A stretch of DNA of 64,000 bases from Bdellovibrio bacteriovorus (GTDB lineage Bacteria; Bdellovibrionota; Bdellovibrionia; Bdellovibrionales; Bdellovibrionaceae): contig NZ_LUKF01000016.1 of the NCBI RefSeq assembly GCF_001592755.1, forward strand, positions 124,001 to 188,000, given 5' to 3'. The notes below the pieces were generated by a model. The model ran no database searches. It was not told the origin of the DNA and saw only the letters and a list, made by a program, of their open reading frames with translations. Shown in pieces: positions 1 through 64,000 of the stretch (position 1 is its first letter; each line of letters starts with the position of its first letter). The position numbers and the translations under genes are program-made.

Positions 1-1
1 G

Positions 2-214
2 CAGACCTATTCTGGCGCGCTTAAAAAACTAAATACGGCTCTTCATCCGATTCCTTCGGGGCCGACATTTCCCACCCGTGCGCCTTTTTTACGACTGGAT
101 CGAATGTGGTGTCGTCCATCAAATTTAGTTCAAAGCTCTGAAGTCTTAAAAACAAAAGAATCCAAGTTCTTTTCCGATCACTATCCCTTGATGGCAGAAA
201 TTCAAATCTACTAG
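2..214 (+). CDS. Endonuclease/exonuclease/phosphatase family protein, C-terminal end (partial)
   Basis: Only the last 70 codons are in the window; the gene starts upstream. The reading frame ends in TAG at 212-214. The visible peptide contains FPTRAPFLRLDRMWC and a terminal SDHYPLMAEIQ, which fits the end of the EEP fold (DNase I/exonuclease III/sphingomyelinase superfamily), where the SDH histidine is a catalytic residue. Substrate cannot be judged from this fragment. Its stop codon shares the four bases CTAG with the stop of the convergent gene on the other strand. Confidence 0.72.
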   Translation, partial: QTYSGALKKLNTALHPIPSGPTFPTRAPFLRLDRMWCRPSNLVQSSEVLKTKESKFFSDHYPLMAEIQIY

Positions 215-966
215 CGCGCGAACGCGCTAGTCAGGACGAGTTTCAATCTTGCAGGTCCATGGCCCGCAGGGATTTCAAGTTTGTTCATCAGGATTTTGAA
301 GCCTCTGGACATCACTTCTAAACGGATCTCTTCGGGAGGAGCGATTCTTTTTTGAGCTGTCCAGAATTTGCCTTCCATGGCCATAACTCCCGGAATGTCA
401 CACTCAGGTGTTTGTCTCCACAACACATAGTTATTATCTAAGCGCACAGACTCGAAACTGTCTTCAGGATCGTAGTTTTCTGTCCAAACCTCCGTCGTCA
501 GAACAAACTTCCCGCCCGGCGCTAAAGAATTGCGCACCGAATTTAAAAACTGCGCCCTCTCTTGGCGGTTCACGATGTTCGCAAGACACTCACGATCGTG
601 AATAAGATCGAACTTTTCGCGAAGCTCTTCAAGACGAGTCACTCCATTCACACCGAAAGCGATGTCCAACTCTTGCGCCAAAGCCAATTTTTGAACTACC
701 GAAATCGAAGAACGGTACACATCATAAGCCGCGACACGAAATCCCATTTCCGCAAGCGCCATGGCCGCAACTCCACGGCCCGATGAAAGATCCAAAGCCT
801 TGCAACCAAAGGCCTGTGGATAGAACTCCGTCACTACTTTTTGCAGATGAGTGACCGCGTCTCTTTCTGACAAACCACCCAGCATCAGGATATTGTCTAA
901 AGATGTGCTTCCAGGAAGAACAGGAACTGCGTTTGTGTTAATGTAACCTTGATATAGTGCTTTCAT
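211..966 (-). CDS. Class I SAM-dependent methyltransferase
   Basis: A 251-residue cytoplasmic protein. Residues around 75-100 hold the SAM-binding motif I (LDLSSGRGVAAMAL) followed by an acidic residue at the end of the next strand (VAAYD). A later FDLIHDRECLANI stretch fits motif II, and LAPGGKFVLTTEVW fits the usual post-core strand. These are the marks of the Methyltransf_11/25-like group; the substrate is unknown. The frame is open upstream to 1017, but the ATG at 966 has a strong Shine-Dalgarno (GGAGG, six bases before the ATG), so I start there. It ends on a CTAG shared with the converging EEP gene. Confidence 0.75.
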   Translation of the reverse strand: MKALYQGYINTNAVPVLPGSTSLDNILMLGGLSERDAVTHLQKVVTEFYPQAFGCKALDLSSGRGVAAMALAEMGFRVAAYDVYRSSISVVQKLALAQELDIAFGVNGVTRLEELREKFDLIHDRECLANIVNRQERAQFLNSVRNSLAPGGKFVLTTEVWTENYDPEDSFESVRLDNNYVLWRQTPECDIPGVMAMEGKFWTAQKRIAPPEEIRLEVMSRGFKILMNKLEIPAGHGPARLKLVLTSAFAR

Positions 967-1062
967 ATTTGCCTCCAAGTCAGTTGATACCAGACTTAAA
1001 AGCACAGGCAGTGCCACGAGGGTTTCGGTCTATAAACGAATAGGATGAACTTGAGTCCTCAC

Positions 1063-1122
1063 CTGTCGAAAGCCCGACAGCGTCTCATGCCGAGACCTCG
1101 GTACCTGCCGAAGACTCGGCAG
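1063..1122. repeat. Cluster of three short stem-loops after mtnN
   Basis: Three inverted repeats sit within 60 bases: CTGTCG/CGACAG (1063-1080, 6-base loop), GTCTC/GAGAC (1082-1096, 5-base loop) and CTGCCGA/TCGGCAG (1105-1122, 4-base loop). Read on the minus strand they begin right after the mtnN stop and resemble each other in length and in a CCGA/TCGG core. No run of T follows, so this is not a standard intrinsic terminator. It could be an mRNA 3-prime stabiliser or a degenerate REP-like element. Confidence 0.55.
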
Positions 1123-1123
1123 A

Positions 1124-1849
1124 TTAAAACTCTTCAAGATAGGAAACCAACTCAGCACACTTCAAGGCGCTTGATTTAAGAAAGTCCATATATTGATCTG
1201 TGGCTTGAGCTTGAACTGTATCCGCCACCGTTTTGACGATCGCAAAAGGAAGGCCTTGTTTCTGACAGATGTACGCGATGGAGCAGGCCTCCATATCGAC
1301 CAGCTTCGCGGAAGGAACTCGCGACTTCAATAAATTCTTTCGTTCTAACGATCCCACAAATTCACTTCCGGATAACAAGTCACCGCGGAAAACACGGAAA
1401 GATTTTTGCCTAAGATGTGTTTCAAATTTTTTATTCAACTCCGAATTTGTCGGCATGAAGATGCTTTTTCTATTTTCTGCGGATACCGAGAGATGCAATT
1501 CTCCGCAAGCCATGATTTCCGTACGATCCTCGAAGGTGCAAATAGCATCGTGTTGCACCACCCTTTCTGCAATGACGATGTCACCGATTGAGAGCTCGAT
1601 ATCTAGGCCTCCGCCAAGACCCAACATCAGAATATCGTCATAGGCGGAGTCCGCTAAGATTTGCGTCAGAGTGATAGCTGCATTAATAGGCCCAACGCCG
1701 GTCTTCGCCAAAGCAATCGAATTTTGACGGTTGGATTTTTCCCACAGAGTTATTGAGGAGTTTTTAAGTTCACGCGATGTAAAACCCTCTTTGGCGACGA
1801 GTTCTGCAAATTCGCTTTCCATGGCTGCTAATACAAGATGCTTTTTCAT
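1124..1849 (-). CDS. mtnN: 5'-methylthioadenosine/S-adenosylhomocysteine nucleosidase
   Basis: A 241-residue cytoplasmic nucleosidase of the PNP_UDP_1 family. It splits adenine from methylthioadenosine and S-adenosylhomocysteine, feeding SAM recycling. Visible family marks are the glycine-rich LGLGGGLDIELSIGDIVIA region near residue 75-95, VDMEACSIAYIC (substrate-ribose contact) near 185, and VKTVADT near 205 with the catalytic aspartate. The length fits the family. Futalosine hydrolase is a close relative and cannot be fully excluded. The ATG has no Shine-Dalgarno: the bases before it are TTCCCCCT, and a TAAAAT box lies just upstream, suggesting a near-leaderless message. Confidence 0.85.
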   Translation of the reverse strand: MKKHLVLAAMESEFAELVAKEGFTSRELKNSSITLWEKSNRQNSIALAKTGVGPINAAITLTQILADSAYDDILMLGLGGGLDIELSIGDIVIAERVVQHDAICTFEDRTEIMACGELHLSVSAENRKSIFMPTNSELNKKFETHLRQKSFRVFRGDLLSGSEFVGSLERKNLLKSRVPSAKLVDMEACSIAYICQKQGLPFAIVKTVADTVQAQATDQYMDFLKSSALKCAELVSYLEEF

Positions 1850-1856
1850 AGGGGGA

Positions 1857-1862
1857 ATTTTA
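1857..1862 (-). promoter_or_regulatory. -10-like box of mtnN
   Basis: TAAAAT on the minus strand ends seven bases before the mtnN ATG, placing the predicted transcript start one base before the start codon. No good -35 hexamer is seen at the usual distance. Together with the absent Shine-Dalgarno this predicts a leaderless or one-base-leader message. Confidence 0.4.
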
Positions 1863-2026
1863 TCAAAAAATTGCGAAGCTTTATTGAGACAATGTCGCGC
1901 GTCATTTTGCCATCTATGTCAAAAGTCATTACATAAATGAAACAACTGAAAGGAACCCTTCCCTTCACCGGACTTCACTGGCAAACATTTTCAACAAGTA
2001 AGAAAATTGTCCTCAGGAGGACTAGC

Positions 2027-2398
2027 ATGAGCGCAAAAAAAGTATTGATTATAGAGGATGCTAAAGACTTGCTTATGCTTTACAAACGCTATTTGCAAAG
2101 TTCTGATATTGAGATTGCAACTGCGACCTCGGCTCATCAGGCTTTGGATTATTTAGCGAACAACACTCCCGACCTTATCGTTATGGACCTTACCTTTCCC
2201 GATATGTCGACCATGGATTTTTACGAAAAACTGGCGGCCATCCCCGAAATCGATTCTGTGAAGAAAATTCTAGTTAGCGGACGTGATGACCTAAGCACTT
2301 GGTTGGATGTGTTCAATGCGGAAGAGGGGCTACGTAAGCCCGTCGAACGTGCGGCAATCACGAAAGCCGTTTCAGACAGTTTAAATAAAACCCTCTAG
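2027..2398 (+). CDS. Single-domain response regulator receiver
   Basis: A 123-residue protein that is only a CheY-like receiver domain. The acidic pair of strand 1 (VLIIEDAKD), the phosphoacceptor aspartate in LIVMDLTFPD, and the Ser/Lys positions of LVSG and RKPV are all visible. There is no output domain, so it must act through protein contacts, as CheY or Spo0F do. The frame extends upstream to 1937, but the ATG at 2027 follows CAGGAGGACTAGC, a strong ribosome site. No kinase gene adjoins it, so its partner is unknown. Confidence 0.85.
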   Translation: MSAKKVLIIEDAKDLLMLYKRYLQSSDIEIATATSAHQALDYLANNTPDLIVMDLTFPDMSTMDFYEKLAAIPEIDSVKKILVSGRDDLSTWLDVFNAEEGLRKPVERAAITKAVSDSLNKTL

Positions 2399-2443
2399 GG
2401 CGATAATGTCCGAAAATAGCCACATTTTACTGATAACTTAGGA

Positions 2444-2449
2444 TATAGT
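2444..2449 (+). promoter_or_regulatory. -10 box of the Ada-AlkA gene
   Basis: TATAGT (5 of 6 consensus bases) ends six bases before the ATG at 2456, which puts the expected transcript start exactly on the A of the start codon. No Shine-Dalgarno lies in the six bases between. The -35 region at 17 bases spacing (CACATT) is poor, so an activator may be needed; the gene product itself carries an Ada/AraC module. Confidence 0.5.
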
Positions 2450-2455
2450 GTCCTT

Positions 2456-3907
2456 ATGAAAAAGGACGATATCTTTTATCAAGCCATGCTCGCCCGAGAT
2501 CCCCGCTTTGACGGGAAGTTTTTTATCGGCGTAAAAACCACCGGCATTTATTGTCGTCCTATCTGCCCGGCAAAACCCAAACGCGAAAATGTCGAATTCT
2601 TTTCAAATGGCCTGCAGGCTGAAAAAGCGGGCTACCGTCCTTGTCTGCGCTGTCGACCTGAAAGTGCGCCGCATTCACCAGCTTGGGTGGGAAAATCGGC
2701 TGTCGTCCAAAGAGCGGTGAAGGTTTTAAATGCCAAAGAAAGCTTGTCCTTTAATGAAGACGATTTTGCAGCCCAGTTTGGAGTCACAGCCCGACATCTG
2801 CGTCGTCTTTTTATGGAAGAAATTGGCAAAACACCAAAACAGCTTTCTTTTGAAAATCGTTTAAATCTTGCGCGCAAGCTGATCGTCGAAACCTCGTTAC
2901 CTATTACGGAAGTGGCCTTCGCTTCAGGATTTGAATCGATCCGTCGTTTCAATGATGCGTTTAAAGATCGTTTTAAAAAAGCGCCTCGAGAAATTCGTCG
3001 CAATAAAGTCGCCCCTGGCGCCGGAATTAGAATCAGTCTTTCTTACCGTCCCCCATTTGACTTTCAAGGACTTTTGACTTCGTACCGGAATCATCGAGTG
3101 GGAAACCTAGAATGGTTTCACGAAAACACCATGTATCGCCTGGTGGCTTTGAATGGTCACGTGGGTGTCATTGCTATTTCCGACAACCCTGAAAAATCCT
3201 GTCTTCAGCTTGAAATTGATTTTCCCGACACGGCTCAGATTCCGGCAATCATCTCTCGCGTTCGTCATCTTTTTGATTTGGATTCAGATCCGGTGATGAT
3301 AGCCAACACTTTAGAAGCCGATTCTGGAATTAAAAAGATTCTTAAAGTCTCTCCAGGGATTCGTCTGCCTTCGGGTTGGGACCCGTTTGAAATTGCTGTG
3401 GCGACAATCCTTGGACAGCTTGTCAGTGTTAAAATGGGTCGAGAGCTTGTGCACGATCTTATTGAGATTGCGGGTGCAGAGAGTGACTTTGAAAAAGAGG
3501 GCAGAAAAATAAAACTCTTTCCGTCGGCCAAAGACATCATCAATGCAGATCTAACTAAGTTAAGGACGACCCAGGCGCGCAAGCAGACTTTGATTGAATT
3601 TTGTAAAGCCGTCTTAGAAAAAAGAATTTCTTTATCCCCCACTCAAGATGTTGAAATCTTTATGAAGGATGTGCAAAAGCTGCGGGGCATTGGCCCATGG
3701 ACAGCACAATATATGGCACTTAAGGCCCTTAGACATACAGACACTTTTCCGGCCAGTGATTTGATTTTAGCGCGCACCTTGAAAATTCACGATAGGAAAA
3801 TAATTGATCAGATGAGCCCTTGGCGTGGATATGTCGCCGCCTTGTTTTGGAAAAACTACTCTTTGGAGTTGACGAAGACAGCTCTACAAAAAAGGACAAA
3901 ATCATGA
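2456..3907 (+). CDS. Ada N-terminal/AraC domain fused to AlkA-type DNA-3-methyladenine glycosylase
   Basis: A 483-residue fusion. Residues 1-75 are the Ada zinc domain with its four cysteines (33, 37, 63, 66; YCRPIC and PCLRC), which in Ada takes methyl groups from phosphotriesters and acts as the methylation switch. Residues about 85-180 are an AraC helix-turn-helix pair. The rest is AlkA-like: an N-terminal fold, then the HhH-GPD hairpin LRGIGPWTAQYMA near residue 405 and the catalytic aspartate in FPASDLIL. It excises alkylated bases to start base-excision repair and probably also senses damage. The ogt gene overlaps its end by four bases (ATGA), so the two are co-translated. Confidence 0.9.
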   Translation: MKKDDIFYQAMLARDPRFDGKFFIGVKTTGIYCRPICPAKPKRENVEFFSNGLQAEKAGYRPCLRCRPESAPHSPAWVGKSAVVQRAVKVLNAKESLSFNEDDFAAQFGVTARHLRRLFMEEIGKTPKQLSFENRLNLARKLIVETSLPITEVAFASGFESIRRFNDAFKDRFKKAPREIRRNKVAPGAGIRISLSYRPPFDFQGLLTSYRNHRVGNLEWFHENTMYRLVALNGHVGVIAISDNPEKSCLQLEIDFPDTAQIPAIISRVRHLFDLDSDPVMIANTLEADSGIKKILKVSPGIRLPSGWDPFEIAVATILGQLVSVKMGRELVHDLIEIAGAESDFEKEGRKIKLFPSAKDIINADLTKLRTTQARKQTLIEFCKAVLEKRISLSPTQDVEIFMKDVQKLRGIGPWTAQYMALKALRHTDTFPASDLILARTLKIHDRKIIDQMSPWRGYVAALFWKNYSLELTKTALQKRTKS

Positions 3908-4392
3908 ATTCGCGAAAACAGTTTTTAATGAAATCGACCGTGGGCCCTTTGCATATCGTGGCGTCCGAAAAAGGTCTGCAAGGTATTTTCTGGAAAAAAC
4001 AGGATTTACCCTTAGATGCTTTAAACGATATAAAACATCCGGCGGTGCAATTTATTCTGAAAACTCAAAAGCAAATCGAAGAATATCTCAGGGGCGAACG
4101 TCAGGATTTTGATATCGCACTCGATATCATCGGAACGGACTTTCAAAAGAAAGTATGGGAACACCTTCAGAAAATTCCTTATGGTAAAACTTGCTCTTAT
4201 AAAGAAATTGCCGTGGCCCTGGGGGATGCTAACGCCAGTCGCGCCGTGGGCACCGCTAATGGTAAGAACCCGATTTCTATCATCGTCCCTTGCCATCGCG
4301 TGATCTCTTCAGATGGCACATTGGGAGGCTATGCAGGGGGACTTCCCACAAAATCTTTTCTTCTTAATTTGGAGCAGAGGTTTTGCAATTAA
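3904..4392 (+). CDS. ogt: Methylated-DNA-protein-cysteine methyltransferase
   Basis: A 162-residue protein that removes methyl groups from O6-methylguanine by irreversible transfer to its own cysteine. The active-site motif PCHRVI is present, preceded by the DNA-binding helix-turn-helix with the arginine finger (SRAVGTANGKNP) and followed by GTLGGYAGG. The start is the ATG overlapping the stop of the Ada-AlkA gene (ATGA); the open frame further upstream lies inside that gene. It completes a two-gene alkylation-repair operon covering direct reversal and base excision. Confidence 0.9.
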   Translation: MNSRKQFLMKSTVGPLHIVASEKGLQGIFWKKQDLPLDALNDIKHPAVQFILKTQKQIEEYLRGERQDFDIALDIIGTDFQKKVWEHLQKIPYGKTCSYKEIAVALGDANASRAVGTANGKNPISIIVPCHRVISSDGTLGGYAGGLPTKSFLLNLEQRFCN

Positions 4393-4420
4393 ACATGTTT
4401 AAGATCGCACCTTCCCCTTC

Positions 4421-4426
4421 CATAAT
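4421..4426 (+). promoter_or_regulatory. -10-like box before the methyltransferase-like gene
   Basis: CATAAT (5 of 6 consensus bases) ends six bases before the ATG at 4433, so transcription would start at the start codon. No purine-rich ribosome site lies between. The -35 position (TTTAAG at 17 bases) is weak. Confidence 0.4.
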
Positions 4427-4432
4427 GGGTGC

Positions 4433-5455
4433 ATGCTACAGACTGAAAACCTTAATAAAATCTGGCTGAATTTATCAAAAAACTCTTCCTTAAAAAAGAA
4501 TGTGCAAGAGGAACTTGCAAGTCTTTTTAATGAAGCCGCGTATCGGGAGTGGTGGAAAACAGAGCCACGCACACCCTTTGAATTCAGCCGGCCAGATCTG
4601 TACCCGACGCTAAAGCACGTTGGATTTATCGCCGGTGAAAAGCTGCAAGTGAAGGTCAACCAAATCGGGTCTCGCATGTTTGTCACGGATGGAGCGTGGG
4701 TGCAAAATCCTATGCGAGTTTTTCCGGATCCAGATGAAGCACTAGTTCTTTTAAAACATGTCGAAAAAAAGGGTCTACACACCTGGGCGGATTGGGTGAT
4801 CGATCCTGCCGCGGGCTGCGGGCACACGCCGTTAGGTTTTCAAGGTCCCGCAAAAAGAATTTTCTGTGATGCGAATGCGCGAGCTCTCACCTTTGCTTCC
4901 TTAAATGCCTTGATCAATGATCTTGCTTCAGAACATTGCTTCGGCCTTTTAAATGACATGAATCGCAAGTTTCCTTCCCCCCTTCGTCTGCAAGGAAAAA
5001 CCTTGTTCTTAACAAATGTTCCTTTTGCCCCGGCACCAGATGACAGTTCTTTGGCGCTTAATTCTGGCGGAGGAGAACACGGCGCAGATTTACAGATCGC
5101 TTCCTTCGAGCTTGTTAAAAAATTTTCTGAACAAAATTCCGTCCCGGTCCGTGCCTGTTTTCTGACTTGGACCTTAGGTAGCGCGGACTCCAACGAATGG
5201 GAAGTGCCTCGCCTGTGTCAAAATATTTTTCCGAAGGCGAAGATCCAGTGGACACTCGAGCAACATGATTACGATGCGCCTGACTTACCAAACCCGGCCC
5301 CTTTACGATTGATGCTGCGTCATTTAGCAAGATCTCAGTATGTCGTGTCGCATGGAAATAAAACCGTAGAAACCGCTTACGAAAACTTAGCCGACAAACT
5401 GCAAGCGCAAGGCTTTACTCACATCGCTTACGGTTTTTTAGACTGCGAGTTGTAA
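4433..5455 (+). CDS. Methyltransferase-like protein of unknown substrate
   Basis: A 340-residue cytoplasmic protein. The middle carries WVIDPAAGCGHTPLGF (near residue 125), which reads as the SAM-binding motif I of N6-adenine/RsmC-type methyltransferases, followed by FCDANARAL with the ribose-binding acidic residue. Near residue 185 the stretch LTNVPFAPAPD could be a diverged NPPF-type catalytic loop, with VPF in place of PPF. The N-terminal 110 residues are not recognised. Because the catalytic motif is imperfect, enzyme activity is uncertain. It follows ogt by 40 bases but seems to have its own promoter, probably leaderless. Confidence 0.55.
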   Translation: MLQTENLNKIWLNLSKNSSLKKNVQEELASLFNEAAYREWWKTEPRTPFEFSRPDLYPTLKHVGFIAGEKLQVKVNQIGSRMFVTDGAWVQNPMRVFPDPDEALVLLKHVEKKGLHTWADWVIDPAAGCGHTPLGFQGPAKRIFCDANARALTFASLNALINDLASEHCFGLLNDMNRKFPSPLRLQGKTLFLTNVPFAPAPDDSSLALNSGGGEHGADLQIASFELVKKFSEQNSVPVRACFLTWTLGSADSNEWEVPRLCQNIFPKAKIQWTLEQHDYDAPDLPNPAPLRLMLRHLARSQYVVSHGNKTVETAYENLADKLQAQGFTHIAYGFLDCEL

Positions 5456-5585
5456 AGGGAAAATCACCACAGGACGGGTGAAGAAAACCCCGTCTGAAAA
5501 TCGACGGCAGTTTCAATTGGTTTTCGAGTGCGACTTTGTTGGCATCTCTATTGCTGCTTAAGTGTCTATACTTAAGGAGGATCCT

Positions 5586-6113
5586 ATGAGTAAAAAGCAA
5601 ACGAAAATTTCCTCTGGAAAAAACAGCGATCTCGATATTATCGAAATGATCTTAGAGGACCACAAACCTCTTAAAGAGCTTATCGAGGTGATGAAAGATT
5701 CCGAAAAAGAATTTGAGGAACGACAAGAGGCGTTTGCCCAGTTTGCTCCGCTTTTAATCTCTCACGCAAAACCCGAAGAGCAATCTCTTTACCGCTATAT
5801 GAAAGGCGATGAAGAGCTTCGTGAGGGTGGCTTTGAAGGAGATGTCGAACACCAGCTGGCCGATCAAATGGTCGAAGAAATCATGCGCACGGAAGATGAA
5901 GATTTGTGGAGTGCCAGAGTCAAAGTTTTGGCGGAACTTGTAGAACATCACATCGAAGAAGAAGAGGAAGAACTTCTTCCTGATTTTAGAAAACATTCTG
6001 AAAGCCGTGATCGTGAAAGACTGGGACAGCTGTTCTTAGAACTTAAAACTAAAATCCTTGAGCGCGGTGGCATGGACGCGCCTCATGAACGAGATTCCCA
6101 CGCTCGTCACTAA
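5586..6113 (+). CDS. Hemerythrin HHE domain protein
   Basis: A 175-residue, mostly helical, very acidic protein. Iron-ligand candidates of the HHE domain are visible in order: EDHKPL, SHAKPEEQ, and VEHHIEEEEEE. Such proteins hold a di-iron centre that binds oxygen, nitric oxide or iron. The ATG at 5586 follows AAGGAGG; the open frame to 5562 is not needed. It is followed after three bases by an isochorismatase-fold gene. It is one of three HHE genes in the window; the other two flank the cyanophycin operon. Confidence 0.82.
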   Translation: MSKKQTKISSGKNSDLDIIEMILEDHKPLKELIEVMKDSEKEFEERQEAFAQFAPLLISHAKPEEQSLYRYMKGDEELREGGFEGDVEHQLADQMVEEIMRTEDEDLWSARVKVLAELVEHHIEEEEEELLPDFRKHSESRDRERLGQLFLELKTKILERGGMDAPHERDSHARH

Positions 6114-6116
6114 TAT

Positions 6117-6686
6117 ATGAAACCCAACGACGAGAGCCGTCGTCATTCGACGGCTCTTCTTATCATCGATATGCTCAATACTTTTGATTTTCCTGAGGGA
6201 AAAGATCTGGTGCGTTTTACCGTCCCCGTTGCTAAAAAAGTCAAAGCTTTGAAGCAGAAACTCAAAAAGAAAAAAGTTCCGGTTATTTACCTGAATGACA
6301 ACTTCGGCCAATGGCGTTCCGATTCCAAAGAAGTTTATTTGAATTGCGCGCACGAAGCCTCGCGAGGCTCAGAGATCGCCAAGATTTTAAAGCCCGATGA
6401 TGATGACTATTTTATTTTAAAGCCGCGACATTCGGGATTTTACTGTACGAACTTGGACATTCTTTTAGAAGATCTGGGCGTAAAAAATTTGGTGCTGACC
6501 GGAGTCGCCGGAAATATCTGTGTTTTCTTTACGGCCAACGACGCGCATATGCGAGGCTTTAAGATCTGGGTGCCGAAGGACTGCATCGCCTCCAACACCA
6601 AGAAAGACAATGACTTTACCTTGGAACAGATGTCGCTCGTCTTAGGAATCAAGACAGCAGCGTCAACAAAAGCCATTCCTTTTTAG
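6117..6686 (+). CDS. Isochorismatase-family cysteine hydrolase
   Basis: A 189-residue protein of the nicotinamidase/isochorismatase fold. The catalytic triad can be placed: aspartate in LLIIDML near residue 18, lysine in FILKPRHSGF near 102, and cysteine in GVAGNICV near 134. The preceding residues of the cysteine loop differ from the nicotinamidase consensus, so the substrate is open. It starts three bases after the hemerythrin stop with no ribosome site of its own, so translation is probably coupled. Its stop overlaps the stop of the converging transporter gene (TTAG). Confidence 0.8.
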   Translation: MKPNDESRRHSTALLIIDMLNTFDFPEGKDLVRFTVPVAKKVKALKQKLKKKKVPVIYLNDNFGQWRSDSKEVYLNCAHEASRGSEIAKILKPDDDDYFILKPRHSGFYCTNLDILLEDLGVKNLVLTGVAGNICVFFTANDAHMRGFKIWVPKDCIASNTKKDNDFTLEQMSLVLGIKTAASTKAIPF

Positions 6687-7633
6687 CGAATCCAATTTTC
6701 TAAGATCGCGCCCAAAGAACTCGTTGCCATGATAATCCAAAGAACCACGCCCATAACAAAAGGTTTGATGCCCACACTCTTCACGGTTTCACGAGTGAGA
6801 TTGGCGCCGATCAAGAATAACGTGAGAACTAAAAGACGTTTTGCCACCCATTCAATTCCGTGACCTACAGGTTGCAGTGTTGGCACCCAAGTCATGATTC
6901 CGGCCATGATTAAAAAACCTAAAATAAACCAGGGGCGCTTCGCTTTGGCTTCACCCGCCTCTTGCCCTTGGTTTTTATAAAGAAGACCAATTCCCAAAGC
7001 GATAGGCACAATCCATAAGGCGCGAGCGAGCTTCACTGTGGTTCCGACCTCTAAGGCATGAGGGCCGTATTGAAGGCTCGCCCCAACAACCGAACTTGTG
7101 TCGTGAATAGCCAAGGCACTCCACAGTCCAAATTGAGTTTCGTTCAAATTAAAATAATGACCAATGTGGGGAAAGATAAAGAGAGCTAAAGCATTTAATA
7201 GAAACACAGTTCCCAATGCCACGGTGACTTCCGGCGGGCGCGCGCGAATCACTGGAGCCACAGCAGCAATCGCACTGCCTCCGCAGATCGTGGTTCCGAC
7301 AGTGATTAAGGTCGACGTGTTTTTTTCAACCTTCAAGAAACGTCCAATAATTGTTCCTAACAAAAGGCCAAAAGCAATTCCCACAACCGTGTATCCGATG
7401 CCGCGAACACCCACTTGACCTACAGTGATTAAGTTCATGCCCGCGCCCAAGCCGACAACTGCGATGCTTAAAAGCTGTGACGTCCAGGCCTTCGTGCGAT
7501 TTTGATAAGGATTTCCCAAGGTCAATGCCAAGGCCATTCCGGCGATCAACGCCACCGCTGAAGACACTTGAGGAAGAAAACAAAGGACGGCGAACAAAGG
7601 GAATAAAATGCGAGCTATATTATTAGAATTCAT
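6683..7633 (-). CDS. YeiH-type putative sulfate exporter family membrane protein
   Basis: A 316-residue inner-membrane protein with about ten hydrophobic segments. The pattern matches the Cons_hypoth698 (UPF0324, YeiH/YadS) family, including GTTICGGSAIAAVAPVI near residue 115 and AIHDTSSVVGA near 178, both typical of the family core. The transported substrate is not established; sulfate export is the family label only. A strong Shine-Dalgarno (AAGGAGG) lies upstream but 13 bases from the ATG, an unusually long spacing. It is divergent from the PepSY gene. Confidence 0.82.
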   Translation of the reverse strand: MNSNNIARILFPLFAVLCFLPQVSSAVALIAGMALALTLGNPYQNRTKAWTSQLLSIAVVGLGAGMNLITVGQVGVRGIGYTVVGIAFGLLLGTIIGRFLKVEKNTSTLITVGTTICGGSAIAAVAPVIRARPPEVTVALGTVFLLNALALFIFPHIGHYFNLNETQFGLWSALAIHDTSSVVGASLQYGPHALEVGTTVKLARALWIVPIALGIGLLYKNQGQEAGEAKAKRPWFILGFLIMAGIMTWVPTLQPVGHGIEWVAKRLLVLTLFLIGANLTRETVKSVGIKPFVMGVVLWIIMATSSLGAILENWIR

Positions 7634-7736
7634 GAATGTGATCGTGCCTCCTTATGATTGAACCTGCAACATCGCATTTCGTTTTCATTTAGAATTATTG
7701 CTGTTCCGCGACGGCAAGCTGCTTTATGAAACCGCT

Positions 7737-8255
7737 ATGAAGTTTTGGCGCAAATATCACAGATGGATTTCTATTTTTATCACTCTTCCCTTTTTGATGA
7801 CGATCGTGACGGGAATACTTTTACTTTTTCGCAGCAAGATTGAATGGATCTCTCCAAAAATGCCTGCACCCGCAGCAAAAGAAATGACGATCTCGTTTTC
7901 AGATATTTTAAAAGCCGCTCAAAGTGTGCCCGAGCTGCAAGTCTCGACGTGGAATGATGTGGGTCGCATTGATATTCGCCCCGCGGCGGGCGCCATCACT
8001 GTTCGTTCAAAACACACGGATTATGAGATCGGTGTGGATGGCAGTTCCGGAGCGGTTTTAGGCCTTGCGAAACGCAACTCCAGTCTTTTGGTACGTATTC
8101 ATGAGGCGACTTATTTTGGCTTGGGAGATCTGGGTCGCTTCGGGATCGCTCTCCCCATGGCGCTGGGAGTTCTTTTTCTGACTCTTTCTGGAGTCGTGAT
8201 CTTCTTTCAACCGACCCTCGCCAAACGGAAAGCAAAAAAAAGGGCCTCTGTCTAA
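7737..8255 (+). CDS. PepSY-associated membrane protein (short)
   Basis: About 172 residues: a short basic start (MKFWRKYHRW), a first membrane segment (ISIFITLPFLMTIVTGILLL), a roughly 100-residue outer domain, and a second membrane segment near the C-terminus ending in a basic tail. The first segment, with the histidine in KYHRWISI, resembles the opening helix of PepSY-TM iron-uptake proteins, but this one has only two segments against four in the full-length family. No clear Shine-Dalgarno marks the start, so 7737 is chosen because it directly precedes the membrane segment. It heads the uptake locus with a TonB and its receptor. Confidence 0.62.
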   Translation: MKFWRKYHRWISIFITLPFLMTIVTGILLLFRSKIEWISPKMPAPAAKEMTISFSDILKAAQSVPELQVSTWNDVGRIDIRPAAGAITVRSKHTDYEIGVDGSSGAVLGLAKRNSSLLVRIHEATYFGLGDLGRFGIALPMALGVLFLTLSGVVIFFQPTLAKRKAKKRASV

Positions 8256-8366
8256 AGATCAGACGGCGGCTTGTCTTGAGTTCAAATATACCTGGTTATC
8301 GCGGGCTTCATTTTCGGCACGTTCTTTGGATCTAAGCTTCCGAATAAAAATTTTCGGGAGCTGCAC

Positions 8367-9911
8367 GTGAAACGACCCTTTATCTATTCATTAGCTTTAG
8401 CCTTGGTTTTCGTCGGCTCGGCCTCGTGGGCGTCGGCACCACGCTGTGATTCCATTTTCCTTCCCAGTGTTTGGTCAGAAAACGGCGGAAAGCCTTTTCC
8501 TGATGATTTGATTTCATTGCAAAAGATCGCGCACGAACAGCGCGAGGCCGTCAAAGTCTCTGAGTTTTTAATGCAGGAAATGCGCGCAAAATCACAAACG
8601 CTGAAGTCCGAATACAAAAACAAAGTTGTTGAACTGGATGTATTATGCCTTGGTGCGGGACCTCAATGCGCAGCCGCTTCACTCGTCTTAAAGAATACCA
8701 AACTGCGCAGCCTGGTCGTCGAAAAGACAGATTTAGTGGCCAAGACTTTCGCCGAAAAAGATTTTTACATCAACAGTCTTGAAGCTTCCCGCGTTTCTAT
8801 GCACGATTTCCCGGGTGGCCACGGAAGCCTGGCTCACTTTACTTCTCAAGGTTATGCACACTCGTCTCAACTGGCAGCGCATATTCAAAGCCAGCAGTAT
8901 GTTTCTAAAATTCCAGTTTTATTAAAAACGGAAATCATCGCTGTGAAGAAAGTCCAAGAAGGAGGACGCACGATTTTAGAAGTTCTTACGAACGACGGCA
9001 TCACTTTCCGCACAAAAAATCTTCTTTTAGGAACGGGTTTAGGAGAGATCGGCACAAAAGTAAAAGATGCCGGTTATCAGAAAGACTTTGCGCATTTCCT
9101 GACTGCACATGAAGTTCAAAAAGACTCTTTGCTTCCGATCATGAGCACAGATGCATTTTTGGTTTCTTTAAAAGAAAACCGTTTGAAAAAACAAAATGTG
9201 CGTGTGCCTCGCGAAATTATTTTGATTGGCAATGGCGATGGCTCGCGTATCGCCGTGGAAGCCCTTAATGACAAGCACGTGTCTTTACCTGATGGCTTTA
9301 AAATTCATTGGATCGGCAATAACTTTAAATCGGCGGAAGAGTACGTGGCAAGTCAAGCCGGTTGGGATCGCTACGTTGATAAGATAGTTCCTCACTATGA
9401 ACAAGGTCGTATCACCGGCGTTCCGGGTCACGTTGAAAAGGTGGAAGTTTTATCGTCGGGCCGCTATCGTGTCACGGTGAAGGACGCCAAGAATAATATC
9501 GTCAGCCAAGCCGAGGGCGATATGATTGTGGATTCGACGGGTTATACCAATCTGAATGGCAAGCTTCTGACCGAGGCCGTAAAAACACCAGAACTTGTGG
9601 ATGTTGTCGGGCCCTTAAAAGAACTAGGTCTTACGGAAACAGTTCTTGCGCGTCAGTTTCAAGAAGTCGGTGGCGAAAAACTTCCCATCTATGCTGTGGG
9701 ACCCGCGGCAGGAAGTTTGGCTAAAGAAACTGAACTCGTTAATTCTCCGAATAAAAATCCGGTCGCGATTTTCAACACGGTGGCACGCACGTCTCAGTTT
9801 GTATCGCAGCTCTTGGGTGTGAAGGCATTGGAAAGTCGTCGTGGCGACCGTGACGAGCGCCCCTCAACAAAGTCGGCTTCAGAAATTATCCAAAGTTTGA
9901 AAGGCATTTGA
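8367..9911 (+). CDS. Exported FAD/NAD(P)-binding oxidoreductase
   Basis: A 514-residue protein with a signal peptide (residues 1-24, cut after SWASA). A first dinucleotide-binding loop LGAGPQCAAAS is at about residue 95, a second IGNGDGSRIA near 288, and a late VDSTGY near 390 matches the second FAD contact of two-dinucleotide-fold flavoproteins. The layout resembles lysine/ornithine monooxygenases and other GR2-type enzymes, but I cannot name the substrate. Export of such a protein is unusual because FAD must be bound before or during secretion. It starts at GTG after CGGGAG. The TonB gene follows after 31 bases. Confidence 0.65.
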   Translation: MKRPFIYSLALALVFVGSASWASAPRCDSIFLPSVWSENGGKPFPDDLISLQKIAHEQREAVKVSEFLMQEMRAKSQTLKSEYKNKVVELDVLCLGAGPQCAAASLVLKNTKLRSLVVEKTDLVAKTFAEKDFYINSLEASRVSMHDFPGGHGSLAHFTSQGYAHSSQLAAHIQSQQYVSKIPVLLKTEIIAVKKVQEGGRTILEVLTNDGITFRTKNLLLGTGLGEIGTKVKDAGYQKDFAHFLTAHEVQKDSLLPIMSTDAFLVSLKENRLKKQNVRVPREIILIGNGDGSRIAVEALNDKHVSLPDGFKIHWIGNNFKSAEEYVASQAGWDRYVDKIVPHYEQGRITGVPGHVEKVEVLSSGRYRVTVKDAKNNIVSQAEGDMIVDSTGYTNLNGKLLTEAVKTPELVDVVGPLKELGLTETVLARQFQEVGGEKLPIYAVGPAAGSLAKETELVNSPNKNPVAIFNTVARTSQFVSQLLGVKALESRRGDRDERPSTKSASEIIQSLKGI

Positions 9912-9942
9912 CTTCACATTTTTTTGTGAGAAGTTCAAAGGG

Positions 9943-10548
9943 TTGAAACTTTCATATTGGATTATATTATCAGTTGTCTTGCATCTCCTGGCTGTCACGG
10001 CCTTGCACTGGAGCTCAGCCCCAGTGCCTTTAGATGCCATTGAGGTCGTTGATCTGACGGTGCTGAATATGCCGCGAGGAAGCGATACCGCTTCGAACAA
10101 ACTGTCGTCTCCGTCCCGTCCTCCAATAAAAATCAATCCTTCCGTAAACGCTCCGTCTTCAGAAAGTGCCGATGCAAAAACATCCTCTTCGGATGGAGCG
10201 CAAGAAGGTCCGTCCAATCCGACCTCCACCTCGGGCAGTGAGTTCGGTGGAGGAACAGCGAGCTATAGCGAAATCACGCGGTTTCCTAAGGTCAAAAAAG
10301 AAATCAAAGCTCAGTATCCTGAAGAAGCTAAAAAATCAGGCATCGATGGCCCGGTGGTATTAGAAATCATCATCGACAAACTGGGTCAAGTGCGTGAAGT
10401 GCAGCTGATAAGTGGGCCGGGACATGGCTTGAATGAATCGGCTATCGAAGCTTTAAAAAAGTTCGAATTTCAACCAGCTTTCAAAGGCGAAGAATCTGTT
10501 GCCGTCAAGATCCGCTACACCTATAGATTTAAGTTAGAAGTCAATTAG
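9943..10548 (+). CDS. TonB family energy transducer (TTG start)
   Basis: A 201-residue protein with an N-terminal membrane anchor (WIILSVVLHLLAVTALHW), a Pro/Ser-rich periplasmic linker (residues 35-110) and a C-terminal TonB domain with YPEEAKKSGIDGPVVLEIII and SAIEALKKFEFQPA. TonB couples inner-membrane proton motive force to outer-membrane receptors. The only start in frame before the anchor is TTG at 9943. No ExbB/ExbD genes are near. The receptor gene follows 21 bases later, so this TonB is probably dedicated to it. Confidence 0.85.
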   Translation: MKLSYWIILSVVLHLLAVTALHWSSAPVPLDAIEVVDLTVLNMPRGSDTASNKLSSPSRPPIKINPSVNAPSSESADAKTSSSDGAQEGPSNPTSTSGSEFGGGTASYSEITRFPKVKKEIKAQYPEEAKKSGIDGPVVLEIIIDKLGQVREVQLISGPGHGLNESAIEALKKFEFQPAFKGEESVAVKIRYTYRFKLEVN

Positions 10549-10569
10549 TCCGCTTAAAGGAAAACATCT

Positions 10570-12384
10570 GTGAAATACTCAAGCCTGATATTATCCGCGC
10601 TTTTGGGAGTGTCTGCCCAAGCGCAAGAAAGCATCCCGTCTTTTGAAACTGTTGTCGAAGACGTCGTTTTTAACACCTCCAACAAAGTCGTTATCGATGA
10701 AGAGACTATTAAAGAGTCTCGGGCTCCGAACATCACGACTTTATTATCAAGCCAAGCCAATATCACCGTCACAAGCACACCGTTTCAACCGAATTCGATT
10801 TTTATTCGTGGTGGTGACTCTAGTCATGTGATGATCATCGTCGATGGCGTTCCCTTCTATGATGCTTCGACAATCCAACGTACTTTTAATTTGAACTCGT
10901 TAGATATTAAATCGGTTCGCCGTATTGAAATCATCAAAGGCGGACAGACTGTTCTTTACGGTGGACAGGCATTAAGCGGCGTCATCAAAATCGACACCAT
11001 TCCTCAAGAATTTAAAACCAAAACCGGGCTTGAAGGACAAATCGGCACGCAGAACTTCCGTGATATCACGGCGGTGCACACCGAAGCCTTGGATGACAAC
11101 AATGCCTTCATCATCCGTGGCCACGGAGCTTGGAGAGATGCTGAGTCCCCGGTTTTAGGGTCGTCAGAAACTTACGCTCGCAACAACTGGAACGCGGAAG
11201 GAGCTTATGCTTGGAAAGGCGCCGTTGAAGGAAACCTGAAAGCGATGTTCCTTCAGGATTTGAATGAATCGCCAGCCTCAAGCCGTGTGAACAACCGCAT
11301 TTACGATACCGTCGACTTTGACCAGTTCACTCGTCAAATCGGTGTTTCGTCCAATTTGCGTTTTACCCAAACACCTTGGGAGCCCCGCTTAGCTTTAAGC
11401 ACGCAGAATAGTTTGCGCGATTATGATTGGCCTACGGTGGTTCCGGTCGACAACCCGACGGGAACAGAAGAAGACTACGGCGCAAATCTTCGCACGGTGC
11501 GCTTGGATTTTACTCCTTATAAAGGAGACAATCTGACCATCATCGGTGGCTTGAGTTATATTTACGAAGATTTTGTGTTTAGAAGTAAAGGCGTTGAGCA
11601 GGTCAATACTTTCTCTGAACAAAGAGGTCTTTTCTTAAAAGGTGATTACGCCTGGAATAAAGATTTTTCTTTAGCTGTCGGCGGACGCGTTGAAAACTGG
11701 AGTGATCAAGATCCCGTGGGTACGTATCAAATCGGTCTGACTTTATTCGAGCACACGAAGCTTGAAGTCGCGTCAGGTTACAAGATCCCATCTTTGTTCC
11801 AATTGTACTCGCGTTACGGTAATCCCGACTTGAAAGCTGAAAATGCCAACCAGTACAGTCTTATGCAAGAATGGAATATCAACGAAAGCCAAAATCTTTC
11901 GGTGACTTTGTTTTATTCTGAATTTTCAAATCTTCTGCAGATCACCGGGGCTCCGGGCAATATGAAATACAACAACGTCGCAAAAAGTGAAACACGTGGT
12001 GTTGACGTGGCTTACACGATTCGCCCCTTTGCAGAGGCGAGCATCGTGGCTACCTACGGATATCAAGAACCTCGCGATTTAGAAAACGACCGTTGGTTGC
12101 TTCGTCGTCCTTTAGTGAACGGAAGCCTTAGATACCTTCAAGGCTGGGGCAAACATTCAGGCTCTGTCGAGTTGATAGGGGCTGGCACTCGTTCAGACTT
12201 TGGGGCTACAGGCATTGTGACTTTACCAGGCTATGTGACCGCGAATGCCGCTTATTCCTATGCCTTTAATGAGAGACTAACGATGTACACGCGTCTCAAT
12301 AATCTAGCGGACCGCTATGAAGAAACTTATACATATTATTCTGAAGGATTTAACGGTTCTTTAGGAGCGGAATACTGGTTCTAG
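10570..12384 (+). CDS. TonB-dependent outer-membrane receptor
   Basis: A 604-residue outer-membrane transporter. It has a signal peptide (cut near SAQAQ, residue 19), a plug domain (residues about 35-145, with IFIRGGDSSHVMIIVDGVP and GGQALSGVIKI), and a 22-strand barrel ending in an aromatic residue (AEYWF), needed for barrel assembly. The size and plug are nearest to the BtuB/CirA group; substrate could be a corrinoid, haem or siderophore. It starts at GTG behind AAAGGAAA. It is the last gene of the PepSY, flavoprotein, TonB, receptor run. Confidence 0.88.
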   Translation: MKYSSLILSALLGVSAQAQESIPSFETVVEDVVFNTSNKVVIDEETIKESRAPNITTLLSSQANITVTSTPFQPNSIFIRGGDSSHVMIIVDGVPFYDASTIQRTFNLNSLDIKSVRRIEIIKGGQTVLYGGQALSGVIKIDTIPQEFKTKTGLEGQIGTQNFRDITAVHTEALDDNNAFIIRGHGAWRDAESPVLGSSETYARNNWNAEGAYAWKGAVEGNLKAMFLQDLNESPASSRVNNRIYDTVDFDQFTRQIGVSSNLRFTQTPWEPRLALSTQNSLRDYDWPTVVPVDNPTGTEEDYGANLRTVRLDFTPYKGDNLTIIGGLSYIYEDFVFRSKGVEQVNTFSEQRGLFLKGDYAWNKDFSLAVGGRVENWSDQDPVGTYQIGLTLFEHTKLEVASGYKIPSLFQLYSRYGNPDLKAENANQYSLMQEWNINESQNLSVTLFYSEFSNLLQITGAPGNMKYNNVAKSETRGVDVAYTIRPFAEASIVATYGYQEPRDLENDRWLLRRPLVNGSLRYLQGWGKHSGSVELIGAGTRSDFGATGIVTLPGYVTANAAYSYAFNERLTMYTRLNNLADRYEETYTYYSEGFNGSLGAEYWF

Positions 12385-13911
12385 CTAAGAGGCCGCGGGA
12401 ATTCCCGCGGCTTGTGCTTCAATTTTTTTGATGAACTCGGCCACTTCAAAAATCATCAGAGTGCGTTTGTTCCCTAACGCATCATTCATTTCAACGACTT
12501 CTTTAATATCCCCTTGCAGATCTTTGTTGGCCTGCGGAGTTAAAACAGCCGGAATACGCAACTTCATTCCTTCATCCAACGTATTAATAGCGTCGACTTC
12601 GTCCACCAACAGACCATATTTCGCCTTCTCACCTTTAATAACCAGAATGCGCGACTGACTGCGATCCGTTAAAGCTGTCATTCCATAAAAGACCCGTAAA
12701 TCGACAACCATCACCACTTCTCCGCGCATGTTCATCATGCCCGCGACGTATTCGGGATAGCCTGGGGGACAGACCATGTCGTCCGTATACTTCGCGATTT
12801 CATCCACGGCCCCTAAGCGCGTGGATAGCATGTGTTTTAGCTTAAATGACAGGTATGGTTTTCTGTCACTGGCTCTTTTTTGGTGTGCTTCCTTATCTTC
12901 GTCCTTTTTTCCGTACAACGTTTGATGACCCTTGGTGATCGCCACTATTTCCTGATCAGAAAGAATCTTTGTTTCTTTCAAAAGCAAGATGTGCAAATCC
13001 GGCTGAGGGCACAACAAGCCTTGCATCATCTCTACTTTTTCTTGCTTAAACATGGGAACCGGCAAAATGTCTTCTTCAAAGAAAGCCACGATACTGTCTA
13101 CGCTATCGACTAAGAAACCGACTTGAATTTTTTCAAGCTTCAAGATCACAATGCGCCGCTCGTCTAGCTCCGCACCGATGTCGGCCTTAGGAAGCTTTAG
13201 AAACATTTGAAAATCCAAAATAGGAATGATCGAACCCCGCAAGTTCACCATGCCGATACAATAGTCAACGGCAAGCACGCTGCGTTTGATTTCTGGAACC
13301 TTGATGATTTCACTAATACCTGCGATCTTTAAACCGAACTCCAGGCTGCCGGATTTAAAGGTGATACATTGAGCTCGTCTGGATTTCTTTTTTGCCGTCT
13401 CCGTCTGTACGGATGTTTTTGCCTGCTCTAAAATTTGGGGAATATTTTCGATTTGGATTAAAAGTGCCGGATCAATAATTTCAATGATGCGATCCCCGCC
13501 ATTTAATTTTAGAACGCCTCTCACGACAGATTTAGAACCTTCTATTCTTTCATCCATCCAAGATATATTTTCTTCGCTGACATTGAGCATTTCGGAAGTG
13601 GCGTCAAAGAGCAGCCCGATACGTACTTTATCGATATTGACGATGGCGACTTTTTTATTTTCCTGCACTTCACTCGTAGGCAGATCCAAAAGTTTTGCCA
13701 TATCCACGATGGGCGCCACGAGACCACGAAGATTGAAAAGTCCCGTTAAATACTCCGGCGCCAGCGGTACGCGAGAGACTTTATCCGGGAAGTTCACCAC
13801 CTCTTGAAGAGAAGAAATGGAAACCGCCAGTTCTGTAGTACCTAAGCGGAAGGATGCGAACATCTGTGTGCTCGTCATCCTTTGCTTTTTTAAGGCAGAT
13901 ACTTCATCCAT
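12385..13911 (-). CDS. Triple CheW-domain chemotaxis scaffold protein
   Basis: A 508-residue soluble protein made of three CheW domains in a row (about 14-150, 175-315 and 345-495). Each repeats the CheW core: a variant of ISEIIKVPEI, then a glycine/asparagine-arginine-glycine step (GLFNLRG, GMVNLRG, GMMNMRG) followed by a hydrophobic V/I-P/V-I/V-D strand. CheW links chemoreceptors to the kinase CheA. Three copies could bridge several receptors or kinases. No kinase domain or P-loop is present. The start has an AAGGA site, 13 bases behind the soluble MCP gene, so the two form an operon. Confidence 0.88.
   Translation of the reverse strand: MDEVSALKKQRMTSTQMFASFRLGTTELAVSISSLQEVVNFPDKVSRVPLAPEYLTGLFNLRGLVAPIVDMAKLLDLPTSEVQENKKVAIVNIDKVRIGLLFDATSEMLNVSEENISWMDERIEGSKSVVRGVLKLNGGDRIIEIIDPALLIQIENIPQILEQAKTSVQTETAKKKSRRAQCITFKSGSLEFGLKIAGISEIIKVPEIKRSVLAVDYCIGMVNLRGSIIPILDFQMFLKLPKADIGAELDERRIVILKLEKIQVGFLVDSVDSIVAFFEEDILPVPMFKQEKVEMMQGLLCPQPDLHILLLKETKILSDQEIVAITKGHQTLYGKKDEDKEAHQKRASDRKPYLSFKLKHMLSTRLGAVDEIAKYTDDMVCPPGYPEYVAGMMNMRGEVVMVVDLRVFYGMTALTDRSQSRILVIKGEKAKYGLLVDEVDAINTLDEGMKLRIPAVLTPQANKDLQGDIKEVVEMNDALGNKRTLMIFEVAEFIKKIEAQAAGIPAAS
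12392..12411. terminator. Perfect 20-bp palindrome at a convergent gene junction
   Basis: GCCGCGGGAA and its exact complement form a 20-base palindrome just after the receptor stop and inside the last codons of the triple-CheW gene. On the plus strand a T-rich stretch (AATTTTTTT) follows about ten bases later, so it may end the receptor transcript. The two genes' stop codons directly abut at 12384/12385. Confidence 0.5.
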
Positions 13912-13924
13912 TCTCTATCCTTGA

Positions 13925-15649
13925 TTAAACCACGAATTTAGAAACTGTCTTATTCAATTCTTCAGACTCTTCAACCAGGGCCTGCGTCGAATTTGCAATC
14001 GACTCTGCCGCTGCGGTTGATTTTTCGGATTCGGTAGAAATATTTTGGATGGCGATACTGATGTACTTTGCAGCACTTGATTGCTCTTCGGCGGCGGCAT
14101 TCACATCTGAAATCGACATGGTTGTCTTTTCGATACCCGCGACGATTTTACCGAAAGCTTCGCCGGCTTGTTTTGAAATGGAGCTACCCTGTTCAACGCG
14201 CTTCACGGACTCATTGATCAGCTTTGAAATCTCTTTCGTTGCTTGAGAAGATCTTTCCGCAAGTTTACGGACTTCGTCTGCAACTACTGAAAATCCTAAG
14301 CCGTGCTCACCCGCACGCGCGGCTTCAATCGCTGCATTGAAGGCCAAGAGATTTGTTTGGCTGGCGATCTCGCTAATGACTTTGATGATTTCGCTGATAT
14401 CTTCCGACGACTTGTTGATTAACTCCATGGCTTCAATGGACTTCCCAATCGCTAGGTTGCCCGCTTCCGCTTCTTTTTGCGTCACCTTCGCCAAATCATT
14501 AGCCTGACGAGTGTTGTCTGCAATAGAGGCGATCGAAGCTGTAAACTCTTCGATGGAAGCATTGATTTCTTCGACGGTAGACCCTAGTGTAGCCGCGCCT
14601 ACAGCGACAGAGGAACTTTGTGTCGCGATCACTTTCGATGACGACCCGAAGTTATTGGCTGATGTCACGACTTGGGAAACCACGCTTCGTAAGTCCGACA
14701 TCATTTTCTTTAAACCATTTGCTAGTTGTCCGATTGCATCCTCGGAATTGACAGTGATCTCAGTGGTAAGATTCCCATTGGCTGCGGCATTCACCACCGT
14801 TAAAAGTTGATCCACCTTTTCTTGGTCTTCTTGAGCTTTGCGTTTCACCGCCTGCTCAAGCTCAACTTGTTCTGTGATATCAGATGCAAATTTCACGACT
14901 TTATAAGGTCGGCCATTCACATCCATAATGGGATTGTACGTGGCCTGAATCCAGATACGTTTTCCACCCGCACCAATACGAAGATAGCGGCCTGAATCGA
15001 ACTCCCCGCGATTGAGTTTCTTCCAGAAATTTTCGTAGTCCGTGCTGCGCGCGTATTCAGGCTCACAGAACATACGGTGATGCTTGGTCACGATTTCTGG
15101 AGAACTATATCCCACAGTTCTAAGAAAGTTTTCATTGGCACAGATGATCGTACCATCCATATTAAATTCGATGACGGCTTGAGCTTTACCGATGGCAACG
15201 ATTTTGCCTTCGTATTCGGCAGTTGCCATTTTTGCCTGGGTCACATCCGTTGCGAATTTTACAACTTTATACGGTTTGCCATCGGCATTGAAAATAGGAT
15301 TGTAAGAAGCATTGATCCAAATTTCTTTGCCACCTTTACCGAAGCGTTTGAATTCACCCGCAACAAACTGGCCCTTCGCCAGGGTTTGCCAGAAGGCTTT
15401 ATATTCGGGAGTTTTAGCGTATTCAGGATCACAGAACATAGAGTGGTGATTATTTTGAATGTCACTTAAAGAGTATCCTACCGCCCCTAAAAAGTTATCA
15501 TTCGCATTTAAAATGGTTCCGTCTAGATCAAACTCAATCACCGCTTGCACGCGATGGAGCGCCTTAATTTCCTCTTTAAGCAGAGTCAGTTCGTCAACGC
15601 TTGAAGTGTATGAAATAGTGTCTTCTGCAAGTTTCCTAGCAACGCTCAT
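13925..15649 (-). CDS. Soluble methyl-accepting chemotaxis protein with two PAS domains
   Basis: A 574-residue receptor with no membrane segment. Two PAS domains (about 30-140 and 152-262) are close copies of each other, both with an H-H-x-M-F-C motif after the GYS step and ending in PYKVVKFA. A short linker (about 270-320) leads to a long coiled-coil signalling domain whose tip holds the conserved [20 protein letters not shown] and [13 protein letters not shown]. It should sense an internal cue such as redox, haem or flavin state and control CheA. No C-terminal CheR-docking pentapeptide is present. The start has a GGGAG site; the triple-CheW gene follows. Confidence 0.9.
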
Positions 15650-15870
15650 GAGGTCTCCCGTTTATTATTTGTGTTCGATACTTATTTCGGTAGCCTGGGG
15701 AATTGCTAAATCATTACAGAAAGCCGAAGATCACTTTAATCGTATTTGGCGAAGTCTTATGAAATTGTAAGTAAGTTCCTGTTTCAGAAACTCTGACATG
15801 TGAATTACCTCACGTTCCACGATTAAGATTCTGTTCATTTTTCTTAACAACATGCAAGGGTTCGCAAATA

Positions 15871-15899
15871 AAAAACGGAGACCGAAGTCTCCGCTTTTT
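15871..15899 (-). terminator. Intrinsic terminator of the L,D-transpeptidase lipoprotein gene
   Basis: The 7-base stem CGGAGAC/GTCTCCG with a CGAA loop (15876-15893) lies 45 bases past the stop of the minus-strand gene and runs into a T tract on that strand (A5 on the plus strand). A T-rich stretch on the other side makes it possibly bidirectional. Confidence 0.8.
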
Positions 15900-15937
15900 A
15901 TTTTATAAATGTCGAATCACTTTATTTGATCGCGTAT

Positions 15938-16684
15938 TTATTTGACCGCGTAGATCAAGCTTCCACCTTTGATGTAACCAATCACGTTTTTCAAATTCTG
16001 CATAGATACTGCCGGACATCCCCAGCTTCTTCCTTGCTTTACGTTCGTGTCCTGAACATAGTTAGCACCGTGGATAACAACCGCGCGAGAGCGAGCTTTC
16101 GAGTTCGTTGAAGACAATCCGTCAAGACGAAGTGAAAGTCCGTGACCACCTTGATATGTTTCAGCTGTGCGATAGAAACCAAGTGAACTGGCATGCGCGC
16201 CGGAAGTATTGCTGAACGTTTCTGCATAGCCGTCATGGTTCGCATCAGATCCTTTACCATGAGCCACACGAATCGCCCACACAGCACCCGTCTTCATAGA
16301 AATAATGTAGAAACGAGGCTCTGAAGAGTGCTTCGCAAAATCAATCACCGATACATAGTTCTGATTTTTGAAGTTGCTTTTATTCGCATCGAAGTAAACC
16401 AAGGCTTTTGCCAAAGCATCCGTACGAACCATACGAGTTGGATCTACGAAATTGTACTTCTGCAGAATACCTTCGCGCTGAGAATCAGAAAGGCTTTCTG
16501 AAGCATCGCGAGGGATCGTGGCATTCGCACCAGGATTATCAACGATTTGTTCCTCTGTAGTGTCATCTGGCAGGGCTGCTTCACTGCCGCCATTTCCCGC
16601 ACAAGCTGCTAGGGATAATAAAGAAGTTACCAATAGAGTTGTTGTGAAACGAGAAAAGAACGATTTGTTAACAGTCACTTGCAT
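15938..16684 (-). CDS. Lipoprotein L,D-transpeptidase (YkuD_2 type)
   Basis: A 248-residue lipoprotein. The lipobox SLAAC puts the acylated cysteine near residue 29, followed by an acidic linker and the catalytic domain. The active-site region VIHGANYV followed by RSWGCPAVS near residue 225 is the His/Cys signature of the murein L,D-transpeptidase catalytic family (YkuD_2/DUF4476-like). These enzymes cross-link peptidoglycan stems 3-3 or attach proteins to it. It is a clear paralog of the first half of the protein at 45782-47161. The ATG follows TTGGAGGTTGA. Confidence 0.85.
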   Translation of the reverse strand: MQVTVNKSFFSRFTTTLLVTSLLSLAACAGNGGSEAALPDDTTEEQIVDNPGANATIPRDASESLSDSQREGILQKYNFVDPTRMVRTDALAKALVYFDANKSNFKNQNYVSVIDFAKHSSEPRFYIISMKTGAVWAIRVAHGKGSDANHDGYAETFSNTSGAHASSLGFYRTAETYQGGHGLSLRLDGLSSTNSKARSRAVVIHGANYVQDTNVKQGRSWGCPAVSMQNLKNVIGYIKGGSLIYAVK

Positions 16685-17043
16685 TCAACCTCCAAAGTTG
16701 TGTGTGATGTGCATGAACAAACCTTAGCGGATGAAAATTACTTCGCAGAAAAAATCGTTACTAAAACACAAAGAATAGGACTAAGTGCCGAGTGAATTTT
16801 GAGAGGCATTTTAATAACGCCGCTTTTTTTGTGTGATAGCAAATTTCACTCTGTCAAACCGCAAAGAGACTCTTGTGAATTGACACGGATTTCATGGAAA
16901 AATTCGCGTAGTTTTCTCGGGAAATTAAAAATCCTTCGCCGGAATTACCCATTCAGTGTGGAAAGTGGAGTGAATTCTCAATCTGACACAGCAATCATCT
17001 TCAGCACCGTCATAGTGAACCGAAAAGCCTTCATGGGGAATTT
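16685..17043. other. Intergenic region between divergent genes
   Basis: This 359-base gap must hold the promoters of the L,D-transpeptidase lipoprotein (minus) and the Cys-rich secreted protein (plus). A TTGACA hexamer occurs at 16880-16885 on the plus strand, but no good -10 box lies 16-18 bases on. A GGGG ribosome site precedes the gene at 17044. I see no convincing small gene, RNA or repeat here. Confidence 0.5.
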
Positions 17044-18267
17044 ATGAAAACCGTGGTGACATTTTTATCCGTTCTGTCTTTGTCGTTATCCTCGGTGGCG
17101 GACCCTTCGGCCGCTGTCGGCGTCGCATCTGCAGTGGAGCCTTTAACTCCTGATGAGCTTGTCGCTGTCGGCCTTGAAGAAGTGCCGGTCAATCTCAAAG
17201 CCATCATCAAGAAAATCGAAGCTCTTCCCGCGTCGGTGGCGGCCATGGATCCGGGTGCAGTCCTACAAATTCCCGAATTCGCGTCTTTCCAAAAGGGTTT
17301 TCAAACGTACGAAGCCCATCGTAAAACTTGCATCAACGATCAAACGCGGGCCGCGAAGCTATGCCGAGAGGAAACTTCTCCTAATCTGCAAACAACTCTT
17401 CAAGGAGTGAACCTGGTTTTAGCCGGCGTGAACAGCCTCGCGGTGAACGACGCCTGTAAGTCTTTTTCTAAAGCGATGACTTTGGCTCAAGCCGGTATCA
17501 CGGCGTATACGGTTGCGTGCGGAGCCATGCAAAAGAAATGTGACATGTCCTGTTCAGCGGCTGCAAGTGGCATGAAAGAGATGATTCAAGCTCTGCATGT
17601 TTCCAAAGCGACGTGTACACCTGGTCAAACCGGCGCAGGTTGTACTGAGGGAATGAGCCAACTAGAGACCCTTTACAATAAAGCCTATACAGAAATGAAA
17701 AAAGAAATCAGTCTGCAAAGCAAAAAGACTTTGCACTCGAAAGAGCAGCTTTGCAAAAAAACCTACGGCCTGCTTTTGGCTTCCTCAGCGGCTTCTTTGG
17801 TTTCTATCGTGTCCTCTTTAAAGCAAGGTAAATCCTGCGATGAAGAATCAAACGGAAGCGAAGGCGGCGGCGGTGGAACAGCGGCCGTTGTGGTAAGTGA
17901 AAAACAAAATACCTCGTCGTCTCAATCTGCGACACCTTTCCAAACTGCCACAACGCCCGCAAGCACAACGGAAGTTGCGGCCAGCGCACCAACAACTCCT
18001 GTTGCCTCTGCGAGTCCTGAATCGGGGAATAGGCCCTCAGACACGGTACCGGTTGATGCGCCCAACTCCCGCAGAGAACTGGCTTCAGCGACAATAGAAA
18101 CTGCTCCACCGCAAGACTCGGAGTTAAGAAAGTATTTACCTGGCGGCAGCAAAGCCGCTGCCTCCGTCGCCAAAGACCCGCACCCGGATATTACCAGCGC
18201 AGGCGGTAAAACGAATTTTGAAAAAATGCGAAATCGTTTTTGGGAGTTAGGGCTGCAAGGCGATTAA
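17044..18267 (+). CDS. Secreted Cys-rich protein with low-complexity tail, unknown function
   Basis: A 407-residue protein not recognised as any family. It has a signal peptide (residues 1-19). A helical, cysteine-bearing part follows (about 50-260) with paired cysteines such as CGAMQKKCDMSC, suggesting disulfides and thus the periplasm or outside. Another hydrophobic stretch lies near residue 245 (LLLASSAASLVSIVSSL). Residues 275-355 are a Gly, Ser, Thr, Ala and Pro-rich linker, and a short charged C-terminal end (FEKMRNRFWELG) could be a binding motif. It ends three bases from the converging gene. Confidence 0.6.
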   Translation: MKTVVTFLSVLSLSLSSVADPSAAVGVASAVEPLTPDELVAVGLEEVPVNLKAIIKKIEALPASVAAMDPGAVLQIPEFASFQKGFQTYEAHRKTCINDQTRAAKLCREETSPNLQTTLQGVNLVLAGVNSLAVNDACKSFSKAMTLAQAGITAYTVACGAMQKKCDMSCSAAASGMKEMIQALHVSKATCTPGQTGAGCTEGMSQLETLYNKAYTEMKKEISLQSKKTLHSKEQLCKKTYGLLLASSAASLVSIVSSLKQGKSCDEESNGSEGGGGGTAAVVVSEKQNTSSSQSATPFQTATTPASTTEVAASAPTTPVASASPESGNRPSDTVPVDAPNSRRELASATIETAPPQDSELRKYLPGGSKAAASVAKDPHPDITSAGGKTNFEKMRNRFWELGLQGD

Positions 18268-18269
18268 GA

Positions 18270-18980
18270 TTACTTGCGAAGTTCCAAAGAGGACTCTGCT
18301 AGATTATTTTCCTGTTGGTAGCGAACATTTTCCCAGATCTTTTTACTGACCGGTCCTGGCAGCAGTCTTTCAATCTCGGACTTCTTCTGAGGTTGCAAGG
18401 CCGACCATTGATAAAGCACCTCGGCCTTCACTTCACCTAAGGACTTACGGGCTTCCAAGTTATTTGTTTTGTCTTCGATGTAGCCGTTGCTGACAACGTC
18501 TTTCAGAACTCCTAAAGCTTCACCATGGGGCGAATCTTGCAGAGACTCTAAAAGAAGATCTAAAGCCACATTCTGTAAAATCACTTCGTCCACAGTCAGC
18601 GCCGGGGCCTGTAAAAGATCACTGAGTGACGAAATCACTCGATGATTTTTTAGCAAGTCCTGACGCTCTTTCTTTTCCGCTTCATCCAAGAAAACTTTGC
18701 GATGCATGCGGTGAAAGGCACTGAGTTCTTTTTTATAAGCATAGTCTTTCCAGACCGGAGCACTTTCACCCTTACGGGCCTCAGGAACTACCGGCGTTGG
18801 ATTTTGCACCACAGCCGTAGGCCCTTCTGAAGCCGGAGACGCTGGCGCCTCCGGAGAATGCTGCTCAACACTTGGCTTTTCATTGGGCGTTTCTTTCTTA
18901 ACAGAAAGAGAAGTCATGACTAGCATGACTCCTCCGACTGCAACCGCCCCCACCGCAATGGCTAGCTGTTTTTTATTCAT
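18270..18980 (-). CDS. Membrane-anchored protein of unknown function
   Basis: A 236-residue protein with one N-terminal membrane segment (residues 6-26, AIAVGAVAVGGVMLVMTSL), a Pro/Glu-rich linker to about residue 75, and a charged helical domain to the C-terminus. The domain contains repeated helices with Leu/Ala spacing, possibly a short HEAT-like fold. No family recognised. Its start lies two bases from the stop of the large PKD/Hint lipoprotein gene, so the two are co-transcribed and may act together at the envelope. Confidence 0.6.
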   Translation of the reverse strand: MNKKQLAIAVGAVAVGGVMLVMTSLSVKKETPNEKPSVEQHSPEAPASPASEGPTAVVQNPTPVVPEARKGESAPVWKDYAYKKELSAFHRMHRKVFLDEAEKKERQDLLKNHRVISSLSDLLQAPALTVDEVILQNVALDLLLESLQDSPHGEALGVLKDVVSNGYIEDKTNNLEARKSLGEVKAEVLYQWSALQPQKKSEIERLLPGPVSKKIWENVRYQQENNLAESSLELRK

Positions 18981-18981
18981 C

Positions 18982-21723
18982 TTAGAATGCTCCGCGAGTG
19001 AGAGTTTTTCTGAACAAGGATCTATTCAACTCTTTCGCACCGTCATTTTGGAAGTAAGCCGAACCATTCAAGTATCCATTTAACACCAGGATATTGTGAT
19101 GGATCGCTGTCGACTGTACGAAGATGTTATAAACCTTGCCCGTGTGTTTCATTGGAGTGATCGACACGATCTCATCCAACACACCACCCAATTGCACGAG
19201 GTCCTCACCGACTTTGAAGTCTTTTGCTGACTGCATGAAGCCGTTCGACGCTACAAGTGGATGATTTGGGGTTACCTTGATTGAGCGGCCTGACTTCATA
19301 CGCATCAACAAGATGTCGTGTTCAGTATCAAGAAGCTCAGTCACCCACTGATCCACTTTGGTTTTTTGGATAGCTTTACTTCCCATGCTTTGCGCACTTT
19401 GCAATGAGGCTACGAAGGCATAATTCTTCGTCAAAGCTTCAATGAATGGGACGTATTTCATATCCGTGTTACCGGCCTCTTGAGCCAGGATCAACTGTTC
19501 AGGAGTCGCACATGAAGACACACACACTGTCGCTACGTATACTGTAGATGGCATTGTACATGCTGCATTTTTTGAAGTCGGTGCAATCCATGGTTTTTCT
19601 GGGTTGTAAGCACGATCCATGAATGTTGGATACAAGTGCTGACCGCTTGAATTCAGAGCCACAGATGTCTTACCTGATTTCACTTTCACGTCATCGAATT
19701 GAGCCAGGAATTCTTTAATGATTGGCAATTGATCCTGACATTTCACCATCCACTCATAACGGCCTTGTGCTTGAGAATTGCTTAAGCTGTCTTGTGAGCA
19801 ACGTCTTGCGACGTAGTCGCGGCAGTAGCTTTCAGCCACCCAAGGACCATATTGAGTCTCTGTGCCTTCCAACTGAACTTTGTGATCGATACAAGCGTAA
19901 GTGCTGACTTTCGTCACATCACGTTTATTAACAATCACACCGATCTGGTTGGCAGGACATGTCTGTGAACTATTGGCCTCTTCAACGGAAGTCGAAGATT
20001 CCTGTCTGCGAACGGCTTCTGGGTTGCCGTCACAAACTCTTTCTTCCACTGGCATTGCTTGGCCGGTACAACGTTCGTTACCGACTTGTGTCCCTTTATC
20101 ATCGACACACACGAAGATACGTGACTGTTTACCACCACAATCTGCAGAGCAGGCTGTGAAGTTTTCTGTCGGAACGTATTTATATGTAGGACATGCACCT
20201 GGAGTCTTAATAGAACCCTGGTGAGTATTTGAACTTACGATTTGACCGTCTTTACAAGTTTGATCTGAAACTTCTGTGAAGATATCAAAGAAACCTGTTT
20301 CACCGAAAGCACAAGTCAATGGAACTTTCACCTCCCCAGTCACAACATCTGTTTTCACAGTGCCATGGGAACCGAAGTCACCACAACCATTGTGACAAGA
20401 GTTTTGATTGAAGGTATCGGATCCAGAAAGAACTCCGTTATTACAAACTCTTTCTTGAGACACGCTCGCGCAAGAGCCCGCAGGAGTGCTTGTCGAGTAC
20501 AATACTTTTGATCCACCATGAGGAAGAACGCTTCCATCTGGCAATCTGCAAGATTGGCCTTCACAAGAACCTTCATTAGTAACTTCTTTTGAGCGAGAGA
20601 TTTCCACCCAGCTCAACTTTTCGCCACTCAATTGACATTGTTCTTTGATCACGTCACGGTAAGAAATTTCTTTCGTACCATTTAATCCGCAGGCCACAGT
20701 CTCTGAATAGATGTCACCTTGAGATTCACGGATTTGATCTTTCACTTGGCATGAACCTGGAACTTCGGGTTCTGGCGTTGGTTCTGGTTCAGGCTCTTCA
20801 GTTCCTTTAGTCACCGTGATGGAATGTTTCAAGTTGAAAAGAACTTGGTTTGTGTCGCCTTTTAATAGAACAGCGCTCACTTCAAAAGTGCCTTCAGCTG
20901 CATATGTGTGCTGAACATTCTGACCGGAAGCAGATCCGCCATCACCAAATGTCCAACGGATGGCACCCACTTGGTCCGCCAAACATTGAGGCATATATAG
21001 TGACAAGCTGACCGGAGAACCGACTTTGGCTTCAGAAGGACCTGAAATCGCCGCCGCTGCCGTACAAACCACTTCGTCTTCTTCTTCAGAAATGACGATG
21101 GTTTGTGAAAGCATTTTTTCACCACCCGGATTTCCAACTACCAACACTTTTACTGTGTATGTACCTGGTTGAGCGTAAGTATGTTGGATGGCGTCCATAG
21201 AACTCACCGAAGGAGTTCCGTCACCAAATGTCCAATAGGCATCTAAAAGAGTCATATTCTCAGGAATGCCCACATCAAATGTCACCGGTTGACCGGCTAC
21301 ACCTACTGTAGGAGCGATCATCACAGGTTCACTGGCGACAACCACTGTTTTAAAAGAGACTTCTTGAGAGGTCGTACCACTCACGTCTTGAACTGACGCC
21401 GTCATCACGTAGGTACCGGCCTTTTTATAGACCGATGTTACGCTGGTCGCTGTTCTTGCTGAGCCCCCTGCAGCTTTCCACACAACTTCTTGTGCACTAT
21501 CGCAGGACAATTGCTCGTTGAGCTTATATCGGATCGCTTCGTTGGTCTGACCTACCGACTCACCCTCGATTTTAAGGTTGGCCGTACTGACCTTTTGCGA
21601 ACCCGGTTTGCAGGTCAGCGTGGAACTGGATAGATCCATCACTTCGCTGCTCTCTTGAGCCTTCTGACACCCCACCGACAGTAACAACAATCCTGTTGCA
21701 ACTAAACGCATCCCTCTGTTCAT
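18982..21723 (-). CDS. Large lipoprotein with PKD, thrombospondin-like and C-terminal Hint domains
   Basis: A 913-residue exported lipoprotein; the lipobox LLSVGC gives the acylated cysteine near residue 19. Two or three PKD-type beta domains follow, two with the hallmark WTFGDG (about 165 and 257). A Cys-rich region with many paired cysteines spans about 330-700, including a thrombospondin type 1-like stretch near 516-568 (CSADCGGKQSRIFVCVD). The last 180 residues look like a Hint fold: CVSSCATPEQLIL at about 734, TPNHPL at about 818, and VYNIFVQ then HHNILVLNG at about 864-880. Hint domains self-cleave or splice. The ATG follows AGGAG. Confidence 0.7.
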   Translation of the reverse strand: MNRGMRLVATGLLLLSVGCQKAQESSEVMDLSSSTLTCKPGSQKVSTANLKIEGESVGQTNEAIRYKLNEQLSCDSAQEVVWKAAGGSARTATSVTSVYKKAGTYVMTASVQDVSGTTSQEVSFKTVVVASEPVMIAPTVGVAGQPVTFDVGIPENMTLLDAYWTFGDGTPSVSSMDAIQHTYAQPGTYTVKVLVVGNPGGEKMLSQTIVISEEEDEVVCTAAAAISGPSEAKVGSPVSLSLYMPQCLADQVGAIRWTFGDGGSASGQNVQHTYAAEGTFEVSAVLLKGDTNQVLFNLKHSITVTKGTEEPEPEPTPEPEVPGSCQVKDQIRESQGDIYSETVACGLNGTKEISYRDVIKEQCQLSGEKLSWVEISRSKEVTNEGSCEGQSCRLPDGSVLPHGGSKVLYSTSTPAGSCASVSQERVCNNGVLSGSDTFNQNSCHNGCGDFGSHGTVKTDVVTGEVKVPLTCAFGETGFFDIFTEVSDQTCKDGQIVSSNTHQGSIKTPGACPTYKYVPTENFTACSADCGGKQSRIFVCVDDKGTQVGNERCTGQAMPVEERVCDGNPEAVRRQESSTSVEEANSSQTCPANQIGVIVNKRDVTKVSTYACIDHKVQLEGTETQYGPWVAESYCRDYVARRCSQDSLSNSQAQGRYEWMVKCQDQLPIIKEFLAQFDDVKVKSGKTSVALNSSGQHLYPTFMDRAYNPEKPWIAPTSKNAACTMPSTVYVATVCVSSCATPEQLILAQEAGNTDMKYVPFIEALTKNYAFVASLQSAQSMGSKAIQKTKVDQWVTELLDTEHDILLMRMKSGRSIKVTPNHPLVASNGFMQSAKDFKVGEDLVQLGGVLDEIVSITPMKHTGKVYNIFVQSTAIHHNILVLNGYLNGSAYFQNDGAKELNRSLFRKTLTRGAF

Positions 21724-21733
21724 GGAAAACTCC

Positions 21734-21768
21734 TGGGTTGGTAATTCTTATGTTTAATTCTCAACCCA
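21734..21768 (-). promoter_or_regulatory. Stem-loop abutting the ribosome site of the PKD/Hint gene
   Basis: On the minus strand TTGGGTTG pairs with CAACCCA across a 21-base A/T-rich loop. The 3-prime arm runs directly into the GGAG ribosome site, six bases before the ATG. Stem formation could limit ribosome access; a role is inference. Confidence 0.4.
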
Positions 21769-21896
21769 ATCTTCGTGCGGTCTCAACTTTTTTAGGGGTG
21801 TTGGATCATCATGACTTAGTGGACTCTCTAAAGATTTGACGCTTTAAAAAGGATTTTTAGAAGTTCATTTTTTTGTCGAAAGTTTGTTCAGGCGCT

Positions 21897-23765
21897 CTAT
21901 GTCGTCGAGAGACGTTTGGGGAAGAGCAAAGTCACTGTCGTCCCGGAATCCGCTGCTGCAGCGGAATGCACGGATTCCACTTCAATAACACCATCAAAGA
22001 GGCGCATATAATCGCTGACCAAAGTGGTCCCCAGTCCGGTCCCGGTTTCGTTGGCGGTGCCTCGTCGAGAAAAGAGCTTTTTTCCTTTAAAGATGTTTTC
22101 AAGTTCTTCAGGAGGGATACCAATTCCTTCATCCTTCACCATAACACCGATGTGCTCATCGCGCTCGACATAGGCTACAGTGATGGACTTTCCTGAAGCC
22201 GAAAACTTAATGGCATTGGAGAGAAGATTTAAAAGAACCTGATTCACTAAGGCCGAGTGATCCGCCTTCACGCATTTCCCCGCAGGGACATGACAACGGA
22301 TCTGTATGTTTTTGTTTTCTAGCTGCCAGGTGCAATGTTCAACAGCCTCTGCACACGCTTCGCTAAGGTCTACAGACTGCAACGGGGACTTGGACTTTAA
22401 GGAATAGACGACTTCTTCATTGCGAACAGAATGAAGAATTTTATCCAGGCGTTGAATGGAAAGATTGATCTTTTGGGCGTGTTCACGAACTTTGGGTTGT
22501 TCAGTCAGCTCTTCTAGCATCTCAGAGTGGTACATCAAACCTGAAACCGTATTAGCGACATCGTGAGAAAGAACGCGAACCAAACGGTGATAGCGCTCTT
22601 TATCCCCGGCCGCTTGCTGCGCTTGGCGTTTTTCACGATCCAGGGTTTTTAGTTTGTATGCGAGTCCCAAAGAAAGAACCAGCATTTCGCCAAGGTTTGC
22701 AAAAAGCAAAGAGTACTGGGTGACGGAATTGTATTTCACAATCCCGTGTAACGAGGCGATCCAGAAGAAGGTCCCGATAAAGACCACAAGCCAGCTTGCC
22801 AAGAAATAAAGAGCTAGTTTGTTTTTAAATTTCAACAGCGAATAAACACCACAGAAAATAAAAAACAAAATCGCCCCGGCTATCGAAAGATCAATCCAGT
22901 ATCCAAAGATAAACAATTCACGATGCGTCGGCGCAAAAAAGCTTGCGAGGATGGTCACGATAGCTAAACCGCAAAAAAACCCGGTTCCGTAGTAACCTAC
23001 AGAAAAGCTTTTTGAAATATTCAAAAACCTGCGAACGAAGACTGACGCGGTAAATAGAGAAATGGAAGAAAAGAGCATCAGGTAGTTCGAAAACACAAAG
23101 GCATTTGTAGGAATAAGATACGCATCGAAAACACCATGAAGCACCATGGCTGTCACGCCGAAACTCAATGCAAAGACAGCGTAACTGATGTGGTCTTTCT
23201 GAGATGTCGCCAGACCAACAAAGAAGTTATAAATAACCAAAGAAAGAATGCCGCCAATATAGAAAAAGAAAATCGCCCTTGCGGTTTCTTCTGAGTTCAA
23301 AAATGTCGCCTCGTCGGTGACTTGTACTTTTGTACTCAAGGCATGATGTGAACTTCTTTTAAGATAAAGCACTTCTTCGCTGTTGGGCGCGAGCTCCAGA
23401 GGAAAGGCTCCCAGTCTTGAAGGATAAAGACGTCGACTTAATGGAACACCCGGACCTGATATCTGCGCGATGCCATCAGCGCCATATAAAGAAAGCCGAC
23501 CCGCTAAAGGAGAATCTAAAAAGAGAATTTTCTTTTCCGTCGTAGGTGAATCATTTCGCAGTTTGATTTGGATCCAGAGATCTTCAGCACTGTAACCCAT
23601 CGCCAGTTCAGGTTCTCTTAAGTCCACGAAAGAGACATCCGCAGGATTTTCCACCTGAGGAGAACTCGTACCCATGGCTAAATTCATTTGAATGCTTGCA
23701 AATGCGTTCACTGAAAAGATCATTAAGAACGCAAAGATGTAATACCGAATTTGTACCCGCGACAT
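21897..23765 (-). CDS. 7TMR-DISM sensor histidine kinase
   Basis: A 622-residue inner-membrane kinase. After a signal peptide (residues 1-24) comes a periplasmic beta domain (to about 160) of the 7TMR-DISMED2 type, then seven hydrophobic segments (about 170-375), then a short coiled coil and the kinase core. The phosphoacceptor histidine is in LVRVLSHDVANTVSG, an H-box that differs from the common SHELRTPL form. The ATPase domain shows NLLSNAIKFS, DEGIGIPPEEL and GTGLGTTLV. No receiver is fused and no regulator is adjacent. The open frame begins at a TTG at 23828, but the ATG at 23765 sits just before the signal peptide. Confidence 0.85.
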   Translation of the reverse strand: MSRVQIRYYIFAFLMIFSVNAFASIQMNLAMGTSSPQVENPADVSFVDLREPELAMGYSAEDLWIQIKLRNDSPTTEKKILFLDSPLAGRLSLYGADGIAQISGPGVPLSRRLYPSRLGAFPLELAPNSEEVLYLKRSSHHALSTKVQVTDEATFLNSEETARAIFFFYIGGILSLVIYNFFVGLATSQKDHISYAVFALSFGVTAMVLHGVFDAYLIPTNAFVFSNYLMLFSSISLFTASVFVRRFLNISKSFSVGYYGTGFFCGLAIVTILASFFAPTHRELFIFGYWIDLSIAGAILFFIFCGVYSLLKFKNKLALYFLASWLVVFIGTFFWIASLHGIVKYNSVTQYSLLFANLGEMLVLSLGLAYKLKTLDREKRQAQQAAGDKERYHRLVRVLSHDVANTVSGLMYHSEMLEELTEQPKVREHAQKINLSIQRLDKILHSVRNEEVVYSLKSKSPLQSVDLSEACAEAVEHCTWQLENKNIQIRCHVPAGKCVKADHSALVNQVLLNLLSNAIKFSASGKSITVAYVERDEHIGVMVKDEGIGIPPEELENIFKGKKLFSRRGTANETGTGLGTTLVSDYMRLFDGVIEVESVHSAAAADSGTTVTLLFPKRLSTT

Positions 23766-23832
23766 GTGGCACTCATTATTGTTTGCGAAGTGATCTAGGT
23801 CAACACATCTCCACCGTCGCTTAAACAATCTT

Positions 23833-25239
23833 CTATTTTTTCGAAAGTGCGGATGGATTTACCGCTGTCATTGCGGGTTTTTTCCAAAGTCCTTCTTGTG
23901 CTTCTCTTGTTGGCGCGTACATTCTTAGTACGGCCACAAATGGCCCTGGTGGGGCTGGCAACCAGTTGGCTTCTTTCGCTGTTCCAGGTGAATGTCTTTG
24001 AATATACACGGTTAAGCCTCCGTCACTATCGCGCTTTAATTCTGAAAGCGTTCCAGAGTTGATCGCGTAACGGTTCAGGGAGTTTTTAGCCAGAAATAAA
24101 TTTTCGTCATACATCGTTAAAGACCAAAAAGCTTTTACCGGCGGCAGATTGTTTTTCGTAAATCGCAAAGTATAATTGTATTTCGAAGCATCCAGTCTTT
24201 CACCGTCGTTGATTTCGTCTGTTCGCCAAGCCACTGTCACCGCTTCTTCGCGGGAACTCCCATAAAGACCCACGTACGCACCGACGGCACGGTTTAAATA
24301 ATTCTCTTTAAAAAATTTCCGAGATCCATAAAGGTTGCGTGTGTCGACTGTATTATGGGCGACTTCTTGAATCTCCGCCAAACCTTCCGCGAAACCTTTA
24401 CGAAGGGCCGCACGTTGTTCGGGATTCAGTCGTGCAAGTTCAAAAGATCCTCCCGGAATCAGTCCCAGACTTTCAAAATCCGCGCGCAATGCTTTTTCAC
24501 TTTTTAAAACAGGCGCCAGACTGAGAACGAAGTTAAACGCCGAAAAATAAGAATCCGGATCGTTCTTATCTAAGACCGGCGGAAAAACCACAGAAGGTTT
24601 TTTCGGAGGAGGCGCTGTCTTTTGATAGGCGCTTAAAGGTAAAGCCCGGTACTGCGACTGCAAAGACAGCACAGTCTCAAGATCTTCGGAATTTATTATT
24701 TGCATACGAAATAAAGCCAGAGCAAATTCGGTTTCCACTTTGATGACTCGACGAAATCCCGCGGTGCTGCCACTCCATTGCGGGCCTACAACCAAAAACG
24801 GCCCCTCTTCACGGCCATCTTTACGAGTGCCAACATAGTCCTCATTATAGGTGTAAAGATCTACAATTTGGACGGAGTGATAGCGATCCTTCGTGATCTT
24901 CGGAAGGGAAATGACAAAAGGTTCTGCTCGCAGGTCCATCAACAGATAGCCGTAACCGACATCCAGATTTAACGAAGGCACACGGAGGTTCGCATTCGGG
25001 ACGGAGGCCGTTGTTCGCAGCGTATTCACCGAGGCTTTAAAGGATTTTGAGTCTCGATTGTAAAACTGGTCGTAAATCACTCGGGCATTTTCAACCATGG
25101 GATAGGCATAGATTGTGGCTTTCTTAGCAAGCATTTCTAAGTGACGCGTGCGAGCGTCTTCAGACTGAGCGTACACAATGCTCGGGAACAGAAACGTCAT
25201 CACCACCAGCCACATCGCGCACCCCCACACGATATTCAT
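23833..25239 (-). CDS. Exported DUF1254/DUF1214 protein
   Basis: A 468-residue protein with an N-terminal hydrophobic signal (cut near SIVYAQ, residue 25). The N-terminal half carries the DUF1254 pattern (YAYPMVENARVIYDQF and TLRTTASVPN), and the C-terminal half the DUF1214 pattern (VKAFWSLTMYDENLFL near residue 385, then NRYAINSGTL). Function of this family is not established. The start is unsure: ATG at 25239 lies just downstream of a terminator-like hairpin, and the internal ATG at 25215 has a GGGGGTG site. Confidence 0.8.
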   Translation of the reverse strand: MNIVWGCAMWLVVMTFLFPSIVYAQSEDARTRHLEMLAKKATIYAYPMVENARVIYDQFYNRDSKSFKASVNTLRTTASVPNANLRVPSLNLDVGYGYLLMDLRAEPFVISLPKITKDRYHSVQIVDLYTYNEDYVGTRKDGREEGPFLVVGPQWSGSTAGFRRVIKVETEFALALFRMQIINSEDLETVLSLQSQYRALPLSAYQKTAPPPKKPSVVFPPVLDKNDPDSYFSAFNFVLSLAPVLKSEKALRADFESLGLIPGGSFELARLNPEQRAALRKGFAEGLAEIQEVAHNTVDTRNLYGSRKFFKENYLNRAVGAYVGLYGSSREEAVTVAWRTDEINDGERLDASKYNYTLRFTKNNLPPVKAFWSLTMYDENLFLAKNSLNRYAINSGTLSELKRDSDGGLTVYIQRHSPGTAKEANWLPAPPGPFVAVLRMYAPTREAQEGLWKKPAMTAVNPSALSKK

Positions 25240-25248
25240 CCTAGCGGC

Positions 25249-25280
25249 AAAAAAAAAGAGGAGTCCAAAGACTCCTCTTC
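25249..25280 (-). terminator. Terminator between the L,D-transpeptidase and DUF1254 genes
   Basis: An 8- to 10-base stem (GAGGAGTC/GACTCCTC plus flanking A-T pairs, loop CAAA on the plus strand) is followed on the minus strand by nine T residues. It lies 36 bases past the L,D-transpeptidase stop and should end that transcript. Confidence 0.85.
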
Positions 25281-25288
25281 ACACTGAG

Positions 25289-25294
25289 ATTATA
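25289..25294 (-). promoter_or_regulatory. Consensus -10 box upstream of the terminator and DUF1254
   Basis: A perfect TATAAT lies on the minus strand 20 bases past the L,D-transpeptidase stop, preceded by TG. No good -35 is visible at normal spacing. If active it would drive the DUF1254 gene through the adjacent terminator hairpin. Confidence 0.4.
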
Positions 25295-25314
25295 CACTCA
25301 CCTGCAGACAAACA

Positions 25315-26748
25315 TTATTTGCCATTTACCGGCGGAATAACGTAAGAGCCCGCACGAGCCGTCAAAAATTCAGGCACGGAGTTTCTGAAATCCGCTAAAC
25401 CGCTTGTACGAACCGCGCCGTTTGTCGCTTGATAGCTGGGATGGGCGTAATTCGCGAAACGACCTTCATCAATCAGGAAGTAACCGCGGAAGTTCGTGCC
25501 ATTTTTAACTTTGTCGTCAATCTCGTAACGGTCTCCGGACTTACCAGAAGCCGCTGACTTCGAATAATCCAGCGGTGCCACCGTTGGATAACGATCCACT
25601 TCATAAACACCTTGCTCAATCAGATTCACGTTCAGAATCGCACGAATACCTTGAGCACGGATCGTCGCTGCATCCGAAGTCAAACCATTGGATTCGCCCG
25701 CGCCATTCGTCAACAGCGTGTATTGCCATTTATACGAAGACGTTTGATTCGCGTAACGACGGTAAGGATAACCTTCACGAGTGGCCTCACGCGCATACAC
25801 GCGATAAACATCTGTTCCTACAGGCAAAAGATGTCTCATGTAAGCCACCGCACGATTTTCAACACGCGTGCAACCATGAGAACCTGGATTAGCGAAGAAG
25901 TTGATCATTTTGCCACGAGTAATTTCAATTGGTTTAGAGCCATCTTTACCCCAACCCATTGTTCCGTGGATCCACTGATAGTTCACGCCACCGTTTTCAC
26001 CTTCTGGAGTGAGCTTGGCGGCATACCAACCAAAGGCACCATAGGTGGATTTCTTGCCTTGATCGTTTTTAACAATCCATTTTTGCGAACCCATGTAAAG
26101 ACTCATGCTGTCTGTGATAGGTTTTGGAATTGTGCTGATGTCTTGACCTTTCGTATACCAACGCGGATAAAACCCGAGACCATCTTGATAGAACTTCACC
26201 CACTCGGAAATCTTTCCATGTCCTACCCATGTTTTATAAGCGTTGGGATCTTGATCGGAACCTTCTTCAGGACGACCTACGACCATGTCTGTTTCCATCA
26301 CCAGAGTATGCGGGCAATCCGGCGTGACCGTGCAACGCTCATAGACGCGCGTTTTTTCCGTCGCTACGTTTTGAATCACAAAATACTTAGACAAAGGCAG
26401 AACAAATTCTTTTTCTGACAAATAGTCTTTAGAAACATACAGCTCACCTTGATTTGTGATGCTTGAAGACTTCACGATCTTCACTTGTACCAAGGGTGTT
26501 GCGGCATTAAGCAGGTCATACACTTCGACGATGTCATTGCGATAAAGCTTGCCAACAATATTACCAGGTGCGGTCGAGTTGCTGGAGCGAACATTCAATG
26601 AGTCCGCTGAAATGTAATAGCGTTTTCCTACAACAAGTTGGTCTTTAGAAACCGCCTGTTGAGTCCCTGCTGATTGAGCGTAGGTGACCGCTCCCGCAGC
26701 CGTCACAACGAATGCTGCCAGTGCTGCATTGATCAATGATTTTTTCAT
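25315..26748 (-). CDS. L,D-transpeptidase with N-terminal SH3-like region
   Basis: A 477-residue exported enzyme. The signal peptide (residues 1-25) ends at VTYAQ. An SH3-like region follows (about 40-110, YYISADSLNVRSSNS), then the YkuD catalytic domain, with the H/G-C signature at NPGSHGCTRVEN near residue 285 preceded by QWIHGTMGWG. These enzymes make 3-3 cross-links in peptidoglycan and are resistant to most beta-lactams. About 150 further residues follow the catalytic site and are not recognised. The ATG follows TGGAGATGAC; upstream open frame is ignored. Confidence 0.88.
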   Translation of the reverse strand: MKKSLINAALAAFVVTAAGAVTYAQSAGTQQAVSKDQLVVGKRYYISADSLNVRSSNSTAPGNIVGKLYRNDIVEVYDLLNAATPLVQVKIVKSSSITNQGELYVSKDYLSEKEFVLPLSKYFVIQNVATEKTRVYERCTVTPDCPHTLVMETDMVVGRPEEGSDQDPNAYKTWVGHGKISEWVKFYQDGLGFYPRWYTKGQDISTIPKPITDSMSLYMGSQKWIVKNDQGKKSTYGAFGWYAAKLTPEGENGGVNYQWIHGTMGWGKDGSKPIEITRGKMINFFANPGSHGCTRVENRAVAYMRHLLPVGTDVYRVYAREATREGYPYRRYANQTSSYKWQYTLLTNGAGESNGLTSDAATIRAQGIRAILNVNLIEQGVYEVDRYPTVAPLDYSKSAASGKSGDRYEIDDKVKNGTNFRGYFLIDEGRFANYAHPSYQATNGAVRTSGLADFRNSVPEFLTARAGSYVIPPVNGK

Positions 26749-26952
26749 GTCATCTCCATTTAATTGCACATGGAGGCAAAGCAAGAAACATGGCACGGCT
26801 GAAAACCAACCAGTTGGAATTCATGCCCCAGCTCCCCCTTTTTACATGAAGTAATTCCAGGGACTGCCCTAAATTGTAATTAACCGTAATTTGTACTTTC
26901 TCGGGTCCCCGATTATTCAATGATTTCCGCTTTTAGACTGAAGGACGCTTTG

Positions 26953-27657
26953 ATGTCGATTCTGGAACAACTCCTGTCTCCCATGACTCTGTCTGATTTT
27001 TCGACAACTCATCTTTTTCGTGAGCCCTATGCTGCTCCCGAAAAAGCGTCCTTTCTTCGCAACAGTCTTTCGTGGAACACACTGAATGAAATCCTTTATA
27101 CCGGTCACAAAAACTGTTGGCTTCCCTTGCAAGGAAAACTCCCATTGGATGAGGATCTTTGCACAGGACAACTCACCTTTTCCCAGGCTCGCAAAGGCTT
27201 TGAATCGGGGCGCACTGTTTTGGTTCGTCATGCCGAGCAGGCTCATCCTCTTTTTGCGGCTTTGGCAAAAGACTTTTATCGACTGTTTAACGATCCCGTG
27301 GATGTGCAGCTTTACTGCACCCCTGCCGGACAAGAAGGTTTTGATTGGCACTATGATTATGAAGATGTCTTTGTTATTCAAAGTGAAGGTGAAAAAGAAT
27401 TTCGTCTTCGCAAGAACACGGTCAATCCAGGCGCATCGATAAAGAAAACTTCGCAATTGGAAGACCTGAAAAACGAAACGACTCGCGCCGAACTGCGCTG
27501 CTATTTAAAACCCGGAGATTGGTTGTACATTCCTGCGGGCTATTGGCACAAAGCTATGGCACTCACAGATTCCTATCACATCTCAGTCGGAGTTTTGATG
27601 GGTCAGGATAAAAAACCTAACGTCGGAAACCTCCACCTCCGAAGCAGAGCCTTCTAA
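26953..27657 (+). CDS. JmjC/cupin_4-type oxygenase (Fe(II)/2-oxoglutarate-dependent)
   Basis: A 234-residue protein. The iron-binding pattern H-x-D at FDWHYDYEDVFV near residue 130 and the distant histidine in YIPAGYWHKAM near residue 190 fit the JmjC/cupin_4 family, which includes the ribosomal-protein hydroxylase YcfD/RoxA. The protein is shorter than YcfD, which carries extra C-terminal domains, so the target is not clear. The ATG at 26953 follows AAGGA at eight bases; an earlier ATG at 26920 has no ribosome site. Confidence 0.78.
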   Translation: MSILEQLLSPMTLSDFSTTHLFREPYAAPEKASFLRNSLSWNTLNEILYTGHKNCWLPLQGKLPLDEDLCTGQLTFSQARKGFESGRTVLVRHAEQAHPLFAALAKDFYRLFNDPVDVQLYCTPAGQEGFDWHYDYEDVFVIQSEGEKEFRLRKNTVNPGASIKKTSQLEDLKNETTRAELRCYLKPGDWLYIPAGYWHKAMALTDSYHISVGVLMGQDKKPNVGNLHLRSRAF

Positions 27658-27765
27658 TGCAGCCCCGCATTTCCTAAGAAAGCTTCGAAGTGACCCGCAG
27701 GACTAGAAATCAAAGAGGTCTGCGCCGAAGGGAAAAAAAAAAGTAAAAGAAAAGTTCGCAAAGCC

Positions 27766-27795
27766 GCGCAAGAAAGGGCGGTCCTTATCTTGCGC
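27766..27795. terminator. Hairpin between convergent JmjC and hemerythrin genes
   Basis: GCGCAAG (27766-27772) pairs with CTTGCGC (27789-27795), with a further inner AAGG/CCTT pairing. On the plus strand ATTTTAAAAT follows. The T run is broken, so termination is likely but not certain. Confidence 0.45.
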
Positions 27796-27810
27796 ATTTT
27801 AAAATAGGTA

Positions 27811-28353
27811 TTATTGAATATGACGGTTGTTATTATTGCGAAGCGCATCGGACATTTCCGGTGGCATCAAGTTCGTGATCATATCCAAGGTTGTTCCCAT
27901 GAATCCTTTCTCACTGACTTCCATCTTCATATCCAAAAATTCATCCGTCATAGCTTCAGCCTCTTCATCAGTAAAAAGACCTTGGGCGGTGGTGAACATA
28001 TGTCCTTCTTCTTCTTGAATATGATGTTCCAAAGATTGACGTAACTTTCGCGCCGTCGCCTTCCAAGGCAGATTGGCCTTGTCCTGCACTTGCAACACAC
28101 GCAAGAGACCTTCGGCCTCCATGTGTTCACGATAAGCGTGCATGGCTTCATCCTTGGATGCTTCTAGCATACGCAGGGAATTGTAAAGCACCGCTTCTTC
28201 GGCACGCGCGTGGGGAATCAGCGCTTCAACGATCTGTTCGATTAAATCCGATCGTTCTTTCGAGGCTTCTCGAGTCTCGTCGAGCTCAAGCAAGCGCGCT
28301 AAAAGTTCTTTCACATCATCATGATCCTTACGGAGAGCTTCGTAAATAAGCAT
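27811..28353 (-). CDS. Hemerythrin HHE domain protein
   Basis: A 180-residue helical protein with HHE iron-ligand candidates in order: RKDHDDV, IPHARAEEAVL, YREHMEAE, and LEHHIQEEEGHMF. This is the standard ligand spacing of bacterial non-haem di-iron hemerythrins, which bind oxygen or nitric oxide or buffer iron. It sits 73 bases downstream of the cyanophycinase stop on the same strand, so it may be the last gene of the cyanophycin operon. The ATG follows CGAGGATACT. Confidence 0.85.
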   Translation of the reverse strand: MLIYEALRKDHDDVKELLARLLELDETREASKERSDLIEQIVEALIPHARAEEAVLYNSLRMLEASKDEAMHAYREHMEAEGLLRVLQVQDKANLPWKATARKLRQSLEHHIQEEEGHMFTTAQGLFTDEEAEAMTDEFLDMKMEVSEKGFMGTTLDMITNLMPPEMSDALRNNNNRHIQ

Positions 28354-28426
28354 AGTATCCTCGCTTTAAAAATTAATGATTCAACCGCCCCTATTCGGAG
28401 GCAAGTCCGGCGTCATCTATCCTGTG

Positions 28427-29281
28427 CTAAGACAGGGAAAGTGCCGTGCGTTTTTTCAAATCAAAGACTTCGGGCTCGGACAGAACATGTAGCTTCACAT
28501 CGTGAATCGACATCGTCTGGTCCGCAGAGGCCTCAGAGATATTCGTATAAGTGACCCCGCGACCGTCCAAAACATAAACCGCATTTTCACCCATGATGCG
28601 GAACTTTTCATTTTCAACAATGATGGCGGTGCCTTCATCAATTCCAATTCCTAAAACACCGGGATTAAGAGCGACCGCCCCTAAAAGTCTTCCGATACGC
28701 CCCCGTTGCGCGAAGTGCTGATCGATGATCAGGCTTTCCACAAATCTCATTCCCGGCGCCATCATCCAGTTTCCGACTTTGTGAGACTCGGCGTTTTCCC
28801 CGCCTACGAGCATGATTTCACCCATGACGCTAGCGCCGGCTGAAGTTCCCGCGAGAGTTCCGCCTTTTTTAAAGACGTCGATGATGTAATCCATCACCAA
28901 AGTACCACCGAGTTTACTAGTGAGTTTTAATTGATCCCCGCCGGTGAAAAAAACCACCTTTGCTTTATCAAACATTTTTTGCAGATCCATGTTGCGCACT
29001 TCTTCAGGTTGATTGCAGTGAAAGTGCTCAATTTTTTTGACACCGAGTTTTTTAAAGATCTCTCGATATTCGGGAAAGACTTCTTCAGGCACTTCGCTGG
29101 CCGCGGTGATAACAATCAGTTTTCCGCCATTCACTCGAGCGGCTATTTCTTTTAAGATTCTTTTTTCTCCTGTTTTATCCTCACGTCCTCCAATGATGAT
29201 CAGGGTTCCGTGAGGATGGAGTACTTTGACATGTCTGGCTTCAGATCGGCGGATCTTTTTCTTTGCGGATTCCATAAACAT
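28427..29281 (-). CDS. cphB: Cyanophycinase
   Basis: A 284-residue peptidase S51-family enzyme that cuts cyanophycin (poly-aspartate with arginine side branches) into beta-Asp-Arg dipeptides. The nucleophile serine sits in GTSAGASVMGE near residue 147, and FFTGGDQLKLT, MRFVESLIIDQHF and GIGIDEGTAI are typical of the family. There is no signal peptide, so it acts in the cytoplasm on stored granules. The ATG at 29281 follows AAGGGA; its start overlaps the end of iadA by 41 bases. Order in the operon is cphA, iadA, cphB. Confidence 0.9.
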   Translation of the reverse strand: MFMESAKKKIRRSEARHVKVLHPHGTLIIIGGREDKTGEKRILKEIAARVNGGKLIVITAASEVPEEVFPEYREIFKKLGVKKIEHFHCNQPEEVRNMDLQKMFDKAKVVFFTGGDQLKLTSKLGGTLVMDYIIDVFKKGGTLAGTSAGASVMGEIMLVGGENAESHKVGNWMMAPGMRFVESLIIDQHFAQRGRIGRLLGAVALNPGVLGIGIDEGTAIIVENEKFRIMGENAVYVLDGRGVTYTNISEASADQTMSIHDVKLHVLSEPEVFDLKKRTALSLS

Positions 29282-30398
29282 CAAATTCCCTTCTTGATTC
29301 AGGAGGTCTGTTAATGAAATTTAATTTTCCATCTTTCATCAGGATCTGTCCTCGGGAAATAACATGTTTCATCTCAAAGGTTTCTTTATTAAAGACAGCG
29401 ATGTCCGCGTCACAACCCACGACCAGTCGCCCTTTGCGACTGAGCTTAAGAGCCTGGGCCGTGTTACTAGTGAAATGCTTCAGCAGGTCCTCAAGCTTAA
29501 AACCGTGTGTAAGAACACCCGCCTTCAGTTCGTACCAAAGATCCGCGGGAGGACCTTTGCTGGCGTCAGACGACACAGTCAATTGATCCAAAGGTCCTTG
29601 AAGGTCCAAGTAAACTTGATACCAGTAACTGAAATCTCGGTCCCATAAATCCAAGTCCACATAGCAACCCCTTCGCGCCATCTCGACAGCTTCTTTGATC
29701 AGAGCTTCGCTGCGACCGATATGGGTGATATGAAAATTGGCAGGCAAGACAACGTGTTTTTCCATGAGATCGCGCAGAGTCTGCATACGCCGAACACCAT
29801 CGCCGACATGAATATGAGAAACTCCGGGTTTATTGGCCAACATACCGCCGACATAGGCATCGATGCAGGCTTTCGCTAGATCTTTGATATCTGGCTCCGG
29901 AGCGCGACGATCGGCAATGGCCAGCTCTCCCACTCCGATGACCTCAGGAATAAAAATCAGATCGTTACGGACTGAATCCGTCAAAGTTTTCGGAGGACAA
30001 TCATAGCCGCCCGTATAACAGTAAGCCGTCAGGCCTAATTCGTTAAAGGCTTTACATCGCGCAATGAGTTCAGGCATGGACTTCGTCGTGGTGTCCACGC
30101 CGATAGTGCCAATTAAAGTCGTTACTCCGCCAGCCACGGCCTCGGAAAGCAGAATACTCATGGACTGTGAATGAAAGCCTCCGATTTCGCCGCTGCCTCC
30201 GGCCAAATGCAAATGCGGGTCAATCAATCCTGGAATCAAGTAACATCCTGAGCAATCCAAAACTTCAATATCAAGATCTTTCACTGTGCCGACTTCCAGA
30301 GTTCCGATTTTACTAATACTAGTTCCTGAGACAAAAATATCTTGTCCCAAAAACTGTGCACCATCGAAATACTGACCATTCTGCAAATAGACGAACAT
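29241..30398 (-). CDS. iadA: Isoaspartyl dipeptidase (beta-aspartyl-peptidase)
   Basis: A 385-residue amidohydrolase. Metal ligands are visible in LIPGLIDPHLHLAGG (near residue 63), FHITHIGRSE (near 220) and TVSSDASKG (near 280), in the order known for IadA. It hydrolyses beta-Asp-X dipeptides, including the beta-Asp-Arg released by cyanophycinase, yielding aspartate and arginine. The ATG directly abuts the cphA stop (TAA then ATG), with no ribosome site of its own, so translation is coupled. Context strongly supports a role in cyanophycin breakdown rather than repair of damaged proteins. Confidence 0.9.
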   Translation of the reverse strand: MFVYLQNGQYFDGAQFLGQDIFVSGTSISKIGTLEVGTVKDLDIEVLDCSGCYLIPGLIDPHLHLAGGSGEIGGFHSQSMSILLSEAVAGGVTTLIGTIGVDTTTKSMPELIARCKAFNELGLTAYCYTGGYDCPPKTLTDSVRNDLIFIPEVIGVGELAIADRRAPEPDIKDLAKACIDAYVGGMLANKPGVSHIHVGDGVRRMQTLRDLMEKHVVLPANFHITHIGRSEALIKEAVEMARRGCYVDLDLWDRDFSYWYQVYLDLQGPLDQLTVSSDASKGPPADLWYELKAGVLTHGFKLEDLLKHFTSNTAQALKLSRKGRLVVGCDADIAVFNKETFEMKHVISRGQILMKDGKLNFINRPPESRREFDVYGIRKEKDPPI

Positions 30399-33077
30399 TT
30401 ACTGCCACGCTACGTGTGAGTCTTCCTGGAAAGGTCTTTCTTCAGGCTGCGGCAGTGTCAAAACGGAAACGGGATCGTATTCGCGCATGGCTTTCATAAC
30501 CGCACTGATGTCCTCGTAAAGAATCACAAGAATTTCATCTTCCTGAATTTCTGAAAGGCCTTGGCTGACCGCCTCTTCTTCTTTCAGGCAGATCTCGTGT
30601 TCCAAACCCGGGAAGTCTTTGTTGTACATTTCGCTGATAAGCTGGGGAAGCTCCCCCACACCACGCCCACGAAGATCGGCGTCGTCACGTAAAATAACTT
30701 TGTCAAAGTACTCGGCGGCCTTTCTCGCTCCTGAAAGAATCAGCTCTGTCGTACGGTCCCCTGGTAATCCCAGGACGACGGTCTTTTTAAAGTTTGTCCA
30801 GCGACGAAGCATTTCACCGACGTGGGTGATGGCATCGGCATTGTGACCATAATCCAAAATCGCATATCCCGCTCCGACACGATAAAGATTTAAGCGGCCT
30901 TTGTTTTCTGAAGCGGGATGGAAGTTTTGGATGGAATCTAAAATTCTTTCTGCGGGAAGGCCCATAGCAATACCCGCCGCCAAAGCCGCCAGAATATTTG
31001 AAATTTGGAATTCGGCCATGCCACCTAAAGTGATCGGCATGTCACTGGCATAGGCCAGGCTTTGCACTCGCCCCTTATAAGACATGACGAGGTGACCATC
31101 TTCCAACCAGCAGGCGTCTCGTCCCATCGCCAGTTGTTCGGCAAAAGCAGGACTATCCGGTTTCGTGGAAAAGAGGATGATATTGCATCCATGTTTTTTT
31201 ACGCGGTTGTTGTTGATCAAAGACAGACAGTGTTCGTCATCGGCATTCAGCACCAGAGTGCCGCCGCGACGGACTCGTTCCGCAACGAGAGATTTAATCC
31301 ATAAAATATCTTCGACGGATTCAATACCGTCTTGCCCGATATGATCTGCACGAATATTCGTGATAATACCAACATCGGACCAATCATAGGCTAGGCCCCC
31401 GCGCAAAAGACCGCCACGCGCTAATTCCAAAACGGCGCAGTCCACAGCTTGATCACTTAAGACCATGTCTGCGGAAAGAGGTCCCGAGCAATCACCCGAA
31501 CAAATTTTCTTTTCACCAATCCAGATTCCGTCTGTATTCGTCATGCCGACGCACTTTTTTCCATTGTCTGACATAATTTTGTGCAACAGACGTGCGACCG
31601 TGGTTTTCCCATTAGTTCCGGTCACACTTATAATCGGAATACGGGCCTCTTCTTCATTCTTATACATCATATCCACAATCATGGAACCGACATGAGGCTC
31701 ATCTTCCTTTTTTCCCAAGAGGTGCATTCGCAAGCCCGGACCCGCATTCACTTCAATAACGACAAGTCCACCTTCAACAATGGGCTTGGTGATGTCTTTT
31801 GCAATGATATCGATACCGCAGATATCAAGGCCTACCAGTCGAGCGATACGCTCACAAAGAATGCGAACTTCCGAAGAGGCCACATCCGTCACGTCGATCG
31901 CCGTTCCGCCGCTGGAAAGATTGGCATTTCCCCGCAAAGTGATTTGTTTTTTTGCTTCTGGAACACTTTCTAAAGTCAGACCTTGTTTTGCCAAATATTG
32001 AATCAGAATCGGATCGACGACGACTTTTGAAAGATAGCTTTCATGTCCATCACCGCGCAAAGGATCTCCGTTAAGCTTTTCAATTAATGTCGAAATCGAA
32101 CTTTGACCATCCCCGATAACAAAAGGAGGCACACGCTCTGCCGCCGCCGCGAACTTGCCATCAATGACGAGCACACGATAGTCACGACCTTGCTGCATTT
32201 CTTCAATAATAAAACGGGAGGAAAGATCTTTCGCATTCTTGTACGCTTGTTTCAGCTCTTCGACATTCCGAAGATTCAGATGAACTCCCTCCCCGTGATG
32301 TCCGTCAAAGGGTTTTAAAACGTAAGGGGCTGAGAGGCCTTCGATCGCAAAGGCAATTTCTTCTTCGTCATAAATGGTTACGCCATGAGGGACCGGTATC
32401 AGGGCCCGACGCAGAAGAGATTTCGTCATCTCTTTATCCTGTACCAAATCCGCCGCGATCAGACTTGTGCGGTCCGTGATCGCGGACTGAACTCTTCTTT
32501 GCTTCACTCCGTATCCCAGCTGGATCAAACTTTCAGAGCCAATGCGCTTTGTGGGAATTTTCTTCTGACGTGCGGCCTTTAAAAGGCAGTCAGCACTTGG
32601 ACCTAAAGCACTTCGCTTGTGTGCTTTTTTAATATTGTTTAAGAAATAAGGCAGGTCGACACTCGTGCCATGCAACACATCTTCGACTAAATTGAAAGCC
32701 GAACGCAGACATTCCACCATTCCGCCTTCGTTATCAAAGCGAATGATAACATCATAAAGGCCCGGCGTACCGGCATAGCGAGACTTTCCATAGGTGACAT
32801 CCATTCCACTCATCGTAGAAAGCTCTAATGCCACATGCTCGATGATGTGAGCCATGTACGTGCCTCTCTCAAGGCGTTGAAAAAAGCCGCCAGGGATACC
32901 CGGAGAACAAGTGTGATCGTAAAGACTAGGAAGAGCCGCTTTGAGTCCATCGACAAAGCCGGGAATTTCATTGCTGGGCTTATCAGTCCATTCTTCAAGA
33001 TTCACTTTCATGACCATAACGGGAAGATGATGATAAACATTGGGACCATAAATCGGTTTAAAACTGACGATTTTCAT
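30399..33077 (-). CDS. cphA: Cyanophycin synthetase
   Basis: An 892-residue enzyme that builds cyanophycin from aspartate and arginine with ATP. The N-terminal domain (1-160) has the CphA mark GTYMAHIIEHVALELS. The middle is an ATP-grasp domain (about 200-470; YVLKPFDGHHGEGVHLN, VIEVNAGPGLRMH), and the C-terminal part is a Mur-ligase-like domain with the P-loop VTGTNGKTTVARL near residue 485. Length matches CphA (about 870-900). The start is chosen at MKIVSFKPIYGPNV, the usual family start, with GGAG seven bases before. iadA and cphB follow. Confidence 0.93.
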   Translation of the reverse strand: MKIVSFKPIYGPNVYHHLPVMVMKVNLEEWTDKPSNEIPGFVDGLKAALPSLYDHTCSPGIPGGFFQRLERGTYMAHIIEHVALELSTMSGMDVTYGKSRYAGTPGLYDVIIRFDNEGGMVECLRSAFNLVEDVLHGTSVDLPYFLNNIKKAHKRSALGPSADCLLKAARQKKIPTKRIGSESLIQLGYGVKQRRVQSAITDRTSLIAADLVQDKEMTKSLLRRALIPVPHGVTIYDEEEIAFAIEGLSAPYVLKPFDGHHGEGVHLNLRNVEELKQAYKNAKDLSSRFIIEEMQQGRDYRVLVIDGKFAAAAERVPPFVIGDGQSSISTLIEKLNGDPLRGDGHESYLSKVVVDPILIQYLAKQGLTLESVPEAKKQITLRGNANLSSGGTAIDVTDVASSEVRILCERIARLVGLDICGIDIIAKDITKPIVEGGLVVIEVNAGPGLRMHLLGKKEDEPHVGSMIVDMMYKNEEEARIPIISVTGTNGKTTVARLLHKIMSDNGKKCVGMTNTDGIWIGEKKICSGDCSGPLSADMVLSDQAVDCAVLELARGGLLRGGLAYDWSDVGIITNIRADHIGQDGIESVEDILWIKSLVAERVRRGGTLVLNADDEHCLSLINNNRVKKHGCNIILFSTKPDSPAFAEQLAMGRDACWLEDGHLVMSYKGRVQSLAYASDMPITLGGMAEFQISNILAALAAGIAMGLPAERILDSIQNFHPASENKGRLNLYRVGAGYAILDYGHNADAITHVGEMLRRWTNFKKTVVLGLPGDRTTELILSGARKAAEYFDKVILRDDADLRGRGVGELPQLISEMYNKDFPGLEHEICLKEEEAVSQGLSEIQEDEILVILYEDISAVMKAMREYDPVSVLTLPQPEERPFQEDSHVAWQ

Positions 33078-33276
33078 GAAGTAGCTCCATATTGCAACCA
33101 TTACAATTAACACGTCGTTTTGTAGGCAAGCCAATAGCCGATCTTAAAATTTCTGACTTTTAATTACGCCCCGAGTTTTTTCATTGTCGTTTGTCCACAC
33201 TGTTTTTTTTCGCTTGATTCGGGACAAAATACTTTCGCAAAAAGCCGTATTGCCAAAAGGCAATACGGCGGTAAAT
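33078..33276. other. Gap upstream of cphA holding a terminator
   Basis: About 200 bases between the upstream hemerythrin gene and cphA, both on the minus strand. It contains the hemerythrin terminator and must hold the cphA promoter. I see no clear -35/-10 pair; TTGCCT with TTGTAA at 17 bases is a weak candidate. No small gene. Confidence 0.4.
33239..33269 (-). terminator. Intrinsic terminator of the upstream hemerythrin gene
   Basis: An 11-base perfect stem (GCCGTATTGCC/GGCAATACGGC, loop AAAA on the plus strand, 33244-33269) starts eight bases past the hemerythrin stop and is followed on the minus strand by five T residues. It separates the hemerythrin transcript from cphA. Confidence 0.88.
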
Positions 33277-33825
33277 TTAGATTTGTCTTTGATGAGTGCT
33301 CGAGTGGCTGCGCTTTTCTGCCATCGGATGCATAAGAATCTCGATATCCTCTTCCAGAGCTTCTTCCACTTTAGATTTGTACTTATCTTTCATTTCTTGC
33401 ATGTCTTGAGCGATCTGCTGTTCTTGTTCTTTCGTGAACCATTTTTTTGCTTGAGGGAAGATTTCTCCCTCCTCTTCTTCAACGTGATGTTCAACGATTT
33501 CGCACAGTACTTTTATTTTTGCCTTCCACTCTTCTTCCTCTGCATCCATGCGAGAAAGCTCATTCAAAAGAAGTGACATCACGTGATGTTCTTCTCCACC
33601 TTCCCAAGCTAATTCTTCGCCTTCTTTTTCTTTGGCCGCTGTTTTTAGAGGCTCATAGAAAACTTGTTCTTCGGCTTTAGCGTGGGCTGTAAGTTCGGTT
33701 TTCAAAGTGTCAAAAAGATGTTCGGCTTCGGCATATTCTTCGCCGTCCAGACAGTCCTCAATTTTTTCAAAAAGCTTTTCGACTTCGCGGTGGTCTTTTT
33801 TTAGCATGTCGTAAATGCTTGCCAT
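33277..33825 (-). CDS. Hemerythrin HHE domain protein
   Basis: A 182-residue, strongly acidic helical protein. HHE ligand candidates are KKDHREV, TAHAKAEEQVFY, EEHHVMS and VEHHVEEEEGEIF. The C-terminal tail (last 35 residues) is rich in charged residues and histidine. It is a paralog of the protein at 27811-28353 and lies just upstream of cphA, ended by a strong terminator, so it is a separate transcript. The ATG follows GGGGGG. Confidence 0.85.
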   Translation of the reverse strand: MASIYDMLKKDHREVEKLFEKIEDCLDGEEYAEAEHLFDTLKTELTAHAKAEEQVFYEPLKTAAKEKEGEELAWEGGEEHHVMSLLLNELSRMDAEEEEWKAKIKVLCEIVEHHVEEEEGEIFPQAKKWFTKEQEQQIAQDMQEMKDKYKSKVEEALEEDIEILMHPMAEKRSHSSTHQRQI

Positions 33826-33983
33826 ATTTACCCCCCTTTTTTCCTATAAACACAACAATACCTGTTCAAAATGTGAGTGAGCACATCCTGTGTCGAATGA
33901 CCTGGCCGTTTCCGTGTCTTCGTCGAGGGGAAAAGACGAAGAGATTTGATAAAATGAATATTGATAAAACAACAGGAGGTCTT

Positions 33984-34187
33984 ATGCATACCCATGGAAG
34001 ATCCGTGAAAGGGCACATCAAAGATACAGAACGCGATAAAAAGCGGGACAGTTATCAAACCACTGGCGGAAGACAGAATATGCGCCAAACCCCTGAAAAG
34101 AACACCCACAATTTCACTCGAGATGATTTGGGCTATAGCGACCGGGACACGCGCGGTTACGACAAACATCATAAAGGAAATTATTAA
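33984..34187 (+). CDS. Small hydrophilic protein, unknown function
   Basis: A 67-residue protein, unrecognised. It has no hydrophobic segment, no cysteine, many charged residues, histidines at both ends (MHTHGRS, DKHHKGNY) and repeated Asp-Arg-Asp-type motifs, so it is likely disordered and cytoplasmic. The start has a strong site (ACAGGAGGTCTT) and the gene is followed at once by a perfect terminator, which argues that it is real. Composition is reminiscent of small stress-induced proteins, but this is only an impression. Confidence 0.7.
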   Translation: MHTHGRSVKGHIKDTERDKKRDSYQTTGGRQNMRQTPEKNTHNFTRDDLGYSDRDTRGYDKHHKGNY

Positions 34188-34190
34188 AAA

Positions 34191-34215
34191 AAAGCCCGCG
34201 GTTTTCGCGGGCTTT
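34191..34215. terminator. Bidirectional terminator
   Basis: A 10-base perfect stem AAAGCCCGCG/CGCGGGCTTT with loop GTTTT lies between the convergent small-protein gene and the alcohol dehydrogenase gene, 4 and 6 bases from their stops. The A-rich side gives T runs on the minus strand; the plus side has TTTCTGATTT. Confidence 0.88.
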
Positions 34216-34220
34216 CTGAT

Positions 34221-35390
34221 TTAGTTTTTGATGACAACCTTGACACAGCTGTCTTGTTTATCTTTAAACATTTTATAGGCGTCAGGAGCTTGATCAATGG
34301 AAATGCGATGAGTGATCAAGAATGAAGGATCCACGCGGCCTTGAAGAATCAAATCTAAAAGTTCCGGCATATACTTTTTAACGTGAGTTTGTCCCATCTT
34401 CATCGTCAAGGCTTTCCCAAAAGCCGCTCCCATAGGAACTTTATCAAGAAGTCCACCATAGACACCGGGAATCGAAACCGTTCCTCCTTTACGACACGCT
34501 TGTATCGCCTGGCGAAGAGCAACCGGTCTATCTGTAGTCATCTTCGCCACCATTTTCATATGTTCGTATTTACTGTAAAGATCTGTCCCGTGCGCTTCCA
34601 TTCCGACAGCATCTATACAGGAATCGGGACCACGTCCCCCGGTCATGATATTCAAAGATTCCAGCACGTCGACTTCTTCATAGTTTAAAGTTTCGGCGTT
34701 GCACACTTCGCGTGCCATGCGCAAACGCTCCGGCACGTGGTCAATAGCGATCACACGCTCGGCGCCTAACAGATAGGCACTTTGAATGGCGAACAGTCCG
34801 ACGGGGCCGCAACCCCAGACGGCGACAGTGTCACCTCTTTGAATATTGCAATTCACAGCAGCCATGTAGCCGGTTGGAAAGATATCACTTAAGAAAAGTA
34901 ATTTATCGTCGTCCATATCTTTAGGGACGACCAACGGCCCGACGTCACCGTAAGGAACACGAGCGTATTCCGCTTGGCCTCCGGCGTAGCCACCGTACAT
35001 GTGCGAATAGCCAAAAAGGCCGGCGCCTCCATGACCGTAGACTTTTTCTGCGACTTCCGGTTTCGGATTGCTGTTATCACAAAGGGAGTAATCTTTGCGC
35101 TCACAGAAAAAACAATGACCGCAAGAAATATTAAAAGGCACAACGACTTTATCGCCGATCTTTAAGTTTTTCACGCTGGGCCCTAGCTCTACGACTTCAC
35201 CCATGAACTCATGACCTAAAATATCGCCTTTTTGCATTGTCGGAATAACCCCGTCGTACAAATGCAGATCTGAACCGCATATCGCAGTGGAAGTGATTTT
35301 CACCACGATATCACGAGGGTTCAGAATGCGCGGATCCGGAACTTTTTCTACTTCCACGTGGTTGCTTCCTTGCCAACAAACTGCTCTCAT
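34221..35390 (-). CDS. Zinc-dependent alcohol dehydrogenase (formaldehyde dehydrogenase-like)
   Basis: A 389-residue medium-chain dehydrogenase. Catalytic-zinc ligands are in [14 protein letters not shown] (Cys near 38) and [16 protein letters not shown] (His-Glu near 60). The structural-zinc loop [15 protein letters not shown] is at about 90-110, and the NAD-binding [11 protein letters not shown] near 190. The closest group is the glutathione-independent formaldehyde/threonine dehydrogenase-like enzymes. It may detoxify aldehydes. Strong AAAGGAGG site at the start. It lies downstream of the SRPBCC gene by 11 bases and of the GH2 gene, forming a minus-strand operon. Confidence 0.87.
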
Positions 35391-35401
35391 CGGAGCCTCC
35401 T

Positions 35402-35968
35402 TTAATGAAGTGCCGTTTTAGTTTCGTGTTCTCGATTGTTGCCTGCAGACTGCCCTTCCACTGTTGGAATCTCTCGGGCTTCAAAAAGGGCGCGCAGTTT
35501 AAATAAATTTAAACGCAGGTTTCGGCCCGGACTTTCACCAAGAAGTTTTTCAAAGAGCTCTGTGATTTTCCCCCCGGGAAGATCATAAGCGAGCTTCACT
35601 TTCACTTGGGTGCCTCGCCCATATGGCAGCTCTAAAAACTCCACTCGTCCCGAATGCTGAAGGTCTTCGGTGGCTCCCGTGGATTTCCAGGCGATTAAAG
35701 AAAAAGGCACTTCTTGAACAATCTCACAGTCCCATTCGATCGTCTTTTTGCCTTTCAGGGCTTTCCACACCCAATGGGATTTCGTCTCTGAAGTCACGAC
35801 GACGGATTCTAACTGATCCGTGAAAAGAGTGAAGTGAGTCACATCCCGCCAGAAGTTGTAAAGTTCCTGCGCGGAAGCTTTGATGGTGATCGCCTCTTCG
35901 GTGTAAATGTCATCCGGTAAGGTGTTGACACGTTGGCTTTCCTTGGAGCTGACTATTTCTTTTTCCAT
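35402..35968 (-). CDS. SRPBCC/START-like fold protein
   Basis: A 188-residue soluble protein with the hydrophobic-cavity START fold (polyketide cyclase/dehydrase group). The pattern shows an N-terminal amphipathic helix ([17 protein letters not shown]), alternating strands with HWVWKAL and SLIAWKSTG, and a long C-terminal helix ([10 protein letters not shown]). It may bind a lipid or other hydrophobic ligand. Partner genes are a glycosidase upstream and a dehydrogenase downstream on the same strand. Good AGGAG ribosome site. Exact role unknown. Confidence 0.72.
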
Positions 35969-35991
35969 GACTTCTCCTTTCTTAAAGAGAA

Positions 35992-37842
35992 TTAAATATC
36001 TAAATCAGGTTCTGGGGGCGGAAGCGGCGGCGGTTGCGGCGTTGATAACAGCTCGCCTCGCGTATATCCGGCACCGCGTGTGGCCCGCGCCATCGCATTG
36101 ATCGAAAACTTTGGTGTGCGATCGGCCTTAAAAAGTCCGTTCGCCTCTTGAAATGTATCGGTGAACTGCGTGTAACAGAAACCGCAAAAAAGTTCGATGC
36201 GATGAATAGCGTCCATCAACTTTTCATACTTTCTTCTAAATTCTCCCGACGATTGCACCGAAGAGTAACCCCACGTCGAGGTGCACTCAGAAGGATCGAC
36301 AAAAGCAATCCCGCCAAACTCGGTGATCATCACGGGCTGTCCTCCATGCGGATAGCCTTCCACGGTGAGAACTCGGCCCCCGGGACGATACTTCGTCAGT
36401 ACATCACCGATATTTTGGTGAGACGTGTATTTTTTTAAAAGCCGCTCCGGCTGATCATCATAGTCATGAATTCCTAAAAGATCCGTCGCCGTGCTTTCCC
36501 ACCCGTCGTTGCCGATACAAGGCCGCGTGGGATCCAGAGTTTTCGTGATATGGTAAAGAGCCTGCACGCAATGTTGATGACTTTCCTTTTCGGCGAGGTC
36601 CGGCACCCCCCAGGATTCGTTAAAAGGCACCCACAAAATCACGCTGGGATGATTCATATCGCGACCGATGACTTCGACCCACTCTTTCAGAATTCTTTCA
36701 ACGGACTCGTGCGTGAAGCGGTAAGCACTTGGCATTTCTCCCCACACGACAAGTCCCAAAACGTCCGCCCAATAAAAGAACTCAGGATCTTCAATTTTCT
36801 GGTGTTTACGAACACCATTAAATCCTGCGGCTTTGATCAATTCGATATCTAGTTTCAAAGCTTCCGACGACGGAGGCGTCATAAATGTGTCTGGCCAGTA
36901 GCCTTGATCCAAGACCATACGCAGATAATAAGGACGGCCATTTAACATAAAGCGATCGCCGTGAAAGGCGACACTTCGCAAAGCGGTGTAGCTTTTCACT
37001 TTATCTAAAAGAAAATTACGATCCCACAGTTCTACATGAACGGTGATAAGTGTGGGCTTTTCAGGACTCCATAAAAGTTCATTACGGAAGTCATCAATAC
37101 CAGGATCCGAAAAAGCAATGCGACGATGCACTTCTTTGTGAACAACGTCGTAGGAGTCTTGTGCTAAAAGCTTGCCTTCACATTCCATGCGCACGCGCAC
37201 TTGAAGTCCATCAGCACAAGGACCTGTGACAAAGACTTCGCAGCCCACTTCCCATCTTTCAATCAATGGAGTCAGACGCAGCTTTTCTATATATGTCTCA
37301 AAGACTTCTTCAAGCCACACCGTTTGCCAAATTCCGCTGGTGCGTGGATACCAGATGCTGTGCGGATCTTTTTGCCAATCCTGCTTGCCACGAGGTTTCG
37401 CGAGATCAAAAGGATCATCATCGGCACACACCGAAATCACTTGATCGCCGCTGTCACTGAGGGCTTCGGTGATATCCAGAGTAAACGGAGTGTGTCCACC
37501 TTCATGACAACCCATGTACGAGTTGTTCACCCAAACTTTGGCTTGATAATCAACGGCACCAAAATGCAGTAAGATGCGTTTGCGCGCAATTCGTTGCACT
37601 TCAAAACGGCGCTGATACCAACATCGCGGATGAAAGCCCGTGTCGCCAATGCCACTCGCCTTACATTCGGGCACGAAGGGAACCTGGATCTTTAATGGCC
37701 ATTCTTTAATTTGTGACGGATGTGAAAAGGCCTGTGAGTCATCAAATAAAAAAGACCAAGTGCCGTTGAGTGACATCCAATTACTTCGTTGAAAGTTTTT
37801 TCGGGGATACGGATCTAAGGTGATTTCATTTCGTTGTGGCAT
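35992..37842 (-). CDS. Glycoside hydrolase family 2 protein
   Basis: A 616-residue cytoplasmic glycosidase without signal peptide. It has the GH2 order: sugar-binding jelly roll (1-190), immunoglobulin-like domain (190-300) and TIM barrel (300-590). The acid/base glutamate lies in WVPFNESWG near residue 410 and the nucleophile in PVMITEFGGIAF near 510. Substrate may be a beta-galactoside, glucuronide or mannoside. The C-terminus is a short Pro-rich tail. It heads a minus-strand operon (GH2, SRPBCC, ADH) divergent from the glycosyltransferase operon. Start has GGAGGG. Confidence 0.88.
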   Translation of the reverse strand: MPQRNEITLDPYPRKNFQRSNWMSLNGTWSFLFDDSQAFSHPSQIKEWPLKIQVPFVPECKASGIGDTGFHPRCWYQRRFEVQRIARKRILLHFGAVDYQAKVWVNNSYMGCHEGGHTPFTLDITEALSDSGDQVISVCADDDPFDLAKPRGKQDWQKDPHSIWYPRTSGIWQTVWLEEVFETYIEKLRLTPLIERWEVGCEVFVTGPCADGLQVRVRMECEGKLLAQDSYDVVHKEVHRRIAFSDPGIDDFRNELLWSPEKPTLITVHVELWDRNFLLDKVKSYTALRSVAFHGDRFMLNGRPYYLRMVLDQGYWPDTFMTPPSSEALKLDIELIKAAGFNGVRKHQKIEDPEFFYWADVLGLVVWGEMPSAYRFTHESVERILKEWVEVIGRDMNHPSVILWVPFNESWGVPDLAEKESHQHCVQALYHITKTLDPTRPCIGNDGWESTATDLLGIHDYDDQPERLLKKYTSHQNIGDVLTKYRPGGRVLTVEGYPHGGQPVMITEFGGIAFVDPSECTSTWGYSSVQSSGEFRRKYEKLMDAIHRIELFCGFCYTQFTDTFQEANGLFKADRTPKFSINAMARATRGAGYTRGELLSTPQPPPLPPPEPDLDI

Positions 37843-38018
37843 GAACCCTCCGCGTTAGCTAGAGCGCAACTGTTTCTAAATATGAAAGGGTGTTGTCGGT
37901 TTCGCACTATGTATTTAGGCACCGGCCCCGGAGACCTTTTGAAAGCGTGTTCAGATTGGCTTCAAAATAAAAATCACCAAAAAACATTTATCCCTTAACA
38001 ACTTCCGAAAGGTGCAAC

Positions 38019-39203
38019 ATGAGTCTTACTTGTGAAGCTTCAGACTTGCTTGTGTTCTCTCACTTACGCTGGAACTTTGTATTCCAAAGACCCCAACATC
38101 TTATGTCGCGTTTCGCGACCTTTCGTCGAGTGTACTTCATCGAAGAGCCCATCTTTCACTCTAATGATGAAGCAGAACTAGAGCTGCATCAGTCCAAAGA
38201 AGGAGTGACGGTAGTCGTTCCTCACCTGCCAGAAAAAATCGGATCTAAGGATCATGACTTTGTTCTGCAAAAACTTTTGGACAACCTGATGAATGAAGAA
38301 ATGATTGAAGAATATGCGGCCTGGTACTACACGCCGATGGCGCTGAACTTCAGTCGACATCTTTCTCCAGCCGTGACCATTTATGATTGCATGGATGAAC
38401 TATCTAAGTTTCACGGTGCTCCCCGCGAGCTGATTGACCGAGAGCAAGAGCTTTTGAAAAAAGCCGACCTGGTGTTTACAGGCGGCTATTCGCTGTATGA
38501 AGCCAAAAAAGATAAGCACGACAATGTCCATCCCTTCCCCAGTGGAATTGACGTTCATCACTTCAACACCGCTCGCGGAAACAAGAACGACCCTGAAGAT
38601 CAAGAGCATATTCCCCATCCACGCATGGGTTTCATCGGGGTTATTGATGAAAGAATGGACATCGAGCTGGTTCGCAAAACGGCGGAACTTCGCTCGGACT
38701 GGAACTTCATTATGATCGGGCCGGTTGTAAAAATAGATCCAGCAAGTTTACCGAAGCTTCCCAATATTCACTATCTCGGTAAAAAAGATTATGCGGATCT
38801 TCCTAAATACATGGCGGGGTGGGATTGCGCCTTAATGCCTTTTGCCCGCAATGAAGCGACTCGCTTTATCAGTCCGACTAAAACTCCAGAATATCTAGCG
38901 GCCGGATGTCCCGTGGTTTCCACACCTATTCGCGATGTCGTAGAACCTTACGGCAATCGCAGTTTGGTCGCGATTGGCGAAACCGCCGAAGAATTCGTCG
39001 CTCACATTGAAGAGGCTTTGGATCGCAATAAGTATGATGCCGAGTGGTTAGGAACTGTCGACGAGTTTTTAAAAGACATTTCTTGGGACGAAACCTGGAA
39101 GAAGATGGCGCACTTAGAAACCCATCACGCGCGTTTGAAATCCATGCCTCCGGGAATGACGAATCCTGAAACAATGAACATCAACTTTTTACGGGGAATG
39201 TGA
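38019..39203 (+). CDS. Glycosyltransferase (GT-B fold, GT4-like)
   Basis: A 394-residue cytoplasmic glycosyltransferase. The N-terminal part has an unusual opening (LRWNFVFQRPQHLMSRFA) seen in GT1/GT4-like proteins next to UDP-galactopyranose mutase genes. The C-terminal Rossmann half contains PTKTPEYLAAGCPVVSTPIR near residue 290, the nucleotide-sugar binding stretch. No membrane segment. First gene of a five-gene plus-strand operon; the next gene begins three bases after its stop. AAAGGTG ribosome site. Donor sugar could be UDP-galactofuranose given the neighbours (inference). Confidence 0.8.
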   Translation: MSLTCEASDLLVFSHLRWNFVFQRPQHLMSRFATFRRVYFIEEPIFHSNDEAELELHQSKEGVTVVVPHLPEKIGSKDHDFVLQKLLDNLMNEEMIEEYAAWYYTPMALNFSRHLSPAVTIYDCMDELSKFHGAPRELIDREQELLKKADLVFTGGYSLYEAKKDKHDNVHPFPSGIDVHHFNTARGNKNDPEDQEHIPHPRMGFIGVIDERMDIELVRKTAELRSDWNFIMIGPVVKIDPASLPKLPNIHYLGKKDYADLPKYMAGWDCALMPFARNEATRFISPTKTPEYLAAGCPVVSTPIRDVVEPYGNRSLVAIGETAEEFVAHIEEALDRNKYDAEWLGTVDEFLKDISWDETWKKMAHLETHHARLKSMPPGMTNPETMNINFLRGM

Positions 39204-39206
39204 TTT

Positions 39207-41375
39207 GTGACCAAACCAGAAATTTGGATAGGTATGGAATGCACGTTGAATCGAGTGGGCAATCGCTATTTCAACCAACTTGATTACAACGGACATCTCT
39301 TAAGAGACAGCGATCTGGATATGTTTGCGCAACTTGGAGCTCAACGTATTCGCTATCCTTGTGTGTGGGAACAGGTCTCAAGCAAAGAAGGCGTCTATAG
39401 CTGGCACGGCATGGACCAGCGATTGGACGCTCTTCGCAAGCGAGGACTCGTGCCGATTGCAGGACTGCTTCATCATGGAAGCGGCCCGCTTTTTACGAAT
39501 TTGTTGGATCCCCAGTTTCCCGAAAAATTCGCACGTTACGCGCGTGACTTTGCCACTCGTTATCCTTGGATCAATGACTATACTCCGATCAACGAAATTC
39601 TGACGACTTCAAGATTTAGCTGTTTGTACGGGCATTGGTTCCCGCACCGACACGACGACCGCAGCTTTACGAAGGCGCTGTATTTACAATGCAAGGCCAC
39701 TTCACTAGCTATGCGGGAAATCCGAAAGATCAATCCCCAAGCGCGCCTGATTCAGACTGAAGACATGGGGCGCGTTGAAAGCACCGAGCTGCTTCGCTAC
39801 CAGCGCGACTTTGAAAACAATCGACGTTGGCTGAGCTTTGACCTTTTAATGGGAAAAGTAGATTCATCACATCCGCTCTATACATATATAAAAAATGGTG
39901 TGACCGATGCGGAACTCAAATGGCTGCAGGACCACCCTTGTGTTCCCGACATTTTAGGCATTAATCACTACCAGCTCAGCAATCGCTATTTAGATGAGCG
40001 CCTCGAGTTTTATCCTTCATTTCTTCATGGTGGGAATCATCTGCACGCATATGCCGACGTTGGCGCGATTGATACGGGACAACTGGTATCGGCCTCGCCC
40101 TATGAAATTTTCAAAGAGGTGTGGGAGCGCTACAAACTGCCAATAGCTGTCACCGAAGCCCACACACGCGGCTATCGCGAAGACCAGATGTTGTGGTTGT
40201 CAGAGATTTGGCAGGCCACCACAAAACTTCTTGCGGAACGAGCCGATGTTCGCGCCGTGACGGCTTGGAGCCTGTTGGGCACATTTAATTGGAATTCGCT
40301 CTGCACACGTGATGAACGATTTTATGAACCCGGCGTTTTTGATCTTCGCACTCCCGATGGAAGCCCTCGTCCCACCGTTCTAACCAAGATGGTGAAGTCA
40401 CTTTCTGAAACGGGATCGTTTGAACATCCTTTATTGAATGAATCCGTGCGCTGGCGAAATCCTTCGCGCGCCCTCTATGCGCCGGCGTCCCTTTATTCTG
40501 AGCTTTCGACTCCGACGAAAAATCGCAAGGCCGTTTTAATCACCGGTGGTCGCGGCACCTTAGGCCGCGCGTTTGCTCGCGTTTGCGCTATTCGCAATAT
40601 TCCTTATTTTTTATTAGATCGCAGCCAGATGGATATAACAAACCGTGAAAAGGTGCGGGAAACCTTGAATGACATTAAACCTTGGGCGGTTATCAATGCC
40701 GCCGGATACGTCAAAGTAGACCGCGCGGAATTTGAAGCCTTGAAGTGTTTTAAAGAAAATGTCGAAGGCCCGCGTATCCTGGCTGAAGAGTGCGCCAAAG
40801 ACGGCATCGCATTTCTAACATTTTCTTCCGACATGGTTTTTGATGGACTGCAAGAAAACCCCTACCTTGAAAGCAGTCGAGTTTCTCCATTGAACGTATA
40901 CGGACGTTCGAAGGCGCAGGCCGAAGAAAAAGTTCTGACGGCCAACGAAAGTGCGCTGGTGGTTCGCACCAGTTCTTTCTTCGGGCCCTGGGACGAATAC
41001 AACTTCATCACTCGCTGTCTTAAAACGGTGAACCGAAATTTGAATTTCTATGCTCCGGAAGACACGAAGGTGTCCCCCACTTATGTTCCTGATCTGGTGA
41101 ATGCCAGCTTAGATCTTTTGGTCGACCAAGAAAAAGGGTTGATCCATTTAACAAACGACGCGGACGTCAGTTGGTCGGACTTTGCAGCAATGGCAGTAAG
41201 TCACCTTCCAGAAAATAAGTCCGACTACATTATTAAAAAGTCCTATCAAGAATTGGGAGCGGTCGCACGAAGACCTCTGCACAGCTCGCTAAGCAGTGAA
41301 CGCTTTCGCATTCTGCCCCCTTTGGAAGAAGCCTTGGATAGATACTTTCAACAACTGGAAATAGCGATTCTATAA
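39207..41375 (+). CDS. Fusion of GH1-like glycosidase and RmlD-like NAD(P) reductase
   Basis: A 722-residue two-enzyme protein. Residues 1-420 are a TIM-barrel glycosidase related to family 1: NE pair in TPINEILTTS near 129 as acid/base, and nucleophile glutamate in PIAVTEAHTRG near 317, where family 1 normally has TENG. Residues 435-722 are a short-chain dehydrogenase-type domain like dTDP-4-dehydrorhamnose reductase: ITGGRGTLGRAF near 445, AVINAAGYVKVD near 495, YGRSKAQAE (Tyr/Lys) near 570. Starts at GTG. No signal peptide. Between a glycosyltransferase and glf, so it probably edits or makes a sugar for the same glycan. Confidence 0.8.
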   Translation: MTKPEIWIGMECTLNRVGNRYFNQLDYNGHLLRDSDLDMFAQLGAQRIRYPCVWEQVSSKEGVYSWHGMDQRLDALRKRGLVPIAGLLHHGSGPLFTNLLDPQFPEKFARYARDFATRYPWINDYTPINEILTTSRFSCLYGHWFPHRHDDRSFTKALYLQCKATSLAMREIRKINPQARLIQTEDMGRVESTELLRYQRDFENNRRWLSFDLLMGKVDSSHPLYTYIKNGVTDAELKWLQDHPCVPDILGINHYQLSNRYLDERLEFYPSFLHGGNHLHAYADVGAIDTGQLVSASPYEIFKEVWERYKLPIAVTEAHTRGYREDQMLWLSEIWQATTKLLAERADVRAVTAWSLLGTFNWNSLCTRDERFYEPGVFDLRTPDGSPRPTVLTKMVKSLSETGSFEHPLLNESVRWRNPSRALYAPASLYSELSTPTKNRKAVLITGGRGTLGRAFARVCAIRNIPYFLLDRSQMDITNREKVRETLNDIKPWAVINAAGYVKVDRAEFEALKCFKENVEGPRILAEECAKDGIAFLTFSSDMVFDGLQENPYLESSRVSPLNVYGRSKAQAEEKVLTANESALVVRTSSFFGPWDEYNFITRCLKTVNRNLNFYAPEDTKVSPTYVPDLVNASLDLLVDQEKGLIHLTNDADVSWSDFAAMAVSHLPENKSDYIIKKSYQELGAVARRPLHSSLSSERFRILPPLEEALDRYFQQLEIAIL

Positions 41376-41384
41376 GGAGACGAC

Positions 41385-42533
41385 ATGAAAACGGAAATAG
41401 GAATTGCCGGAGCCGGTTTCGCCGGAGCAGTTTTAGCTCGAGAGCTTGCAGAAACCGGTCGCTTCAAAATCACAGTTTTTGATGAGCGCGAACATATCGC
41501 GGGGAATTGTCACACCGTGCGTGACCCCGAAACCGGCGTCATGGTGCATGAATACGGCCCTCATATCTTTAATACCAGCCGTCAAGATGTCTGGGACTAT
41601 GTCAATCGTTGGTCGAATTTCATTCCGTTCACAAATCGTGTGAAGGCTTTCACCGAAAAAGGCGTTTTTTCACTGCCAGTGAATCTTTTGACTATCAATC
41701 AATTCTTTCAAAAAAAGATGACTCCTCTTGAGGCTGAAGAGTTTATCAAAGAACAAAGCAAGAAAGATATTTCTGAACCCCGAACATTTGAAGAACAAGC
41801 CTTGAAGTTTTTGGGACCGGATCTTTATCACAATTTCTTTTATGGCTACACAAAGAAGCAATGGGGTGTCGAGCCTACAGAACTTCCCGCCTCCATCTTA
41901 AAGCGCCTTCCGGTACGCTTTAATTACGACGATAACTACTACAACCAGAAATATCAGGGTATCCCTCAAGAGGGATACACCGTCATTGTGCAAAAGATCC
42001 TCGATCACCCCGCAATCGAAGTTCGCCTGAAAACCCGTCTTTCTCCGGAAGATAAATCCAAGTTCCATCACATCTTTTGGAGCGGCCCGATGGATGGGTA
42101 TTTTAAATTCAAATTAGGACGCCTGCGCTATCGCACGTTGAAATTTGAACGCTTTACGGCCGAAGGAGATTTTCAAGGAAATCCTGTTATTAACTATTGC
42201 GAAGAAAAAGTGCCTTACACTCGCATCACAGAGCACAAGCACTTTGCTCCGTGGGAAGAACATAAAAAAACCGTGTGCTTTAAAGAGTACAGCGCTTTAT
42301 GCACGGAAAAAGACACTCCCTATTATCCTTTGCGGCTCTCTGAAGATATGTCGCTCCTGAAGCAGTACATGGAGCTTGCGGAGTCCGAAAAGAATGTGAC
42401 CTTTATTGGACGCTTGGGGACCTATCGCTATCTCGACATGCATGTCGTGATTGGTGAATCGCTAGATCTTGCCAAAGTGTGCTTAGACGAAAATATAACA
42501 GAATGGCCCCGCTTTAGCCATTCTCCGATTTAA
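41385..42533 (+). CDS. glf: UDP-galactopyranose mutase
   Basis: A 382-residue flavoenzyme converting UDP-galactopyranose to UDP-galactofuranose. The FAD-binding loop IAGAGFAGAVLARELA is at the N-terminus, HIAGNCHTVRDPETG follows, and HEYGPHIFNTSRQDVWDYV is the typical substrate region. YTKKQWG near 160 and a late RLGTYRYLDM near 345 (FAD/substrate contacts) are present. Length is typical. A good AAGGAG site lies ten bases after the fusion gene. It makes galactofuranose for a surface or storage glycan. Confidence 0.93.
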   Translation: MKTEIGIAGAGFAGAVLARELAETGRFKITVFDEREHIAGNCHTVRDPETGVMVHEYGPHIFNTSRQDVWDYVNRWSNFIPFTNRVKAFTEKGVFSLPVNLLTINQFFQKKMTPLEAEEFIKEQSKKDISEPRTFEEQALKFLGPDLYHNFFYGYTKKQWGVEPTELPASILKRLPVRFNYDDNYYNQKYQGIPQEGYTVIVQKILDHPAIEVRLKTRLSPEDKSKFHHIFWSGPMDGYFKFKLGRLRYRTLKFERFTAEGDFQGNPVINYCEEKVPYTRITEHKHFAPWEEHKKTVCFKEYSALCTEKDTPYYPLRLSEDMSLLKQYMELAESEKNVTFIGRLGTYRYLDMHVVIGESLDLAKVCLDENITEWPRFSHSPI

Positions 42534-42544
42534 AGGAGGAAGAT

Positions 42545-43567
42545 ATGCGTGTACTAGTTACTGGCGGCGCCGGTTACATCGGAAGTCACGTCGTTCGCCA
42601 ACTCATCGAGGAAGGACATCAGGTGCTGGTCCTTGATGATCTTTCAGAGGGACATTTAAAAGCGGTTCACCCGGAAGCTTTATTTATTCCCGGGAGCACC
42701 GCGCACTCCGAACTCTTAGTTAAGACTTTTCAAGAATATAGAATTGAAGCCGTCCTGCACTTTGCTGCAAATATCGAAGTCGCAGAAAGCGTCGAAAATC
42801 CCTACAAGTACTATCACAACAACGTCGCCAACACGCTCACTCTTTTGCGAGCCATGCATGATGCCAAAGTTGAAAAGCTGGTGTTTTCATCCACGGCCGC
42901 AGTTTACGGCGAACCTCAAGAAATTCCCGTCGAAGAACATCACTTGCGTCAGCCCGTAAATCCGTATGGCAAAAGCAAAATGATGGTGGAAATGATTATC
43001 GAGGACTTTGCGAAAGCCTATGGTCTTCAGTACGCCGTCCTCAGATACTTCAACGTCTGCGGCGCGGCTCCGGACGCCTCTATCGGCGAAGATCATCCAC
43101 ATGAAACTCATCTGATCCCGCGTATTTTAAAATCCGCGCTGCAGGCAAAGCCCGAGGTTAAAATCTTTGGCACCGATTACCCTACACCCGATGGAACCTG
43201 TGTCCGTGATTATATCCACGTCATGGATTTAGCGACAGCACACACCTTGGCTTTAACCTCACTAAGACCTGGCAATAGCGAAGTCTATAACATCGGAAGT
43301 GAAAAAGGATTTTCCGTTCGCGAAATCCTGCAAGCTTGCGAACGAGCGACGCAAGTCGAATTTATCGTCAAAGAAGAAAAGCGTCGGCCCGGCGATCCGG
43401 CGGTCCTCGTGGCCAGCAGTCAAAAGATTCAACGCAAATTGGGTTGGCAAAGAATGTATCCGCATATTGACACGATCATTGCTCATGCCTGGAACTGGCA
43501 TCGCACTCATCCCAACGGATACAGCGAAAAACATGCGGAATTCAAAACACAGTATCAACAACTCTAG
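42545..43567 (+). CDS. galE: UDP-glucose 4-epimerase
   Basis: A 340-residue short-chain dehydrogenase-type epimerase interconverting UDP-glucose and UDP-galactose. The NAD-binding loop VTGGAGYIGSHVV, the catalytic serine region FSSTAAVYG (near 115-125) and the Tyr/Lys pair in NPYGKSKMMVE near 140 are all visible, as is YFNVCGAAPD near 168. It supplies UDP-galactose for the adjacent mutase. AAAGGAGG site. Confidence 0.92.
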   Translation: MRVLVTGGAGYIGSHVVRQLIEEGHQVLVLDDLSEGHLKAVHPEALFIPGSTAHSELLVKTFQEYRIEAVLHFAANIEVAESVENPYKYYHNNVANTLTLLRAMHDAKVEKLVFSSTAAVYGEPQEIPVEEHHLRQPVNPYGKSKMMVEMIIEDFAKAYGLQYAVLRYFNVCGAAPDASIGEDHPHETHLIPRILKSALQAKPEVKIFGTDYPTPDGTCVRDYIHVMDLATAHTLALTSLRPGNSEVYNIGSEKGFSVREILQACERATQVEFIVKEEKRRPGDPAVLVASSQKIQRKLGWQRMYPHIDTIIAHAWNWHRTHPNGYSEKHAEFKTQYQQL

Positions 43568-43575
43568 GAGGAGTT

Positions 43576-44682
43576 ATGAAAGAAAATCAAAAGATCCGTT
43601 ATGCCGTCGTGGGACTGGGCCACATCGCGCAGACGGCGGTTTTGCCCGGATTTAAAAATGCAAAAAATTCTGAACTGACCGCTCTTGTTTCGGGTGATGA
43701 GACCAAATTAAAAAAATTAGGTAAGAAATATAAAGTGGAAAATCTTTATCACTATGACGACTACGAAGAATGTCTGCGCAGTGGTTTGATCGACGCCGTT
43801 TACATTGCAACTCCAAACGTGCATCATCGCGAGTTCGCGGAAAAAGCGGCTTATCATGGCATTCACGTCCTGACGGAAAAACCGATTGCGACCACGGTTG
43901 CCGATGCTGTCTCAATGATGCGAGCCGCTGATCGTAATGATGTGAAAATGATGGTGGCGTACCGTCTTCACTTTGATCCAGCCAACCTAAAGGCCATTGA
44001 GATTGCACAAAGTGGCAAGTTGGGTGAACTGCGCATTTTCAATTCTCTTTTCTCCTATCAACTGACAGATCCTACAAACATTCGTTTGCAGGCGGAACAA
44101 GGTGGCGGACCCCTTTTAGATATCGGTGTTTATTGCTTAAATGCCGCTCGTTACCTTTTCCGGGACGAGCCCGTAGAGTGCTTTGCCTGGACAATGAATA
44201 GCTCGGATGAACGCTTTAGTGAGGTTGAGGAGATGATGGCGGTAACACTGCGCTTTCCTGAAACTCGCATTGCCACTTTCACGATTAGTTTTGGCGCCTC
44301 TGACACTTCGTCATTTGATCTTGTCGGTACTAAAGGCTGTCTGCGTTTGGAACATGCTTACGAGTATGCCGAAGACATGGAATTGACGACGACAATCAAT
44401 GGCAAAGAGAAGTCCTACACTTTCAAAAAACACGATCAGTTCGGTCCAGAGCTGGAATACTTCTCCGAATGTATCTTGAAACACAAGCAACCGGAACCTT
44501 CCGCTGAAGAGGGACTTCTTGATATTAAGATTATTGAGGCTCTATTTGAATCAGCGCGATACGGTAGACCAGTCAAACTTGACTACTTCAAAAAAATGAC
44601 TCGCCCATCGGAATCGCAAAAGATTAAAAAACCGGCTCGCGCGGAACCCGATGTCGTTCACGCCCGCAGCCCCCACAATTAA
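43576..44682 (+). CDS. Gfo/Idh/MocA family oxidoreductase
   Basis: A 368-residue NAD(P)-dependent sugar oxidoreductase. The Rossmann start YAVVGLGHIAQTAVLPGF, the signature TEKPIATTVADA near 100, and the C-terminal sheet domain with GGGPLLDIGVYCLNAARY near 175-190 fit the glucose-fructose oxidoreductase group. The substrate is probably a free or nucleotide-linked sugar. The last 30 residues are an extra basic tail (KIKKPARAEPD). Last enzyme of the glf-galE operon; AGGAGG site eight bases after galE. Confidence 0.87.
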   Translation: MKENQKIRYAVVGLGHIAQTAVLPGFKNAKNSELTALVSGDETKLKKLGKKYKVENLYHYDDYEECLRSGLIDAVYIATPNVHHREFAEKAAYHGIHVLTEKPIATTVADAVSMMRAADRNDVKMMVAYRLHFDPANLKAIEIAQSGKLGELRIFNSLFSYQLTDPTNIRLQAEQGGGPLLDIGVYCLNAARYLFRDEPVECFAWTMNSSDERFSEVEEMMAVTLRFPETRIATFTISFGASDTSSFDLVGTKGCLRLEHAYEYAEDMELTTTINGKEKSYTFKKHDQFGPELEYFSECILKHKQPEPSAEEGLLDIKIIEALFESARYGRPVKLDYFKKMTRPSESQKIKKPARAEPDVVHARSPHN

Positions 44683-44721
44683 TAACTTGGCTGAAATTTC
44701 AGCCATAACAAGGAGGAAGAC

Positions 44722-45471
44722 ATGGCTACTAGATCAACCAGCTCAAGGAGCTCATCAGGCCGTAGCTCAACTGGCAGAACTCGTTCTTCGTCGTCTGGTT
44801 CGGGCTCTCGCTCGAGCACATCATCTTCACGTTCCGGCGGATCAAGTTCCCGCTCGGGAGGTGAATCCACTCGTCGCGCTTCGGGAAGCTCGTCGGGTCG
44901 CGGATATGAAGATATCTACGAATCTCGTGGTGGCGGGCGTGGCTCCTATGAAGACTATGGTGGCCAAGGTTCTCGCCGCTATCAAGATTACGGTAGCAGA
45001 GACGACATGTATGAGTCTCGCGGTGGTGGTCGCGGTGGTTCTGACGACTACGGCAGAGAAGAATACGGTCGCTATGAAGGCTCACGCAACTATGGCGGTG
45101 GTTATGGTTCTGAAAGAGAACCTTCTCGCGGTTACGGAGGCAGTGAGCGCTGGAGTGAAGAACGTGGTTCTTCCAGAGGCGGCTCAGGTCGTTACAGCGA
45201 TCAAGAGCGTGGCATGAGTCAACGTCGCTATTCTGAAGATTATGATGATGAACGCTCTTCACGTTATGGTCGTGGGGGTTCCAGCTCAAGCCGCGGTCAA
45301 GGCACGAACTATAGCAGTCGTGACTTTGACGATGATCGCATGAGCAGAAACTTCAGCGACGATGATGAAGATACAAGATTCGGTCGCAGCAGCCGTTGGG
45401 AAGACGAAGATGACGACATGGATGACTATGACGAGGTCAACCGCAGTCACCGTTCTTCAAACACGTACTAA
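44722..45471 (+). CDS. Ser/Arg/Gly-rich disordered protein
   Basis: A 249-residue protein of very low complexity. Residues 1-60 are almost only Ser, Arg, Gly and Thr; residues 65-190 alternate Tyr, Arg and Gly with acidic residues (YESRGGGRGG appears twice, with other RYxDYG-like units); the last 60 are acidic with Asp runs and end in a basic His/Arg tail. There is no signal peptide, membrane segment or recognised domain. Such SR/RGG and Tyr-Arg patterns are those of RNA-binding, condensate-forming proteins in eukaryotes. AAGGAGG site eight bases upstream. Frame choice rests on this site, as other frames are also open. Confidence 0.72.
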   Translation: MATRSTSSRSSSGRSSTGRTRSSSSGSGSRSSTSSSRSGGSSSRSGGESTRRASGSSSGRGYEDIYESRGGGRGSYEDYGGQGSRRYQDYGSRDDMYESRGGGRGGSDDYGREEYGRYEGSRNYGGGYGSEREPSRGYGGSERWSEERGSSRGGSGRYSDQERGMSQRRYSEDYDDERSSRYGRGGSSSSRGQGTNYSSRDFDDDRMSRNFSDDDEDTRFGRSSRWEDEDDDMDDYDEVNRSHRSSNTY

Positions 45472-45483
45472 GATTCTTCGCGC

Positions 45484-45516
45484 AGGAAGACCTAAAAAAA
45501 TAAAATAGGTCTTCCT
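45484..45516 (+). repeat. 11-base inverted repeat after the disordered-protein gene
   Basis: AGGAAGACCTA pairs perfectly with TAGGTCTTCCT across an 11-base A-rich loop. The next bases are GTCGC, not T, so it lacks the tail of an intrinsic terminator. It may stabilise the 3-prime end of the message. Confidence 0.5.
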
Positions 45517-45533
45517 GTCGCATCAGCCTCAAT

Positions 45534-45559
45534 TTGAAAACGACATCGTTTTCAATTTT
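45534..45559 (+). terminator. Probable intrinsic terminator
   Basis: A 9-base stem TTGAAAACG/CGTTTTCAA with loop ACAT is followed by TTTTCC. It lies about 60 bases past the disordered-protein gene and is the better terminator candidate of the two hairpins here. Confidence 0.6.
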
Positions 45560-45781
45560 CCACCTTCTTCGGTTACAATTTGGAACTAGCCACAAGAACC
45601 GCTCCCCGTGCGGATTCCAAGCCGTTCTCTTTTCTTCCACATCATTCGTCGGGTTTCTTACAAAAGAAGGTCGAGCTTCTTAAATCTCTCGTCCTGATTT
45701 TTAAGAACTCGTAACGTTTTTTACACAGTCTGGGTAAGTCCTCCGCTAGTGTTTGTTAACGCACAAATTCATGGAGGAATA

Positions 45782-47161
45782 ATGCCAATTAGCAAAAAGA
45801 AAACATTATTCTCACGTTTCAGCACTGCGCTTTTAACTACATCTCTGCTTGCGATGGTTGCCTGTAGCAACGGCGGTGGCGGAGGAGAAGTGACTCTCCC
45901 CGATGACCCAACGTCCGAAGGAGCTGCGGAATCTCCTTCAGGTACGGTCGAGAAACCGATCACCGAGACACCTGGAAGTGTCACCGACTCGCAAAGAGAA
46001 GCGATTCTTAAAAATTACGATCACGTCGATCCTTCGCATATTGTCCCTTATAAATCTCTGGAAGATGCTCTTGTCTATTTCCACCAGAATAAATCCAGAT
46101 TCTCGAACCAAAATTATCTTTCCATTATCAACTTTGGCCAAAGCTCAAAAGAAAAACGTTTCTATATCATTGATATGAAAACCGGAAGCGTATGGGCGAT
46201 GCATGTCGCTCACGGAAAAGGTTCAGATTCAAACCACGATGGCATCGCCGAAAAATTCAGCAATGTCTCTGGTTCCAATGCGAGTTCTTTAGGTATTTAT
46301 AAAGCGGCAGAGTCTTACAATGGCAGCAATGGTCTTTCGTTGCGCCTAGATGGTCTTTCTTCAACGAACTCCAATGCTCGCTCGCGCGCGATCGTCATTC
46401 ACGGCGCAAACTATGTTCAAGAGTCCAATGTGATTCAAGGACGTAGCTGGGGATGTCCTGCCGTGGCAATGGAAAATCGTGATGCCGTCATTAAGTATCT
46501 TAAAGGTGGCAGTATGGTTTACGCCGTTGTCGATACAGGTGGTACGGAAGCTCCCTCAGTTCCGTCGGTTCCTTCTGACGGCACTTATGCCATGCATGCA
46601 CTTTCTTGGGAGACTTCAAGCAATCCAGAAAGAAAGCAATGGTCGCAGTACCTCATGAAACTTCTTTTGAACGACTGGAGTTCCTTATTAAACGGCGCCA
46701 GCGACATGAAAGATTTCTGTCCTCGCTACGCCTCATTGAGCAATCATGACCGCGCTAACGTGTGGGCCCAGCTTTTCTCAGCAATGACGAAGTTTGAAAG
46801 TAATTACAATCCACTTTCCAGAATGCACGAGACAACAATGGGAACAGATCCTATTACTAAGAAACCCGTGTATTCTGAAGGACTGTTGCAGCTTTCGTAT
46901 CAGGACATCACAGGCTGGAATTTCTGTAAGTTTGATTGGAATAAGGATAAAAATTTAAGTGCGACAAGCCCTAAGAAAACAATTCTTGATCCTTATATCA
47001 ACCTTCACTGCGGCGTCGGCATCATGGCAAAACAGGTGGCACGCAAAGGTGTCATTAAGTTAAGTACAGGTGCTTATTGGGCGGTGATTAAAACAAACAG
47101 TAAGTATCAAAAAATCAGTCAGATCACTTCGATGGTCAGAGCACTTCCGCTTTGTAAATAA
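45782..47161 (+). CDS. L,D-transpeptidase fused to a lysozyme-like (SLT) domain
   Basis: A 459-residue lipoprotein or exported protein. The lipid signal ends at AMVAC near residue 30 (Met at -3 is less common). Residues 70-250 are the YkuD_2-type L,D-transpeptidase with VIHGANYV and RSWGCPAVA, closely similar to the protein at 15938-16684. A Pro/Ser linker leads to a second domain (about 285-455) with FESNYNPLSR and SEGLLQLSYQD, the Glu and GL(M/L)Q motifs of soluble lytic transglycosylases/goose-type lysozymes. One enzyme could thus cut and re-link peptidoglycan. ATG after GGAGGAATA. Strong terminator follows. Confidence 0.82.
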   Translation: MPISKKKTLFSRFSTALLTTSLLAMVACSNGGGGGEVTLPDDPTSEGAAESPSGTVEKPITETPGSVTDSQREAILKNYDHVDPSHIVPYKSLEDALVYFHQNKSRFSNQNYLSIINFGQSSKEKRFYIIDMKTGSVWAMHVAHGKGSDSNHDGIAEKFSNVSGSNASSLGIYKAAESYNGSNGLSLRLDGLSSTNSNARSRAIVIHGANYVQESNVIQGRSWGCPAVAMENRDAVIKYLKGGSMVYAVVDTGGTEAPSVPSVPSDGTYAMHALSWETSSNPERKQWSQYLMKLLLNDWSSLLNGASDMKDFCPRYASLSNHDRANVWAQLFSAMTKFESNYNPLSRMHETTMGTDPITKKPVYSEGLLQLSYQDITGWNFCKFDWNKDKNLSATSPKKTILDPYINLHCGVGIMAKQVARKGVIKLSTGAYWAVIKTNSKYQKISQITSMVRALPLCK

Positions 47162-47190
47162 TCTGTCGAGATCAAACCTTGATAACCACC

Positions 47191-47223
47191 GCTGGGGCCC
47201 CATTTCGGGGCCTTGGCTTTTTT
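47191..47223 (+). terminator. Intrinsic terminator of the L,D-transpeptidase/SLT gene
   Basis: An 11-pair stem with three wobble pairs (GCTGGGGCCCC/GGGGCCTTGGC, loop ATTTC) is followed directly by six T residues. It lies 30 bases past the stop and its T run touches the stop of the converging regulator gene. Confidence 0.9.
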
Positions 47224-47908
47224 AGTAGCTGCGTTTTGAACGAATCCAAAGACGGATGGGCGATAATTCCTTTTCTGTGATACCCACAAAGTGAGCATGA
47301 ATCTTATATAACGGCTCAGCTCCTGCCAGCTCTTCGCAAGAATCAATTCGCAACGGAATTTTTGGAATGCCAATTTCTTCAAATAAAGGCGAATTCACTC
47401 GCAGGATTTTCCCAACGGGGACCGCGGTCGACGAAGAGATCGTGACACCCAATTCAGACAAAGCGGTGATCTCCGTTTTTGTTTCCCATTCCGCCTTGAA
47501 GCTGACGCTGGCCGAAGAAAATTGGATTGTATCTTCAGGCTTTTTCACAAGGAGATTACGAATCTTTGCCAAAAGAAGCTCAGGATCAATGGGTTTTACA
47601 ACGTAATCATTCACACCCGACTCAATCCCTTTTTCAATATCCGATTTCTCTCTTTTTCCGGTCAACAAAATGACGGGAGTTTTTGCTAAAACAGGTTGTT
47701 TACGGATCGTACGGGTCAATGCGTACCCGTCGCCACTTCCTGGCATCACGGCGTCAGTGATGACTAAGTCAAACGTACTTTGCGCCAAGGAATGCAAAGC
47801 TTCTACGGCATTAGTGCATGCGGTAACAAGATGTCCATCTTTGCCGAGAAGCGCTTCCAGTGTTAACAAAACACTTCTTTGGTCGTCTACGATTAGAATT
47901 TTTGCCAT
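47222..47908 (-). CDS. Response regulator with PilZ-like C-terminal domain
   Basis: A 228-residue protein. Residues 1-120 are a receiver with acidic pair ILIVDDQRS, phosphoacceptor aspartate in LVITDAVMPG near 54, LLTGKRE and the lysine in YVVKPIDPE. The C-terminal 100 residues are beta-rich with the strand pattern of PilZ (SELGVTISSSTAVPVG, KIHAHFVGI), but the usual RxxxR c-di-GMP motif is not clear, so nucleotide binding is unsure. It follows the hybrid kinase gene by 22 bases and is probably its partner. GGAAGGAG site. Confidence 0.8.
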   Translation of the reverse strand: MAKILIVDDQRSVLLTLEALLGKDGHLVTACTNAVEALHSLAQSTFDLVITDAVMPGSGDGYALTRTIRKQPVLAKTPVILLTGKREKSDIEKGIESGVNDYVVKPIDPELLLAKIRNLLVKKPEDTIQFSSASVSFKAEWETKTEITALSELGVTISSSTAVPVGKILRVNSPLFEEIGIPKIPLRIDSCEELAGAEPLYKIHAHFVGITEKELSPIRLWIRSKRSY

Positions 47909-47930
47909 CGCTTCTCCTTCCTGCCCTGAT

Positions 47931-50426
47931 TTAGGCGGCTTTCTTTTCTGCTAAATATGTTTTGAGTTCATTTAAAGAGGCGGCGAATTGTTCTTCAATC
48001 TGCGTGATGAAGTCTGCCGCCAACGAAACCTCGGTCAATTGCTCAACGCTTGCGCAAAGTTCTGCCAACCTTTGCGCGCCTAAAGTGGCCGCCGCCGATT
48101 TTAAAGCGTGGGCCGCCTCACTTAATCCCGTCACATCAAATTCTTGAAATGACTTTTTCATCGAAGAAATCAAACTTGGGGCAGAGGATTCCAGATCCTC
48201 GATCAATACCGCCACCAGATTTTGATCTTTGACGACGTAACTTTCCAATTGTTCTAACGCTTTTAAATCCAGGGTGTTTTCCTGAGTCGGAAGCCAGCGT
48301 TGCAGAACCTCTAATAGATGTTGAAGCTCAATAGGCTTCGCTAAAAAGCCATTCATGCCTGACTCTGAATAATTCGTTTTATCGGCGCCGCCAGCGTCTG
48401 CAGTTAAAGCAATAATCGGAGTCTGCCCTTTTTCGCCTTCCAGCTGACGAATTCGCTTCGTCGCCTCATATCCATTCAGCACCGGCATCTGGCAGTCCAT
48501 AAAGATCAAATCATATTTCTGATTTTGGCATTTTTCGAACGCCACAAGACCGTTACTAGCTAAGTCGACCTCTAAGCCTAATTTTCGCAGGTAATTCTGT
48601 GCAACACGCTGATTGACCACCTGATCTTCAACGACTAAGACCGAACCTTTAAATACTTTTGCAAATTTCGTATCGCTAAAGCGAGGAATATCCTGTTCAT
48701 TGGCTACAGGTAAAATCACCGTGAACCAGAAGTTCGACCCCAGGCCCACGACGCTTTCAACTCCGATCTCTCCTTGCATCAGATCCACAAGCTGTTTACA
48801 GATGGAAAGTCCCAGTCCGGTTCCACCTGCTTTGGCGCCATTTTTAGTTTGGAAATATTTTTGAAATAAAGAGCGACGTTCTTCTTCTTTAAGACCCGGG
48901 CCCGTGTCTTTCACTTCAAATTTCAAAACGTACGAAGCCCCTTGCGGAACGGCGCTGATATCCAAACTGATGAAACCTTTGTCCGTGAATTTCACGGCGT
49001 TTCCAATAAGATTTACTAAAATCTGACGAAGGCGTCCCGCATCCCCGACAAAGTGTTTCGGCATTTTGTCCGAGACATGCATCTTTAAGCCCACGTTTTT
49101 TTCTGCAACGGCGGCCTTGAACATCTCGGTAATATCGCGCACCAAGAATTTTAAATCAAAAGCTTGCGGGTCTAAACTCACCTTCCCGGCTTCGATTTTT
49201 GAATAATCTAAAATATCATTGATCAACATCAACAAAGACTCTGCAGATCTTTTAACCGTGCCCACATATTCTTTTTGCTCTTCATTCAGCGGTGTATCCG
49301 CAAGAAGAGTCGTCATCCCGATAACACCGTTCATAGGCGTACGAATCTCGTGGCTCATGGCTGCAAGGAAGTCCGACTTTTTTAAAGAAGCTTCGAGGGC
49401 GGCTTCTCGTGCACGAGCCCATTCCTGCTCGATCATTTTTCGGCGACTGACATCACGGAAAACAACCAAAGCCCCGGCGATGCCGCCATCAATATCATTT
49501 AAAGAACGGCTGCTCAGAGAGATATACGTCCCTTGAGGATGCGTTTCGTTTTGTACAAAAATCTCAAGGTCATCGACTTGTTCTCCGCGCAAAGCGCGAT
49601 AGAAAGGAAGATTTTTCTGGGTGTAAAGCTCCCCGCTTGTGACATTGAAAAAACCGATTTCTTCGACACTGACTTCTGTGGCTACTTCCTTCACATGAGT
49701 GCCGATGATTCTTTGTGCCGCGGCATTGTAATGTGTGAAGTAACCTTTATCATCCGTCACCACCAACGCTTCGCTCATGCTATTTAAGATCGTATCCAAA
49801 AGGATCGAGCGCGTTTGCAGGGACGCTGCCAAAGTTTGCTGCTTGCGCACTTCCTGCTTTTGCCACAGACGACTGAAGATCAATAAGGACACCAAAAGCC
49901 CGAGCACGGCCCATAAAAACTCAATTCGTTGCCATACCGGCCCCGAGGAAGAGTTCAGAGGAAATGTCTTCGTCACTTCGGTTAACACAGAAGCACTTGC
50001 AGGCACGCGCACCGCGCGCCCTTGTTGTCGTTCAATGAGTACCTTATTTACTGATTCAAAGTGAGCGTGCAAGACCTTGTTGAGTTGAACGGCTTTCTTT
50101 TGCAAACTCACTTCACCGACCACAAGCTTCGTCAGCAAGCCCATTTGATAATTCAGCAACAAAACTTGTTGGTTATAGTCTGCCAGATCCTGCGCTTTAC
50201 GATGATGAATAAAAAGTTTTTCGGAAGCTTCAGCGCGTTCAATGATTTCAGTGATCTTTTGCAACGTAACGACGACTTCGGGGGGTGTTTCTTTCGCAGA
50301 AGCCTTTGTTAGAAAGTGTGGATTTTGATAAAGATAAACTCCCAGCGCACAGAACAGAACCAGCGACAGTTCCACGCCCCATCTCGCCACGAAAGTTTTA
50401 AAAAACGATGCTGAATTCATAAGCAT
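47931..50426 (-). CDS. Hybrid sensor histidine kinase with PAS, receiver and Hpt domains
   Basis: An 831-residue inner-membrane kinase. A first membrane segment (about 18-34), a periplasmic helical sensor (35-160), a second segment (about 168-188), a PAS domain (200-325), then the HisKA domain with AMSHEIRTPMNGVIG near 356. The ATPase domain shows NLIGNAVKFT and GTGLGLSICKQL; the receiver VVEDQVVNQ with FMDCQMPVLNG near 630; and a C-terminal Hpt domain with AHALKSAAATLGAQRL near 780. This is a full internal His-Asp-His relay. It likely passes phosphate to the regulator encoded next (22 bases away). Confidence 0.92.
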   Translation of the reverse strand: MLMNSASFFKTFVARWGVELSLVLFCALGVYLYQNPHFLTKASAKETPPEVVVTLQKITEIIERAEASEKLFIHHRKAQDLADYNQQVLLLNYQMGLLTKLVVGEVSLQKKAVQLNKVLHAHFESVNKVLIERQQGRAVRVPASASVLTEVTKTFPLNSSSGPVWQRIEFLWAVLGLLVSLLIFSRLWQKQEVRKQQTLAASLQTRSILLDTILNSMSEALVVTDDKGYFTHYNAAAQRIIGTHVKEVATEVSVEEIGFFNVTSGELYTQKNLPFYRALRGEQVDDLEIFVQNETHPQGTYISLSSRSLNDIDGGIAGALVVFRDVSRRKMIEQEWARAREAALEASLKKSDFLAAMSHEIRTPMNGVIGMTTLLADTPLNEEQKEYVGTVKRSAESLLMLINDILDYSKIEAGKVSLDPQAFDLKFLVRDITEMFKAAVAEKNVGLKMHVSDKMPKHFVGDAGRLRQILVNLIGNAVKFTDKGFISLDISAVPQGASYVLKFEVKDTGPGLKEEERRSLFQKYFQTKNGAKAGGTGLGLSICKQLVDLMQGEIGVESVVGLGSNFWFTVILPVANEQDIPRFSDTKFAKVFKGSVLVVEDQVVNQRVAQNYLRKLGLEVDLASNGLVAFEKCQNQKYDLIFMDCQMPVLNGYEATKRIRQLEGEKGQTPIIALTADAGGADKTNYSESGMNGFLAKPIELQHLLEVLQRWLPTQENTLDLKALEQLESYVVKDQNLVAVLIEDLESSAPSLISSMKKSFQEFDVTGLSEAAHALKSAAATLGAQRLAELCASVEQLTEVSLAADFITQIEEQFAASLNELKTYLAEKKAA

Positions 50427-50495
50427 CTTTTCGGCTTCTTACGTCTTAAAATGAAATGTCTGCGGGCAATCTAGACCTAAGCCAGAGGACTCATT

Positions 50496-51308
50496 TTACT
50501 GAAGGCTTTTATATTTCTTTTGCGCATCCAGGGAGTAGTAACGGTTGTAGACTTTGATGAACTCCTCATCCAGTTTATGTTGCTTGCGCAAGCTCTCGGT
50601 CTTCGCAATCACTTCCTTGCCGAATTCAGACTTTTCACACCCCACTCGGGGGTCTAGGACTTCAAGACCGTCCTTAACAAAATAGAACGTGAATTTATCA
50701 CTGTCGGCTTCAAAGGGATAGCCTAGATAAACGTCAATTCGGCCCAGCCCCAAGAGGGCTTTCAACTCGTGATCAACGTTCAGGCTTTTCTTCTCCACAA
50801 GTTTGACTTCATTTTTATGGGCTAAGCTAGCGTTGATTTTCTTTCCGTAAAATCTTTCAGCAACTAATCCCAAAGTCAGACTTTCATCTTTAAGAATACG
50901 ATCAAAATCCACTAAGCCCGGTTTTACCACGTACTTTAGAATCTTCGGGTCATCTTTCCGCGCAATCACGCCAGCGGGATATCCTTGCAGCAATGGAGTC
51001 CCAAATTCGATAAACTTCGAGCGCTCCGGATTTTTTAGAACCATCAAAGAGCACACTTTCATCTTCTTTTTCATTTGCTGCAAGATGCGCAGAAAAGGCA
51101 CCTCCACCACTTGATGCTTGTACTCTGGCATGTGAGCCGTTAGCAAGCGGTGGATCTCGACCATGTACCCCGGAGGACTGGCGCGAAATTCTACGGCGGG
51201 TGGCAGTTCAAAGAACAACCAGTAAATCGTTTGCGTGGTTTTTGCCGGCACTTGCGCTAAAGCTGAAAGAGAACTCAAGATTATTAAAAGCGCGGCGCAG
51301 ATTCTCAT
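50496..51308 (-). CDS. Periplasmic solute-binding protein (SBP_bac_3-like)
   Basis: A 270-residue exported protein with signal peptide (cut near SALAQ, residue 18). The two-lobe pattern of family 3 binding proteins is visible: VEFRASPPGYMVEIHRLL early and KNPERSKFIEFGTPLLQGY near 92. No permease or ATPase gene adjoins it, so it may be a sensor subunit rather than a transporter part, and a two-component kinase gene lies just downstream. It overlaps the ybaK stop by four bases. Ligand unknown. Confidence 0.75.
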   Translation of the reverse strand: MRICAALLIILSSLSALAQVPAKTTQTIYWLFFELPPAVEFRASPPGYMVEIHRLLTAHMPEYKHQVVEVPFLRILQQMKKKMKVCSLMVLKNPERSKFIEFGTPLLQGYPAGVIARKDDPKILKYVVKPGLVDFDRILKDESLTLGLVAERFYGKKINASLAHKNEVKLVEKKSLNVDHELKALLGLGRIDVYLGYPFEADSDKFTFYFVKDGLEVLDPRVGCEKSEFGKEVIAKTESLRKQHKLDEEFIKVYNRYYSLDAQKKYKSLQ

Positions 51309-51799
51309 TCGCGAACTCCCACCGTGACCAGTTGTGGATTCAGAAGACGAAGAACTTCTTTCGGTGACAGGGAAACTAAGAAGCCGCGTTTACCGCCGTT
51401 GATATAGATAGTATCTAAATCGGCGATGCTCTTTTCCATATAAACCGGCATTTTTCTTTTCGTGCCAAAGGGAGAGGTGCCGCCGACTTGGTAACCTGAA
51501 TGACGATCCGCCACTTCGGGTTTGCACGGAGAAATAGTTTTCACACCCAGCTCTCGCGCTAACTGTTTTGTCGAAACTTGAAGATCTCCGTGCATGAGCA
51601 CGACCAGCGGTGCCTTGTCTTCGGTTTCCATGATGAGAGTTTTAATGACGATGTGTTCATCGACTCCCAACTGCTGAGAGGAGTGCTTCGTCCCGCCTTT
51701 TTCTTGGTAAGGGAAAAGATGACCTGTGTAGTTCACGTTGTGAGCCATCAGTTCACGTATTGCCAAAGTCATAGGGAACTTATCTTTGTCAGTCATCAC
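51305..51799 (-). CDS. ybaK: YbaK/EbsC-type aminoacyl-tRNA deacylase
   Basis: A 164-residue cytoplasmic protein that hydrolyses mischarged tRNA, typically Cys-tRNA(Pro). The family marks are visible: KTLIMETEDKAPLVVLMHGD near 60, the lysine region of KQLARELG, and VGGTSPFGTKRKMPVYME near 120. Length is typical for the stand-alone protein. The gene lies between a capA-like gene and a solute-binding protein gene, with which it is co-transcribed, though no functional link is apparent. Confidence 0.88.
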   Translation of the reverse strand: MMTDKDKFPMTLAIRELMAHNVNYTGHLFPYQEKGGTKHSSQQLGVDEHIVIKTLIMETEDKAPLVVLMHGDLQVSTKQLARELGVKTISPCKPEVADRHSGYQVGGTSPFGTKRKMPVYMEKSIADLDTIYINGGKRGFLVSLSPKEVLRLLNPQLVTVGVRE

Positions 51800-51843
51800 C
51801 TATGACACTAGCACCGGCCTGACGACAGAAGCAATGAAAGCTT

Positions 51844-52977
51844 TTACTTACTATTCGCGCAAAGAGCCGGAATCAAAGATGTTGTGGGCTCAACACGAGC
51901 ACGGGTTCCATACATTTGCGCCGCGTGATTAAGAGCATTTTTGAAGGAGCCACTTCCAACCGGGTACACTTCGTAACCATCGCGATAGGTCGGCGTATAG
52001 CCCACACCAAAGATCTTCGCCTTTTGACTTCCTTCTTTGGAAAGCCCGATGTAGGCGACAGTGCCGGTTTTTCTTTGCACGTCTTTTTGGAAAGCCACGA
52101 AATTACCTAAAGAGTAAACTATCAAAGTTTCACGACCATCTGCAGTCACGTACTTTTCCCAAGGCTGTAAAACATGGGGATGAGAGCCAATAACGGCCAT
52201 TGCCCCGGCGTCTAAGAATTTTCGCGCAAAGCTTTTCTGTTTGCTGTCTGGTGTGTGGCTGTACTCAACACCCCAATGCGGCAGTACAATCACGGCATCG
52301 ACATCCGAGCGCGCCGCCAGGTTTTTAATAATGCTAAGAATTCTTTCCGCGTTGTAGCAGGAAAGAATTTGGTCTTTATGATCAATGCGACCATTCGTCA
52401 TTTCAGTGCAACCTAAAAAAGCCACACGCACATTGCGTATATTCAAGATACGATGGAATTCAGCATTGCGTTCTTCAGCGACACGCGTTCCCACCACTGG
52501 CAAACCGATATTTCGTGCGGCCTGAATCGTACGATCCACCCCGATCGCGTGGCGATCCAAAGAGTGATTGTTAGCTAAGGTCAGTAAATCGTATCCCGAC
52601 TTCTGCAAATCCGACAGAATACGCGGGTGAAAGTTAAAGACCATGTTCGTGCCTGAGTAAATATTCAAGTCGTAGGTAAAACCAACATCCCCGTGATCGC
52701 GGCCCATCTTATCGATGCCTAAGGCGGCCGGTCCTTCTAAATTTCCTACAGAAAAATCTGCTTTTTGCATAAGCCCGTTGGTGCGACGCCAGATCTGAGA
52801 GAAATCTTTGCTGCCCGAAACAACGGATTTATAAAGCATGTCGTGAATAAGAATATCACCAACAAAAGAAAGGGTCGCGATCTGGTTGCGAGAGTCGCAC
52901 GAGGTTGAATAAGTCAAATCGGGTCCCGCATGAGCCGTTAATGCAAATAATAATGAAGAGATAATATATTTTTTCAT
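51844..52977 (-). CDS. CapA family protein (poly-gamma-glutamate capsule type)
   Basis: A 377-residue exported protein of the PGA_cap metallophosphatase fold. The signal peptide ends near TAHAG (residue 17). Metal-site motifs in order: LSFVGDILIHD (near 38), VGNLEGPAAL (near 78), TLANNHSLD (near 133), LPHWGVEYS (near 230) and IGSHPHVLQPW (near 265). In Bacillus CapA takes part in poly-gamma-glutamate export, but many homologs have unknown roles. No capBC genes are visible. It heads the minus-strand run ending in the hybrid kinase and regulator. Confidence 0.87.
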   Translation of the reverse strand: MKKYIISSLLFALTAHAGPDLTYSTSCDSRNQIATLSFVGDILIHDMLYKSVVSGSKDFSQIWRRTNGLMQKADFSVGNLEGPAALGIDKMGRDHGDVGFTYDLNIYSGTNMVFNFHPRILSDLQKSGYDLLTLANNHSLDRHAIGVDRTIQAARNIGLPVVGTRVAEERNAEFHRILNIRNVRVAFLGCTEMTNGRIDHKDQILSCYNAERILSIIKNLAARSDVDAVIVLPHWGVEYSHTPDSKQKSFARKFLDAGAMAVIGSHPHVLQPWEKYVTADGRETLIVYSLGNFVAFQKDVQRKTGTVAYIGLSKEGSQKAKIFGVGYTPTYRDGYEVYPVGSGSFKNALNHAAQMYGTRARVEPTTSLIPALCANSK

Positions 52978-53092
52978 AACTCTATTCTTATTCCGCTTTC
53001 ATCAGGGAGGAATCGGCTCTCGACTTCGACGTGAAAATACATTGGAAGGGGCTTTCATGCCTTCTCCACCGCCTTTTTGACAAGGAATTTTA

Positions 53093-53121
53093 CTGACAAT
53101 CGCTGCGGCCAATTCTAAATT
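53093..53121 (+). promoter_or_regulatory. Promoter of the MFS gene, predicted leaderless
   Basis: CTGACA (5 of 6 to the -35 consensus), a 17-base spacer, and TAAATT (4 of 6 to the -10) end six bases before the ATG at 53128. The expected transcript start falls on the A of the start codon, and no ribosome site lies in between. Confidence 0.6.
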
Positions 53122-53127
53122 GCAGAG

Positions 53128-54348
53128 ATGTTTATAAATATTTCTCCCTTGAAGCAGTACCGTGATTTCCGTCTTCTTTTCTTTGGCCAAATGATTTCAT
53201 TTTTAGGGAGCATGGTGAGCTATGTCGCCATCCCCTATCAGGTCTACGAATTGACTAAAGACAACTGGCTTGTAGGCTTGCTGGGCTTAGTTCAACTGGG
53301 GCCCGTGCTGATATTCGGGATCCTGGGTGGGACTTATGCCGACCGTTTGGATCGTCGTAAGCTTCTGTTAGTCTCTGAATTTCTTTTAAGCCTGATGATC
53401 CTGGGACTGACGTTAAATGCTTGGAGCGACAAGCCCTCTGTGCCTTTAATCTTTATTCTCGTAGCCCTGTTTCAAAGCATCATGGGCTTTCACCGTCCCG
53501 CGATGGATGCTCTGACTCAGAAAATCGTAGATAAAAAAGATTACGCGGCCGTGGGTGCTTTAGGGAGCTTCCGCTACTCTGCAGGAGCTATTGTCGGTCC
53601 TGCCTTGGGAGGAATTTTAATTGCGAGCTTTGGAATCAAGGGGGCTTATCTTTTTGACTTCATCAGCTTTGTCGCGGCCTTTGTCGCTCTTTATCTGATG
53701 TCAAAGATTCCCAATCCTGAAAAACGAGACAATTCTCCTTGGACGGATGCCAAAGAAGGTCTTAAATATGCGGTGTCCAAACCAGAACTTATCGGCACTT
53801 ATCTGATTGATATCGTCGCCATGGCCTTTGCCTTTCCGGTGGCCCTGTTCCCTTCAATGTCGGAACAATGGGGTGGCGCTTCGGCTGCGGGATTTTTATT
53901 CTCGGCAATGGCCGTGGGCTCTTTGGTGATGACAGTTTTTAGTGGCTGGACTTCCAAGGTCTCTCGTCATGGGCGAGCTGTCGTGATCGCGGCCACGCTC
54001 TGGGCGGTGTTCATCATTGGCGTAGGCTATGCTCAACATCTTTGGGTGGCCTTGGTTTTCCTTGGTTTAGCTGGAGCCGCCGATATGATGAGTGGTCTTT
54101 TCCGCGGGATTATTTGGAATGAAACCGTTCCCAATGAATTGCGAGGTCGCCTTTCAGGAATTGAAATGATTTCTTACATGTCAGGTCCACTGATTGGAAA
54201 CGCACGTGCCGGATGGATGGCAGCAAAAGTGTCGGTGCCTTTTAGTATCAGTGTCGGTGGAGCGATCTGCGCCGTCGCCGTTATCGTAACGGCGTTCTGT
54301 CTTCCAAAGTTTTGGCGCTATCATGGACACGCTTCGCATACTTCATAA
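53128..54348 (+). CDS. MFS transporter (EntS-like exporter)
   Basis: A 406-residue inner-membrane protein with about twelve hydrophobic segments. The loop GGTYADRLDRRKLL near 70 is the motif A of major facilitator proteins. FQSIMGFHRPAMDALTQKIV near 115 and NELRGRLSGIEMISY near 332 match the MFS_3/enterobactin-exporter (EntS) group. The substrate is unknown. It is divergent from capA, and the promoter suggests a leaderless message. Its last 68 bases overlap the converging gene. Confidence 0.85.
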   Translation: MFINISPLKQYRDFRLLFFGQMISFLGSMVSYVAIPYQVYELTKDNWLVGLLGLVQLGPVLIFGILGGTYADRLDRRKLLLVSEFLLSLMILGLTLNAWSDKPSVPLIFILVALFQSIMGFHRPAMDALTQKIVDKKDYAAVGALGSFRYSAGAIVGPALGGILIASFGIKGAYLFDFISFVAAFVALYLMSKIPNPEKRDNSPWTDAKEGLKYAVSKPELIGTYLIDIVAMAFAFPVALFPSMSEQWGGASAAGFLFSAMAVGSLVMTVFSGWTSKVSRHGRAVVIAATLWAVFIIGVGYAQHLWVALVFLGLAGAADMMSGLFRGIIWNETVPNELRGRLSGIEMISYMSGPLIGNARAGWMAAKVSVPFSISVGGAICAVAVIVTAFCLPKFWRYHGHASHTS

Positions 54349-54970
54349 ACAGATTTTTTTCGCCGAGGGTTTTTAATAAGAATGCCTCGGCTTTTTCTTC
54401 TGAAATATCCTGAGACTGCAACCACAGGTCTTCAAACAAAGTCTGCGTGGCCGCCATATTGAGCGAAGGAAAACTAGAGTCATCGACCTCACCAAAACCG
54501 ACGATAAAAAGATAGTTCCACAAAGGCTTCATCGCGCGATTGTAATGGCTTTCCATCATCTTTCCCTGCCAGCCTAAATTTTCTTTGATGATTTTGGTCG
54601 ACTGAGGAGAATCCATTAAGAAACTGTCTAACGCTTCTTGCGAAGCTTTGGGTAAATGAATAAGACCCTTAGATGTTCCCAAATAAGCCAATAGATTTAT
54701 GAATAATTTCTTAGAGAAAAACGTCGCCCGATTGCGGAACCATTTCGCGTAAACGACCTCTTCGCTGCGCGAAAGTTCTTCGCGCATGATCCACATCTCC
54801 CCGACACGATTATCGGCATCAGAATCCCAGCCCCACACCATTTCACTGCGCGGATAAAGCTCCGACCACAGACTGGAAGGTTCCTTTTGATTTTGCAAAG
54901 GATAAACTAAAAGACACCCGCGGCGCTCGATGGCTTCCACCATCTTTCTTTTTTTACTCTTCGACGTCAT
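54281..54970 (-). CDS. Hypothetical protein, possibly AlkZ-related
   Basis: A 229-residue soluble protein. It contains SSLWSELYPRSEMVWGWD near 32 and WIMREELSRSEEVVYAKW near 62, patterns that remind me of the AlkZ-related winged-helix group, but the catalytic motif of AlkZ glycosylases is not evident, so I leave the function open. Its start overlaps the end of the heme-binding lipoprotein gene by 17 bases, and its stop overlaps the MFS gene from the other strand by 68 bases. Confidence 0.6.
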   Translation of the reverse strand: MTSKSKKRKMVEAIERRGCLLVYPLQNQKEPSSLWSELYPRSEMVWGWDSDADNRVGEMWIMREELSRSEEVVYAKWFRNRATFFSKKLFINLLAYLGTSKGLIHLPKASQEALDSFLMDSPQSTKIIKENLGWQGKMMESHYNRAMKPLWNYLFIVGFGEVDDSSFPSLNMAATQTLFEDLWLQSQDISEEKAEAFLLKTLGEKNLFMKYAKRVHDSAKTLEDRTPLR

Positions 54971-55367
54971 AGTTAGAATAGTCTAACTCGGTCTTCATCG
55001 GAGCACCAGCTTCTAACCACGCCTTTAACAAACTATATTGGCGCGGGGTCAGACTGGAATTCATCGGCATCGTGCGCTCCACAATCGCCTTTTGATAAAT
55101 GCGTTGGGCGTTTTCAAGAACTTCTTCATAAACATCGGTCCCGATGCCTCCGCGAATCATACCTTGAGCGCGATTATGACATTCATAACAGCTGGCTGCG
55201 AACACTTCGCGACTGACGATAAAAAACTGCAGGTCTTCAGCCGCGACAGGTTTAGAATCCCCCACCGGCGCTAGCGCCCCGTCTTTTTCCTTTTCATCTT
55301 TGGAGCCACTGCAGGCACTAAAACAGACTGATAAAAGCAAGACCGCGAAGAATGACGAGAGTCTCAT
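54954..55367 (-). CDS. Single-heme cytochrome-like lipoprotein
   Basis: A 137-residue exported protein. The signal ends at CFSAC near residue 20, a fairly good lipobox. One c-type heme site is present: CYECH near residue 63. A methionine in TMPMNSSLT near 108 could be the second iron ligand, in the position seen in small cytochromes of the cytochrome c planctomycete/DUF1587-like group. The ATG at 55367 follows AGGAGG. It probably carries electrons in the periplasm, but no redox partner gene is near. Confidence 0.75.
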   Translation of the reverse strand: MRLSSFFAVLLLSVCFSACSGSKDEKEKDGALAPVGDSKPVAAEDLQFFIVSREVFAASCYECHNRAQGMIRGGIGTDVYEEVLENAQRIYQKAIVERTMPMNSSLTPRQYSLLKAWLEAGAPMKTELDYSNYDVEE

Positions 55368-55458
55368 GAAGCCTCCTAAGATTTGCACTTCCCCATTTTG
55401 AAAGAGAATGCACTTAGGTCAATGTGTAGTTCGTCACGGGTTTGCTAATTACTAAGAG

Positions 55459-56205
55459 CTAGTTGATTTCTTCTTCGGATTCAAATTTAAGATCTAAGAA
55501 ATCTAACAAAGAAGCGTCAGCCGCTTTCGGGATTTCGGGGGCGACACGATTTAAAATACGTCTTTGACGAGCCATCACATAAATTGACGGCCGATCAATG
55601 CGGAAACGGCGTGGATTTGGTAACACCGCTGCAATTAGCGAAGCCTCTGCCGGAGAAAGTTTTTTGGCAGTCTTTTTAAAGAATTTTTGTGAAGCGGCTT
55701 CGACGCCATAAATGCCAGGACCTAATTCAATCACATTCAAATAAACTTCTAGAATGCGCTCTTTCGGCCAAACGAACTCAATCAGAACCGTAAAGTAAGC
55801 TTCAAAGCCTTTGCGAACCCAATCTCTTTGGGGCCATAGGAACACGTTCTTTGCCGTTTGTTGACTGATCGTCGAAGCGCCTTTTTTACGCTTGTGGGTT
55901 TTGTTGTATTTCAAAGCCTTTTGAATGGCGTCGTAGTCAAAGCCGTTATGCTCAAAGAAGCGATAGTCTTCGGCTTTTAAAACGGCTCTTTGCACAGAAG
56001 GTGAGATTTCTTCTAACGGCACCCAGTCTTTAGAGATGCCGACGAACTTTTCACCCCAGAGGGACTCTACAGAACGGATCACCATCAACGGCGTGATAAA
56101 GACCGGTACGAATCGATAAAACAAAACGGCACCTAAGCTGCTTACAAAAAAGAGCAGCACAAGCTTCGTGATCCAATTTCGAATTCGGGGCCAGTATTTT
56201 TTCAT
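55459..56205 (-). CDS. mtgA: Monofunctional biosynthetic peptidoglycan transglycosylase
   Basis: A 248-residue inner-membrane enzyme that polymerises lipid II into glycan chains. One N-terminal membrane segment (about 12-34) is followed by the GT51 domain: VQRAVLKAEDYRFFEHNGFD near 82 with catalytic Glu, KGASTISQQTAKNVFLW near 117, and KERILEVYLNVIELG near 153. No transpeptidase domain, so it is the monofunctional class. The ATG at 56205 lacks a clear Shine-Dalgarno but starts just before the membrane segment, ten bases after gloA. Confidence 0.9.
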   Translation of the reverse strand: MKKYWPRIRNWITKLVLLFFVSSLGAVLFYRFVPVFITPLMVIRSVESLWGEKFVGISKDWVPLEEISPSVQRAVLKAEDYRFFEHNGFDYDAIQKALKYNKTHKRKKGASTISQQTAKNVFLWPQRDWVRKGFEAYFTVLIEFVWPKERILEVYLNVIELGPGIYGVEAASQKFFKKTAKKLSPAEASLIAAVLPNPRRFRIDRPSIYVMARQRRILNRVAPEIPKAADASLLDFLDLKFESEEEIN

Positions 56206-56215
56206 GAATAACGTT

Positions 56216-56692
56216 CTAGAGAAGACCTGGTTGCACGATCTCAACCCAATAGTCATCTGGATCTTTAATAAAGGCGATATTTTTCATGCCGCCTTCACCT
56301 AATTTCTTCTGAAAACGCACTCCCATACGTTCGAAGCGAGCACAGGCTTCTTGGATATTAGGAACAGAAATGCAGATATGACCAAAACCACGAGGTTCCG
56401 TGTTTCCGTTGTGATAAGGCGTCTTTTCTTGCTCTTCCGTGCCCCAATTGTGAGTTAATTCTAGAACGGCTTGACGACCAAACGTGTATTTCGCATTGGC
56501 TTCGTTTTCTGAAGGCACATTTTCACCTTCAGGAACATACGCTAGAAAGAAAAGGGAAAACTTCCACTCTGCAAAGTCCAACTTACGAACCAACTTCATT
56601 CCTAAAATATTCGTGTAAAATTCCAACGACGCTTTAGGATCTTTAATGCGCATCATCGTATGATTAAATACGTAACCTTTTGTCTCTGACAT
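56216..56692 (-). CDS. gloA: Lactoylglutathione lyase (glyoxalase I)
   Basis: A 158-residue metalloenzyme that isomerises the methylglyoxal-glutathione hemithioacetal. The vicinal-oxygen-chelate fold repeats are visible, with metal ligands in FNHTMMRIKDPKASL (His near 10), VLELTHNWGTE (Glu near 78), GFGHICISV (His near 102) and DPDDYWVEIVQP (Glu near 151). Residues around KFSLFFLAY are typical of the longer eukaryote-like form. GAGGA site at the start. Runs into mtgA. Confidence 0.9.
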   Translation of the reverse strand: MSETKGYVFNHTMMRIKDPKASLEFYTNILGMKLVRKLDFAEWKFSLFFLAYVPEGENVPSENEANAKYTFGRQAVLELTHNWGTEEQEKTPYHNGNTEPRGFGHICISVPNIQEACARFERMGVRFQKKLGEGGMKNIAFIKDPDDYWVEIVQPGLL

Positions 56693-56877
56693 AATTTTCC
56701 TCTTGTGTGGTCAAACTAACATAAATTCGGAACACCATAAAGAACGCATTTGCGAGGAAGGCTAGAAACCCCACCCAAAATGCCACCAGATTCATTTGGC
56801 CTAGCCCTTGCTATACCCCTAACCAGGTGACCGATGTCACCACTCTTCGGGGGAAGAGAGTTTAATTGGGGGAAACT
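56693..56877. other. Divergent intergenic region, gloA and first DUF4360 gene
   Basis: About 185 bases. Nothing but the expected upstream regions is visible; a GGGGGAAACT ribosome site precedes the gene at 56878. No repeat or small gene that I can support. Confidence 0.4.
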
Positions 56878-57627
56878 ATGTGGCGAGGACTCGCGCATCT
56901 TACTGGTCTTTTTGTTTTGGCTCTTTCAGCTCAATCCAACGCACAAACTCCACCAGGAGTTCGCATTCAAAGCATTCAAGCTGTTGGCAGCGGATGTCCT
57001 GTGGGTTCACACAGTGCTAATATTTCACCAGATGGTCAGACGTTTTCTCTTCTATTGGATAATTTTGTCGCTTCATCGACGATGAAAAACCCGATTGCAC
57101 GACTGATGTGTGAATTGAAAGTCAGTTTCTATGTTCCTGCGGGATGGACATTTGCAGTTTTAAGCGCGGACTATCGTGGATTTGCTTACGCCGAAGCCGG
57201 AACCGTCACGCAACACCAAGCTCTTTATTCTTTTGATGGCAGTAAACCTAAAAACGAAAGACCGGGTTACGAAAACGGCGGCACTTACAACTTCCGCGCG
57301 CAAGAATTCCGCGGTCCTTACAACGACAACTACTACATCCGACATAACATTGATCCTCGCGTCGCACCTTGGGCGCCGTGCAGCTCGCAATCTGTACAAA
57401 CTCTTTATGTCACAACATTCTTGATGGCGCGAAATTTAAATCTGTCTTCACTGGTTGAGTCGACGATCTCTTTGGATAGTATCGATGGCCAAGTGCAGTC
57501 ACAGCGTTACTCGCTAGCATGGAAGCAGTGTACTCCATCACGAGTGACACCACCACCTCGCGATCCAGGCAATCCGCGCCCAGCGCCACCGCCTCGTGAT
57601 CCGGGTCGTCCACCAAGATACCGATAA
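56878..57627 (+). CDS. Secreted DUF4360-like protein with Pro/Arg-rich tail
   Basis: A 249-residue secreted protein. The signal peptide (residues 1-22) ends at SNAQT. The body matches the DUF4360 pattern: GSGCPVGSHSANISPDGQTF near 40 and LLLDNFVAS, then Cys-bearing LMCELKVSFYVPAGW and DYRGFAYAE. The last 35 residues are Pro/Arg-rich (repeats of PPPRDPG). It is probably extracellular, with unknown role. A paralog lies directly downstream. GGGGGAAACT before the ATG; the frame's earlier TTG is ignored. Confidence 0.78.
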   Translation: MWRGLAHLTGLFVLALSAQSNAQTPPGVRIQSIQAVGSGCPVGSHSANISPDGQTFSLLLDNFVASSTMKNPIARLMCELKVSFYVPAGWTFAVLSADYRGFAYAEAGTVTQHQALYSFDGSKPKNERPGYENGGTYNFRAQEFRGPYNDNYYIRHNIDPRVAPWAPCSSQSVQTLYVTTFLMARNLNLSSLVESTISLDSIDGQVQSQRYSLAWKQCTPSRVTPPPRDPGNPRPAPPPRDPGRPPRYR

Positions 57628-57696
57628 TCAAAAACTAAATTTAGAAAACTAAATAACAATTTTTAAATGGAAAAATAAACCATAAGGGGGAAGTGT

Positions 57697-58290
57697 ATGA
57701 AAAAAATGATGTTAATGGGTCTTTTAGGCGTGATGTCAGCGCTCAGTCTGCAAGCAAATGCGCAAGTGCGCTTGGGTGAGCCTGCTTACGGTGGTACAGG
57801 TTGTCCTGCGGGATCAGCAAGCGTCACTTTGAGTCCCGATCAACAGGCTTTAAGTATCTTGTTTGATAACTATGTGGCTGAAGCTGGTGGCGGTCGTCGC
57901 ATTGATCGTAAATCGTGCAACATCTCTGTCCCAGTGCATGTGCCTTCTGGATACAGTGTTTCTATTTTCCAAGTGGACTACCGCGGTTTTAACTCGGTGC
58001 CTCGCGGAGGTCTTTCTCGCTTTGACGCGGAATACTTCTGGGCAGGTGCACGTGGACCTCGCGTTTCTAGAACTTTCATGGGTCCGGTGAGCGATGTTTA
58101 CACGATCTCTGATGGTTTGATTGCAAGTGCACAAGTGTGGTCTCCGTGTGGAGCAAGCGTGAACTTAAGAATCAACACGTCGATGATGGCTCAAGCGAAT
58201 TCTCGCGGTGAGCAAACTTTGGCGACAGTGGACAGCGCCGATGTGACTTCAGGCCTTATCTACCACCTAAGATGGCAACGTTGCCGCTAG
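57697..58290 (+). CDS. Secreted DUF4360-like protein
   Basis: A 197-residue secreted protein with a signal peptide (residues 1-22, LQANAQ). The body repeats the DUF4360 pattern: GGTGCPAGSASVTLSPDQQA near 33, LFDNYVAEAG, KSCNISVPVHVPSGYSV and QVDYRGFNSV. It lacks the Pro/Arg tail of the preceding paralog. Located 69 bases after it with its own AAGGGGGAAGTGT site, so the pair arose by tandem duplication and is likely co-expressed. Function unknown. Confidence 0.8.
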   Translation: MKKMMLMGLLGVMSALSLQANAQVRLGEPAYGGTGCPAGSASVTLSPDQQALSILFDNYVAEAGGGRRIDRKSCNISVPVHVPSGYSVSIFQVDYRGFNSVPRGGLSRFDAEYFWAGARGPRVSRTFMGPVSDVYTISDGLIASAQVWSPCGASVNLRINTSMMAQANSRGEQTLATVDSADVTSGLIYHLRWQRCR

Positions 58291-58383
58291 ATTGAATTTG
58301 GCGGGGCTTCCGGGTGGCAAAAGTAGATGTCTTTAAGGCAAAAATGCGTTAGAGTCTGCTTTTAAACACCAGGAGCCCAGCCG

Positions 58384-58866
58384 ATGTCTAAATCGCCTCA
58401 ACACTCTCAAGCCCTTCAAGTACGCCACGCGTTGTGGGATCTTCAAAAAGAAGTTTTAAATTCTTTAAAAGCAGAATTCGATCAAGAAAACGGTTATCAA
58501 GCCGCTCCGACAGAATGGTTCCAAGTTTTAATGACAGCGGATCGCTACACTTGGCTTCGCGAATTGACAACATTGATGGCCGATATCGATATCATGACCG
58601 AGCTTGAATTCATCACCGAACAACATTTGGGAACGGCTCGCTCTGAAATTGAAAGAATGTTGATTGATTTGAATTCCGACGACGCTTTCAATAAACAATT
58701 CCGCGAACTTCTTATGTCAGGCACTGCCCTGCTTCCTTTGCATTCACAGCTTCGTGCTAGTTTACAAAATTTGCCGAAGTCTGAAATGTCCAAAGATCAA
58801 ACTCTTGCTGAACGAAAGAATTGGCACGAAGAACACCGTCATCAGGCAAAAAAGCGCCGCAACTAA
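58384..58866 (+). CDS. Conserved-looking cytoplasmic helical protein, unknown
   Basis: A 160-residue soluble protein, unrecognised. It is helical, with a central part (EWFQVLMTADRYTWLRELTTLMADIDI region, about 40-75) rich in Leu/Ile and Trp, and a basic C-terminal tail (HRHQAKKRRN) that could bind nucleic acid. No signal peptide. A purine-rich AGGAGCCCAGCCG site precedes the ATG. Neighbours give no clear hint. Confidence 0.65.
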   Translation: MSKSPQHSQALQVRHALWDLQKEVLNSLKAEFDQENGYQAAPTEWFQVLMTADRYTWLRELTTLMADIDIMTELEFITEQHLGTARSEIERMLIDLNSDDAFNKQFRELLMSGTALLPLHSQLRASLQNLPKSEMSKDQTLAERKNWHEEHRHQAKKRRN

Positions 58867-58944
58867 AGACGGTTTTAAAAAAAACATATCCTTATTCAAA
58901 CCTCCCCGAGGGTAGTCTTTTTCTGACGTCTTGGTGGAGGTTTT

Positions 58945-59634
58945 ATGTTTCATAGACTCTTCTTCACATCCTTACTTATCGGTGGAAGCCTTTTGTTCCT
59001 GGCTCTTTTCGGCTCTCGCCTGGAGCCTGTGATCCGCTCCAACGTCACTGCACAAAAATTTTTGATCTGGGTGAACTCTCCCTTTAGCAGTCAGAAAGTG
59101 AATGCCGAAGACCTTGATGAAATGCGCCGCGAGCCTCTTCAAGCCCAGCGCGGGTCTCTTCCATCACCTTCAAAAAAAGTGTGGGAGTTAACACTAAATG
59201 AAACCACCGAAGCTCAACTTGCCGACTGGATTCGCCATCGTAAGATCGCTTGTTCGAAAAGCTCTAAAGGCTATAACTATATTAAGTGCAAAAAAGTTCC
59301 CTTAGTGGCTCTAGGGCTTCCCTATGTGAATTCTTTTGCGGAACTTGATTTCACCATTGATGCGCACAACAGACTTATTTTCGTCGGCCTTTTACACCGC
59401 CAACTGGAGACAGACAAAGCGTTATCACTTCTTGGAAGTATTTCTGCGTCTTTGAATTCGCGCCTGGGTTCTCCCAGTCGGAGCCCGGCTTCTTTGACTC
59501 CGGAAGAGTTGGATCATTCTTTAGAGGCTTTAAGTTACGAATATAAATTTAAAGATTATATTGCCCGCGTGACCGCTTCAAAACTTTCGACAACGGGAAT
59601 TATATTATACGAACAGCATATTTATATTCCGTAG
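58945..59634 (+). CDS. Exported or membrane-anchored protein, unknown
   Basis: A 229-residue protein with an N-terminal hydrophobic segment (FTSLLIGGSLLFLALFGS, about 6-24) and a soluble part that I do not recognise. Two cysteines (IACSKSSK, YIKCKKV, near 107-120) could pair in the periplasm. A GGAGG site directly precedes the ATG. It ends 16 bases from the converging rtcB stop. Confidence 0.65.
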   Translation: MFHRLFFTSLLIGGSLLFLALFGSRLEPVIRSNVTAQKFLIWVNSPFSSQKVNAEDLDEMRREPLQAQRGSLPSPSKKVWELTLNETTEAQLADWIRHRKIACSKSSKGYNYIKCKKVPLVALGLPYVNSFAELDFTIDAHNRLIFVGLLHRQLETDKALSLLGSISASLNSRLGSPSRSPASLTPEELDHSLEALSYEYKFKDYIARVTASKLSTTGIILYEQHIYIP

Positions 59635-59650
59635 TGGGTTCGCGCGACGG

Positions 59651-60835
59651 CTAACCCTTCACGCAAAGAACTTGCTTAAGAACGGCAACGACTTCTACCA
59701 GATCCTCTTGATTTTTCATCACCTGATCAATGTCTTTATAAGCAGAAGGAATTTCATCAATCACGCCAGAGTCCTTACGACATTCAACACCACTGGTTTG
59801 TTCAATCAAGTCAGTGATATCAAAACGACGTTTCGCTTCACTGCGTGACATTCTTCTTCCCGCGCCGTGAGCGCAGGAATTAAATGATTCCGGATTGCCT
59901 TTGCCGCGCACGATGTATGAGCGTGCACCCATGGAGCCAGGAATAATTCCCATATCACCGCGTTCGGCGCGCACAGCCCCTTTGCGCGTGACCAAGACAT
60001 CTTCGCCATAATGAATTTCACGAGTGGCGTAATTATGGTGGCAATTGACCTTCATTGAAAATGGGACAGGAGCGCCCTTCATTCCGATATGGAAAGAAAT
60101 CGCGTGAAGGACGCGACGAAGCATCTCTTCGCGATTTTCTAAAGCGTATTCTTGGGCCCATTCCAAATCGCGCATGTAGGTTTCGTATTCGGGCGTGCCT
60201 TCGACATAGTAGGCAAGATCGGGATCTGGAAGTGCTGTTGCTAACTTCTTTAGTTCGCTTTTAGCGTGGCGGATGTGTTCTTTGGCAAGGCTTTTTCCGA
60301 CATTGCGGGAACCTGAATGCAACATCACCCAGACGGCTCCATCGGCATCGGTGCAGATTTCGATGAAGTGATTGCCGCCTCCTAAAGTTCCCAGCTGATG
60401 AGCGGCTTTGTCTTTCAAACGCAAATTTGAAACAGACTCAGGAATATGTTTCCAGCCTTCCCAGTTTTCGACGGAGGATGTGAGACTTCGGTTGGACTCA
60501 TGTCCTACAGGAACTGAGCGCTCGATGGAGTGACGAAGTTTATCCAAATCGTGCAGGATGCGGTGTGGTTCGACATTGAGTCTGGCCGCAATCATGCCGC
60601 AACCAATATCCACACCGACCGCCGCAGGAATAACAGCACCTTTGGTGGCGATAACACTGCCCACCGTCGCGCCAATTCCTAAGTGGACATCGGGCATGGC
60701 GGCGACGTGCTTAAACACGAATGGCAACGAGGCCACGTTTTGCAGCTGAAGCTTAGCTTGTGACTCAACTTCGGCTTCGGGGGCCCAGATTTTTACGGGC
60801 TTATTCTCAGATTTTAAGTTTGTTAAAATTGGCAT
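59651..60835 (-). CDS. rtcB: RtcB family RNA ligase
   Basis: A 394-residue enzyme that joins RNA 3-prime phosphate (or 2',3'-cyclic phosphate) ends to 5-prime hydroxyls using GTP and manganese. Metal and guanylylation residues are visible: GVDIGCGMIA (Asp/Cys near 71), GTLGGGNHFIEI near 147, HSGSRNVGKSLA near 170, KVNCHHNYA near 255, and CAHGAGRRMS near 325 with the guanylylated histidine. The ATG at 60835 has an AAGTGAG site; a GTG at 60847 is possible. No archease or RtcA gene is adjacent. Confidence 0.92.
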   Translation of the reverse strand: MPILTNLKSENKPVKIWAPEAEVESQAKLQLQNVASLPFVFKHVAAMPDVHLGIGATVGSVIATKGAVIPAAVGVDIGCGMIAARLNVEPHRILHDLDKLRHSIERSVPVGHESNRSLTSSVENWEGWKHIPESVSNLRLKDKAAHQLGTLGGGNHFIEICTDADGAVWVMLHSGSRNVGKSLAKEHIRHAKSELKKLATALPDPDLAYYVEGTPEYETYMRDLEWAQEYALENREEMLRRVLHAISFHIGMKGAPVPFSMKVNCHHNYATREIHYGEDVLVTRKGAVRAERGDMGIIPGSMGARSYIVRGKGNPESFNSCAHGAGRRMSRSEAKRRFDITDLIEQTSGVECRKDSGVIDEIPSAYKDIDQVMKNQEDLVEVVAVLKQVLCVKG

Positions 60836-60864
60836 ATCGTAACTCACTTCAAGCAGATTTCTGT

Positions 60865-60876
60865 GTTAATCTTAAC
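60865..60876. promoter_or_regulatory. 12-base palindrome between divergent rtcB and solute-binding gene
   Basis: GTTAATCTTAAC is a perfect inverted repeat (GTTAA/TTAAC with a 2-base centre) in the roughly 43-base gap between the two divergent start codons. It overlaps the expected -10 region of the plus-strand gene, so it could be an operator. A single small palindrome may also be chance. Confidence 0.3.
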
Positions 60877-60878
60877 AT

Positions 60879-61724
60879 ATGATTCAGTCACTCTTTGGTC
60901 TTTTTCTTGTTTTACTGGCCTCGGCCTCTTGGGCTGGTTCCAATTCGTCTTCATTGCGAGTTGTGACGGAGTATTGGCCACCAGTGACTTTTGAGGAAGA
61001 TGGCAAACCTCAAGGCATGGCCGTAGAGCTCACTCAAGTTTTACAAAAACAAATGAACCGCTCCGAGCCTATTGAAGTTCTTCCTTGGCCTCGCGCTTAT
61101 CACCTTGTGTTGAATCAACCCAACGTTTTACTTTTCACAATGATTGATAATGCCGAACGGAAAAATCTTTTTAATTTCTTGGGTCCTATTGCTCAGGGGG
61201 AAATCGCGCTCTTCGCTCGCAGAACAACGGTGCTGGATCTTTCGGATAAAGAAAAATTAAAAAAGATGGCCGTGAGCGTTCATCGTGGCACGGCTTTTCA
61301 GGATACATTGACTCGACAAAAATTTAAAAAGATCGTTCCTGTCAATTCGCCCGTGAGTGGTGTGAAAATGTTGATGGCCGGTCGTGTGGACTTGATTTGT
61401 GAAGACGTGTTGGCAGTGACCCGCATGATGCAAGAAGCTGGCTATCCTGAAGACGCTTTTGTAAAAGTCGCCACACTAGAGCGCGTGGATTATTATTACG
61501 CTTTTTCTAAAAACACCGAACCGGCGATTATTCGTCAATGGAAAGAGTCTTTAGAAAAAACGAAGCGCAGCGGACAATTCAAGGCCATTTATAAAAAATG
61601 GTTTGGAAATAATCCGGCGCCGGAAAATGTTATCCTTCGCCTTGCAGAGCAGGATCTTGAAAAACCTGAAGAAAAACTTCTTTGGGCTGAGCTCCTGACA
61701 CCCCAATTTTCCGATCAAAAATAA
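60879..61724 (+). CDS. Periplasmic solute-binding protein (SBP_bac_3-like)
   Basis: A 281-residue exported protein with a signal peptide (residues 1-19, ASASWAG). Binding-protein pattern: LRVVTEYWPPVTFEEDGKPQ near 27, GMAVELTQVL, and YYYAFSKNTEP near 207. It is distantly similar to the protein at 50496-51308. No permease is near. The ATG has no Shine-Dalgarno; the 5-prime region is TTAATCTTAACAT, possibly leaderless. Its last 95 bases overlap the converging DsbA-family gene. Confidence 0.75.
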   Translation: MIQSLFGLFLVLLASASWAGSNSSSLRVVTEYWPPVTFEEDGKPQGMAVELTQVLQKQMNRSEPIEVLPWPRAYHLVLNQPNVLLFTMIDNAERKNLFNFLGPIAQGEIALFARRTTVLDLSDKEKLKKMAVSVHRGTAFQDTLTRQKFKKIVPVNSPVSGVKMLMAGRVDLICEDVLAVTRMMQEAGYPEDAFVKVATLERVDYYYAFSKNTEPAIIRQWKESLEKTKRSGQFKAIYKKWFGNNPAPENVILRLAEQDLEKPEEKLLWAELLTPQFSDQK

Positions 61725-62277
61725 AGAACGGCACTCCGCTGATTCCTAAATCATAAGCTTCACCGATCAAGGCTCCGACTTCTTCGCGACCTTGATTGCC
61801 TTTTAGGAATGCAGAAACCTCTTCGGGATTAAATCCTAAGGGACCTAGCGTTTTCTGAAGATTTTCTGTCTTCGATAAGTCTAAACCTTCCTCATAGTAA
61901 GCAGCGTAAAGAGCATTCGTGACTTCCAATTGCTTACTTTTTTGTCCCGCCCACCAGATCAAGCGATGACAATCCAAAGTGTTGATATGAGTTTTTATTT
62001 TCTCCATATCCATTTTTAATCCGGACTTTTCCGCAGCACTAAGCAGCCTTGCTTCGGCCGCTTTAAAGTTATCGTCATTTCCGAATTTATTTCGCAGATA
62101 CTCTTTACGGGGAACGCCCTCTTGTGGGCTGGCAGGATCTAATTGAAAGGGCAGGACCTTCACTTCGATGTCGATGTCTTTGCGCTCTGCCACGGCATCT
62201 AAGAAGTTCTTCTTTCCGACGTAACACCATGGACAAACAATATCGACAACAAGCTCAACGACGATTTTCTTTTTCAT
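61630..62277 (-). CDS. DsbA-family oxidoreductase (FrnE type)
   Basis: A 215-residue protein with the thioredoxin-like CPWC motif at VDIVCPWCYVGKKNF near residue 15 and a long helical insertion. The C-terminal GISGVPFFIFDRKIGVSGAQ with cis-proline matches FrnE-type 2-hydroxychromene-2-carboxylate isomerase/DsbA relatives. No signal peptide, so it acts in the cytoplasm. It overlaps the solute-binding gene tail-to-tail by 95 bases. A GAGGTGGGATT site precedes the ATG. Confidence 0.85.
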   Translation of the reverse strand: MKKKIVVELVVDIVCPWCYVGKKNFLDAVAERKDIDIEVKVLPFQLDPASPQEGVPRKEYLRNKFGNDDNFKAAEARLLSAAEKSGLKMDMEKIKTHINTLDCHRLIWWAGQKSKQLEVTNALYAAYYEEGLDLSKTENLQKTLGPLGFNPEEVSAFLKGNQGREEVGALIGEAYDLGISGVPFFIFDRKIGVSGAQPKEVFLQVFQDPALQGEG

Positions 62278-62299
62278 AATCCCACCTCGCGCTTATACT
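62271..62299 (+). promoter_or_regulatory. Promoter of the FUSC gene, predicted leaderless
   Basis: TTTTCA (4 of 6), a 17-base spacer and TATACT (5 of 6) end seven bases before the ATG at 62307, so transcription is expected to begin one base before the start codon. The divergent gene's ribosome site lies within the spacer. Confidence 0.55.
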
Positions 62300-62306
62300 A
62301 GACATT

Positions 62307-63347
62307 ATGGGTTTACGTCTTCACGTCAACGAACTTCTTAAAATCAACCCGGCGCCTTCACCGTGGCCTCGCATGGTGGTTTGCTCATTCGCGACGATGA
62401 TTCCTTTGATTGTCGGCACATCTTTGCACCAACTTCCGATTTCGATATTTGGAGCGCTGTTCGGTTTTCTTTTAGTCCTCAACGACCATTTGGGCACCTT
62501 AGGACACAGGCTTTGGGTGATCACGCTGACATTCCTGTGTCTACTAGCGGGTTTAACTTTAGGAGTGCTCACCGGAGGACAAAAAGCTTTGCTCATTCCA
62601 CTGCTCTTGGCGTTAACATATTGGCTCGGACTTATCTCTACACAAGGAGCCGAATTAGAACGCGCCGTTTTGTTTTCGGTGTTTCAGATTCTAGCTGGTG
62701 CCTACTCCCCTGCTGTTGCAAAATATCTTTCCCTGAGTTTAGGCTATGCGTTTTTAGGTTATCTTTGCGTGATCGTCGCGCTTTCTATTTTGGTATTTGT
62801 TCGCCGTCACAATCCAAATCCATTTGCGCGCATTCGCGAAACGTTTAAAAAGTCGTTAACGAAAGAAAAAAGCCGGCATCTTTATGCTTTGAGTTTTTCT
62901 TTAGCTGTTCTAATCACGTTGCTGGTCGTTGATTACTTTCAAATGAGTCATGGCTACTGGGCGGTCGGCACTGTTTTGATTATTATGCGACCGGAAGCGA
63001 AGGCTAGTATCTATCGCATCATTCAAAGATTTTTTGGAACGCTGGTCGGCGTGCTAGTGGCAGAAATGATTATTTTAAGTGTGCATTCCGTTTGGATTGC
63101 GATTCCTTTGATTGGGTTTATCAGTTTTTGGGGGCCTTGGTCTTTAAGTCGCAGTTACTGGTTGGGATCTGCGGTGATTGTGACTATGCTCTTAGTGCTT
63201 TTGGATTTACCGAGTATTGCCACCGGTGACTTACATACACCTTTGATTCGCTTGCAAGCCACAGGCATTGGTTGCTTGTTCGGACTTTTGGGAGTCGTGA
63301 TGGCCAACCCCCAAGTTTTGTGGCGGGACAACCCGCCACGCTCCTAA
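62307..63347 (+). CDS. FUSC family membrane protein
   Basis: A 346-residue inner-membrane protein with two sets of hydrophobic segments (about 30-165 and 190-320) separated by a charged loop (NPFARIRETFKKSLTKEKSRH). The second set begins with YALSFSLAVLITLLVVDYF and carries HGYWAVGTVLIIMRPEAKAS near 217, the hallmark of the FUSC/aromatic acid exporter group. The substrate is unknown. The last codons form a hairpin, and the stop directly abuts the stop of the converging aspA. Confidence 0.82.
   Translation: MGLRLHVNELLKINPAPSPWPRMVVCSFATMIPLIVGTSLHQLPISIFGALFGFLLVLNDHLGTLGHRLWVITLTFLCLLAGLTLGVLTGGQKALLIPLLLALTYWLGLISTQGAELERAVLFSVFQILAGAYSPAVAKYLSLSLGYAFLGYLCVIVALSILVFVRRHNPNPFARIRETFKKSLTKEKSRHLYALSFSLAVLITLLVVDYFQMSHGYWAVGTVLIIMRPEAKASIYRIIQRFFGTLVGVLVAEMIILSVHSVWIAIPLIGFISFWGPWSLSRSYWLGSAVIVTMLLVLLDLPSIATGDLHTPLIRLQATGIGCLFGLLGVVMANPQVLWRDNPPRS
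63320..63339 (+). terminator. Hairpin within the end of the FUSC gene
   Basis: GTGGCGGG pairs with CCCGCCAC around loop ACAA, inside the last FUSC codons. TTTTTTATTT follows about 13 bases later, inside the converging aspA gene. It may end the FUSC transcript although the spacing to the T run is long. Confidence 0.4.
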
Positions 63348-64000
63348 TTACTTTTTTATTTCGCCGATGTATTTTGGATTTAGTAAATTTTCAATAGAGA
63401 AAATTTGATCCAGTTGTTCTTGGGTGACAACGCCTCTTTCCAGAGCCACTTCGGCTACACTTCGTCCCGTCTGTGCACAGATCTTTCCGATCTTATCACC
63501 TTCATCGTGACCAATGATAGGATCGAGGAAGGTCACGATACCGATGCTGTTCATCACGTACTCGCGACAACGATCGACATTTGCAGTGATACCAACCACG
63601 CATTTTTCTTTAAGCGTGATGCAAGCTTGAGTCATCAAGGTGATGGATTCAAAGATGCTGGAAGCAATCACGGGTTCCATGACGTTTAATTGCAACTGCC
63701 CGGCTTCTGCCGCTAATGTAATGGCTAAATCATTTCCCATCACTTTAAAGGCCACTTGATTCACGACTTCGGGAATCACCGGATTTACTTTCGCTGGCAT
63801 GATCGAGCTGCCCGCCTGCATTTCTGGAAGATTGATTTCTTTAAGGCCCGCGCGAGGGCCTGAACTTAGTAAGCGCAAGTCATTACAGATTTTAGAAAGC
63901 TTCACGGCCGTTCTTTTGAGTGCGCCCGAAATAATAATATAAGCGCCGCAATCGCTGGTAGCTTCAATCAAATCTTCGGACTGTTCAAAAGGGTACCCCG
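63348..64000 (-). CDS. aspA: Aspartate ammonia-lyase, C-terminal part (partial)
   Basis: The last 217 codons are visible; the gene begins beyond the window. The enzyme interconverts aspartate with fumarate and ammonia. The fumarase/aspartase signature [19 protein letters not shown] is intact, with [10 protein letters not shown] just before it and an ending ([19 protein letters not shown]) typical of bacterial aspartase. The [10 protein letters not shown] loop holds the catalytic serine. It could use aspartate released from cyanophycin encoded 30 kb away (inference). The stop directly abuts the FUSC stop. Confidence 0.9.

Follow-up and report, generated by a model that had tools for sequence, protein, structure and literature searches.

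The window, by which we mean the whole 64,000-nucleotide stretch of DNA analysed, lies on contig C16 of a Bdellovibrionaceae genome of 3.66 Mb that is 99.99% complete. Read from the open reading frame list and then at the level of single bases, its minus strand carries cphA, iadA and cphB head to tail (Table 1). The stop codon of cphA is followed by the start codon of iadA with no gap (TAA then ATG), and the start of cphB falls within iadA. The listed start of cphB is a TTG at 29284, with the stop at 28427; an ATG at 29281, where a ribosome-site-like stretch, AGAAGGGAA, is present, is the more likely start and gives an overlap with iadA of 41 bases rather than the 44 counted from the TTG. An earlier note on this DNA had described a one-strand operon with abutting or overlapping ends, and that description is correct to the base.

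Table 1. Predicted features at and around the cphA-iadA-cphB locus, in window coordinates
Feature	Position	Strand	Description
hemerythrin-domain gene, downstream	27811..28353	-	73 bases after cphB; PF01814; NF053874 (PA2171 family) 64 bits, cut-off 190
cphB	28427..29281	-	intracellular cyanophycinase, peptidase family S51, 284 aa
iadA	29241..30398	-	ATG at 30398; isoaspartyl dipeptidase (M38 amidohydrolase), divergent short-loop form, 385 aa
cphA	30399..33077	-	ATG at 33077, TAA at 30401-30399; cyanophycin synthetase 1 with N, ATP-grasp G and Mur-ligase M domains, 892 aa
intrinsic terminator of upstream hemerythrin gene	33244..33269	-	11-pair hairpin then TTTTT
hemerythrin-domain gene, upstream	33277..33825	-	terminator between gene and cphA; PF01814; NF053874 104 bits, cut-off 190

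Because the intrinsic terminator closes the upstream hemerythrin gene, cphA is most likely transcribed from a start of its own, lying between that terminator and position 33077. An alignment of 11 upstream regions held nothing in common beyond the closest pair, consensus promoters upstream were no more frequent than in shuffled sequence, and an Rfam search of the window returned zero RNA families. No terminator-like site was found in the gap between cphB and the downstream hemerythrin gene, which is a possible fourth member of the operon.

CphA scores 1057 bits against TIGR02068 over residues 2-866 (cut-off 850; NCBIfam) and matches PDB 7lg5 and 7wac over its full length, with 7lgn and 7lgm as further solved relatives. 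In the alignment, the equivalents of H57, C59, R70, H79, E82 and H83 are present in the N domain, those of H267 and R309 in the G domain, and those of the P-loop K, D585 and H586 in the M domain; the primer-making motif Cx19HxxEH reads C57, H77, E80 and H81 in the window protein. R309 and the P-loop K we take to be catalytic from the PDB alignment and from general knowledge of the ATP-grasp and Mur-ligase folds. For the N-domain motif, which is optional and carried by 83% of CphA1s, and for H267, D585 and H586, the roles are those described in PMC9262961. Loss of catalytic residues from the ATP-grasp or Mur-ligase domain, which the earlier note had raised against its own reading, was looked for in this alignment and none was found in the window CphA. 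The tested residues are likewise intact in all 12 Bdellovibrionota rows of the alignment, the sole exception being locus L101, which has Q where the others have H267. The window protein is thus probably a cyanophycin synthetase with all three active sites kept, and is predicted to be active. It resembles CphA1 of Synechocystis sp. UTEX 2470 (PDB 7lg5, 7txv; PMC9262961) in its full-length match, its Cx19HxxEH motif and its tested G and M residues, whereas its host is non-cyanobacterial and lacks the standard de novo arginine route. Elsewhere, cphA genes occur in tandem in Clostridium lacusfryxellense (L031, 8001-13238) and in Nitrosomonas (L035-L037); of the Nitrosomonas pair, one copy lacks residues of the N-domain motif, and tested M-domain positions are changed in the other, as if the two paralogues had divided the work.

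CphB scores 263 bits against TIGR02069 (cut-off 127; NCBIfam). It shares with the solved cyanophycinases (PDB 7uqv, 3en0) a full-length match and the motifs GTSAGA, DQHF and GIDE, and differs from them just by ordinary sequence divergence. In the alignment GTSAGA falls on the nucleophile, where the 7uqw chain has GTAAGA. Judged by eye, the N-terminus has no signal-peptide-like stretch.

The third protein departs further from its references. The operon IadA scores 275 bits against TIGR01975 (NCBIfam), its best match by far, which is below the cut-off of 331; its sequence is clearly related to the IadA family but divergent. Its solved relatives are PDB 7cdh, 5xgw, 8dqn and 1onw, and the match to the PDB IadA has an E-value of 8e-67. 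The metal ligands and catalytic Asp (H68, H70, K/E162, H201, H230 and D285 in the reference) correspond to H62, H64, E158, H197, H226 and D278, and Y132, R165, R229 and E71 are present as well. Among the substrate contacts (reference E77, T106 and R233), E71 and R229 are kept, and V101 stands where E. coli IadA has T106. In addition, about 16 residues directly after D278 (reference D285) are missing; in the solved enzymes this region is close to the substrate opening (PMC10206079). The predicted fold has a mean pLDDT of 44, too poor for judging the pocket. The earlier note's reading of a complete cyanophycin pathway is supported.

Among the closest published counterparts are cphA1-cyanophycinase-iadA clusters such as that of Leucothrix mucor, which brings the same three activities together and whose IadA likewise has a Glu in place of the carboxylated lysine (Lys162) of E. 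coli IadA, the position of E158 here (PMC10206079). The L. mucor enzyme keeps the T at the T106 position and the long loop, whereas the window enzyme has the V and is without the pocket loop; the window genes, moreover, abut or overlap, and their host is an arginine-auxotrophic member of the Bdellovibrionaceae. In the alignment, operon IadA proteins from other families of the phylum share the V and the short loop. Stand-alone IadA paralogues of the window host and of another genome (G010) have an S at the T106 position and the short loop too. The host paralogue (L119, at about G000:C16:215015-216160) lies outside the window, is 44% identical and scores 333.7 bits, above the cut-off; G010 likewise holds its paralogue as a second IadA. 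The short-loop IadA, almost confined to these operons, offers a test case for dedicated cyanophycin dipeptidases; the two enzymes studied to date had not become dedicated (PMC10206079).

The V in place of T106 and the roughly 16 residues missing beside the active site could also mean that the short-loop IadA acts on some other beta-aspartyl compound, or that the enzymes handle a related polymer, for instance a lysine-rich one, as some CphA1 enzymes do take lysine, less efficiently (PMC10206079). We think this unlikely, as CphA exceeds the cut-off for cyanophycin synthetase by a wide margin and CphB passes that for cyanophycinase.

Purifying selection acts strongly on all three genes, with dN/dS values against the closest relative (G005) of 0.026 for cphA, 0.030 for iadA and 0.002 for cphB, at a dS near saturation, that of cphA included. 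This bears on a reading in which the main task of the cluster would be to obtain cyanophycin or beta-aspartyl dipeptides by scavenging, from prey or from the surroundings, with CphA in a minor or recycling role. Loci with cyanophycinase and iadA genes and without cphA1 are indeed known utilisation loci (PMC10206079). Here, however, cphA is the first gene, with its three active sites kept and strong purifying selection acting on it, CphB is without an obvious export signal and the cluster contains zero transporter genes, and scavenging as the main role seems improbable to us.

Across the phylum, cphA was found in 22 of 369 genomes and IadA in 14 of 369. All 14 genomes with IadA also hold CphA (hypergeometric 4e-20, treating genomes as independent and ignoring phylogeny), and in 13 of these cphA, iadA and cphB form one cluster, so that the triple cluster is nearly fixed in this phylum as compared with the 37 of 231 (16%) of a published survey (PMC10206079). 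The earlier note had proposed a search for synteny in related genomes; same-order orthologues occur in several genera, with the order kept across families. Taken with the low dN/dS, these orthologues put the clustering far beyond chance. One genome of a different family (G088) has its iadA apart from cphA-cphB. Within the genus, probably Bdellovibrio, the cluster is present in 7 of 24 genomes (the contig of one, G011, ends inside iadA, hence its cphA is unseen) and absent from 17, and is therefore dispensable for the lifestyle of the genus. In the CphA tree the sequences of the class form one clade with full support and the genus members group together, a pattern consistent with an ancient gene that has repeatedly been lost or exchanged within the group.

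Two species of another genus in the same family are unusual in their operon IadA, in which the HxH motif reads QLL (L116, genome G051) or QAH (L117, genome G053) and the other catalytic residues are kept. Metal-ligand histidine loss was found in these alone, and the protein may have lost or changed its activity while the rest of the operon stayed intact.

A foreign base composition was considered for the operon and rejected, its G+C of 47.6% showing no foreign signal beside the 46.5% of the window. That composition also speaks against the operon being a relic, or an island acquired recently, that does little for its host, as do the dN/dS values of 0.002-0.03, the single clade of class CphA sequences and the gene order kept across families. 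Such a reading would draw on the patchy presence in 7 of 24 genus genomes and on the IadA histidines lost in L116 and L117, and we hold it to be very improbable.

The setting of the pathway is set apart by its arginine supply. Among the 24 genus genomes (2.9-4.1 Mb, many complete), argG and argH above cut-off were each found in 0 of 24, compared with 13 of 14 control genomes for each gene; matches below cut-off were short or weak and are probably related enzymes. Since both genes are absent, the arginine in any polymer must come from outside the cell, barring an unrecognised route, as the earlier note had supposed. In agreement with this, the metabolic model of B. bacteriovorus HD100 requires external arginine (PMC7529429). 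Arginase-family enzymes are present in 24 of 24 genus genomes, so released arginine could be degraded as well as used for protein. IaaA was considered as an alternative dipeptidase and rejected, none being found in 66 genomes of the family; the IadA enzymes are therefore the only recognised dipeptidases. Three genomes (G013, G045 and G048) have cphA-cphB without IadA or IaaA, and thus the last step is not universal; no replacement dipeptidase was found among the scanned neighbours of the iadA-less clusters. In that of G013 (L097, 7363-8418), the neighbour of cphA on the opposite strand is an arginine-handling gene of the dimethylarginine dimethylhydrolase or arginine deiminase type.

The earlier note had thought it odd that making and breaking enzymes should be co-expressed. 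This is in fact the common arrangement: cphA1 and cyanophycinase genes are clustered in 81% of the genomes that hold both, and triple clusters with iadA have been published (PMC10206079). In our view the locus is likely to serve its arginine-auxotrophic Bdellovibrionaceae host as a functional operon for cyanophycin storage. We infer that polymer forms and that the genes are co-transcribed, and likewise how the process is controlled, timed and tied to predation. CphA, its N domain making its own primers, would spend ATP on polymerising Asp with Arg taken from outside, giving an insoluble reserve of multi-arginyl-poly-aspartate; CphB would cut this polymer to beta-Asp-Arg, which the operon IadA would split into Asp and Arg. 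With all three proteins presumably translated from a single message, it is probably the supply of free Arg, Asp and ATP as opposed to starvation, together with the insolubility of the granule, and not transcription, that decides which way the flow goes. Arginine nitrogen would likely be banked in times of plenty, such as the digestion of prey if the species is predatory, and drawn on in lean, non-growing phases. Given the auxotrophy, it is plausible that the polymer would be made from prey arginine during predation; the earlier note had pictured such a reserve inside a bdelloplast.

Cyanophycin has mostly been studied in cyanobacteria, which make their own arginine. In a probable predator that is without argG and argH and holds the full pathway, each stored arginine would be one taken from outside, and the operon offers an uncomplicated case in which the banking of captured nitrogen by a predator can be tested. 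Such a bank might explain longer survival between kills in some predators. In a literature search covering few subscription journals, none of the matches dealt, by title and abstract, with cyanophycin in Bdellovibrio. On the sequence evidence the operon is real and probably functional; its genes are of known kind, its setting is unusual and the form of its IadA is modestly novel.

A hemerythrin gene adjoins the cluster in 9 of 14 loci (L095-L106 among the loci), on varying sides and strands, and some of these loci share no other genes. PA2171 of Pseudomonas aeruginosa represses translation and promotes persister formation (PMC13041383). The hemerythrin genes of the window appear distantly related to PA2171, and a tie to dormancy is only a lead. 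More tentatively still, and with considerable doubt, we can picture some Bdellovibrio-type predators in which cyanophycin is a bank of prey-derived nitrogen and arginine for the non-growing attack or dormant phase, served by a short-loop IadA subfamily specialised for beta-Asp-Arg and by a linked PA2171-like hemerythrin protein that slows translation in starvation.

Other neighbours recur as well. In G088, iadA (L174, G088:C190) adjoins GH2 glycosidase and glycosyltransferase genes that are 61% and 56% identical to those in the flank of the window operon (35992-39203). Genes for a zinc alcohol dehydrogenase and an SRPBCC (polyketide cyclase-like) protein lie near the cluster in two genera (window 34221-35968; L103, L105), which suggests a small conserved neighbourhood of stress type.
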